This document shows, piece by piece, positions 1-32,990 of a DNA stretch of 32,990 nucleotides; position 1 is the stretch's first letter; each line of letters begins with the position of its first letter. A program made the translations under genes and the position numbers. The notes below the pieces were generated by a model, which saw only the letters and a list, made by a program, of their open reading frames with translations, ran no database searches and was not told the origin of the DNA. Source of the stretch: Deltaproteobacteria bacterium (lineage in GTDB: Bacteria > Desulfobacterota > GWC2-55-46 > UBA9637). The stretch is from assembly GCA_016214995.1 (NCBI GenBank), contig JACRML010000008.1, forward strand, positions 1 to 32,990. Direction: 5' to 3'.

Positions 1-141
1 AGCCTCTCTGGAATAATTTAAAGCTTGTGAATCCACGAGATATGCCCAGGAATTTTGAGGTATGCTGGCAATGAGAAAAAAGGCAAATGCCAGATACAGT
101 GCAACAGGCTTTAAAATAAACATCGTTCTAATCTTTTGCAT
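1..141 (-). CDS. N-terminus of a secreted or anchored protein (partial), possibly PA2779 family
   Basis: Only the first 47 codons are present; the gene runs off the left edge. The ATG at 141 follows a GAGGT ribosome-binding site. The product starts with a short basic stretch (MQKIRT), then a hydrophobic core of about 20 residues and a plausible signal-peptidase region around ASIPQNSWA, so export to the periplasm or membrane anchoring is likely. The layout (signal peptide, then a short polar stretch) loosely recalls PA2779-family proteins, but too little is visible to assign a family. It follows the small membrane-protein gene at 241-474 on the same strand, about 100 bp downstream of it. The gap 142-240 holds nothing I recognise. 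Confidence 0.55.
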   Translation of the reverse strand, partial: MQKIRTMFILKPVALYLAFAFFLIASIPQNSWAYLVDSQALNYSREA

Positions 142-240
142 AACCGCACCTCGCTTAAAAGATTGTAAATTTTTAATTTCAAGTTTGAGATCTACGCCTT
201 ATTGATTTGCAACGGATATCCACGAATTACAAAGCGTAAT

Positions 241-474
241 TTATTTCTTCATGCCTATATAAATCAATACCACCCCGCCTCCGATAAGACCAACAGCAAT
301 ATAGGGCGAGATATTAAATATCTTTTTTTGCGGCTCTTCTACGCTTACGGGGCCGAGTTTTATAGTTTTCGTCCTTTTAAATGTAATCTCAGGGTAGATG
401 AGCGCTATCACTCCAACTATGATAAGTATTACTCCAAAGATAAGACAGATGTAGTCTTTTTGTCTTCTTACCAT
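241..474 (-). CDS. small membrane protein, two TM segments (DUF3185-like)
   Basis: A 77-aa protein with two hydrophobic segments (about residues 9-27 and 56-75) joined by a charged loop containing a TIKLGPVSVE-like stretch. This pattern is seen in DUF3185-type small inner-membrane proteins, where a loop of the form 'LGPxxV' sits between two helices. The function of that family is unknown. The ATG at 474 is preceded by a GAGGT ribosome-binding site about 6 nt away. The gene may be co-transcribed with the partial gene at 1-141. The family call rests on motif recall only. Confidence 0.7.
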   Translation of the reverse strand: MVRRQKDYICLIFGVILIIVGVIALIYPEITFKRTKTIKLGPVSVEEPQKKIFNISPYIAVGLIGGGVVLIYIGMKK

Positions 475-591
475 TCTTAACCTCTAAATGTTTTTCAATA
501 TAGACTAAAAATTATTGTTTTGTCAATAGTCATTGCAAAACCCTCGCAAGGTGTGTTATTTTTTAGTCTCAAAAAATTATCGAGGTGCTTA

Positions 592-873
592 ATGCGGCTT
601 TCAAAAGAGCAGGTTGAAAAGATTTCCAAGAGTATACTGAATACTTTAAAGGCAAAAGAGCTTATTATTCTCAAGGCCAACGAAGAGACGGTACTGCACA
701 GGATTACCGACATCTTTCTCAATGACCTTAAGGCCGAAGACGAACTCGACAGAGAGGTTGAAGAGATAATAAAGGGGCATACCAAAGAGATTGAGGCAGG
801 CCGCATGGATTACCGCAAGATGTTTAGTCTTATAAAGGGAAAGCTGGCCAAAGAAAGGAGTATTGTCCTATGA
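592..873 (+). CDS. DUF507 family protein (first of a tandem pair)
   Basis: A 93-aa, highly charged, mostly helical protein starting MRLSKEQVEKISK, the typical opening of DUF507 proteins, which are common in Aquificae, Nitrospirota and Desulfobacterota. The open frame continues upstream, but the ATG at 592 is chosen because a GAGGTG ribosome-binding site lies just before it and the family begins with MRLS/MRIS. Its stop overlaps the start of the next gene (ATGA at 870-873), so the two are translationally coupled. No catalytic residues can be named; the family's role is unknown. The pair probably forms a complex or arose by tandem duplication. Confidence 0.85.
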   Translation: MRLSKEQVEKISKSILNTLKAKELIILKANEETVLHRITDIFLNDLKAEDELDREVEEIIKGHTKEIEAGRMDYRKMFSLIKGKLAKERSIVL

Positions 874-1142
874 GGCTTTCAGAAGACAGGATATCGCATC
901 TTGCGCATCTTATAACCGATGGAATCTGGAAAGACGACCTTGTTGACTTTGTAGATGAGGACAAGGTTTTGCACGAAACAAAAAAGAGCATTGCGGATTA
1001 TTTAAAGATAGAAGATGTAGTGGACGACATGGTGAGGGGAAAGATAAGGTCAATATCAAGACCTATCCCGGAAGGAAGTAAGGAATGGGAGGTGTTGTAT
1101 AAGAAGTATTATCAGGAGGAGATAGCGAAAAAGAGATTTTAA
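870..1142 (+). CDS. DUF507 family protein (second of a tandem pair)
   Basis: A 90-aa protein (MRLSEDRISHLAHLITDG...) with the same family opening as the preceding gene and a C-terminal block rich in lysine and aromatic residues (EWEVLYKKYYQEE). The family has no known biochemical function. The start overlaps the stop of the first DUF507 gene by 4 bp, which indicates one operon. The two paralogues are clearly diverged: they share the MRLS start and the VLHxI/VLHETK-type segment but differ over most of their length. That favours an old duplication rather than a recent one. Confidence 0.85.
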   Translation: MRLSEDRISHLAHLITDGIWKDDLVDFVDEDKVLHETKKSIADYLKIEDVVDDMVRGKIRSISRPIPEGSKEWEVLYKKYYQEEIAKKRF

Positions 1143-1169
1143 TATGCGATTACACTGATTATAAAGACA

Positions 1170-1221
1170 GATTACACAGATTCAATAATGAGGAGGGATA
1201 TTGTTTAAAATCTGTGCAATC
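1170..1221 (+). repeat. intergenic inverted repeat of the GATTACACAGATT type
   Basis: GATTACACAGATT at 1170-1182 faces AATCTGTGCAATC at 1209-1221; one arm is the reverse complement of the other with one mismatch. A degenerate copy of the arm, starting GATTACACTGATTAT, lies just before at 1148. The element fills most of the gap between the second DUF507 gene and the DUF445 gene and could fold as a hairpin with a 26-nt loop. I recall similar repeats from intergenic spaces of other bacteria. Confidence 0.6.
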
Positions 1222-1235
1222 AAGAATAACTTTTT

Positions 1236-1835
1236 ATGGATTACAAGATATTTATTCCGCCAATTACAGGGGCAGTCATAGGCTGGTTCACGAATTATGT
1301 GGCAATAAAGATGCTCTTCAGACCTTACACACCTGTAAACCTCTTGGGTTATAAACTTCAGGGCCTCATCCCGAAAAGAAGAAAAGAAATAGCAGCCGGC
1401 ATTGCAAAGACCATTGAAAGAGAGCTTATCTCTGCCAAAGATTTTGCTCTGGTGCTGGAAGGTGTTGAATGGAAAGAAGAGGTTGAAAGGGCTGTAGACG
1501 AGATAGTGGAGCATAGGTTTAAAGCAGGCAAGATAAAGAAGATACCTCTCATAGGACTTATTTCAGAAAACCTCACCTATCACATCAAATACCTCCTTAC
1601 AAAAGAAGTAATAAAACATATAGATGAGAAAAAAGGCTCCTTTGTAGAAAAGTTTCATGACAAGGTTAATGTGAAAGAGATGCTTGTTACCAGAATAGAT
1701 AATCTGGATATAAAAAGATTCGAGGCACTGCTTACAGATTTTATTGCCAGAGAGCTGCGCCACATAGAATGGTTTGGCGGTGCGCTGGGGTTTGTGATTG
1801 GCGTGATACAGGTGGGGATTGTGTATCTTCTTTGA
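1236..1835 (+). CDS. DUF445 family membrane protein
   Basis: A 199-aa protein with a hydrophobic N-terminus (IFIPPITGAVIGWFTNYVAI, about residues 5-25) followed by the KMLFRP and GxIPKRRxEIA motifs typical of DUF445 (YheB/YjiN-like) proteins. A second hydrophobic segment at the extreme C-terminus (GGALGFVIGVIQVGIVYLL) is also a family hallmark, giving two membrane anchors with a soluble helical domain between them. It is shorter than many DUF445 members (around 400 aa), but compact versions like this exist. The function is unknown. The ATG at 1236 has no strong ribosome-binding site, and the repeat at 1170-1221 lies directly upstream. Confidence 0.85.
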   Translation: MDYKIFIPPITGAVIGWFTNYVAIKMLFRPYTPVNLLGYKLQGLIPKRRKEIAAGIAKTIERELISAKDFALVLEGVEWKEEVERAVDEIVEHRFKAGKIKKIPLIGLISENLTYHIKYLLTKEVIKHIDEKKGSFVEKFHDKVNVKEMLVTRIDNLDIKRFEALLTDFIARELRHIEWFGGALGFVIGVIQVGIVYLL

Positions 1836-1889
1836 TTCAAAGAGCCATAGTTTTTACTCTGATACTTTGAGACTTTGACTCTTTGATAT
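1836..1889 (+). repeat. heptad short tandem repeat array (intergenic)
   Basis: Between the DUF445 gene and thiD the sequence falls into degenerate 7-bp units. From 1855 they read TACTCTG, ATACTTT, and then three further units built from the same GACTTT/TTTGA words up to 1889. The same words recur in the intergenic array near 29.4 kb. The array ends 24 bp before the thiD start, so the thiD leader consists largely of repeat and has no clear Shine-Dalgarno sequence. Confidence 0.7.
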
Positions 1890-1912
1890 TGTGAATATTA
1901 TTTTGGTTTATT

Positions 1913-2686
1913 ATGAACAAATTTGTCTTAACCATAGCAGGCGCTGATCCTTCCGGCGGAGCCGGCATCCAGAGGGATTTGGAAACCTTTGAAGATTTCG
2001 GATTACATGGGTTATCGGTAATCACTGCGCTTACAGCACAGAATGAGAAAAAGGTGCAGGCTGTTTTCCCTGTGCCAGTGGCCTTCGTTGTTAAGCAAAT
2101 AGAGGCTCTTCTTAAGGAATATCGTATAGATGTTGTGAAACTTGGAATGCTGGCAACAGGCGATATTGTGCTTGCCATTGCCCGCCTCTTTAAAAAGGCC
2201 AAATTTCAAAAAATAGTTATTGACCCTGTGTTGATGTCCAGCAGCGGCTATCCTCTTTTGGATAAAAAAGGTATAATTCTATTAAAAGAGCGGCTGCTGC
2301 CTTTTGCAACTATTGTTACGCCAAACTTAAATGAGGCAGCTATCGTTGCAGGCATGAAAAGGATTTCAAATATGGAAGAAATGAAGCTGGCAGCTATAAA
2401 AATCAAGAAGCTTGGGCCGATGTTTGTTTTGATAAAAGGGGGGCACCTGAAAACAGTAAGCAGTAAGCAGTTGGCAGTAAGCAGCAAAAAGGCTATTGAT
2501 ATACTCTATGACGGCAGAAAGTTTAAGATATTTGAAGCAAAGATGATAAATAAAGATGTTCATGGAACGGGCTGTATCCTCTCCTCTGCAATTGCGGCAG
2601 GCCTTGCAAAGGGGCTGAATATGGAAGATGCTGTGAAAAGAGCAAAACTCTATACAACAAGGATTATAAAGCAGGAAACAATATAA
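1913..2686 (+). CDS. thiD: hydroxymethylpyrimidine/phosphomethylpyrimidine kinase
   Basis: A 257-aa ribokinase-fold enzyme of thiamine biosynthesis that phosphorylates HMP and HMP-P. The N-terminal LTIAGADPSGGAGIQRDLETF is the diagnostic ThiD substrate-binding motif. VIDPVLMSSSGYPLL, TPNLNEA, VLIKGGH and the C-terminal DVHGTGCILSSAIAA (anion hole and catalytic Asp) are all present in order. Oddly, about residues 180-193, between KGGHL and DILYDGRKF, are encoded by a heptad repeat array (2454-2488), giving TVSSKQLAVSSKK. This lengthens a loop that is normally short. The flanking motifs are intact, so the enzyme is probably functional. The DUF2062 gene starts 2 bp after the stop, suggesting co-transcription. 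Confidence 0.93.
   Translation: MNKFVLTIAGADPSGGAGIQRDLETFEDFGLHGLSVITALTAQNEKKVQAVFPVPVAFVVKQIEALLKEYRIDVVKLGMLATGDIVLAIARLFKKAKFQKIVIDPVLMSSSGYPLLDKKGIILLKERLLPFATIVTPNLNEAAIVAGMKRISNMEEMKLAAIKIKKLGPMFVLIKGGHLKTVSSKQLAVSSKKAIDILYDGRKFKIFEAKMINKDVHGTGCILSSAIAAGLAKGLNMEDAVKRAKLYTTRIIKQETI
2454..2488 (+). repeat. heptad repeat array inside thiD
   Basis: Five consecutive 7-bp units in perfect register, three of them exactly CAGTAAG and two variants (CAGTTGG, CAGCAAA). It lies within the thiD coding frame between two conserved motifs and adds about a dozen Ser/Lys-rich residues. 35 bp is not a multiple of 3, so the in-frame outcome depended on the exact junctions or on later small indels. Confidence 0.85.
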
Positions 2687-2688
2687 CA

Positions 2689-3204
2689 ATGGCAAACAAA
2701 AAAAACCACAGCAGGTTTACAAAGATTAAACGTTGGATTAAACTTCATTACTATAAAATAGTCCGCATTGACGACCCGCCTTATAAAATCGCCAGAGGCG
2801 TTGCCATAGGCGTATTCATGGGCATATTCCCGACCCCCTTTATCGGGCCTTTACTGGCAATTCTCGGTGCATACATTCTCAAGGCGAATAAAGCAGCCTC
2901 AGTCCTTGGAAGCTTAATCATGAACCCTCTTACAACACCATTGTTCTGGATGCTGTCTGCAGCGGTAGGCGCAGCTATCATGCAAAGCGACAGAGAAATC
3001 GTCATGCAAAGCATAAAGAATCATCAACTATTAAATGGCGTGAGTTGGGCGATTCTGGTATATATGGTCGGTAATATCATTGTTTCGACGGTATTTACCG
3101 TAGCGTCGTACTTCATTACGAAAAGATGGATAATCATACATAGAAGGCATAAAGCCATGAAGATGCTGGCAAAGAGGGACAGTCTTATAGGAAAGGGATT
3201 GTAA
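2689..3204 (+). CDS. DUF2062 domain membrane protein
   Basis: A 171-aa protein with the DUF2062 signature: a short basic N-terminus, then SPxxIAxGxAxGxFxGxxPTPFxG-like sequence (here DPPYKIARGVAIGVFMGIFPTP), two hydrophobic hairpins and the MNPLTTPLFW motif. Four membrane segments are likely (about residues 35-65, 75-105, 118-140). The function is not established; members are often found next to glycosyltransferase or envelope genes. The ATG lies 2 bp after the thiD stop with a weak AGGAAA ribosome-binding site inside thiD, so the pair is probably one transcript. Confidence 0.85.
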   Translation: MANKKNHSRFTKIKRWIKLHYYKIVRIDDPPYKIARGVAIGVFMGIFPTPFIGPLLAILGAYILKANKAASVLGSLIMNPLTTPLFWMLSAAVGAAIMQSDREIVMQSIKNHQLLNGVSWAILVYMVGNIIVSTVFTVASYFITKRWIIIHRRHKAMKMLAKRDSLIGKGL

Positions 3205-3287
3205 GGCGTTCTCATCGCCCTATATGATTTTGATAAGTGTGGAATAAGTGTAAAAAAGAATGTTAGGTTGCAAAACAAGGATTACAT

Positions 3288-3611
3288 ATGGAGCAGAAAC
3301 ACTCAAGAATTGGAATCGCCTCGTTCGTGATAAGTATTATATCTGGACCCCTCTTTTTCTTGACGCTGTTCATCGCGATAATAATGGAAGGATTTAGGCC
3401 TACAGCAATGGACCATGACCCTTTAATAGAAACAGTGCTTGTACCACTTATATTAGTTTTACTACTTGCAAACTTCGTAGCCTTGGGGCTTGGTATTGGA
3501 GGTCTTTTTAAGAAAAGCCGGAAGAAGATTTTCGCAATTCTCGGAACGGTATTCTCTTCGGTGCCTGTGGTGGGAATGATATTAAACGCAATCATTCACA
3601 ACTTAGAATAA
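3288..3611 (+). CDS. small multi-spanning membrane protein carried by the cassette
   Basis: A 107-aa protein with three hydrophobic segments (about residues 7-31, 46-70 and 81-103) separated by short charged loops, including a KKSRKKIFAILG stretch. This arrangement (HSRxGIASFVIS..., then GLGIGGLFKKxRKKxFAILG) resembles DUF4190-like small inner-membrane proteins of unknown function. It starts at the first ATG of the candidate cassette, with only a weak AAGGA ribosome-binding site. It is the sole gene between the cassette boundaries. A defence role cannot be read from the sequence. Confidence 0.7.
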   Translation: MEQKHSRIGIASFVISIISGPLFFLTLFIAIIMEGFRPTAMDHDPLIETVLVPLILVLLLANFVALGLGIGGLFKKSRKKIFAILGTVFSSVPVVGMILNAIIHNLE

Positions 3612-3633
3612 ACATGGACAGCGACCAATGAAC

Positions 3634-3657
3634 TACCCCGCAGCAAGCTGCGGGGTA
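3634..3657 (+). repeat. REP-like perfect hairpin
   Basis: TACCCCGCAG and CTGCGGGGTA form a perfect 10-bp stem around a CAAG loop, 22 bp after the membrane-protein stop. No T-run follows, so it looks more like a REP palindrome than a classical terminator. A related but degenerate copy (CGAAG, CAAG, CTTCG, then GGGG) lies at 3709-3725. Confidence 0.7.
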
Positions 3658-3708
3658 TCTGAAAACACCTCACAGAAGCTACAATTGTTGTTGATACAAA
3701 AAAAATTA

Positions 3709-3725
3709 CGAAGCAAGCTTCGGGG
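3709..3725 (+). repeat. second, degenerate REP-like hairpin
   Basis: A 5-bp stem CGAAG/CTTCG around the same CAAG loop as the hairpin at 3634, followed by GGG. The left arm has lost its matching C run. The shared loop and flanks suggest the two hairpins belong to one repeat family. Confidence 0.5.
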
Positions 3726-3753
3726 AATTAGACCCGAAGTGATTAAAAAGGAA

Positions 3754-3813
3754 GCCTAACAATTCACTCCAGCGGACGGGCAATAGCCCGCCAGTGCATT
3801 TCTGACGTTGGGG
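3754..3813 (+). other. attC-like recombination site (60 bp)
   Basis: R'' box GCCTAAC at 3754-3760 and R' box GTTGGGG at 3807-3813 enclose an imperfect hairpin. CCAGCGGACGGGC on the left faces GCCCGCC on the right around an AATA loop. The pairing is CGGGC:GCCCG, then an unpaired A, then GG:CC. The single extrahelical A in the left arm and the 60-bp length are typical of integron attC sites. The right arm beyond GCCCGCC pairs poorly, so the site may be partly decayed. Confidence 0.68.
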
Positions 3814-3849
3814 ATGCAGAAAAAATATTTCTGAAAACCATTATCCCCA
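3809..3849 (+). repeat. nested stem-loop beside the attC-like site
   Basis: TGGGGAT (3809-3815) pairs with ATCCCCA (3843-3849), and inside it CAGAAA (3817-3822) pairs with TTTCTG (3828-3833). The structure starts within the R' box of the attC-like site. It could be a terminator-like or structural element, but no T-run follows. The rest of the gap 3612-3915 is accounted for by the two REP-like hairpins, the attC-like site, and the livK ribosome-binding region. Confidence 0.45.
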
Positions 3850-3915
3850 GCAGAAAGGCAACAGAAATTTGAAAGGAGTATTTATGAAAGCAAGAAATAA
3901 CAGGAGGCATGAAGC

Positions 3916-5052
3916 ATGGAAAAAATCAAGATTGCGTTTTTGTTATTTATTGTCCACTTTTCACTGTTCACTGTTTTTACAGGCTGTGCCAAAAAGGAAG
4001 ATACCGTAAAAATCGGCGTTGCAGGCCCAATGACAGGGGATCAGGCAAAGATGGGAACTGATTTGAAAAATGGCGTTGAGCTTGCAGTAAGTGAATGGAA
4101 CGAAAAGGGTGGAGCGCTTGGGAAAAAGATTGAACTCTTTATTGAAGACGACCAGCATGACCCAAAGCTTGCAGTAACAGTCGCCAATAAACTTTCTAAC
4201 TCAGGCGTTGCAGGTGTCATTGGGCACTGGAACAGCTCTGCATCCATCCCTGCATCAGAGGTTTATAAAGACAGAAGCAATATCCCCATGATAACCCCTG
4301 CGTCAACAAACCCGCGGTTGACAGAGAGAGGTTTTGAAAATGTATTCAGGGTTTGCGGCAGGGACGACCAGCAAGGGAAGATTGCGGCGGAGTTTGTTGC
4401 AAAGTCGCTCAAGGTAAAAAAGGTCGCCATTATCCACGATAAGACAACATACGGCCAGGGACTTGCAGATGAATTTAAAAAGGCTCTGGGAAATGCGGCA
4501 GAGGTTGTTTACTACGGAGTTGTGATTCAGGGGGATAAAGATTTCAGGGCAGTTTTGACAAGCATCAAGGATAAAAAACCTGATATCATCTATTTCGGCG
4601 GCATATATCCGGAGGCAGGACTGCTGGTAAAACAGGCAAAGGAGCTTGGCATAAAGGCGCCGTTTATGAGCGGCGATGGAACCATTGACAAGGAGTTTAT
4701 AAAAATTGCAGGCAAAGAAAATGCAGAAGGCACATATCTGACATTCAGCCCCGACCCTTTAAATATTCCAACAGCAAAGGCATTTCTTGATAAATACCAT
4801 GCAAAATATGGAGAGCACGGGCCGTATTCCATCTATGCCTATGATGCGGCAAATATCCTTTTAACAGGCATTAGCGAGGCTGGTATAACCGATGGAAAAA
4901 AGATTGCCGATGCAATTCACAATCTGGCTTACGATGGCGCGCTCGGCAAAGTCCAGTTTGACAAAAAAGGAGATGTGCTGAAAGCTCCGTATATTGTCTG
5001 GGTTACGAAAGATGGAGAGTTTAAGGAGTATTGGAAACCAGAAAGAGAATAG
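3916..5052 (+). CDS. livK: branched-chain amino acid ABC transporter, substrate-binding lipoprotein
   Basis: A 378-aa type I periplasmic binding protein of the LIV family (Peripla_BP_6). It has a lipoprotein signal peptide ending in FTGC (Cys24), then VKIGVAGPMTGDQAKMGTDLKNGVELAV, the standard LivJ/LivK opening. GVIGHWNSSASIPASEVY and PMITPASTNPRLTERG form the ligand-site region, and VAIIHDKTTYGQGLADEFKK is also conserved. The true ligand (Leu/Ile/Val or another amino acid) cannot be told. The ATG at 3916 has AGGAGG 8 nt upstream. Part of the signal peptide (VHFSLFTV, residues 13-20) is encoded by a heptad array at 3954-3974, a striking case of a repeat serving as hydrophobic core. livH follows after an 81-bp repeat-filled gap. 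Confidence 0.92.
   Translation: MEKIKIAFLLFIVHFSLFTVFTGCAKKEDTVKIGVAGPMTGDQAKMGTDLKNGVELAVSEWNEKGGALGKKIELFIEDDQHDPKLAVTVANKLSNSGVAGVIGHWNSSASIPASEVYKDRSNIPMITPASTNPRLTERGFENVFRVCGRDDQQGKIAAEFVAKSLKVKKVAIIHDKTTYGQGLADEFKKALGNAAEVVYYGVVIQGDKDFRAVLTSIKDKKPDIIYFGGIYPEAGLLVKQAKELGIKAPFMSGDGTIDKEFIKIAGKENAEGTYLTFSPDPLNIPTAKAFLDKYHAKYGEHGPYSIYAYDAANILLTGISEAGITDGKKIADAIHNLAYDGALGKVQFDKKGDVLKAPYIVWVTKDGEFKEYWKPERE
3954..3974 (+). repeat. heptad repeat array inside the livK signal peptide
   Basis: Three 7-bp units in register: CCACTTT, then TCACTGT twice. They encode part of the hydrophobic core of the livK lipoprotein signal sequence. The 7-bp period matches the arrays elsewhere in this window. Confidence 0.75.
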
Positions 5053-5126
5053 GGTTTCAGGATTCAAGGGTTCTGGGGTTCCAGTAAAAACCTTGACCCC
5101 TTGAACCCTCGGCCACTTGAACCTTG
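5053..5126 (+). repeat. heptad repeat array, two facing arms (intergenic)
   Basis: Starting right after the livK stop, units such as GGTTTCA, GGATTCA and AGGGTTC run rightwards. After a short A-rich middle (5085-5090), units with the complementary words (CCTTGAC, CCCTTGA) run to about 5126. The two halves are roughly inverted copies and could form an imperfect hairpin. The array reaches to within 8 bp of the livH start, leaving no recognisable ribosome-binding site. Confidence 0.75.
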
Positions 5127-5133
5127 TATTTTT

Positions 5134-6036
5134 ATGTTATTCCAGCAACTCATAAACGGTCTAACCCTCGGCAGTGTCTATGCCCTGATTGCCTTGGGCT
5201 ACACCATGGTCTATGGCATATTACAGCTCATAAATTTTGCCCATGGTGAAATTTATATGATTGGCGCATACATGGCCATAATCACGCTGGGTGTTTTAAC
5301 TGCTACTGGGCTTACCGCCGTAAACCTCCCATTGACCATATTATTAGTCTTTGTTATTTCAGGCCTTTTTTGCGGTGCGTACGGATTGACCATGGAAAGG
5401 ATTGCATACAGGCCGCTCCGTCATGCGCACCGGCTTTCACCCTTAATCTCGGCAATCGGCATGTCCATATTTCTTCAAAACTACGTTATGCTGAGCCAAG
5501 GCACGGTTGACAAGGTTTTTCCGCACATTATCCCTTCAACAGGAATAGAAATCCTCAACGCAAGCATAAGCTATCTACAAATTTTTATTCTTTTGACATC
5601 ACTTGCTTTAATGGCAATCCTCCACCTTTTTATAAAAAAGACAAGGCTCGGCAAGGCCATGCGCGCAACCAGCCAGGACAGCAGGATGGCAAGCCTCGTG
5701 GGTATAAATGTAGATAGCGTCATAGCGGTTACATTCGCAATAGGTTCAATCCTTGCCGCTGCCGCAGGCGTGATGGTTGCCATGTATTACGGCTCTGTAA
5801 ATTTCTTTATCGGCTATAGCGCGGGCATCAAGGCATTTACCGCAGCAGTGCTCGGCGGCATCGGCAACATCCCGGGCGCCATGCTCGGCGGGCTTTTGCT
5901 CGGCCTTGTGGAAGGCCTGGGCGCCGGCTACATATCCAGCGAATATAAAGATGTGTTTGCTTTCTTGATATTGATACTTGTTTTGATATTCCGGCCGACG
6001 GGGTTATTAGGGGAGCGGGTTGGGGAAAAGGTGTAA
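5134..6036 (+). CDS. livH: branched-chain amino acid ABC transporter permease
   Basis: A 300-aa LivH-type inner-membrane permease with about eight hydrophobic segments. The opening LFQQLINGLTLGSVYALIALGYTMVYGILQLINFAHGE is the diagnostic LivH start. FAIGSILAAAAGVMVAMYYG and the GGIGNIPGAMLGGLLLGLVEGLG EAA-loop region are also present. The open frame extends upstream to 5101 through repeat sequence, but the ATG at 5134 matches the family start. The partner genes livM, livG and livF, which normally follow directly, are absent. The next element is the inverted-repeat element at 6039, and then unrelated defence-type genes. The transporter is therefore incomplete here or completed from elsewhere. 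Confidence 0.93.
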   Translation: MLFQQLINGLTLGSVYALIALGYTMVYGILQLINFAHGEIYMIGAYMAIITLGVLTATGLTAVNLPLTILLVFVISGLFCGAYGLTMERIAYRPLRHAHRLSPLISAIGMSIFLQNYVMLSQGTVDKVFPHIIPSTGIEILNASISYLQIFILLTSLALMAILHLFIKKTRLGKAMRATSQDSRMASLVGINVDSVIAVTFAIGSILAAAAGVMVAMYYGSVNFFIGYSAGIKAFTAAVLGGIGNIPGAMLGGLLLGLVEGLGAGYISSEYKDVFAFLILILVLIFRPTGLLGERVGEKV

Positions 6037-6038
6037 GT

Positions 6039-6192
6039 AGTTCACGCTGAAAAATGTCCATCTGTGTTGTTGTCACTGCGGCTTCTGTGCTCAACTTGGG
6101 GACAGATTTGAAATCTGTCCCCAGTATGCCCCCGATTGAATCTATAGGGGGCTTGCTCCGCCTTGCATCTGGGCAGTTTTTGAGCGTGAACT
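6039..6192 (+). mobile_element. MITE-like 154-bp inverted-repeat element
   Basis: AGTTCACGCTGAAAAA at 6039-6054 and TTTTTGAGCGTGAACT at 6177-6192 are terminal inverted repeats matching in 15 of 16 positions. Inside lies a perfect palindrome (6098-6122; GGGGACAGATTT and its complement) and a GCCCCC/GGGGGC stem at about 6128-6152. No ORF is present. I see no convincing target duplication. It begins 2 bp after the livH stop and ends at the putative promoter of the HEPN gene. It could be a MITE or a composite REP element. Confidence 0.65.
6098..6122 (+). repeat. perfect REP-like palindrome inside the MITE-like element
   Basis: GGGGACAGATTT, one G, then AAATCTGTCCCC: a 12-bp perfect stem. It resembles the GGGGACAG-type palindromes I recall as dispersed repeats in many bacteria, often linked to REP-associated tyrosine transposases. 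No such transposase lies in this window. Confidence 0.7.
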
Positions 6193-6219
6193 GATATAAA
6201 TGGTATTTTTTAGTATAAT
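6191..6219 (+). promoter_or_regulatory. possible sigma-70 promoter for the HEPN/MNT genes
   Basis: TATAAT at 6214-6219 matches the -10 consensus exactly; CTGATA 17 bp upstream matches the -35 in 4 of 6 positions. The -35 touches the right end of the MITE-like element. A GTGGGC/GCCCAC hairpin (6248-6263) follows in the leader. Confidence 0.4.
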
Positions 6220-6279
6220 ATGGCAAATTAAAAACAAATCAAGTAGGGTGGGCCTATGCCCACAAAAAACTCCTTACGT

Positions 6280-6675
6280 ATGAGAAAAGAGACCAAAAAC
6301 TGGCTTAAAATGGCAGAGTATGACAGTACTACAGCAGACCACATGCTGGCGAGCGGACGTTATGTATATGTTGTTTTTATGTGCCATCTTTCCATAAAAA
6401 AGATGCTAAAGGCTATAGCTTCAGAAGAGACGGGAAAGACACCACCAAAGACACACAATCTCTTGTACCTTTTAAAACTTAGCAAAATAACTCCTCCTCA
6501 ATCATTGCATGATTTTATCTCTATTATTAACAATGCGAGCATTCCTACGCGATATCCGGAAGATTTTGATAAACTTATTGAGGTGTATCCAAAAGAGATT
6601 GCTCATGGCTATCTTGATAAAACGCAGGAGGTATTACAATGGCTAAAACAGGACCATCGGTTAAAAGAATCATAA
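6280..6675 (+). CDS. HEPN domain protein of a HEPN/MNT pair
   Basis: A protein of about 131 aa with the all-helical HEPN layout (MRKETKNWLKMAEYDSTTADHMLAS..., then HLSIKKMLKAI, KTHNLLYLLKLS, a variant of the typical HNLxxLL helix, and RYPEDFDKLIEVY). The frame opens at 6256, but that ATG lies in a GTGGGC/GCCCAC palindrome. Codon 9 (6280) gives the usual family start, so I choose it. HEPN proteins paired with minimal nucleotidyltransferases act as toxin-antitoxin modules in which the transferase modifies the HEPN RNase. I do not find the RX4-6H catalytic motif of HEPN RNases here, so it may belong to the non-RNase, nucleotidyltransferase-substrate-binding branch. Its 3' end overlaps the MNT gene by 37 bp. 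Confidence 0.8.
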   Translation: MRKETKNWLKMAEYDSTTADHMLASGRYVYVVFMCHLSIKKMLKAIASEETGKTPPKTHNLLYLLKLSKITPPQSLHDFISIINNASIPTRYPEDFDKLIEVYPKEIAHGYLDKTQEVLQWLKQDHRLKES

Positions 6676-6968
6676 GCCAGTATGCTCAGGAATTAAAGAA
6701 AATGGGCATCATGCCTGCAAGGATAATCCTCTACGGTTCTTATGCCACAGGACATCCGCGAAAAGAGAGTGACATTGACCTTGTTATAGTTTCTGAAAAT
6801 TTTAAAGATAAAAATTTGAGGGAGCGGTTGGAGCTGCTTGGCCTGGCTGCCGGCAGGGTCTTTGAACCTATTGAGGCGCTAGGATATACCGAAGGCGAAA
6901 TTACTTCTCAAGAAAAAGGAGGTTTTCTGGATGAGATAATAGCAAAAGGGGTAGTGGTTGCTCTTTGA
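6639..6968 (+). CDS. minimal nucleotidyltransferase (MNT) partner of the HEPN gene
   Basis: A 109-aa MNT-type protein with the polymerase-beta fold signature GSYATGHPRKESDIDLVIVS (GSx10DxD), which supplies the metal-binding aspartates. In HEPN/MNT modules this protein adds nucleotides (typically AMP) to the HEPN partner and neutralises it. The start overlaps the HEPN gene; ATG 6639 is preceded by GGAGGT at a good distance, so translation is independent or re-initiated. The final TGA overlaps a further ATG (6968), where a 36-codon frame starts. Confidence 0.85.
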   Translation: MAKTGPSVKRIISQYAQELKKMGIMPARIILYGSYATGHPRKESDIDLVIVSENFKDKNLRERLELLGLAAGRVFEPIEALGYTEGEITSQEKGGFLDEIIAKGVVVAL

Positions 6969-7078
6969 TGATTTTGCCTGAAAAAGATGTTGAGGTGTGT
7001 TTTGATATTCAGACCCACGAGGTTGCTTGGGGAGAAGATGTAATAACAGAGGTAATAAATGCCAAAGAAAATGCATAA
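6968..7078 (+). CDS. short 36-aa ORF between MNT and methyltransferase
   Basis: An ATG overlapping the MNT stop (TGATG) opens a 36-codon frame (MILPEKDVEVCFDIQTHEVA...) that ends inside the next gene. It is acidic and has no recognisable domain. The overlap geometry at both ends is what a real small gene in a tight operon would show. Equally, it may be a remnant or chance frame. No homology is known to me. Confidence 0.3.
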   Translation: MILPEKDVEVCFDIQTHEVAWGEDVITEVINAKENA

Positions 7079-8006
7079 TAAGAGTATGTTAAAAACTGTT
7101 ATGAAACAAAAAAAGGCCGCAATGTATAAACTCCCAGAAAACCCTCTTGAATTTTATATTTCTGAGGAAGCGGCTGCCTATGGCCGCAAGCCACCCTTCA
7201 CTATTCACTATGACAATCCAGAACAATCTGTAAAACTGCTCAAAGGTGACTGCATAGAAATTTTAAATCAGGCTAGAGAAAATAGCGTTGATATGATATT
7301 CGCCGATCCTCCGTATTTTCTCTCGAATGGAGGTATTACTTGTCATGCTGGAAAGATGGTTTCGGTAAACAAGGGAAAGTGGGATAAATCGAAGGGTGTA
7401 GAGAAAAATCATAAATTTACCCTTGAATGGCTTAAAGCATGCCAGCGTGTCTTAAAGCCGAACGGCACTATTTGGGTGTCTGGAACAACTCATATAATTT
7501 ACTCTATTGGCTTTGCCATGCAGGAGCTTGGATACAAGATTCTCAATGATATTATTTGGTATAAACGCAACGCTCCTCCAAATCTTTCTTGCAGATATTT
7601 TACCCATTCAACAGAGATTGTCCTATGGGCTGCAAAAAATCAAAAGAGCAAACATTACTTTGATTACCAATTGATGAGAAAGATGAATCAAGGAAAGCAG
7701 ATGCGGAATGTTTGGGAAATATCAGCACCATTGTCAGAAGAAAAAAGATTTGGTAAACACCCAACACAGAAACCTACCGAGCTTTTAAGCAGAATAATTC
7801 TTGCATCTACGAAAGAAGGTGATTTGGTTTTGGATCCATTTTGTGGAAGCTCAACAACAGGTGTGGTGGCAATTTTGCGCAATAGAAAATATGTTGGCAT
7901 TGATTTGGAGGAAGAGTATTTAAAGCTTTCTGTAAAAAGGATAGAAGAAGCCATAGCAAAGAAAGAAACAAAATTATTTGTTGATGAAAAGGTTTCTGGT
8001 TTATGA
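7059..8006 (+). CDS. site-specific DNA methyltransferase (beta class, N6-adenine likely)
   Basis: A 315-aa AdoMet-dependent amino-methyltransferase. Catalytic motif IV is DPPYFLSNGG (residues 83-92), followed by a target-recognition stretch (KMVSVNKGKWDKSKG). The AdoMet-binding motif DPFCGSSTTG comes late (259-268), after HPTQKPTELLSRII. This order (IV before X/I) defines the beta class. DPPY favours N6-adenine; N4-cytosine enzymes usually have SPP. The VSVNKGxWD block resembles HindIII/DpnA-type enzymes, but the target sequence cannot be read off. A GAGGT ribosome-binding site precedes ATG 7059. The stop overlaps the next start (ATGA, 8003-8006), so the 450-aa protein is its operon partner. 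Confidence 0.9.
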   Translation: MPKKMHNKSMLKTVMKQKKAAMYKLPENPLEFYISEEAAAYGRKPPFTIHYDNPEQSVKLLKGDCIEILNQARENSVDMIFADPPYFLSNGGITCHAGKMVSVNKGKWDKSKGVEKNHKFTLEWLKACQRVLKPNGTIWVSGTTHIIYSIGFAMQELGYKILNDIIWYKRNAPPNLSCRYFTHSTEIVLWAAKNQKSKHYFDYQLMRKMNQGKQMRNVWEISAPLSEEKRFGKHPTQKPTELLSRIILASTKEGDLVLDPFCGSSTTGVVAILRNRKYVGIDLEEEYLKLSVKRIEEAIAKKETKLFVDEKVSGL

Positions 8007-9355
8007 ATACATTTAACTCTTTTTTTAAGACATTGTTGGGCAATGCAAATATTTCACTATCACGAGATTTATCTATTGATGAAATCAAATTTATTATCTC
8101 TAAAATTAACGAATACTTTTATACAAACTATGAAGGTATTGGTCATACAAATATTTTGGATGACGATTTTGAGTATTTTTCTGAGTTTCATAAGTTTTGG
8201 GAGAAGTATCATAAAGATGTGCTAAACCCTACAATAGATGACGCTCACTGTTTGCTAGCGGCAAATGTGTTGCATGATGTGTTCATTAAACATGGCAGGC
8301 CGCCTTTCTATGAGTTATATAATACTTACTCATTAACACTTGAGGAGATTTGTAAGATAAGATATTTTTCTGCCAATCAAGATTTTAGAGGCTCAAGAGG
8401 TTTTGAAGATTTATTTAAAAGGTATAAAGATGACCCAAGTATTTTTGATAAAGATAATATCAATCAAAATCCAGAAGATTTCTTGAAAAACATAGGAATA
8501 ACAAGCCTTTCACAAAACGACAAGCGAGTTAAATATGCGATCACAGCCTCCCAACTTTTAATTGACAACGGAATAGAACCTTATGAACTCTTGTCATTTT
8601 GTCAGAATGATGTTGGAAAGGTAAGAAATCTTTTAATAAGCAATCGTGGTTCAGGGTTTGGAAATAAAAAAACAGATATGTTTTTAAGGGATATGGTTGT
8701 TTTAGGAGTTTGGAAAAAGCCAAGAAACTTTGATAAAATTGATGTCGCAAGCGATGTAAATACAGTCAAAGTTGCATTAAGAACCAGAATATTAAAAACA
8801 GATATTGTTTTAATTAGTAGCTTCTTAGATATTTTTTGTTATCAATACAGTTTGATTGATGAGATGAATGCGAAAGCATGGCGAAGAGTTTGGGAAATTT
8901 GGAAACAACAACATCCAGAAGAATGTATTGAAAGTCCTTGCTTAATAGATTATTTCGTCTATAGAGTGATAGGAAAAGACTTTTGTAAAGAGTCACTATG
9001 TATCTTTCAGTGTAAATCAGAAGACCACACTTTCAAATGGCATTCGGGAAGAAATAAGACTTGTCAGGTATGTTTTAAGAATAAAAAAGTAAGAAATAGG
9101 GCTTATGTGACTGGCAAGGTATTGCCATGCACAGATAGAGATGGTTATATAGTAATTGAAAAATCTGTTTTTGTTTCTGGTGATAATCCATTATTACTAG
9201 ATCTAAAAGAATGCCCTTTTGAAGTTGTGTGCAAACCCAAAACTGATATTTTTAAAAAATTAAATCCCCCAAAATCTATAAGTATACTTGGCCAAACTGG
9301 CTGGGAAAGCGCAAAAACAAGAATTGAGGAAGGTGGCGGTGGGTTAATGTCGTGA
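8003..9355 (+). CDS. unknown 450-aa partner of the methyltransferase; HhH-GPD-like and Cys-rich
   Basis: I do not recognise a named family. The N-terminal 160 residues are helical and charged. Residues 165-265 look like a helix-hairpin-helix base-excision domain: GSGFGNKKTDMFLRDMV (216-232) resembles the glycine-rich hairpin of HhH-GPD glycosylases, and IDVASDVNTVKVALR (246-260) sits where those enzymes have the catalytic Asp (here Asp251). A cysteine cluster follows (Cys308, 313, 328, 333, 337, 354, 357), which could bind zinc or an iron-sulfur cluster. The gene overlaps the methyltransferase by 4 bp, has no other restriction candidate nearby, and is AT-rich. It is therefore the presumed restriction or effector subunit. 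A glycosylase-type nuclease is an inference, and a conventional REase with an unusual fold remains possible. Confidence 0.6.
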   Translation: MNTFNSFFKTLLGNANISLSRDLSIDEIKFIISKINEYFYTNYEGIGHTNILDDDFEYFSEFHKFWEKYHKDVLNPTIDDAHCLLAANVLHDVFIKHGRPPFYELYNTYSLTLEEICKIRYFSANQDFRGSRGFEDLFKRYKDDPSIFDKDNINQNPEDFLKNIGITSLSQNDKRVKYAITASQLLIDNGIEPYELLSFCQNDVGKVRNLLISNRGSGFGNKKTDMFLRDMVVLGVWKKPRNFDKIDVASDVNTVKVALRTRILKTDIVLISSFLDIFCYQYSLIDEMNAKAWRRVWEIWKQQHPEECIESPCLIDYFVYRVIGKDFCKESLCIFQCKSEDHTFKWHSGRNKTCQVCFKNKKVRNRAYVTGKVLPCTDRDGYIVIEKSVFVSGDNPLLLDLKECPFEVVCKPKTDIFKKLNPPKSISILGQTGWESAKTRIEEGGGGLMS

Positions 9356-9390
9356 GTAATTGTTACAAATCATTAAGGAGGTATAATTTT

Positions 9391-9555
9391 ATGCCCAAAT
9401 TCTTTGTAGACTTTGAACTTACAGGCCACATTGAGGTAGAAGCTGAAACTGAAGAAGATGCTAAAGGAATGGTAGAGGATATGAGCTTTGACGAACTGGC
9501 TGAACAGATTCAGCATTTTAATGTCGGCAGACATTATATTGAGCAAACTTCGTAA
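9391..9555 (+). CDS. small acidic protein, unknown
   Basis: A 54-aa acidic protein (MPKFFVDFELTGHIEVEAETEEDAKGMVEDMS...). The frame is open from a GTG at 9352, but the ATG at 9391 has a perfect AAGGAGGT ribosome-binding site, which decides the start. The pattern beta-strand, EVEAETEEDA, helix is seen in small hypothetical proteins of phages and mobile regions. Its function is unknown. It lies 35 bp after the 450-aa gene in the same direction and may be the last gene of the methyltransferase operon. Confidence 0.7.
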   Translation: MPKFFVDFELTGHIEVEAETEEDAKGMVEDMSFDELAEQIQHFNVGRHYIEQTS

Positions 9556-9596
9556 CAAAACCATCCTTTGAACGTTTATATGAACAACCACCCCTT

Positions 9597-10871
9597 ATGC
9601 GCATCATAGCCGACATTCATATCCATTCCCAATATTCCAGAAGCACAAGCCCCGAGATGAATGTTGACACGCTTGATGTCTGGGCTAAGAAGAAAGGCAT
9701 AAATCTTATCGGCACAGGGGATTTTACGCATCCTAAATATTTTACCGGCCTGAAAGATAGACTCAAACCTTTTGATAATGGGCTTTTTGTATTAAAGTCA
9801 GCTATCAGCAGTCAGCCATCAGCAATATCAAACACGCATTTCATGCTGACCGCCGAGGTGAGCAGCATCTATACGCAAGGCGGAAAGACCAGAAAGATAC
9901 ACAACCTCATATTTGCGCCGTCTTTTGAGGCGGTTGAAAAGATAAACAAGGAATTCGGCAAAAGAGGCAATGTTGTCTCTGACGGCCGCCCCATCTTTGG
10001 TTTCTCCGCGCAGGAGCTTATAAAGATTGTTCTGGATGTTTCTCCCGATTGTATGGTCATCCCCGCCCACGCATGGACGCCGTGGTTTTCCATCTTCGGA
10101 AGCAAATCCGGTTTTGACAGTATTGAAGAGTGTTTCGGCGATTATGCAAAATATATCTATGCCATTGAGACCGGGCTTTCATCAGACCCTGAGATGAACT
10201 GGCGGCTTTCCATGCTTGATAACATTACGCTCATTTCCAATTCCGATGCCCACTCTCCGGCAAAGATCGGGCGGGAGGCAAATGTGCTTGACTGCAACAT
10301 GGATTATTTTGAGATTATGGATGTGATTAAGGAGAAAGATAAAAAGAGATTTTTATACACGGTTGAATTTTTCCCGGAAGAGGGCAAATATCATTACGAC
10401 GGCCACAGAGAGTGCAAGGTTTTAATGTCGCCTGCCGAAACAAAAAAGGAGCATGGCAAATGTCCTGTGTGCGGCAAGGGTGTAACCGTCGGCGTTATGC
10501 ACCGTGTGGATGCACTTGCGGACAGGCCGGTAGGCTTTGCGCCAAAAAATGTCGTTCCTTCAAAACACCTTGTGCCGCTTGAAGAGATTATTGCCGAGGC
10601 ATTTGACTGCGGTGTAAATACCGCCAAGGTGCGCAAGGAATATGAGAGGCTGATAAATGAGGCCGGTTCAGAGTTTGCCATTCTTCTGGATTTATCAGAT
10701 GACGAAATTAAAAAAGTCTGTCAGCCAAAGGTTGCGGAAGGCATTATCAAGGTAAGACAGGGCAAATTAAATATCACTCCCGGTTATGATGGTGAGTTTG
10801 GCAAGATAAATATATTCGGCGAGAAACAAGAGATTAAGCCTATTGCCCCACGACAGATAGGATTGTTTTAA
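9597..10871 (+). CDS. endonuclease Q-like PHP-domain protein with a clamp-binding tail
   Basis: A 424-aa protein with an N-terminal PHP metallophosphoesterase domain (ADIHIHSQYS at 5-14; TGDFTHP; PAHAWTPWF; SNSDAHSPAKIG supply His/Asp metal ligands). A zinc-binding segment (Cys273, Cys289-x2-Cys292) and a C-terminal region follow. This order and length match endonuclease Q (EndoQ), which nicks DNA 5' of deaminated bases (U, hypoxanthine) and abasic sites. The last residues, QIGLF, fit the bacterial beta-clamp motif QL[SD]LF, paralleling the PCNA-binding tail of archaeal EndoQ. Residues 67-78 (KSAISSQPSAIS) are encoded by a heptad array (9796-9823). The ATG at 9597 lacks a clear ribosome-binding site. 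Confidence 0.82.
   Translation: MRIIADIHIHSQYSRSTSPEMNVDTLDVWAKKKGINLIGTGDFTHPKYFTGLKDRLKPFDNGLFVLKSAISSQPSAISNTHFMLTAEVSSIYTQGGKTRKIHNLIFAPSFEAVEKINKEFGKRGNVVSDGRPIFGFSAQELIKIVLDVSPDCMVIPAHAWTPWFSIFGSKSGFDSIEECFGDYAKYIYAIETGLSSDPEMNWRLSMLDNITLISNSDAHSPAKIGREANVLDCNMDYFEIMDVIKEKDKKRFLYTVEFFPEEGKYHYDGHRECKVLMSPAETKKEHGKCPVCGKGVTVGVMHRVDALADRPVGFAPKNVVPSKHLVPLEEIIAEAFDCGVNTAKVRKEYERLINEAGSEFAILLDLSDDEIKKVCQPKVAEGIIKVRQGKLNITPGYDGEFGKINIFGEKQEIKPIAPRQIGLF
9796..9823 (+). repeat. heptad repeat array inside the endoQ homologue
   Basis: Four 7-bp units in perfect register, of the form NNTCAGC (AGTCAGC occurs twice). It lies in frame between the PHP motifs TGDFTHP and TAEVSSIY and lengthens a loop with Ser/Gln/Pro-rich residues. 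Confidence 0.85.
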
Positions 10872-10889
10872 AAGCGGTTTCGTATCTTA

Positions 10890-11138
10890 CTATTTATCCA
10901 TTTCTTGTAGAGCCTTGTTTTCCTCTTCCACTCTTTTATTTTCAGCGCCAACCGCCTTTCTTGCCTTATCTTGCGCAGTGGTCAGGGTATCCACATACTT
11001 ATCTACTATTTGTCTTGTTGATTCTGTCTGCTGAGAGTTTTCTTGCGGATTGTTTGATGAGCCTGTGCAAGAAACAAGGAGGAGGGAAAACAGCATAGGT
11101 AAATATATAACGCTGAATTTTAATTTTGACAGTTTCAT
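10890..11138 (-). CDS. small lipoprotein with a helical, charged tail
   Basis: An 82-aa protein: MKLSKLKFSVIYLPMLFSLLLVSC is a classical lipoprotein signal with the lipobox LLVSC. A Gln/Ser/Asn-rich linker and a charged helix (QIVDKYVDTLTTAQDKARKAVGAENKRVEEENKAL), which may form a coiled coil, come next. I choose the ATG at 11138, seven codons inside the longest frame, because AAGG lies upstream of it and the signal peptide then starts correctly. It is probably anchored to the inner or outer membrane. Function unknown. It lies downstream of the carbonic anhydrase gene on the same strand, beyond the hairpin at 11160-11191. Confidence 0.75.
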   Translation of the reverse strand: MKLSKLKFSVIYLPMLFSLLLVSCTGSSNNPQENSQQTESTRQIVDKYVDTLTTAQDKARKAVGAENKRVEEENKALQEMDK

Positions 11139-11159
11139 GGGAAAAGCCTTGTTAATCAT

Positions 11160-11191
11160 AAAGCAGTTGCCGACTCATCGGCAACTGCTTT
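11160..11191 (-). terminator. strong hairpin downstream of carbonic anhydrase
   Basis: AAAGCAGTTGCCGA and its exact complement form a 14-bp stem around a CTCA loop. It sits 22 bp past the carbonic anhydrase stop and just upstream of the lipoprotein gene. Only the A/T ends of the stem supply a T-run (CTTTATGATT on the minus strand), so it may attenuate rather than fully stop transcription. Confidence 0.65.
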
Positions 11192-11213
11192 AAAGACCAG
11201 ACGCTTTTTTAGT

Positions 11214-11981
11214 TTAATGACCCGCATGGCTGTGTTCAGCATGGGCATGTTCGTGTGATTGTGATGCTGCATCACTGCCTTCAGCCCTGCCTGCTGAAGA
11301 TGCCTCAACAAGCTCCACCCTGCCTGTTGCCAGATTGTATACACCTGCGGCTATTTTCACCTTTTTCCCCTCAACCAAATGCTTTATTATAGCGCTTTTT
11401 TGAGTTAATGTTGTGGCCGTGTTTTTGGTATTCTCAAGGATCGCCGCATCCAGCAATTTATCTTTATCCTTGGTCTGCGCTTTTGCCTTTTTTACTGCCG
11501 GCGCTATCTTTTTAACAATAGAACCTATATTGCCTTCGGGCTTGCCGCCAGCAACCGTGGCCTTTACAGCACCGCACATCTGATGACCCAGAACAAGGAT
11601 TAAAGGGCTTCCAAGATGCTCTACCGCGTACTCAACACTTCCTAGCTCAACGGAATCAGCAATATTTCCTGCAACCCGCACAACAAAGATGTCACCAAGC
11701 CCCTGATCAAATATATGCTCAGGCGGAACCCTTGAATCGGAGCAGCTTAAAATTACTGCAAAGGGGTGCTGCCCCTTTGTAAGCTCAGTTCTCCTGTTAT
11801 CGCCAATATCCTTTTGCGCCTGTTTTCCTTCTACAAATCGCTTATTGCCATCCATCAGTTTCGCAAGCGCCGCATCAGGTGAAACATCTGCGCCTTCACT
11901 TGAAGCAAATGTCGTTCCCGAATATGCAGCAAGAATGGCTATAATGCCAAGTGCTGCTAAAGCCTTCCTGGTTTTAAACAT
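11214..11981 (-). CDS. periplasmic beta-class carbonic anhydrase with His-rich tail
   Basis: A 255-aa beta-carbonic anhydrase that interconverts CO2 and bicarbonate. Zinc ligands and the Asp/Arg dyad are visible: SCSDSR (Cys80, Asp82, Arg84) and GHQMCGA (His133, Cys136). An N-terminal signal peptide (TRKALAALGIIAILAAYSGTTFAS) implies export, whereas most beta enzymes are cytosolic. The last 13 residues are rich in His (HEHAHAEHSHAGH), possibly a metal-collecting tail for zinc loading. The frame opens with TTG at 11999, but the ATG at 11981 has GGGGAGG upstream and is the better start. Confidence 0.9.
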   Translation of the reverse strand: MFKTRKALAALGIIAILAAYSGTTFASSEGADVSPDAALAKLMDGNKRFVEGKQAQKDIGDNRRTELTKGQHPFAVILSCSDSRVPPEHIFDQGLGDIFVVRVAGNIADSVELGSVEYAVEHLGSPLILVLGHQMCGAVKATVAGGKPEGNIGSIVKKIAPAVKKAKAQTKDKDKLLDAAILENTKNTATTLTQKSAIIKHLVEGKKVKIAAGVYNLATGRVELVEASSAGRAEGSDAASQSHEHAHAEHSHAGH

Positions 11982-12172
11982 ATAGTCTAACCTCCCCAAT
12001 TAATTATATGCTTTAATTTTGCGCTGCACTATACTAAAATATCGTTTTATCTGTCAATCTCAAAAATTGCTGTGCCTTGCCTGACAGTCAGCTTACCGGT
12101 TTCCCCAATCCCCAAAAGGAACAATAATGTCTACTTTTGGACCGTCGGTTTTCACTTGTCATAGTTAATCAA

Positions 12173-12200
12173 TTGACAAACAAATTTTACCTGCTATTAT
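12173..12200 (+). promoter_or_regulatory. sigma-70-type promoter of the superoxide dismutase gene
   Basis: TTGACA at 12173-12178, a 16-bp spacer and TATTAT at 12195-12200. The downstream AGGAGGTG ribosome-binding site leads to ATG 12225, leaving a short leader. The rest of the gap 12000-12172 shows nothing I recognise. Confidence 0.65.
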
Positions 12201-12224
12201 TTAACCACCAGGAGGTGCATAACA

Positions 12225-12845
12225 ATGGCACATCAACCAAGGAAATTCACAATCAAAGGGCTTGACGGAATATCTGATAACCAGATATCCCAACACATGG
12301 ACATACTCTATGCAGGGTATGTAAACAAACTCAACGAGGTTGAGGAAAGGCTTAAGACCGTTGACCGGAGCAAGGCAAATCAGATTTTCAGCGACTTCAG
12401 GGCATTAAAGTCAGATGAAACGTTTGCTTTAAATGGCGTTATCCTGCATGAATTGTATTTTGAAAACTTAAGCGCCAAAGGTGAAAAAAAGCCTGGCGGC
12501 AAACTTGCCGATTCCATAGCAAGAGATTTTGGCTCTTTTGAAAAGTGGCAGGAGGATTTTAAGGCATGCGGCATGGCTGCCAGAGGATGGGTTATACTGG
12601 GGTTCTGTTTCTATGATGGAAAACTCCATGATTACTGTCTTGACACGCATAACTATAATGTGCCTTCCTATGTTACGCCCGTTCTCATAATGGATGTTTA
12701 TGAACATGCCTATGTAATAGACTACGGCGTAAAAAGACCGCCTTATATTGATGCCTTTATGAAGAACATTGACTGGTCGGTCTGCCAGAAGAGGCTTTCA
12801 AGCATTGAAAGCGGAAAGAATATTCTGCAGGTCGCTACGAGTTAA
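12225..12845 (+). CDS. iron/manganese superoxide dismutase
   Basis: A 206-aa SodFM-family enzyme that disproportionates superoxide. Metal ligands can be placed at His24 (ISQHMDILYAGYV), His75 (GVILHELYFEN), Asp157 and His161 (DVYEHAYVIDYG). The usual HH of the first helix is replaced by Tyr, and GxILHxLYFEN replaces the common NHxxxW, so this is a divergent subgroup of the family rather than the E. coli type. It has no signal peptide, so it acts in the cytoplasm. A consensus-like promoter and AGGAGGTG ribosome-binding site precede it, and a perfect 13-bp hairpin follows at 12924. Confidence 0.88.
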   Translation: MAHQPRKFTIKGLDGISDNQISQHMDILYAGYVNKLNEVEERLKTVDRSKANQIFSDFRALKSDETFALNGVILHELYFENLSAKGEKKPGGKLADSIARDFGSFEKWQEDFKACGMAARGWVILGFCFYDGKLHDYCLDTHNYNVPSYVTPVLIMDVYEHAYVIDYGVKRPPYIDAFMKNIDWSVCQKRLSSIESGKNILQVATS

Positions 12846-12923
12846 TAAGTCTTGCCATGTTAGCTGGGTTTATTGACCGCAGCGGGAGATAATACAGCCC
12901 TAACTCTAATAACCAAAGAAAAG

Positions 12924-12960
12924 CTTAACCCAGAAATGCAAATATTTTTTCTGGGTTAAG
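12924..12960 (+). terminator. terminator-like hairpin between sod and hisF
   Basis: CTTAACCCAGAAA at 12924-12936 pairs perfectly with TTTCTGGGTTAAG at 12948-12960 across an 11-nt loop. It lies between two convergent genes, so it may serve both, although no long T-run follows on either side. Confidence 0.6.
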
Positions 12961-12999
12961 ACAAAGATAGATAAAAAAGAAGATGTAGAAATTACCTTG

Positions 13000-13836
13000 T
13001 CATTCCATTCTTACATTGATACCTTGTTCTTTGAGGAAGTTTTTGACCTGCGGAATGGTAAATTCGCCGAAATGAAATATTGAGGCCGCAAGCACGGCAT
13101 CTGCCCTGCCTTCTTTAAACGCAAGATAAAGATGTTCCAACTCTCCTGCTCCGCCTGATGCAATCACCGGTATGGAAACATTCTCAGAAATGCTTGATGT
13201 GAGGTCCAAGTCATACCCTTCCTTGGTGCCGTCTTTGTCCATGCTGGTGAGAAGTATCTCTCCAGCACCAAGTTCTTCCACTTTTTTAGCCCAAAGAATT
13301 GCATCAATGCCCATGTTTTTTCTCCCTCCGTGGGTATAAACATCCCATGCAGGCACAAGGGCTGCCTGATTCGGAGTATAATACTTAAAACTTTCTCCCA
13401 TACTGCCAGTATCTGCCATGTTCCATTGAATCTCCCGCCTCTTGGCATCAATAGCAACAACAATGCACTGGCTTCCGAATCTCTCGGACGCCCTTTTTAC
13501 AAATTCCGGGTCTTCAACTGCAGCAGTGTTGATTGAAACCTTATCGGCCCCTGCGTGGAGCAGTTCTTTTATATCGTCCAGCGTCCTTATGCCGCCTCCC
13601 ACGGTTAATGGCATAGAAACCTCTGCTGCTGTCCTTTCTACAATATCAATAATAATATTTCTTTTTTCATGCGATGCAGTTATGTCAAGAAAGACAAGCT
13701 CATCGGCTCCCTGCTCTTCATACGCCCTGGCACATCCTACAGGATCGCCGGCATCTCTCAATTGAATAAAGCTTATGCCTTTTACAACGCGGCCGTCTTT
13801 TACATCAAGACAAGGAATGATTCGTTTGGTAAGCAT
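13000..13836 (-). CDS. hisF: imidazole glycerol phosphate synthase, cyclase subunit
   Basis: A 278-aa TIM-barrel enzyme that, with HisH, makes IGP and AICAR in histidine synthesis. [20 protein letters not shown] (catalytic Asp11), [18 protein letters not shown] (Asp130), [29 protein letters not shown] and VIASGGAGE are all present. It is about 20-25 residues longer than usual. The extra length lies at residues 136-163, between AIDAKRR and WDVYTHGGR (13348-13431). The frame is open to 13857, but the N-terminal [13 protein letters not shown] defines the start at 13836; the upstream codons are heptad-repeat sequence. It lies about 8 kb from hisA-hisH-hisB, next to ssb. Confidence 0.92.
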
Positions 13837-13843
13837 GGATTTT

Positions 13844-13892
13844 AGCTCATGGCTCATAGTTCATAGTCTTTAGCTATCCGCTATGAGCTATC
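13844..13892 (-). repeat. heptad repeat array upstream of hisF
   Basis: Seven consecutive 7-bp units in register: AGCTCAT, GGCTCAT and five further variants, the later ones built on AGCTATC and CGCTATG. It lies 7 bp upstream of the hisF start codon and occupies its whole leader. No clear ribosome-binding site remains, so hisF translation may depend on a repeat-derived leader. Confidence 0.85.
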
Positions 13893-13922
13893 GTGCGTAA
13901 GCTCAATCTTTTCTAACTGTTT

Positions 13923-14339
13923 TTAGAAAGGCACATCCTCATCTGTCCGAGGTGATTCCGACGTGACACTGTTGTCATCAGCAGCTGCCGTGCCCGCTGC
14001 CGTCCCTTCTGGTTTACCAAGCATCTGCATTGTATTAGCCACTATCTCTGTCATGTATTTCTTATTACCGTCTTTATCATCCCAGCTTCGTGTCTGTATC
14101 CGACCCTCAATATAGACCTGCTTGCCTTTTGCAAGATACTCGCCGCATATCTCTGCAAGCTTGCCGAATGCTACAATTCTGTGCCATTCAGTTCTTTCCT
14201 GTTTCTGGCCGTCTTTATCCTTATAGTTTTCGCTGGTGGCCATGGTAAAATTTGCTATAGCCGTTCCACTCGGCATATATTTTATCTCGGGGTCCTTACC
14301 GAGCCTGCCAACTAAAATAGCTTTGTTCACCCCTGCCAT
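13923..14339 (-). CDS. ssb: single-stranded DNA-binding protein
   Basis: A 138-aa SSB with the OB-fold opening [37 protein letters not shown], the [38 protein letters not shown] core, a Gly/Ala-rich linker and the acidic C-terminal tip DEDVPF, which recruits partner proteins. It binds ssDNA as a tetramer during replication, repair and recombination. An AAGGAGGT ribosome-binding site precedes the ATG. It lies 3 kb from dnaA-dnaN, consistent with a replication neighbourhood. The leader (14340-14408) holds a CGGTGT/ACACCG hairpin and a second strong Shine-Dalgarno-like AGGAGGTGA. Confidence 0.95.
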
Positions 14340-14513
14340 ATAAGTACCTCCTTTCTGCTTTTAGATGCTCGGTGTTAGTGTTATCTGACACCGGTCACCT
14401 CCTCATTTCATAATAATATACAGATAACATATCCCAAAAATAGACATTGCTTTTTGGGGAAACTGACGAGGTTTTAAATCGCTATTTTACGGACATATCG
14501 TGCAGACCGCCAA

Positions 14514-15575
14514 TCATCTCTTTAAATACATTCCCAAGAAGGTCTTTCTCAGGTTTGACTGACGGGTAATAGCACGTATGATGATGAAGACCCAGACAAT
14601 AGCATTTGCGAAGATAACAACAGTTAGTAATATAAAGAGTGCCGATGCGGTTTGTGCCTGACTCTTCAGCTGCCCTGCTTTTGAACTCAAATCATTTGAG
14701 AGCCTGTCTTCCACTTCTTTTAACAGGTTTATTTTGCCTGTCTGTATCTTGAACCAATACGATGCATCTATGCCAAAGCCTCCTTTGTTGCCGTTTTCAA
14801 AAACAATCTTTCTTATTCTCGCCGTCTCATCTATAAACGGGCCTCGCATCTTTATCTTATAAAAACCCTTTTGATCATATGTGGCAAAGGATAAGAAAAC
14901 GTTTGTATAGGTTTCCTGTTCTGCAACTATCGCATTGAATTTATCAAACATCCCTTTTCCAAACTTATCCTGAGCAAAGACGTTAGTGAGAACTGCACGT
15001 TCTCTTCCTGCCCTCTCCTTTGTAGACAAAAAATTGGTGTAGGCAGCTATTATGGTAGATATTTCAGCATGTGTGCTTAGTTTAGATATCTGGGCAATAA
15101 TGTTCAGAGAGATATCAATGAGATTATTATAGTAGATTATCATCTCAACTGCGGGAATAGTCAATTTATCAACGGTCTCCCTTTTTAATTCAATGTCATC
15201 AAAAGCAACCAACCCATCAGTGATACTGTTCTTAAACTCAACCCCGAGTCTGCTTGTGTCGAAATTATTGAGAAGCTTTTTTAAATCTACGATTTTTTTA
15301 TCCGTCTCCGCCCTTTGGATACGAAGTTCAGAGACAAATTCTTTGCCTCTACTGCCAATAAATATCCCTGTGGAACCTCTTTCTTTCTGCACTTCATGCA
15401 CCATAGCGCTTATCTTAACTGCAAGGCTTGATAATCCCTCTACTGTTTTCATCTCACTTGACAGCCTTGATTTTTCCCAGATCCCGTCTATTGAAAAATA
15501 AAAGAGACCTGCTATTGGGAAACCGAGCATAAGCATAAACTTACTTTTAATCTTTATGCTGTTAATAAAGCTCAT
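14514..15575 (-). CDS. NIT-domain membrane sensor, C-terminus apparently frameshifted
   Basis: A 353-aa membrane protein: TM1 (FMLMLGFPIAGLFYFSIDGI), an extracytoplasmic nitrate/nitrite-sensing (NIT) domain (HEVQKERGSTGIFIGSRGKEF near residue 60; FLSTKERAGRERAVLTNVFA near 205), and TM2 (TASALFILLTVVIFANAIVWVFIIIRAI). It stops about 15 residues after TM2, with no HAMP, chemoreceptor or kinase output domain, which NIT receptors normally carry. In the next frame the DNA reads on as VKPEKDLLGNVFKEMIGGLHDMSVK to a stop at 14482, which looks like real coding sequence. A one-base shift near 14555 is therefore likely. It may be a decaying receptor or a truncated sensor that works with a separate partner. 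Confidence 0.8.
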   Translation of the reverse strand: MSFINSIKIKSKFMLMLGFPIAGLFYFSIDGIWEKSRLSSEMKTVEGLSSLAVKISAMVHEVQKERGSTGIFIGSRGKEFVSELRIQRAETDKKIVDLKKLLNNFDTSRLGVEFKNSITDGLVAFDDIELKRETVDKLTIPAVEMIIYYNNLIDISLNIIAQISKLSTHAEISTIIAAYTNFLSTKERAGRERAVLTNVFAQDKFGKGMFDKFNAIVAEQETYTNVFLSFATYDQKGFYKIKMRGPFIDETARIRKIVFENGNKGGFGIDASYWFKIQTGKINLLKEVEDRLSNDLSSKAGQLKSQAQTASALFILLTVVIFANAIVWVFIIIRAITRQSNLRKTFLGMYLKR

Positions 15576-15590
15576 AACATGCCATCTTAC

Positions 15591-16688
15591 TTATATTCTC
15601 ATTGGCATAATAACATATAGATAGTCTTCTGCGCTGGCTGATTTTAACATTGCCGGGCTTTCACGGTCTTTCAACTCAAGCACAACCTCATCCCCTCCGA
15701 TAACTCCCAATGCCTCCATCATATAGGTGGCATTAAAACCGATTTCAAGCCCTTCGTTTTTATAATTCACATTCAATTCTTCTCTTGCCTCACCAATATC
15801 AGGATTGTTGGAGGAGAGTTCCAGTTTTCCTTTTGACAGACCAAACTTAACACTTCTTCCTTTTTCCATAGACAGCAGGGAAACCCTCTTTAAGGAACTT
15901 AAAAAACCTCCTCTTTCCAGTTTTACCTTCACCTCATTGCCTTTTGGTATAACCTGTTTATAGTCAGGAAACTCTCCGTCTATAAGCCTTATAACTAGGA
16001 TTGTGCCCTCCCTTTTCACAATCATGCTGTTTGCAGTAAAGGCTAGAGAAAAATTGCCTTCTGTATTGTCAAGAAATCTTTTTAGTTCAAGAATTCCCTT
16101 TCGCGGCAGAATGACTCCTTTGTCCAACGTTGGCCACTCACTGCTTTTCACTATTACAGCCAAGCGATGTCCATCGGTTGCCACCATTCTAATATTTGCT
16201 CCTTCCTTTTCCATAAATACGCCATTTATATTATATCTTGTTTCATCTGTGGAGGAGGCAAAGGCGGTCTTTTCTATCATTTCCTTTAGTGTCTCAGGGG
16301 TTACTCTGGATAACTTTCCTTCATCATAAACAGGAAATGATGGGAACTCCTCCACAGGAAGGCCGACCATATTAAATTTTACCTTCCCGCTTTTTATGGT
16401 TATTTTCCCGCTATCCTCAGTAGATATGTCTATTTTGTCTTCCGGGACCTCTTTTACTATTTCAAAGAGCTTTCGTGCATTTATTGTCATACTTCCTTCT
16501 TTTGTCACCACTGCATCACATAAATCTTTAATTGATACTTCAAGGTCTGTTGCCATAACCTCTATCTTTCCCTGCTGTGCTTTTATTAGTATATTAGCTA
16601 ATATCGGCATGGTGTTTCTTTTTTCAACAATACCTTGAACTTTCTGAAGTGTTTTTAGAAAAGTGTTTTTTTCGATTTGAAATTTCAT
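15591..16688 (-). CDS. dnaN: DNA polymerase III beta subunit (sliding clamp)
   Basis: A 365-aa three-domain clamp: MKFQIEKNTFLKTLQKVQGIVEKRNTMPILANILI is the canonical start, YNINGVFME and ATDGHRLAV are central motifs, and the C-terminus YLYVIMPMRI matches the family end. It encircles DNA and tethers polymerase and repair proteins. The QIGLF tail of the EndoQ homologue at 9.6-10.9 kb is a potential ligand. It follows dnaA on the same strand after 230 bp of AT-rich DNA. recF and gyrB, often next, are missing; the NIT-domain gene follows instead. Confidence 0.96.
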   Translation of the reverse strand: MKFQIEKNTFLKTLQKVQGIVEKRNTMPILANILIKAQQGKIEVMATDLEVSIKDLCDAVVTKEGSMTINARKLFEIVKEVPEDKIDISTEDSGKITIKSGKVKFNMVGLPVEEFPSFPVYDEGKLSRVTPETLKEMIEKTAFASSTDETRYNINGVFMEKEGANIRMVATDGHRLAVIVKSSEWPTLDKGVILPRKGILELKRFLDNTEGNFSLAFTANSMIVKREGTILVIRLIDGEFPDYKQVIPKGNEVKVKLERGGFLSSLKRVSLLSMEKGRSVKFGLSKGKLELSSNNPDIGEAREELNVNYKNEGLEIGFNATYMMEALGVIGGDEVVLELKDRESPAMLKSASAEDYLYVIMPMRI

Positions 16689-16918
16689 AATGAATCTCCT
16701 CTCTATATATTTCTTTTTTGATATATTTAATATATTAGTAGTTATAAGACCTTTTTGTTTTGTGTAAAAAAAGCTAATATGTAGAATTTATTATTGTTTT
16801 TACTTAACACTGCCTGTGGAAAACAATAGAATATATCAACAACCCTATAATAAAAACACCATAATATAAAAAACATACACTTAATTCAACAACAAGACCT
16901 CAGTATTTCCACAGCATA
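16689..16918. promoter_or_regulatory. AT-rich dnaA-dnaN spacer, candidate half of the origin
   Basis: Very AT-rich. It holds near-consensus DnaA boxes: TGTGGAAAA (16815-16823, 8 of 9 to the inverse consensus), ATATCAACA (16833-16841, 7 of 9) and ATTTCCACA (16905-16913, 7 of 9). A long A/T stretch at 16842-16890 could be an unwinding element. It also carries the dnaN promoter region and an AGGAG-type ribosome-binding site just before dnaN. Confidence 0.5.
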
Positions 16919-18265
16919 TCATTTATTTAAAATATCTTTTATAGAACGAATCACTCTTCGTTGCTCCTGGTCTTTTTCTATTATTTTTTTTACCTTATTA
17001 ACAGCATGAATGACCGTAGAGTGGTCTTTATTACCAAATGCTGTTCCTATTTCAGGGAATGAAGATTTACAGCACTCCCTTGCAAGATACATTGCTATTT
17101 GTCTCGGCAAGACAAGGTTTTGCAGCCTTCTCTTGGATTTTAAATCAGGTATGTTTATATTAAAATATGATGCAACAACCTTTTGAATATTATCGATAGT
17201 TATCGTTTTTACAGTCTTGTCCTGTATAATGTTTTTGAGCGTATCTTTGACCATGGGGAGCGTAATCTCCTTGCCTGATAATGAAGATACGGCAATTATC
17301 CTGGCAAGGTAACCCTCCAATTCTCTGATGTTAGAACTACCCAAAGATGCCAGAAAAAGGGTAATTTCATCTGAAAGGGTAACGGATTCCAACGCCGCCT
17401 TTTTTTGCAGGATGGCCATTTTTGTTTCCATATCCGGTGGTTGAATATCAACAATCAAACCCATTTCAAACCGGCTTCTGAGCCTCTCCTCAAGGCCAAG
17501 ATCCCTGGGATATTTATCGCAGGTAATTACTATTTGTTTATGCGCCTCATAAAGGGCGTTAAAGGTGTGGAAGAATTCCTCCTGAGTCCTTTCTTTTCCA
17601 CCAGCCCAGAACTGGACATCATCTATAAGTAAGAGGTCTGTTCGTCTGAATTTGTTTCTGAAATCATCCATCTTGCTGCGCTGCATTGCGCCGACAAACT
17701 CATTCATAAATCCCTCAGAAGTATAATAGCAAACTTTTGTGGAGACGGTTTTCTGAAGAACTTTATGCCCAATGGCTTGGAGCAGGTGGGTTTTTCCCAA
17801 TCCAACCCCGCCGTACACAAAGAGCGGATTGTATTTATTGGAGAATTGATTGGCTACTGCAATGCACGCTGCATGGGCAAGCTGGTTGTCCTTTCCCACA
17901 ACAAAATTTTCAAAAGTATAATATGGGTTAAGGCTTGTATTGGTTAGAACCCTTGCAGCAACAGCAGCGGTTTGTGCAGGGGATGTTAAAGCAGCCGCAG
18001 AAGTGCGTGGCGCCGCTATCTTTCCTATACGCCACACAATAGAATATTCCCGCTGGCTTACCTTTGCTATAGCCTCTTGTATAAGCAGCAGGTAGTGATC
18101 CCTTAACCATTCCAGAAAGAAACGGTTTGGGACCTCCAATTCCAAAGAGGTTTCGTTGATACCTGCTACATTGATGGGCTTAAACCATGTATTAAAATGC
18201 TGACTGGGTATTTGGCCTTTGACAGCCTCAAGACATTTTTTCCAGATGTCGGTTGTTGTACTCAT
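16919..18265 (-). CDS. dnaA: chromosomal replication initiator protein
   Basis: A 448-aa DnaA with domain I (DIWKKCLEAVKGQIPSQHFNTWFKPI), a short linker, the AAA+ domain (Walker A GGVGLGKTHLL; Walker B LLIDDVQF; the arginine-rich sensor region LRSRFEMGL) and domain IV with the DNA-binding signature DHSTVIHAVNKV. It binds DnaA boxes and opens the origin. The frame is open to 18289, but the ATG at 18265 (MSTTTDIWKK) fits the family; the upstream codons overlap a near-consensus DnaA box. dnaN follows on the same strand. Confidence 0.97.
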   Translation of the reverse strand: MSTTTDIWKKCLEAVKGQIPSQHFNTWFKPINVAGINETSLELEVPNRFFLEWLRDHYLLLIQEAIAKVSQREYSIVWRIGKIAAPRTSAAALTSPAQTAAVAARVLTNTSLNPYYTFENFVVGKDNQLAHAACIAVANQFSNKYNPLFVYGGVGLGKTHLLQAIGHKVLQKTVSTKVCYYTSEGFMNEFVGAMQRSKMDDFRNKFRRTDLLLIDDVQFWAGGKERTQEEFFHTFNALYEAHKQIVITCDKYPRDLGLEERLRSRFEMGLIVDIQPPDMETKMAILQKKAALESVTLSDEITLFLASLGSSNIRELEGYLARIIAVSSLSGKEITLPMVKDTLKNIIQDKTVKTITIDNIQKVVASYFNINIPDLKSKRRLQNLVLPRQIAMYLARECCKSSFPEIGTAFGNKDHSTVIHAVNKVKKIIEKDQEQRRVIRSIKDILNK

Positions 18266-18281
18266 AAGAAACCACCAAAAG

Positions 18282-18450
18282 ATATCCACAAAGTTATTAA
18301 CAGGTGTTGATAAATACTTTTGTAGAACTGAGGAGGCAAATTTACCAGAGTTGTATTAACTTTTCAAGAAGTATTTTCACCAGTGTTTTCACAGCAGATA
18401 CTTATCAGCTAAATTCGTGCATTTTTGGCAGGAAATTTTAAGCACCAAAT
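18282..18450. promoter_or_regulatory. candidate oriC region upstream of dnaA
   Basis: Near-consensus DnaA boxes cluster just upstream of dnaA: ATATCCACA at 18282-18290 (8 of 9 to TTATCCACA) and TGTTGATAA at 18305-18313 (8 of 9 on the opposite strand). A weaker TTATTAACA lies at 18294-18302. Together with the dnaA-dnaN spacer this suggests a bipartite origin flanking dnaA. It also contains the dnaA promoter. GC skew could not be calculated here. Confidence 0.5.
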
Positions 18451-18519
18451 GACAGAAATCCAAAGAATTAAAGTTTGGATTTTGAGCTTAATTTGACATT
18501 TAGATTTTGACATTAGACA
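18451..18519 (+). repeat. heptad repeat array between dnaA and the GDH gene
   Basis: Clear units at 18492-18519: TTTGACA, TTTAGAT, TTTGACA, TTAGACA. Degenerate units with the words AAATCC and TTTGGAT extend left to about 18451 and partly face them. The array adjoins the putative oriC. Confidence 0.65.
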
Positions 18520-18552
18520 TTTTCTTATCTCTTTGGTTCCGGCCTGTCCGGT

Positions 18553-19800
18553 TTATGGATACAAACCTCTTACTGCACTGGCTTCAGCTACGCGGCCAAC
18601 CCCCAGAATCATTGCGGCTGTCCTCATATCCACCTTTTTATCCTGAGCAATCGTCAGGACATGCTTGAAAGCTTTAACCATAATATTTTCTAATCTTTTT
18701 TGTATTTCATCTTCATGCCAGAAATATCTCTGAATATCCTGCACCCACTCAAAGTATGAGACAACAACACCCCCGGCATTGGCCAGAATGTCGGGCAGCA
18801 CAAATACTCCCTTGTCATTGAGTATTGCATCGGCTTCCCGGGTTGTTGGGTCATTGGCGCCTTCTGCAACAATTCTGGCCTTGACATTCTTTGCATTTTT
18901 TGAGTTTATCTGACCTTCCATAGCAGCAGGAATCAGAATGTCACATTTCAGACCAACCAGCTCATTCAGGGAAACCTGTTCCGCATCTTTGAAACCGGCA
19001 AGGGATTTTTTGTCAGCCTTATACCTTTTAACAGACTTGATATCCAAACCTTTTGCATTGTAAATAGCAGCCTTGGAATCTGCCAGGCCGACTATGCGCA
19101 TTCCTTTTTCATGGAGTATATCTGCGGCAGTTGCGCCAACATTGCCAAAGCCGATGATTGAAACCGCGAGGTCTTTATAGGAAAGCCCAAGATGTTTAAC
19201 AGCCTCCAGCAGGACAGTTACAAGACCGTGAGATGTGGCTGTCTTTCTGCCCAACGAACCCCCTAGGCATACAGGTTTTCCAGTAACAACGCCCGGTACA
19301 GAGTAACCCTTGATTGTAGAGTAGGTGTCCATTATCCATGCCATTATCTGCTCGTCTGTATACATATCAGGCGCAAGTATGTCAGATTCCGGACCTATGA
19401 ACATGGCGATTTCATGGGTATACCTGCGGGTCATCCTTTTTATCTCGTCGCGGCTCATCTTGGTTGTGTCGCAGGCAACACCGCCCTTGGCGCCGCCGAA
19501 TGGTAAATCTACAATAGCACATTTCCAGGTCATGAGTGCGGCGAGGGTTATTATCTCGTTTAACGTGACATTTTGATGATACCTTATACCGCCTTTTGCA
19601 GGGCCTCTGGCAGTATTATAATGCACCCTGTAGCCTTCAAAACATTTTACCTCTCCATTGTCCATCCTTACCGGCAGAGATACAATAAGTGAACGTCGCG
19701 GTGAACGCAGCCTGTTATAGATTGCCGGAGGAAGATTCAAATGCTTGTTTACAGCTTCAAGCCTGTCCAGAACCCCTTGAAATGAATTGTTGTTGGTCAT
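18553..19800 (-). CDS. gdhA: glutamate dehydrogenase (Glu/Leu/Phe/Val dehydrogenase family)
   Basis: A 415-aa NAD(P)-dependent dehydrogenase that interconverts glutamate and 2-oxoglutarate plus ammonia. Catalytic-domain motifs GYRVHYNTARGPAKGGIRYH (substrate lysine) and LPFGGAKGGVACD (catalytic lysine) are present, as are GPESDILAPDMYTDEQIMAWIMDTY and VVTGKP. The Rossmann domain shows GFGNVGATAADIL and VAEGANDPTT. The 415-aa length is typical of the small hexameric class. Cofactor preference is not obvious: after GFGNVG the acidic position cannot be placed with confidence. It is divergent from prmA, with the region 19801-19917 between them. Confidence 0.92.
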   Translation of the reverse strand: MTNNNSFQGVLDRLEAVNKHLNLPPAIYNRLRSPRRSLIVSLPVRMDNGEVKCFEGYRVHYNTARGPAKGGIRYHQNVTLNEIITLAALMTWKCAIVDLPFGGAKGGVACDTTKMSRDEIKRMTRRYTHEIAMFIGPESDILAPDMYTDEQIMAWIMDTYSTIKGYSVPGVVTGKPVCLGGSLGRKTATSHGLVTVLLEAVKHLGLSYKDLAVSIIGFGNVGATAADILHEKGMRIVGLADSKAAIYNAKGLDIKSVKRYKADKKSLAGFKDAEQVSLNELVGLKCDILIPAAMEGQINSKNAKNVKARIVAEGANDPTTREADAILNDKGVFVLPDILANAGGVVVSYFEWVQDIQRYFWHEDEIQKRLENIMVKAFKHVLTIAQDKKVDMRTAAMILGVGRVAEASAVRGLYP

Positions 19801-19917
19801 AGCGGCAGCCTTTTTTGAAAAGGTTTGTTGCGGGTAAAAAGATTAAAAGATACCCGTTAAAAATTGTCAAGAGAATTGTTTTGATTTTTTGCACCGCCAT
19901 CTGGTATTGATAAGAGC

Positions 19918-20787
19918 ATGATGAAACAATGGTTTGAAATAACGGCTAAAGGGCCTGCAAAGACAGCAGAATCGGTAGCTGCCTGCCTGATAGAAATCGG
20001 AAGCCCCGGTATATTGGAAGAGGAAGGGGATGGTGAAAATGTTATAAAGGCGTATATTCCGGCGGATTTATCTCTTGACAAAAACAGGATATTGCTAAAA
20101 CAGAGACTAAAAAAACTTGCATGGACATATACAGGCAGCTTCTTTGAAAATATGGATTGGCTTAGTAAGTGGAAAGAACATATTAAGCCGATAAGGATTT
20201 CTCAAAGGATAGTGATAAAACCAACATGGAAAAAGGTTGCATCAAGAGCGGGAAGCATAATCATAGAAATAGATCCGGGCATGGCATTTGGGACAGGTTC
20301 TCATGCGTCAACCATGATGTGTCTCAAGGCGGCGGATAAACTTTCCAATGTGGTCAAGGGGAATAGTGTCCTTGATGTAGGGACAGGCTCAGGAATCCTT
20401 GCCATCACCGCTGCAAAGCTTGGTGCAAAAAAGGTTGTTGGCCTTGACACAGACCCGGAGGCCTTAAATGTTGCAAGAGCGAATGTGGGGCTTAATCATG
20501 CAGGTAAAAAGGTTACGATAACTGCAAAACCGTTGGAAAAGGTAAAGAACCGGTTTTCTGTAATCTTTGCGAATATAATTGCCGAAGAACTGATAAAGAT
20601 TGCCGGCCTTCTTAAGGCAAGGATGATGAATAACGGTTTTTTGATATTGTCCGGCATACTAAAGGAAAGGGTTAAAGAGGTTGAGATTGTCTATAAAAAA
20701 CTGGCGTTGAGATTATTCAAGGTTTACGCCAAAGGGGAGTGGGTATGTCTCGTCTTTTGCAAGCAAGACCGCAAATCCAGCAATTGA
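19918..20787 (+). CDS. prmA: ribosomal protein L11 methyltransferase
   Basis: A 289-aa class I AdoMet methyltransferase that trimethylates ribosomal protein L11. The N-terminal L11-recognition domain (KQWFEITAKGPAKTAESVAACLIEIGSPGILEEE) is followed by DPGMAFGTGSHASTMMCL, a PrmA hallmark. The AdoMet motif DVGTGSGILAITAAKLGAKKVVGLDTDPEAL and FANIIAEELI complete it. Two ATGs are adjacent (19918, 19921); either may be used. It converges with hisA, with a hairpin at 20824-20850 between the two genes. Confidence 0.93.
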   Translation: MMKQWFEITAKGPAKTAESVAACLIEIGSPGILEEEGDGENVIKAYIPADLSLDKNRILLKQRLKKLAWTYTGSFFENMDWLSKWKEHIKPIRISQRIVIKPTWKKVASRAGSIIIEIDPGMAFGTGSHASTMMCLKAADKLSNVVKGNSVLDVGTGSGILAITAAKLGAKKVVGLDTDPEALNVARANVGLNHAGKKVTITAKPLEKVKNRFSVIFANIIAEELIKIAGLLKARMMNNGFLILSGILKERVKEVEIVYKKLALRLFKVYAKGEWVCLVFCKQDRKSSN

Positions 20788-20823
20788 GGGATTTGAAATA
20801 TTTTCTTTTGCCGTAATGGATTG

Positions 20824-20850
20824 CCAAAAAATGCGGTTGCATTTTTTTGG
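20824..20850. terminator. bidirectional terminator between prmA and hisA
   Basis: CCAAAAAATGC pairs with GCATTTTTTTGG (one extra T) around a short GGTT loop. The A-run on one side and T-run on the other give U-tract-containing stems on both strands, fitting the convergent genes. Confidence 0.75.
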
Positions 20851-20866
20851 TTAAAGACATATTACA

Positions 20867-21595
20867 CTAACGATGCACCGCCTCTGCCACAGTTATAGCC
20901 TCTCTTAAATTTATCTCCCCTGTATAGAGGGCCTTGCCAATTATTATGCCCTCAAGGTTTACACCCTTAAAGCTTTCTATATCTTTAACAGAACTCATAC
21001 CGCCGGATGCAACCACCGGGATATTTACAGCATGTGCCATTTCCTTGGTAGCTTTAACATTCGGGCCTGTGAGCATGCCATCCCTTGATATGTCCGTATA
21101 GATGATGCAGCATACACCGAGACCTTCCAGCCTCTTTGCCAGATCAACAGCCATCTCCTGGGTAACCTTTACCCAGCCGCGTGTTGCAACTGCACCATCT
21201 ATGGCATCTATGCCGACTGCTATGCTTCCGGGGAACATCTTGCATGCCTTTTCAACAAAGCTGGGGTTTTCCTGTGCCACGGTTCCGATTATTATCCTTT
21301 GAATACCTTTAATGCCAAGGTAGTCTCTGACAACCTGCAAATCCCTGATTCCACCGCCAATCTCTACAGGCGTTTTTATAGAACCAACTATCTTCTTAAT
21401 AATTTCCTGATTTTTTGGTATTCCTTCTACTGCACCGTCAAGGTCAACCAAATGAATGAGTCTTGCGCCGCTCTCTTCCCATCTCTTTGCAATTTCAACG
21501 GGGTTTTCAGAATAGACTGTCTCCGCATCCATTCTTCCCTGTGTGAGACGGACGCATTTGCCGTTTTTTATGTCTATTGCTGGAATAATCAACAT
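20867..21595 (-). CDS. hisA: phosphoribosylformimino-AICAR ribotide isomerase
   Basis: A 242-aa TIM-barrel isomerase of histidine synthesis. MLIIPAIDIKNGKCVRLTQG (catalytic Asp8), HLVDLDGAVEG, VEIGGGIRD, AVGIDAIDGAVATRGW, IIYTDISRDGMLTGPN (second catalytic Asp) and VVASGGMSSVKDI are all in order. It follows hisH by 91 bp on the same strand and ends the hisB-hisH-hisA cluster. Its product is the substrate of HisF-HisH; hisF itself is about 8 kb away. Confidence 0.95.
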   Translation of the reverse strand: MLIIPAIDIKNGKCVRLTQGRMDAETVYSENPVEIAKRWEESGARLIHLVDLDGAVEGIPKNQEIIKKIVGSIKTPVEIGGGIRDLQVVRDYLGIKGIQRIIIGTVAQENPSFVEKACKMFPGSIAVGIDAIDGAVATRGWVKVTQEMAVDLAKRLEGLGVCCIIYTDISRDGMLTGPNVKATKEMAHAVNIPVVASGGMSSVKDIESFKGVNLEGIIIGKALYTGEINLREAITVAEAVHR

Positions 21596-21686
21596 AATAA
21601 ATATTGTTACCTGTGTCCGTTACCGAGTGGCCGCATAAAAAGGTTTCTTTTTGCAATCCTTCTGTTTACGGACAATGGCACGGTGC

Positions 21687-22310
21687 TTATTTCATATCGC
21701 CAAAATTTTTTAATATCTGCAGTCCAACCTTCTGACTTTTTTCGGGGTGGAACTGACAGGCAAATACATTGTCCTTCCATATACTGCTTACAAAGTCTAT
21801 TCCGTAATATGTCTTTGTCGCCGTTACGCTATCATCCTTTGGCACAACATAGTATGAATGAACAAAATATAGATAAGAGCCGTCTGCAATATCTTTCAAC
21901 ATAGGAGGTCTATTTTTCATCTTTATATCGTTCCAGCCCATATGGGGGATCTTCAGTTCGGAATCTTGGGTTTGGAGTTCGGGGGCAAAACGGACCACCT
22001 TTCCCTTTATAACATCAAGACCCTCATGTCTTCCAAACTCCTCACTTTCTGAAAATAAAAGTTGAAGTCCTAGACAGATGCCCAAAAAAGGCTTGCCTGA
22101 TTTAATGGCGAAAAGTATGGGGTCTACAAGTCCGTAGTTTTTGAGATTTTCCATGCAGTCTTTAAATGCACCAACACCGGGCAGCACCACATGGCTTGCG
22201 TTTGAAATCTCTTTTGGGTCTCGGGTAATAATGCACGGGTGCCCGACCCTTTCAAAGCCCTTCTGAACGCTCCTCAAATTTCCCATGTCATAATCAATAA
22301 TTGCAATCAT
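21687..22310 (-). CDS. hisH: imidazole glycerol phosphate synthase, glutaminase subunit
   Basis: A 207-aa class I glutamine amidotransferase that feeds ammonia to HisF. MIAIIDYDMGNLRSVQKGFERVG is the standard start, LGICLGLQLLF carries the nucleophilic Cys, and CQFHPEKSQKVG supplies the His and Glu of the triad. The frame is open to 22340, but those codons are heptad repeat, so ATG 22310 is chosen. Residues 111-120 (LQTQDSELK region), between RFAPE and IPHMGWND, are encoded by a heptad array (21952-21979). Family members join RFxxx to (K)VPHMGWN more directly, so this loop is lengthened. The catalytic motifs are intact. Confidence 0.94.
   Translation of the reverse strand: MIAIIDYDMGNLRSVQKGFERVGHPCIITRDPKEISNASHVVLPGVGAFKDCMENLKNYGLVDPILFAIKSGKPFLGICLGLQLLFSESEEFGRHEGLDVIKGKVVRFAPELQTQDSELKIPHMGWNDIKMKNRPPMLKDIADGSYLYFVHSYYVVPKDDSVTATKTYYGIDFVSSIWKDNVFACQFHPEKSQKVGLQILKNFGDMK
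21952..21979 (-). repeat. heptad repeat array inside hisH
   Basis: Four 7-bp units; on the minus strand they read AACTCCA, AACCCAA, and two more variants. In frame, they lengthen the loop just before the IPHMGWN motif. Confidence 0.75.
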
Positions 22311-22317
22311 AATTAAA

Positions 22318-22387
22318 GATAGGCGATAGGCACGAGGCAAGAGGTGATAGGAAAATTCTGTAGCCTATTGCCCATGGCCAATTGCCA
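22318..22387. repeat. heptad repeat array, two facing arms, between hisB and hisH
   Basis: Five units rightwards from 22318 (GATAGGC twice, then ACGAGGC, AAGAGGT, GATAGGA). A one-unit AT-rich centre follows, then four units with complementary words from 22360 (GTAGCCT, ATTGCCC and two variants). The facing arms could fold into a hairpin. The left edge lies 8 bp upstream of the hisH ATG, leaving no clear ribosome-binding site for hisH. Confidence 0.85.
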
Positions 22388-22393
22388 GTTTTT

Positions 22394-22984
22394 TTACAGC
22401 TTTCCTTTCGTTGACATTACACCTTTTATTCTTCTGTCTATGCTTACAGCATCGCTCAATGCCCTGCCAACTGCCTTGAAGGTAGCTTCTATGATGTGGT
22501 GGATGTTTCTCCCATACGGCACAGAAACATGCAGGGTAATCCCGCTTCTGCTTACAAGGGCTTGGAGAAAATCTTCTACAAGGTCTGCATCAAAGTTTTT
22601 TATCTTGCTCTTTTTAGGCAGTGCAACATTGTAAACCAGATAAGGCCTCTCGCTTATATCAATTGCCGCTGATGCAATGGCCTCGTCCATGGGCACAATG
22701 ACGTTGCCGTATCTTTTGATGCCTGCCTTGTTGCCAAGCGCCTTTTTCAAAGCATTACCGAGGCATATTCCAACATCCTCAATGGTATGGTGGTAGTCTA
22801 TTTCAATGTCGCCCTTTGCCTTTATCTTTAAATCAAACAACCCGTGTTTGGCAAAGAGAGACAACATATGGTCAAGAAAAGGGATAGGTGTTTTAATATC
22901 ATACGTCCCTTCACCGTCCAGATTCAATGAAACGGTTATATCTGTTTCTTTAGTCTTTCTGATTAGTTGCGCCTTTCTGGGCAT
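22394..22984 (-). CDS. hisB: imidazoleglycerol-phosphate dehydratase
   Basis: A 196-aa IGPD, monofunctional (no phosphatase domain), acting in histidine synthesis. [58 protein letters not shown] and the C-terminal [14 protein letters not shown] carry the manganese-binding His and Glu residues. The frame is open to 23005, but ATG 22984 has a strong GGAGGGAG ribosome-binding site. It is the first gene of the hisB-hisH-hisA cluster; hisG, hisD and hisC are not in view. Confidence 0.94.
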
Positions 22985-23076
22985 ATCTCCCTCCAAAACT
23001 GTCAATGCATCTCATTCTACAAGAAGAGCCGTCATCGGTTCAAGGATAATCTTTCAGTAATTTTAGTTTGTAAATC

Positions 23077-23094
23077 CCGCTATCGCTATAGCGG
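23077..23094 (+). repeat. short palindrome upstream of proA
   Basis: CCGCTAT and ATAGCGG pair around a CGCT loop, 15 bp before the proA -35 element. It may be a REP remnant, an operator, or the end of the hisB divergent region. Confidence 0.4.
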
Positions 23095-23108
23095 ATTAGG
23101 AGAACCTA

Positions 23109-23136
23109 TTGACAATAACAGACATATTGTTACAAT
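23109..23136 (+). promoter_or_regulatory. sigma-70-type promoter of proA
   Basis: TTGACA (23109-23114), a 16-bp spacer and TACAAT (23131-23136), ending 27 bp before the proA ATG. GAGGTG provides the ribosome-binding site. Confidence 0.65.
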
Positions 23137-23163
23137 AGCCAAAAATACAAACAGAGGTGCTGT

Positions 23164-24420
23164 ATGTCCCTAAAATCTGATGTCCTCCAAATTGCCCAAT
23201 CTGCGAGAGAAGCCTCTTTAAAACTTGCCAACCTGAATACCAATATCAAAAACAAAGCACTATTAACAATGGCAGAGGAGCTTTTAAAAAATGCGGATAA
23301 AATAAAAAAGGCAAATAAAAAAGATGTTGAAACTGCGGATGGCAAAGGCTTATCAAAGGCCATGATAGACAGGCTCACCGTAAGCGACAAGGTTGTAAAG
23401 AATATGTCTGACGGCATAAGAGAGGTTGCAGCCCTACCCGACCCTGTTGGCGAGATTTCTAAAATGTGGAAAAGGCCGAACGGACTTCTTGTCGGAAAGA
23501 TGAGAATACCTCTCGGCGTCATCGGCATAATCTATGAGGCAAGACCCAATGTTACTGCCGATGCGGCAGCCCTTTGTCTTAAATCAGGCAATGCGGTAAT
23601 CTTAAGAGGCGGCTCAGAGGCAATAAATTCAAACCTTGCCATTGCAAAGGTTTTGCAGGATGCTTGTAAAAAAGAAGGTATTCCCGATACTGCAATTCAG
23701 GTTGTTCCGACAACTGACAGAGAAGCGGTTTTGGAGATGCTGAAACTTGAGGAATATATAGACCTGATTATTCCCAGGGGCGGAGAAGGGCTTATAAGGT
23801 TTGTTGTAGAGAACTCCAAGATTCCTGTTATAAAACATTATAAAGGTGTATGCCATATATTTGTTGATGAATCTGCGGATGTGGATATGGCGGAGAAGAT
23901 TTGCTTTAATGCAAAGGTTCAAAGACCCGGTGTATGCAATGCAATGGAGACACTTCTGGTTCACAAAAAAATAGGAAAAAGGTTCTTGCCGAAGATGGGT
24001 AAAAAATATCAGAAGGCAGATGTTGAGCTTAGAGGATGTGCTGAGACAAGGAAGATTTTGTCTTATGCCAAGCCTGCCACAGAAGATGACTGGTCAGCAG
24101 AATATCTGGATTTGATTCTGGCGGTAAAGATTGTAAAAGATATGGACGAGGCAATAGCGCACATTGCAAAATATGGGTCGCTTCATACCGAGTCTATAAT
24201 CACAAAGGATTATCATAATAGCCAGAGGTTTTTGAGAGAGGTAAATTCATCAACCGTTCTTGTTAATGCCTCTACAAGATTTTCAGACGGTTTTCAGCTT
24301 GGGCTTGGCGCGGAGATTGGCATATCAACAACCAAGATTCATGCATTCGGTCCTATGGGGCTTGAAGAGCTTACAACGCAGAAGTTTATAATATATGGGG
24401 ATGGGCAGGTTAGGGAGTAA
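23164..24420 (+). CDS. proA: gamma-glutamyl phosphate reductase
   Basis: A 418-aa NADPH-dependent aldehyde dehydrogenase-fold enzyme of proline synthesis that reduces glutamyl 5-phosphate to the semialdehyde. [35 protein letters not shown], the catalytic cysteine in [16 protein letters not shown], and [36 protein letters not shown] are all present at typical spacing. It has its own promoter. proB is not adjacent. The end of proA is followed by 80 bp and then the candidate cassette units. Confidence 0.96.
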
Positions 24421-24500
24421 GGATTTTAAGCTTACAACAACCTTTTTCCTGTATTTGACCTAAAATCAACAAAAATGATGCTGCGACATAAAATATAATG

Positions 24501-25200
24501 TTGCATCTAAAAGAGCATACAACTCAAGGGATCAACCATGAAGTCAAAATATTATCCCCCAAAACTTAACGAAACCAAGTTCCACTGTGCCCACTGCAAT
24601 ATATTTTCCCAGCAAATCTGGCAGCCAGTGTTCATCAATACTGGCGGATGGACGGAATCTCAGTTAAAGTCGTGCATATGCACACATTGTGGCCAGCGCA
24701 CTTACTGGCTTGGCCAACGAATGGTGGTTCCCGACGACGCCCCCGTTGAACCAGCGCATCCAGAACTTCCTGCAGATCTTCTAAAGGAATATGCAGAGGC
24801 AAGATCGATCTTCACTCGCTCACCAAGAGCCTCAGCCGCACTTCTGCGCCTCTGCCTTCAGAAACTCATGCCTCACCTGGGAGAGGTTGGCAAGAACCTC
24901 AATGACGACATCAAGTCCCTAGTCAAGAAAGGATTACCACCGCTAATACAGAAGTCCTTGGATTTCTGCATGGTGATTGGAAATAACGCCGTCCACCCCG
25001 GAGAAATTGATCTTAACGACACTCCAGACACAGCTCTCCAACTTTTCGGGATGATCAATATTATCGTCGAAGATCGAATTGCAAAACCAAAGGAAATCGA
25101 GGCTCTTTACTCAACCCTACCAGAGGATGCGAGAAAGGCCATAGATGAACGGGACAAGACTAAATAGCAACGCCAGCTAAGCTTCCGCTTAGCGCAGCCG
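24501..25200 (+). mobile_element. possible integron cassette with the DUF4145 gene (weaker case)
   Basis: A G^TT site at 24500 (GTTGCAT) opens this 700-bp unit, and a hairpin with R''-like TAGCAAC (25165-25171) and R'-like GTTATGA (25200-25206) closes it. The left boundary and the complement of R'' share GTTGC, then diverge, so the circle-closure match is only 5 bp. The boxes do not fit RYYYAAC well and the site (about 42 bp) is shorter than normal attC. It is supported mainly by its position directly before the stronger cassette. TATAAT at 24494-24499 abuts the boundary. Confidence 0.4.
24538..25167 (+). CDS. DUF4145 domain protein with N-terminal zinc ribbon
   Basis: A 209-aa protein. Residues 17-51 hold two CxxC pairs (Cys17/20, Cys48/51), a zinc ribbon. 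Residues 80-185 form the helical DUF4145 domain (SPRASAALLRLCLQKLM..., then FCMVIGNNAVHPGEIDL). DUF4145 is a HEPN-related domain often found with restriction or defence genes. Here the Arg usually ahead of the GNxxxH segment is replaced (CMVIGNNAVH), so RNase activity by the HEPN mechanism is doubtful. Codon use is richer in C-ending codons than its neighbours, suggesting transfer. The stop codon lies at the edge of the attC-like hairpin. It lacks a strong ribosome-binding site. Confidence 0.8.
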   Translation: MKSKYYPPKLNETKFHCAHCNIFSQQIWQPVFINTGGWTESQLKSCICTHCGQRTYWLGQRMVVPDDAPVEPAHPELPADLLKEYAEARSIFTRSPRASAALLRLCLQKLMPHLGEVGKNLNDDIKSLVKKGLPPLIQKSLDFCMVIGNNAVHPGEIDLNDTPDTALQLFGMINIIVEDRIAKPKEIEALYSTLPEDARKAIDERDKTK

Positions 25201-25206
25201 TTATGA
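25165..25206 (+). other. attC-like hairpin after the DUF4145 gene
   Basis: GCTAAGC and GCTTAGC pair perfectly around TTCC. Outside an internal loop, AAC pairs with GTT and GC with GC, leaving one C extrahelical. The outer AAC/GTT geometry and the cut position G^TT at 25200 match an attC, but the site is short. It defines the left edge of the restriction-modification cassette. Confidence 0.5.
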
Positions 25207-25251
25207 ATAAAATAGATAAAATCAAAAAAAGCTGTAATAGAGAGGTAAGAA

Positions 25252-25884
25252 ATGGCTGGTAAACTAACAGAAATATTCACCGATAAAAACCTTGTAGAGA
25301 AAATTAAGAAACGATTGCCCTATTTATTCCAACTTGCTGAATTAGAAAGTTCTCGGGCTGGCAAAACAGGAATGGAAGTCGGCTCGGTTCGTGAAAGGAT
25401 AATCGTGGCTCTGCTTATCTATAAGTTCGGAGAGGCCAATATTGAAACTGAAATACCAATTACCAAATCTGAAGTTGACGCAAAACTATTTGGTGAACCA
25501 GTATCCGTTAAGACTATTACAGGTAAAAGTTTAGGCGGCGTGAAACTGATATGGACGGTTGATGCACAAAAAGCAATAGAATTCAGAGAGAATTATTATC
25601 CCTCTTGTGATATTTTGCTTGTCCAGATTAACTGGGGCGACACTGGTGGATTCTTTTATATTCCTGTAGAGCTACAGAAAAAACTGTTTGACAAGATGGG
25701 CAGAGAAAACTATATTAAATTACCAAAGGCCGGAACGAATCCTCGCGGCGCTGAAATTGCAAAAGAATCGCTATCAAATCTTGTTGCAGATAAACAATGC
25801 CAACGTATTATTATAGAATGGCAAAAGACCAAAATAGATTTTAATCCATACAAGAAATGGGTTGACTTCTGGGAGGAAGACTAA
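25252..25884 (+). CDS. type II restriction endonuclease, ThaI-like
   Basis: A 210-aa protein resembling the ThaI family (ThaI cuts CGCG). TDKNLVEKIKKRLPYLFQLAELESSRAGKTGMEVGSVRERIIVALL is the N-terminal signature I recognise. A PD-(D/E)xK-type core is plausible: SEVDAKLFGEPVSVKTITG offers an Asp and a VSVK strand, and ILLVQINWG follows. The start has an AGAGGT ribosome-binding site. The stop is 1 bp before the methyltransferase ATG, so the two genes are co-translated. The recognition sequence is inferred from family memory only and should be treated as tentative. Confidence 0.8.
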   Translation: MAGKLTEIFTDKNLVEKIKKRLPYLFQLAELESSRAGKTGMEVGSVRERIIVALLIYKFGEANIETEIPITKSEVDAKLFGEPVSVKTITGKSLGGVKLIWTVDAQKAIEFRENYYPSCDILLVQINWGDTGGFFYIPVELQKKLFDKMGRENYIKLPKAGTNPRGAEIAKESLSNLVADKQCQRIIIEWQKTKIDFNPYKKWVDFWEED

Positions 25885-25885
25885 A

Positions 25886-26932
25886 ATGGCTCCATATCAA
25901 AAGAAGATAGGCACTAAAACGAGCGCCTTCGGGTCGCCCGGCAGAATAAATCATGATTCGTCCTCTTTTTACAAAAGCAGATTATATGAGGGATTGCCGA
26001 AAGAAGAAACGATAAAATACGAAGAAAACCCTATTCCGCTTCAATTTTTGGATAAAATTTTTACTTCATCCAGTGAGCGTATGATGGAATTACCTGATAA
26101 TAGTGTTCATCTGATGGTGACATCACCGCCTTATAATGTTGGGAAGGAATATGACGGGAATCTTTCACTCAAGGAATACAGGGCATTTCTTAAACATATC
26201 TGGAGTGAGGTTAAGAGAGTTATTGTGCCCGGTGGTCGTGTCTGTATCAATATTGCTAATTTAGGCCGCAGGCCATATATTCCGCTACATACTTATATTA
26301 TAGAAGATATGCTTGATTTGGGCTTCCTGATGAGGGGTGAAGTTATCTGGAATAAAGCATCGAGTGGTAGTCCTTCCACGGCATGGGGGAGTTGGCTGTC
26401 TGCCAAAAATCCGATTCTTAGAGATATTCACGAATATATTCTGGTTTTCTCTAAAGGGCTATTTTCCAGAGAAAACACCAATGGCAAAAAAAGCACTATT
26501 TCTAAAGAAGAATTTTTAGAATTTACTAAAAGCGTCTGGACATTTTCTGCCGAGTCTGCCCGAAAGGTCGGTCATCCTGCACCTTTTCCTGTTGAGTTGC
26601 CACTTCGGGTGATCAAACTATACACCTTTGAAGGTGATGTAGTGTTGGACCCGTTTATGGGAAGCGGCCAGACCGCTCTGGCAGCCATTAAGGCAAGCCG
26701 TCATTATGTCGGTTATGATATCTCAAAAGAATATGTAACCCTTGCCGAAAAAAGGATAAAGGGATATTTGCAGGAACAAATTACTTTATTCTCTGAACCA
26801 ACAGATGCTAAATCTCTGGTAATCGCTGAAAGACCAAGAGGGAAGGGATATCAGGTCAAAAGTAAACATAGAAATAGGCAAAGAATCAAAAGTAATGATA
26901 GAAATATAAAAAATAAATTCATAACAAAATAA
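25886..26932 (+). CDS. N4-cytosine DNA methyltransferase of the ThaI-like system
   Basis: A 348-aa beta-class methyltransferase. TSPPYN (residues 79-84) is the catalytic motif typical of N4-cytosine enzymes, and DPFMGSGQT (255-263) is the AdoMet motif, coming second. HPAPFPVELPLRVIKLYT links them. N4 methylation of cytosine suits a CG-containing target such as CGCG. The frame opens at a TTG (25862), but the ATG at 25886 with GGGAGGAAG upstream is the start. The C-terminal 25 residues are Lys/Arg/Asn-rich and run into the attC-like site, so the last codons (FITK) are part of the recombination site. Confidence 0.88.
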   Translation: MAPYQKKIGTKTSAFGSPGRINHDSSSFYKSRLYEGLPKEETIKYEENPIPLQFLDKIFTSSSERMMELPDNSVHLMVTSPPYNVGKEYDGNLSLKEYRAFLKHIWSEVKRVIVPGGRVCINIANLGRRPYIPLHTYIIEDMLDLGFLMRGEVIWNKASSGSPSTAWGSWLSAKNPILRDIHEYILVFSKGLFSRENTNGKKSTISKEEFLEFTKSVWTFSAESARKVGHPAPFPVELPLRVIKLYTFEGDVVLDPFMGSGQTALAAIKASRHYVGYDISKEYVTLAEKRIKGYLQEQITLFSEPTDAKSLVIAERPRGKGYQVKSKHRNRQRIKSNDRNIKNKFITK

Positions 26933-26985
26933 TCCAGCGGACGGCAAAAGACACCGCCGCTGATTTTTAGCTGGCCGCGTTCTCT
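26919..26985 (+). other. attC-like recombination site after the methyltransferase
   Basis: TCATAAC (R''-like) starts the site and GTTCTCT (R'-like, 26979-26985) ends it, 67 bp in all. Between them CAGCGG pairs with CCGCTG and CGG with CCG, leaving a single extrahelical A in the left arm. The left arm TAAC...CCAGCGGACGG matches the site at 3757-3779 in 19 of 23 positions with no gap. The final GTTCTCT is presumably original chromosomal sequence next to the mtnA stop. Confidence 0.65.
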
Positions 26986-28034
26986 TAGGAAATGTTGCCA
27001 GCTTTGACCATCCTTTTCAAACTCTTTTCAAATGATTTTCTGGCAATGCCTCTTTCTGTGATGATGGCTGTTATAAGCCTGTTGGGCGTTACGTCAAAGG
27101 CTGGGTTTCTTACCTTTATGCCAGCAGGGGCAATAGCAATATCTTTTATATGGGTTACCTCTTTTGTATCTCTTTCTTCAATCGGAATCTTATCTCCATG
27201 TTTTATGTTTAAATCTATAGTGGATATGGGAGCTGCAACATAAAAGGGGATTTTATGCTCCTTTGCAAGAACCGCAACCGAATACGATCCTATCTTATTG
27301 GCAGTATCACCATTGGACGCAATCCTGTCAGCGCCGACAATAACAACATCTATCAGTCCCTTTTTCATCATGTAGCCTGCCATATTATCGGTTATAAGTG
27401 TTGTATCTATGCCGTCTTTCATAAGCTCCCATGCCGTAAGCCTTGAACCCTGGAGAAAAGGCCTGGTCTCATCTGCAAAGACCTTTATCTTTTTCCCTTG
27501 TTCAACCGCCGCCCTTATTACTCCGAGGGCTGTGCCGTAGCCTGCGGTTGCCAATGCGCCTGCATTGCAATGGGTAAGGATGGCAGCCTTATTCTTAATA
27601 AGCGAGCTTCCATATCTCCCCATCTGTTTATTTATCTCAATATCTTCCTTATGAATCTTCTTTGCCTCTTGAATAAGTACTTGTTTTAATTCATCCACGC
27701 CGAGTTTGGGATTTTCTTTTGCAACCCTTTTCATCCTTTCAATGGCCCAAAAAAGATTTACCGCAGTTGGACGTGTAGCGGCCATAATTTTGCAAATTTT
27801 TTTAAATTCTTTTACGAACCCTCTGCGATCTTTTGCGTTTATATCGGATGCGCCCAGCGCGATACCCATTGCCGCTGCAACGCCTATGGCCGGCGCACCC
27901 CTTACAACCATTTTCCGTATGGCCTCTGCAACATCAAGGAAGTCTGTATATATCCTGTATACCTCCTGGCTTGGAAGCAATCTCTGGTCTATCATTACAA
28001 CGCTGTTATTTTTCCACTCTATAGTCTTAAACAT
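26985..28034 (-). CDS. mtnA: S-methyl-5-thioribose-1-phosphate isomerase
   Basis: A 349-aa eIF2B-related isomerase of methionine salvage that converts MTR-1-P to MTRu-1-[46 protein letters not shown] (catalytic Cys), [47 protein letters not shown] (catalytic Asp) and [19 protein letters not shown] all match. A GGAGGAAG ribosome-binding site precedes the ATG. Its 3' end abuts the right boundary of the candidate RM cassette. The insertion apparently spared the coding sequence: the C-terminal [10 protein letters not shown] is plausible as native. Confidence 0.95.
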
Positions 28035-28055
28035 GTCGCTTCCTCCATAAAAAAT

Positions 28056-28131
28056 GGGACTAGGGGCTGAGGGCTTGGGGCTGGTTTTTTATTTTACTAA
28101 CCCCTAACCTCAAGCCCCCAGCCCCTGTCTC
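28056..28131. repeat. heptad repeat array, two facing arms, between moeA and mtnA
   Basis: Units GGGACTA, GGGGCTG, AGGGCTT, GGGGCTG (28056-28083), then an AT-rich centre with a T6 run. Units with complementary words follow (CTAACCC, CTAACCT, CAAGCCC, CCAGCCC, CTGTCTC; 28097-28131). The arms pair imperfectly over about 20 bp and the T-run sits in the loop. The right edge touches the moeA stop codon. Confidence 0.85.
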
Positions 28132-29411
28132 TAATACCCCGGCTTATCCTGATACAAAAGGCCCTCACCCAGCGGCTGAACCTTTACCTTACAATCCTTT
28201 TCTATGTCCTGAATATTTTCTGGAAGGATAATGAGACAATCGGCCTTTACCATACTTCTCAACATACCGGAGCCTTGACCCTCCAGAGGTGTGGCATAAA
28301 ATTGTCCATTCTTTTGCTCAATGGCCGCCCTTACAAAGTGCATCCTGCCTGATTTTTTCTTTATAGGTTTGGTGAGCAGTGCCTCAAATGCCCTCTTGAA
28401 AATATCTTTTTTTCCAGTCATCTTTAAGATGGCTGGTCTTACAAACTGTTCAAATGCAACCATTGATGAGATGGGATTTCCCGGCAGGCCGAATGCAGGT
28501 TTGTTTGCAATAACGCCGAAGGCGAGGGGTTTACCAGGCTTCATCGCCACCTTCCAGAAACGCATCTCAGAACCCATCCCCTTTAAAACATCCTTTACAA
28601 AATCAAAATCTCCTACGGAAACGCCGCCGGATGATACAATGCAGTCTGCCGTCAGACCAAACTCAAGTTTTTTCTCAAGGTCTTTTTTATTATCTCTGGC
28701 AATACCGAGCTGAACAGGTATAGCGCCGCATGCCTTTATCTGAGCAGATATGGCATAGCTGTTGCTGTTTATTATTTTGCCGTTTGCCGGTGTTTCCTCT
28801 ATCTCTACCAGCTCATCCCCTGTTGCAAGCACAGCGATCTTTGGCCTTTGATGCACATAAACATTAGGTTTGCCAATTGCCGCAAGCATGCCGATTTCAG
28901 CAGGTCGTATAGTTGCGCCTTTTGTTAAGACAATATCGCCATTTTTGAAATCCTCACCGGCCCTTCGGATATTATCGCCGGTTTTTGCCTCTTTGAATAT
29001 TTTGACCCCTGACTCCTGACCCTCGATAGATGCATTCGAGGGCAGGCCCTTGACCTCTGCTTTTTCTGTTTCCTCCACCATCACTACTGCATCAGCACCC
29101 ATTGGCATGGGCGCTCCGGTCATTATCCTTATGGCTTCTCCCTTTTTAACACTTTTTTTTGCCGTATAACCGGCGGGCAGGTCTTCTATTATCTGTAGGA
29201 TTACCGGCTTCTCCTTTGATGCCTCTTTGATATCTGCCGTCCTTACAGCATAGCCGTCCATTGCAGAATTATCCCAAGGCGGATTATCTGCGGCGGCAGC
29301 TATATCTTCGCCAAGAACCCTTCCGAGGGCTGAAAGAATATCTACCCTTTCCATACCAAGGGTCTTTATTTCACTTAAGATTATTTCTAATGCTGCTTCA
29401 ACGGAAATCAT
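28131..29411 (-). CDS. moeA: molybdopterin molybdenumtransferase
   Basis: A 426-aa MoeA that inserts molybdate into adenylated molybdopterin. DNPPWDNSAMDGYAVR, GEAIRIMTGAPMPMGADAVVMVEET, RRAGEDFKNGDIVLTKGATIRPAEIGMLAAIG, VAVLATGDELVE (MoCF-biosynthesis domain), SSGGVSVGDFDFVKDVL and FGLPGNPISSMVAFEQFVRPAI are all present. About residues 130-137 (GQESGVK, between PSNASIE and IFKEAKTGDN) are encoded by a heptad array at 29002-29022 in a loop that varies in the family. The start lacks an obvious ribosome-binding site because the leader is also a repeat array. The organism thus likely uses molybdoenzymes. Confidence 0.94.
   Translation of the reverse strand: MISVEAALEIILSEIKTLGMERVDILSALGRVLGEDIAAAADNPPWDNSAMDGYAVRTADIKEASKEKPVILQIIEDLPAGYTAKKSVKKGEAIRIMTGAPMPMGADAVVMVEETEKAEVKGLPSNASIEGQESGVKIFKEAKTGDNIRRAGEDFKNGDIVLTKGATIRPAEIGMLAAIGKPNVYVHQRPKIAVLATGDELVEIEETPANGKIINSNSYAISAQIKACGAIPVQLGIARDNKKDLEKKLEFGLTADCIVSSGGVSVGDFDFVKDVLKGMGSEMRFWKVAMKPGKPLAFGVIANKPAFGLPGNPISSMVAFEQFVRPAILKMTGKKDIFKRAFEALLTKPIKKKSGRMHFVRAAIEQKNGQFYATPLEGQGSGMLRSMVKADCLIILPENIQDIEKDCKVKVQPLGEGLLYQDKPGY
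29002..29022 (-). repeat. heptad repeat array inside moeA
   Basis: Three 7-bp units; on the minus strand GGGTCAG, GAGTCAG, GGGTCAA. In frame, they add a few residues between conserved motifs. Confidence 0.7.
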
Positions 29412-29419
29412 GATTGCAT

Positions 29420-29476
29420 AGTATCAGAGGGTCAAAGTGTCAGAGCATAATTGCGCATTACAACTTTGACTCCGAA
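29420..29476. repeat. heptad repeat array upstream of moeA
   Basis: Words TATCAGA, GGTCAAA and GTGTCAG on the left arm face ACTTTGA and CTCCGAA-type units on the right across a GCATAATTGCGC-like centre. The vocabulary is shared with the array at 1836-1889 (on the opposite strand), suggesting the two belong to one subfamily. It fills the gap between the mltD-like gene and moeA. Confidence 0.65.
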
Positions 29477-29478
29477 AT

Positions 29479-30765
29479 CTAGCCTCTTTGATTAGATGAG
29501 GTGGGTTCTGGCGCAGCCACTTTTTTAGGCCGTACAGGAACTACCAGTTCAGTGCCTATTTTCACATTTTTTGCATTTTTTAGTTTATTTAGATACAGAA
29601 TTGGTTCAATTGGGGTGCTATATTTTTTTGCTATAAGCAAAAGCGTCTCACCCTTTTTTACTTTGTGTACTAAAAAAGTGAGACGCTGTTGGGGCGGAAT
29701 CATGACAAAATTTGTCTGAAATACCGTTATTTTTTCCTTTGGCAGTTTTATCTCATATTGCGAATCAGTCGGGGGGGTGAACCATCTTAAAAGCTGAGGG
29801 TTGAGTTCTTTTATATCATCAATAAGGCATTCACATGCCTTTGCAATAATCGCCAAATCTGTTGCCCCAGGGATGCTTACCTTCTCATAATCTAGCTGCG
29901 AGTGATATTCTATATCCGTAAAGCCATATTTTGCCGGTTCTTTGGCAATGAGCAGAGCGGCTATATATTTTGGTATATAATCCCTTGTTTCTCTCTTTAA
30001 TGTTTTTTTATATTTGGCCACAACCCAGAAATCGTCGGTTTTGTGCTTTTTTACAGCCCTCATAATGCGGCCTTCTCCTGCATTATAGCTTGCTGCCGCA
30101 AGATGCCAGGAGTTAAATAGGCCGTATAGGTCTTTTAGATACCTGGCAGCAGCCATTGTGGCCTTTTCAGGGTCCCGCCGTTCATCTACCCACGAGTCTA
30201 CCTTAAGGCCATATTTCTTTCCTGTCCATTTCATGAACTGCCACATTCCAACAGCCCTTGCCCTTGATTTGGCATTTGGGTTAAAGCCGCTTTCTATAAG
30301 GGCGATGTAGGCCAGGTCTTCAGGAAGGCCGTTTTGTCTGAATATATCCTTGAGCATAGGGAGGTATCTTTCAGACCTTGCAAGCCACTTTTCAAAATAT
30401 TTTCTCCCCTTTGTTTGAAAATACTTTATGAAGAACTCCACTTTGTCGTTTACAACAACAGGCACATCATAGGTTATCTCTTCTTCGGCATCCGCAATAT
30501 CTGCTGTTAAATCATTAAGGTTCTGAATGGCATGGTCTTCTTCGGAAACAGCATCTCGCCCGTCGATTTCCTTTTCTGAGAGAGTTTTGGGGATTGCAAC
30601 AAGATCGGTTTCGTTGGAAGATGCAGCACCATCAACTTCCACGGCAAAGACAGAAACTGCGAAGAAGATAAAAAGAGGAATGAGCAATAATAATAGAGGA
30701 AGGAAATGGGCGATTTTTGTTTTCTGTTTTCTGTTTTCTGTTTTTTGCACGTCAGAGCTCACCAC
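29479..30765 (-). CDS. mltD: membrane-bound lytic murein transglycosylase D-like, with LysM
   Basis: A 428-aa peptidoglycan-cleaving enzyme. A hydrophobic signal (AHFLPLLLLLIPLFIFFAVSVFAVEV) is followed by an acidic stretch and the SLT domain: ALIESGFNPNAKSRARAVGMWQFMKWTGKKYGL carries the catalytic Glu, and AAASYNAGEGRIMRA is also conserved. DLAIIAKACECLIDDIKELNPQLLRWFTPP is the MltD linker, and one clear LysM (HKVKKGETLLLIAKKYSTPIEPILYLNKLKNAKNVKIGTELVVPV) ends the protein. The start is a GTG at 30765 overlapping the radical SAM gene by 7 bp. Residues 9-18 (TENRKQKTKI) come from a heptad array. Other starts cannot be excluded. Confidence 0.9.
   Translation of the reverse strand: MVSSDVQKTENRKQKTKIAHFLPLLLLLIPLFIFFAVSVFAVEVDGAASSNETDLVAIPKTLSEKEIDGRDAVSEEDHAIQNLNDLTADIADAEEEITYDVPVVVNDKVEFFIKYFQTKGRKYFEKWLARSERYLPMLKDIFRQNGLPEDLAYIALIESGFNPNAKSRARAVGMWQFMKWTGKKYGLKVDSWVDERRDPEKATMAAARYLKDLYGLFNSWHLAAASYNAGEGRIMRAVKKHKTDDFWVVAKYKKTLKRETRDYIPKYIAALLIAKEPAKYGFTDIEYHSQLDYEKVSIPGATDLAIIAKACECLIDDIKELNPQLLRWFTPPTDSQYEIKLPKEKITVFQTNFVMIPPQQRLTFLVHKVKKGETLLLIAKKYSTPIEPILYLNKLKNAKNVKIGTELVVPVRPKKVAAPEPTSSNQRG
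30714..30741 (-). repeat. heptad repeat array at the 5' end of the mltD-like gene
   Basis: Four 7-bp units: TTTTTGT, then TTTCTGT three times (plus strand). They encode a basic Lys/Gln/Asn-rich stretch just ahead of the signal-peptide core. Confidence 0.85.
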
Positions 30766-32270
30766 TTAATATTTGTCTTTGTAGCATGTAGGTTGGACAA
30801 TACGCCGCTTATTTCCAACTGCCTGAACTTTTCCTTTATATCCTCTGCCGTGTTTTTAGCGGCAAGCTCTATCTGTTTACCCTTTTCCGTGATTGCCTTT
30901 GTGTATTCAAGGAAGTATTGGTTTTTCTTTGCCCATTTTTTTGTAAGATTTCTGCCGTAGAGTTTAATTGATACATTAAACATGTGCAGTTTGACAGCCC
31001 TTTTTATTATCTGGCCTATGGAATAAAATCTGGTTGTTGCCTTAAGGGTTTCAGCCTGAAGCTCATGGTATGTCAGTTTTTTAGGCTCAAACACAACATG
31101 GTGCGCATCATAAAGGCTCCAGTCCTTTGATATAAACCTGTTCTGTTTTTCCATTTCACGGAAGAAGCTGGTGCCCGGCAAAGGCGTCAATATCATAAAC
31201 TGGACAGACTCAAGATCAGTCTTCTTTGCGAAGGTAACTGTTTGATGGATTGTCTCAACAGTGTCATTATCCGAGCCAAAGACAAACATCCCGTGAATGC
31301 GGATACCATACTCGTGGAGCGTTTTAATGCACCTTTCAATGTCCTCAACAGACTGCTTTTTATTATATGCCTTTAATGTCTCCGGGTTTACGGATTCTAA
31401 ACCTATGTAAACAGTGTGACAGTTTGACCTTTTCATAAGGTCAAGAAGCTCAGGGTCTTTTGCGACATCAACCCTGACCTGGGCAGTCCATTTGGGGGTC
31501 AGGTTTTTTTCTATCATAAGCCTTAAAAGCTCTTTTGTCCGCTTTTTATCAGCTGTAAAATTGTCATCATAAAAGAATACCCCCCATCCGCCGCCATTAT
31601 CTTTATGCAGCTGAAGTTCTTCTATTACCTTTTCTTTGCTCCTGAACCTGTATTTCTGGCCGAACATGCCTGTTACAGAGCAAAAACTGCAATCAAAAGG
31701 GCATCCCCTGGATGTCATTATAGGGGTAATCTCCAGGTGTTTGCGCGCCTCTTTTTCAAGGCCTTTGACTATGGAGAAATCCGGACACGGAAGTATGTCC
31801 AAATCCTTGCAGTAGGAAGCGGTCTTATTGTGGATGGTTTGGCCGTCTTTTTTATAGGAAAGGCCCGGTATAGCCTCAAACCCCGTGCCTGTCTCAATGG
31901 CCTTTATAAAATCAACTATGCTTTCGTCTGCCTCTCCACGCAGTACATAATCGCATGATTCCAATGCCTCATCGGGCAGATAGGTAACATGTGGGCCGCC
32001 CATAAATACAGGTATGCCTGCCTTTCGCACAATCCTCGCAATTTCGTATGCCCTTGTAGCGGTTGAGGTAATGGTTGATATGCCTACAGCATCTGCTGTG
32101 AGCACATCTTCCAGTTCCAATTCCCCCACTGACTCCACATAACTTTTAACAATGTATCCATTTTGTTTAAGTATTGTTCCCAAAAGCACGGTGCCAAGCC
32201 TTGGCAAAGGCATTCTGCTGAATATATGAAAGTCAGGCGGTTTTGGTTCTATGAATATTATCTTTTTCAA
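30759..32270 (-). CDS. B12-binding domain radical SAM protein
   Basis: A 503-aa protein with an N-terminal cobalamin-binding Rossmann domain (residues 1-140: PRLGTVLLGTILKQNGYIV, VGISTITSTATRAYEIA, VFMGGPHVTYLPDEAL). The radical SAM core (170-400) has the cluster motif TSRGCPFDCSFCSV (CxxxCxxC), FYDDNFTADKKR and YIGLESVNPETL. A helical C-terminal region follows. The class includes methyltransferases, ring-forming enzymes and hopanoid- or lipid-modifying enzymes; the substrate cannot be told. The start is TTG at 32270 with GGAGGATTCCA upstream. The last codons overlap the mltD-like gene, which suggests one operon. Confidence 0.9.
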   Translation of the reverse strand: MKKIIFIEPKPPDFHIFSRMPLPRLGTVLLGTILKQNGYIVKSYVESVGELELEDVLTADAVGISTITSTATRAYEIARIVRKAGIPVFMGGPHVTYLPDEALESCDYVLRGEADESIVDFIKAIETGTGFEAIPGLSYKKDGQTIHNKTASYCKDLDILPCPDFSIVKGLEKEARKHLEITPIMTSRGCPFDCSFCSVTGMFGQKYRFRSKEKVIEELQLHKDNGGGWGVFFYDDNFTADKKRTKELLRLMIEKNLTPKWTAQVRVDVAKDPELLDLMKRSNCHTVYIGLESVNPETLKAYNKKQSVEDIERCIKTLHEYGIRIHGMFVFGSDNDTVETIHQTVTFAKKTDLESVQFMILTPLPGTSFFREMEKQNRFISKDWSLYDAHHVVFEPKKLTYHELQAETLKATTRFYSIGQIIKRAVKLHMFNVSIKLYGRNLTKKWAKKNQYFLEYTKAITEKGKQIELAAKNTAEDIKEKFRQLEISGVLSNLHATKTNIKW

Positions 32271-32592
32271 TGGAATCCTCCTTCAAGATGGGCAATACTC
32301 TTTATTAAGATAGGTGAATTCTAGGTATCCTACTTCATTTAGGCCTATTGTGTCAAGATTAAAAGATGGTCTGTAATGTCAGATTGTTTTTCCTTAAAGG
32401 TTGTGTTATAAACATACAATCTGTGTTAGAGATGATATTGGGACGCAGAACCAGAAAGCCCTGTCTGTGAAGGTGTGGATAAATGGTTTAAACTTATTGA
32501 AAAAAGCAATTAATAAATCCAAGATGACTCCGCACACCAAAATTTTAGTATGCTGGATAAAGATGTAATGGTTTATTTTTGGGGGCAATCTA
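32271..32592. other. intergenic region without a clear gene
   Basis: 322 bp between the radical SAM gene (minus) and the zinc-ribbon gene (plus), presumably with divergent promoters. It holds one exact DnaA-box 9-mer, TGTGGATAA, at 32474-32482, which is isolated and may be chance. I see no RNA gene, no repeat array and no credible ORF. Confidence 0.5.
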
Positions 32593-32766
32593 ATGGTTTT
32601 AAAAGATGCCGCACAATATTTAACCTGTCCAATGTGCGATACAGATGTTCCAATTTCAGGGGATGAAAGGGTGGTGGAGGAGATATTTTGCCCATATTGT
32701 CAGACTCCCCTGAAAACAAGAAAGAAAAAAGGTACCGAAGAATTGTATCTGGAGGAAGATTTTTAG
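32593..32766 (+). CDS. 57-aa zinc-ribbon protein
   Basis: A small protein with two CxxC pairs, CPMC (residues 12-15) and CPYC (33-36), separated by 17 residues that include an acidic GDERVVEEI stretch. This is a classical zinc ribbon of about 35 residues, followed by a basic TRKKKG segment and an acidic tail. Such proteins may act in transcription, translation or as metal chaperones; no specific family is recognised. The ATG at 32593 has a GGGGGC purine stretch upstream as a weak ribosome-binding site. A REP-like hairpin follows the stop. Confidence 0.75.
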   Translation: MVLKDAAQYLTCPMCDTDVPISGDERVVEEIFCPYCQTPLKTRKKKGTEELYLEEDF

Positions 32767-32767
32767 G

Positions 32768-32791
32768 AGGGGCTAACGGCCGTTCGCCCCT
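32768..32791. repeat. REP-like palindrome between the zinc-ribbon gene and rtcB
   Basis: AGGGGC and GCCCCT enclose the palindrome AACGGCCGTT, so the stem is nearly continuous except for one T/C mismatch. It lies between two convergent genes and may act as a bidirectional terminator. Similar AGGGGCGAACGGCC-type elements are widespread bacterial repeats in my recollection. Confidence 0.65.
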
Positions 32792-32796
32792 ACAGT

Positions 32797-32990
32797 TCAC
32801 CCCTTTACGCATATTAACGGTCTTACCCTCGCCACTTTTTTATTAACTCCAGCCCCATGCACAATGTCAACAACCTTATCAACTTCCTTATAAGCGCCGG
32901 GGGCCTCTTCTGCAACGCCGGATTTACTCCTTGATTTTATCAATATGCCCTTATGAGCCAGCTCATGGATAAGCTCCTCTCCGCGCCACT
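32797..32990 (-). CDS. rtcB: RNA-splicing ligase RtcB, C-terminal end (partial)
   Basis: The last 64 codons only; the gene continues past the right edge. The peptide EELIHELAHKGILIKSRSKSGVAEEAPGAYKEVDKVV matches the C-terminal signature of RtcB, including the EEAPGAYKxVDxVV segment, and the end (VARVRPLICVKG) is the usual family terminus. RtcB joins RNA 2',3'-cyclic phosphate and 5'-hydroxyl ends in RNA repair. The catalytic histidine and manganese ligands lie mainly outside this window. Confidence 0.92.
   Translation of the reverse strand, partial: WRGEELIHELAHKGILIKSRSKSGVAEEAPGAYKEVDKVVDIVHGAGVNKKVARVRPLICVKG

Follow-up and report, generated by a model that had tools for sequence, protein, structure and literature searches.

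A lone integron cassette at an orphan attI-like site in a deltaproteobacterial genome, probably loaded by an integrase acting in trans

Breakpoints at G|TT are the product of an integron integrase, and in the usual integron a single attI adjoins one intI gene and an array of gene cassettes. Single attC sites lacking an integron-integrase have been described as SALINs (PMC12690207; the terms are also used in PMC9024848), and cassettes of this type can be moved by an integrase acting in trans (PMC9668308, PMC12444791). Pseudogenes of intI and loss of intI are already known as well (PMC2426708, PMC3607928). Sites called attG, in the accounts of Loot et al. 2024 given in PMC12690207, PMC12901181, and PMC12444791, are divergent from classical att sites. 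In Delta-attI-type cassettes of class 1 and 2 integrons, attI fragments lie away from intI, and the Delta-attI feature can be used by IntI1 in assays (PMC12901181). In the open-access papers searched, we found no description of a genome with many orphan attI sites. Single-attC cassettes and intI loss are already known, and the presence of numerous orphan attI-like sites in one genome appears to be new here.

The window analyzed (the whole stretch of DNA, 32,990 nucleotides) corresponds to C95, one of the 99 contigs of a metagenome-assembled genome (G000) of 1.98 Mb that is 83% complete. Its named relatives are groundwater assemblies of Deltaproteobacteria, for example GWC2_42_11, GWF2_42_12, and NC_groundwater_1932_Pr3. 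The genes, cassettes, and att sites of the two cassette loci described below lie on the plus strand. Positions 3263 to 3807 are one integron gene cassette, with G|TT at both ends, running from the TT of the left edge to the G of the right edge; a first-pass annotation made from the sequence alone had proposed exactly these coordinates. The left edge is at 3262/3263, and the sequence GTTAGGT (3262 to 3268) pairs with the R'' box GCCTAAC (3754 to 3760) of the cassette's own attC at six of seven positions, as had been claimed, or at all seven when G-T pairs are counted. Such a left edge, of the form G|TTRRRY and complementary to its own R'', fits a circularized cassette. The annotation was also right to place the unit between a DUF2062 gene (2689 to 3204; Pfam PF09835, 7.2e-30), which is syntenic in relatives, and a livK-like periplasmic binding protein gene (3916 to 5052; Pfam PF13458, 2.9e-63), and to note that one open reading frame (ORF) starts 25 bp inside the cassette. 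This ORF (3288 to 3611) encodes 107 amino acids, and three hydrophobic stretches, recognized by eye, suggest that the product is a small membrane protein. It belongs to no Pfam family above the curated cut-off, a search of 72,556 plasmid records gave no match, and it has no relative in the phylum outside its own genome (395 genomes, 394 besides its own). The reading of this ORF as an ordinary syntenic gene, conserved beside the DUF2062 gene across the phylum at a place with no attC match, was rejected, as the ORF is present in 1 of the 395 genomes and the locus in three relatives lacks the insert. A look at this site in relatives had been proposed as a check, and in G001, G005, and G006 the locus is a short intergenic region that holds no insert. 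On these comparisons, the ORF behaves like cassette cargo.

Between the ORF and the attC lies a 123-bp MITE-like repeat with two hairpins (3627 to 3749), with perfect 11-bp hairpin arms at 3634 to 3657. Nine more near-full-length copies are present in the same genome (on contigs C81, C54, C87, C82, C65, C41, C63, and C80), and their 98 to 100% identity indicates that the element was recently active. IS200-like Y1 transposases, a family with 12 matches in this genome, could be its movers. The repeat itself was considered as the source of the attC and rejected, since it ends at 3749, before the R'' box at 3754.

The attC is a 60-bp site (3754 to 3813) with the R'' box GCCTAAC, the R' box GTTGGGG, and one extrahelical A. 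Because an Rfam search of the window gave no match, we built our own attC covariance model (R1) from 21 attCs of relatives and plasmids, with the window left out. When the window and the whole genome are searched, as the first-pass annotation had proposed, this model recovers the site at 33.5 bits, with E values of 1.1e-5 and 6.3e-4, respectively. The description of the site as a consensus attC holds for its length, its R'' and R' boxes, and the extrahelical A but not for the L' half, which is mispaired with L'' through several broken pairs. The site can still be folded into a hairpin, imperfect in its L' half, at -9.8 kcal/mol, where intact attCs, folded in the same way, reach -14.6 to -17.7 kcal/mol. 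In its left half the site agrees with attCs of relatives (GCCTAACAAxxCACTCCAGCGGACGGGC), and the partner of its right half, CCAGTGCATTTCTGACG, is the left half of the attC found at the same slot in G003. Joined to that G003 half, the right half forms a near-perfect stem of -20.2 kcal/mol, and the core GGACGGGCARTAGCCCGCC is common to both attCs. By the fold test the site is a hybrid, composed of the left half of one attC and the right half of another, a feature that had been missed; the hybrid site is probably weak.

The left boundary of the cassette also holds more than had been noticed, as it is an attI-like site of a kind that recurs in the genome and its relatives. We searched with an attI model (R2) built from 11 attI-like sites, leaving the window locus and its orthologues out of training. 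The match at 3219 to 3267 (21.7 bits, E value of 4.3e-4 per genome) is among the weaker ones and ends at the cassette edge. The site as a whole (3205 to 3264) ends at G3262|TT, and its last 17 bp (AAAAAAGAATGTTAGG and neighboring bases) are identical to the attI on contig C87 of the same genome. The sequence TATATGAT is 42 bp upstream of G|TT, which is also the spacing between TATAATCT, the -10 box, and G|TT in the C87 attI. At the position of an attI cassette promoter there is a weak promoter-like pair, TTGTAA-18-TATGAT (3199 to 3228), which agrees with the consensus at 9 of 12 positions, not above the shuffled expectation. The left flank therefore has what marks an attI, namely, likeness to attI sites adjacent to intI and an end at the recombination point. 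No intI or intI remnant was found in the window, and the locus is not a complete integron, in which intI adjoins attI. This flank is single copy and was found only in G000, G003, G008, and G010, always downstream of the DUF2062 gene; in the window, the stop codon of this gene lies 58 bp before G|TT. To the right of the cassette, positions 3808 to 3870 are the 3' end of a brnT-like toxin gene, with 83 to 86% DNA identity to the 3' part of ORFs of the same type in G002 (C148) and G010 (C67); the BrnT-like name was given by eye. Intact relatives of this gene read TAT GTT GAG GAT at the cassette junction, so G|TTGA is native to it.

Between these flanks, each of three species (that of the window, G003, and G010) has a different cassette, which the first-pass annotation did not detect. 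G003, which belongs to the same genus, and G010, from another family, are identical at 345 of 365 positions from brnA to G|TT and diverge completely after that point; past G|TT they carry an HNH-type gene and an unrelated lipoprotein-like gene. From |TT onward their right flanks match the window again, at 59 of 62 and 100 of 108 positions, respectively (93 to 95%). In G008, contig C36 ends (position 1) exactly at the GTT of the same orphan attI flank (GAATGTT), which may reflect mixed cassettes in the population or only a repeat. Ordinary homologous recombination does not explain breakpoints that lie exactly at G|TT, and the presence of different cassettes between near-identical flanks without intI in G003 and G010 suggests that exchange continued after the local loss of intI. 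Cassettes thus appear to have been exchanged at a slot that has no intI.

How does this locus compare with the described systems? Like a SALIN, it holds an attC-bearing cassette without a nearby intI, on which an integrase could act in trans, and its attC is the only one locally, the next being 23 kb away with its own attI-like site. A SALIN, however, is defined by attC alone, whereas here an upstream attI-like site is kept and the slot is common to several species with different cassettes. The first-pass annotation, which described the situation as that of a SALIN lacking an integrase, was correct in cis, as no intI is adjacent, but the genome does have intI genes, both of them on other contigs (C87 and C3). 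Chromosomal integrons with a decayed intI, such as those at the Xanthomonas ilvD locus (PMC12444791) and in Treponema phagedenis (PMC3607928), as well as those with intI pseudogenes (PMC2426708), are similar in that intI is lost or broken and the cassettes stay at a fixed position. The present genome differs from them in having several dispersed units of one or two cassettes, not one array, and intact intI genes at its other loci. As far as attG insertions (Loot et al. 2024) are described in the accounts cited above, they share with the window locus a cassette joined to the chromosome at G|TT outside a complete integron; the left flank here, unlike the recipients described there, is similar to a resident integron's attI. 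An attG recipient is neither attI nor attC, and here only the right flank is ordinary gene sequence. The attI fragment of Delta-attI-type cassettes (PMC12901181) replaces the cassette attC inside an array, whereas the window attI is a chromosomal site of its own upstream of the cassette.

Integron integrases were identified with TIGR02249 at its curated cut-off. The two in the window's own genome, on C87 and C3, belong to what are by inspection complete integrons, with a long open intI, an attI with promoter-like sequence, and cassettes. Near 37263 to 37325 of C3, the cassettes of the integron include a methyltransferase and a probable restriction gene, and a 133-bp attC-like site is present. 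The integrases of G000 (C87 and C3), G003 (C44), and G005 (C10) have open frames of 427 to 482 residues, compared to the 315 positions of the model, and the N-terminal extension of about 110 to 170 residues is the portion that survives in intI remnants. At the attI-like sites of G001 C51 and G000 C90, the 5' part and the last 3' bases of intI are kept and the middle is gone. Both remnants were shown by blastn and missed by tblastn with trimmed integrases, because they consist mainly of the N-terminal extension. In G007 (C73) an internal deletion has left integrase residues 1 to 35 and 186 to 216, and in G003 (C5), at the same birA locus as G001 C51, the attI alone remains. These four loci can be read as a series of intI loss. 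The fragments indicate that at least those attI-like loci are integrons that lost their intI; since the window locus has no such remnant, the same origin is proposed there by analogy.

Across 11 genomes belonging to the order, model R2 gave 63 matches with an E value of <1e-3; of two genomes outside the order, one gave a single weak match and the other none. Nine integrases above the cut-off were found, in five of the 11 genomes, so that they are outnumbered by the attI-like sites. Of 52 attI-like matches outside the training contigs, 15 are followed on the same strand by an attC no more than 4 kb away, a count that uses the complete attC list (a hand-picked tail of weak attC matches gave 21 of 52). 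Density alone would predict 0.5 such pairs (P of about 1e-8), and the three wrong arrangements together gave one. In the window's own genome, attI-like sites on C18, C90, C99, and C95 (two sites) are followed by an attC and lack an adjacent integrase; 4 of its 11 attCs have no recognized attI in a scan that covered this one attI type (type A). Several attI-like sites at conserved positions hold different cassettes in different species. In G001, G006, G007, and G010, attI-like and attC sites are numerous, and no integrase exceeds the cut-off. For G001, estimated to be 100% complete, the numbers are 20 attC matches (E values up to 0.0075) and 11 attI-like sites. Such sites can therefore persist without an integrase, and they may be fossils.

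The second attI-like site of the window (24449 to 24502; R2, 32.9 bits, E value of 1.3e-7 per genome) lies downstream of proA, on a platform between proA and mtnA. Its first cassette contains a PD-T7-4-like defense gene (24538 to 25167; PADLOC PD-T7-4, 2.8e-89), followed by the restriction-modification (RM) cassette that the first-pass annotation had mentioned to the right. This is indeed a cassette (25200 to 26973; PADLOC REase_II, 2.4e-88, and MTase_II, 1.3e-134), with the left edge G|TTATGA and its own attC (26923 to 26981; R1, 34.4 bits, E value of 6.7e-6). In G006 (C78), a different locus holds a unit that is 93% identical and shares this left edge, and the proA-mtnA locus of G003 holds an attI-attC unit with other genes. 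A short attC-like stem can be seen around 25165 to 25200, between the PD-T7-4-like gene and the RM cassette. Elsewhere in the window, at 6256 to 9355, after a HEPN/MNT-like small gene pair (assigned by eye) come a type II methyltransferase and a 450-amino-acid protein without a family, and neither the attC nor the attI model matches this region.

Taken together, we consider it likely (probability of about 0.7) that the cassette is docked at an orphan attI, the site of an integron without its intI, and was loaded by an integrase acting in trans. Downstream of the DUF2062 gene there would once have been an integron whose intI was lost, leaving behind the attI, the right junction in the toxin gene remnant, and the cassette slot. 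An integron integrase encoded elsewhere would insert and swap cassettes at G|TT; the most likely donor in the window's own genome would be the C87 integrase, because its attI is the closest match to the window attI. Two cassettes probably collapsed by recombination between similar attC cores: a deletion between the cores of two neighboring attCs would have removed the downstream cassette and left a hybrid attC. This hybrid, probably weak attC may have trapped the present cassette and may explain why the cassette is alone. A MITE also inserted inside the cassette. The locus may still recombine at present, and it may be transcribed.

A different reading is that the locus is the fossil of a decayed integron, with its last cassette stranded and inherited passively and with an attI and attC that no longer recombine. 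The hybrid, poorly paired attC, the MITE within the cassette, the decay seen in the intI remnants, and the four genomes that retain such sites with no integrase above the cut-off all agree with this, and we give it a little less than even odds. It does not account for the different cassettes between near-identical flanks in G003 and G010, which point to exchange after intI was lost locally, and the contig end at GTT in G008 would fit variation within a population. An integrase could instead have put the cassette into a chance G|TT of the brnT-like gene, in an attG-type event that involved no attI. Although the right flank is a fragment of that toxin gene, in which G|TTGA is native, the left flank does not resemble the 5' part of a brnT-like gene but matches the attI of the resident integron, and the site was reused in several species, so that we regard such an event as unlikely.

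Homologous recombination may have moved whole platforms between lineages, in which case no integrase would be necessary for the cassette differences. G000 and G008 are in fact 96% identical from 3187 to GTT but only about 70% identical in the DUF2062 gene, which indicates that this segment was exchanged between families. The identity between orthologous loci, however, stops exactly at G|TT and resumes in the right flank at |TTGA, and as an explanation of the cassettes themselves homologous recombination seems improbable. That the whole arrangement results from binning or assembly would be conceivable for a metagenome-assembled genome of 99 contigs and 83% completeness, but the same gene order surrounds the insert in independently assembled relatives, and we attach hardly any weight to it.

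Loading of the orphan attI in trans, our preferred reading, leads to a broader and tentative proposal, which we consider somewhat doubtful as it stands. Bacteria of this order may have a distributed integron, in which several chromosomal attI docking sites without an integrase, each with one or two exchangeable cassettes, are kept in place of a single long array, and one or two integrases, resident or visiting, act on them in trans. A scan that looks only for attC or intI would overlook the attI part of these loci. Anti-phage genes are present on at least one of the window's platforms. If service in trans is true, it would be a different organization of cassette capture, and the fate of integrons after the loss of intI would become directly testable.
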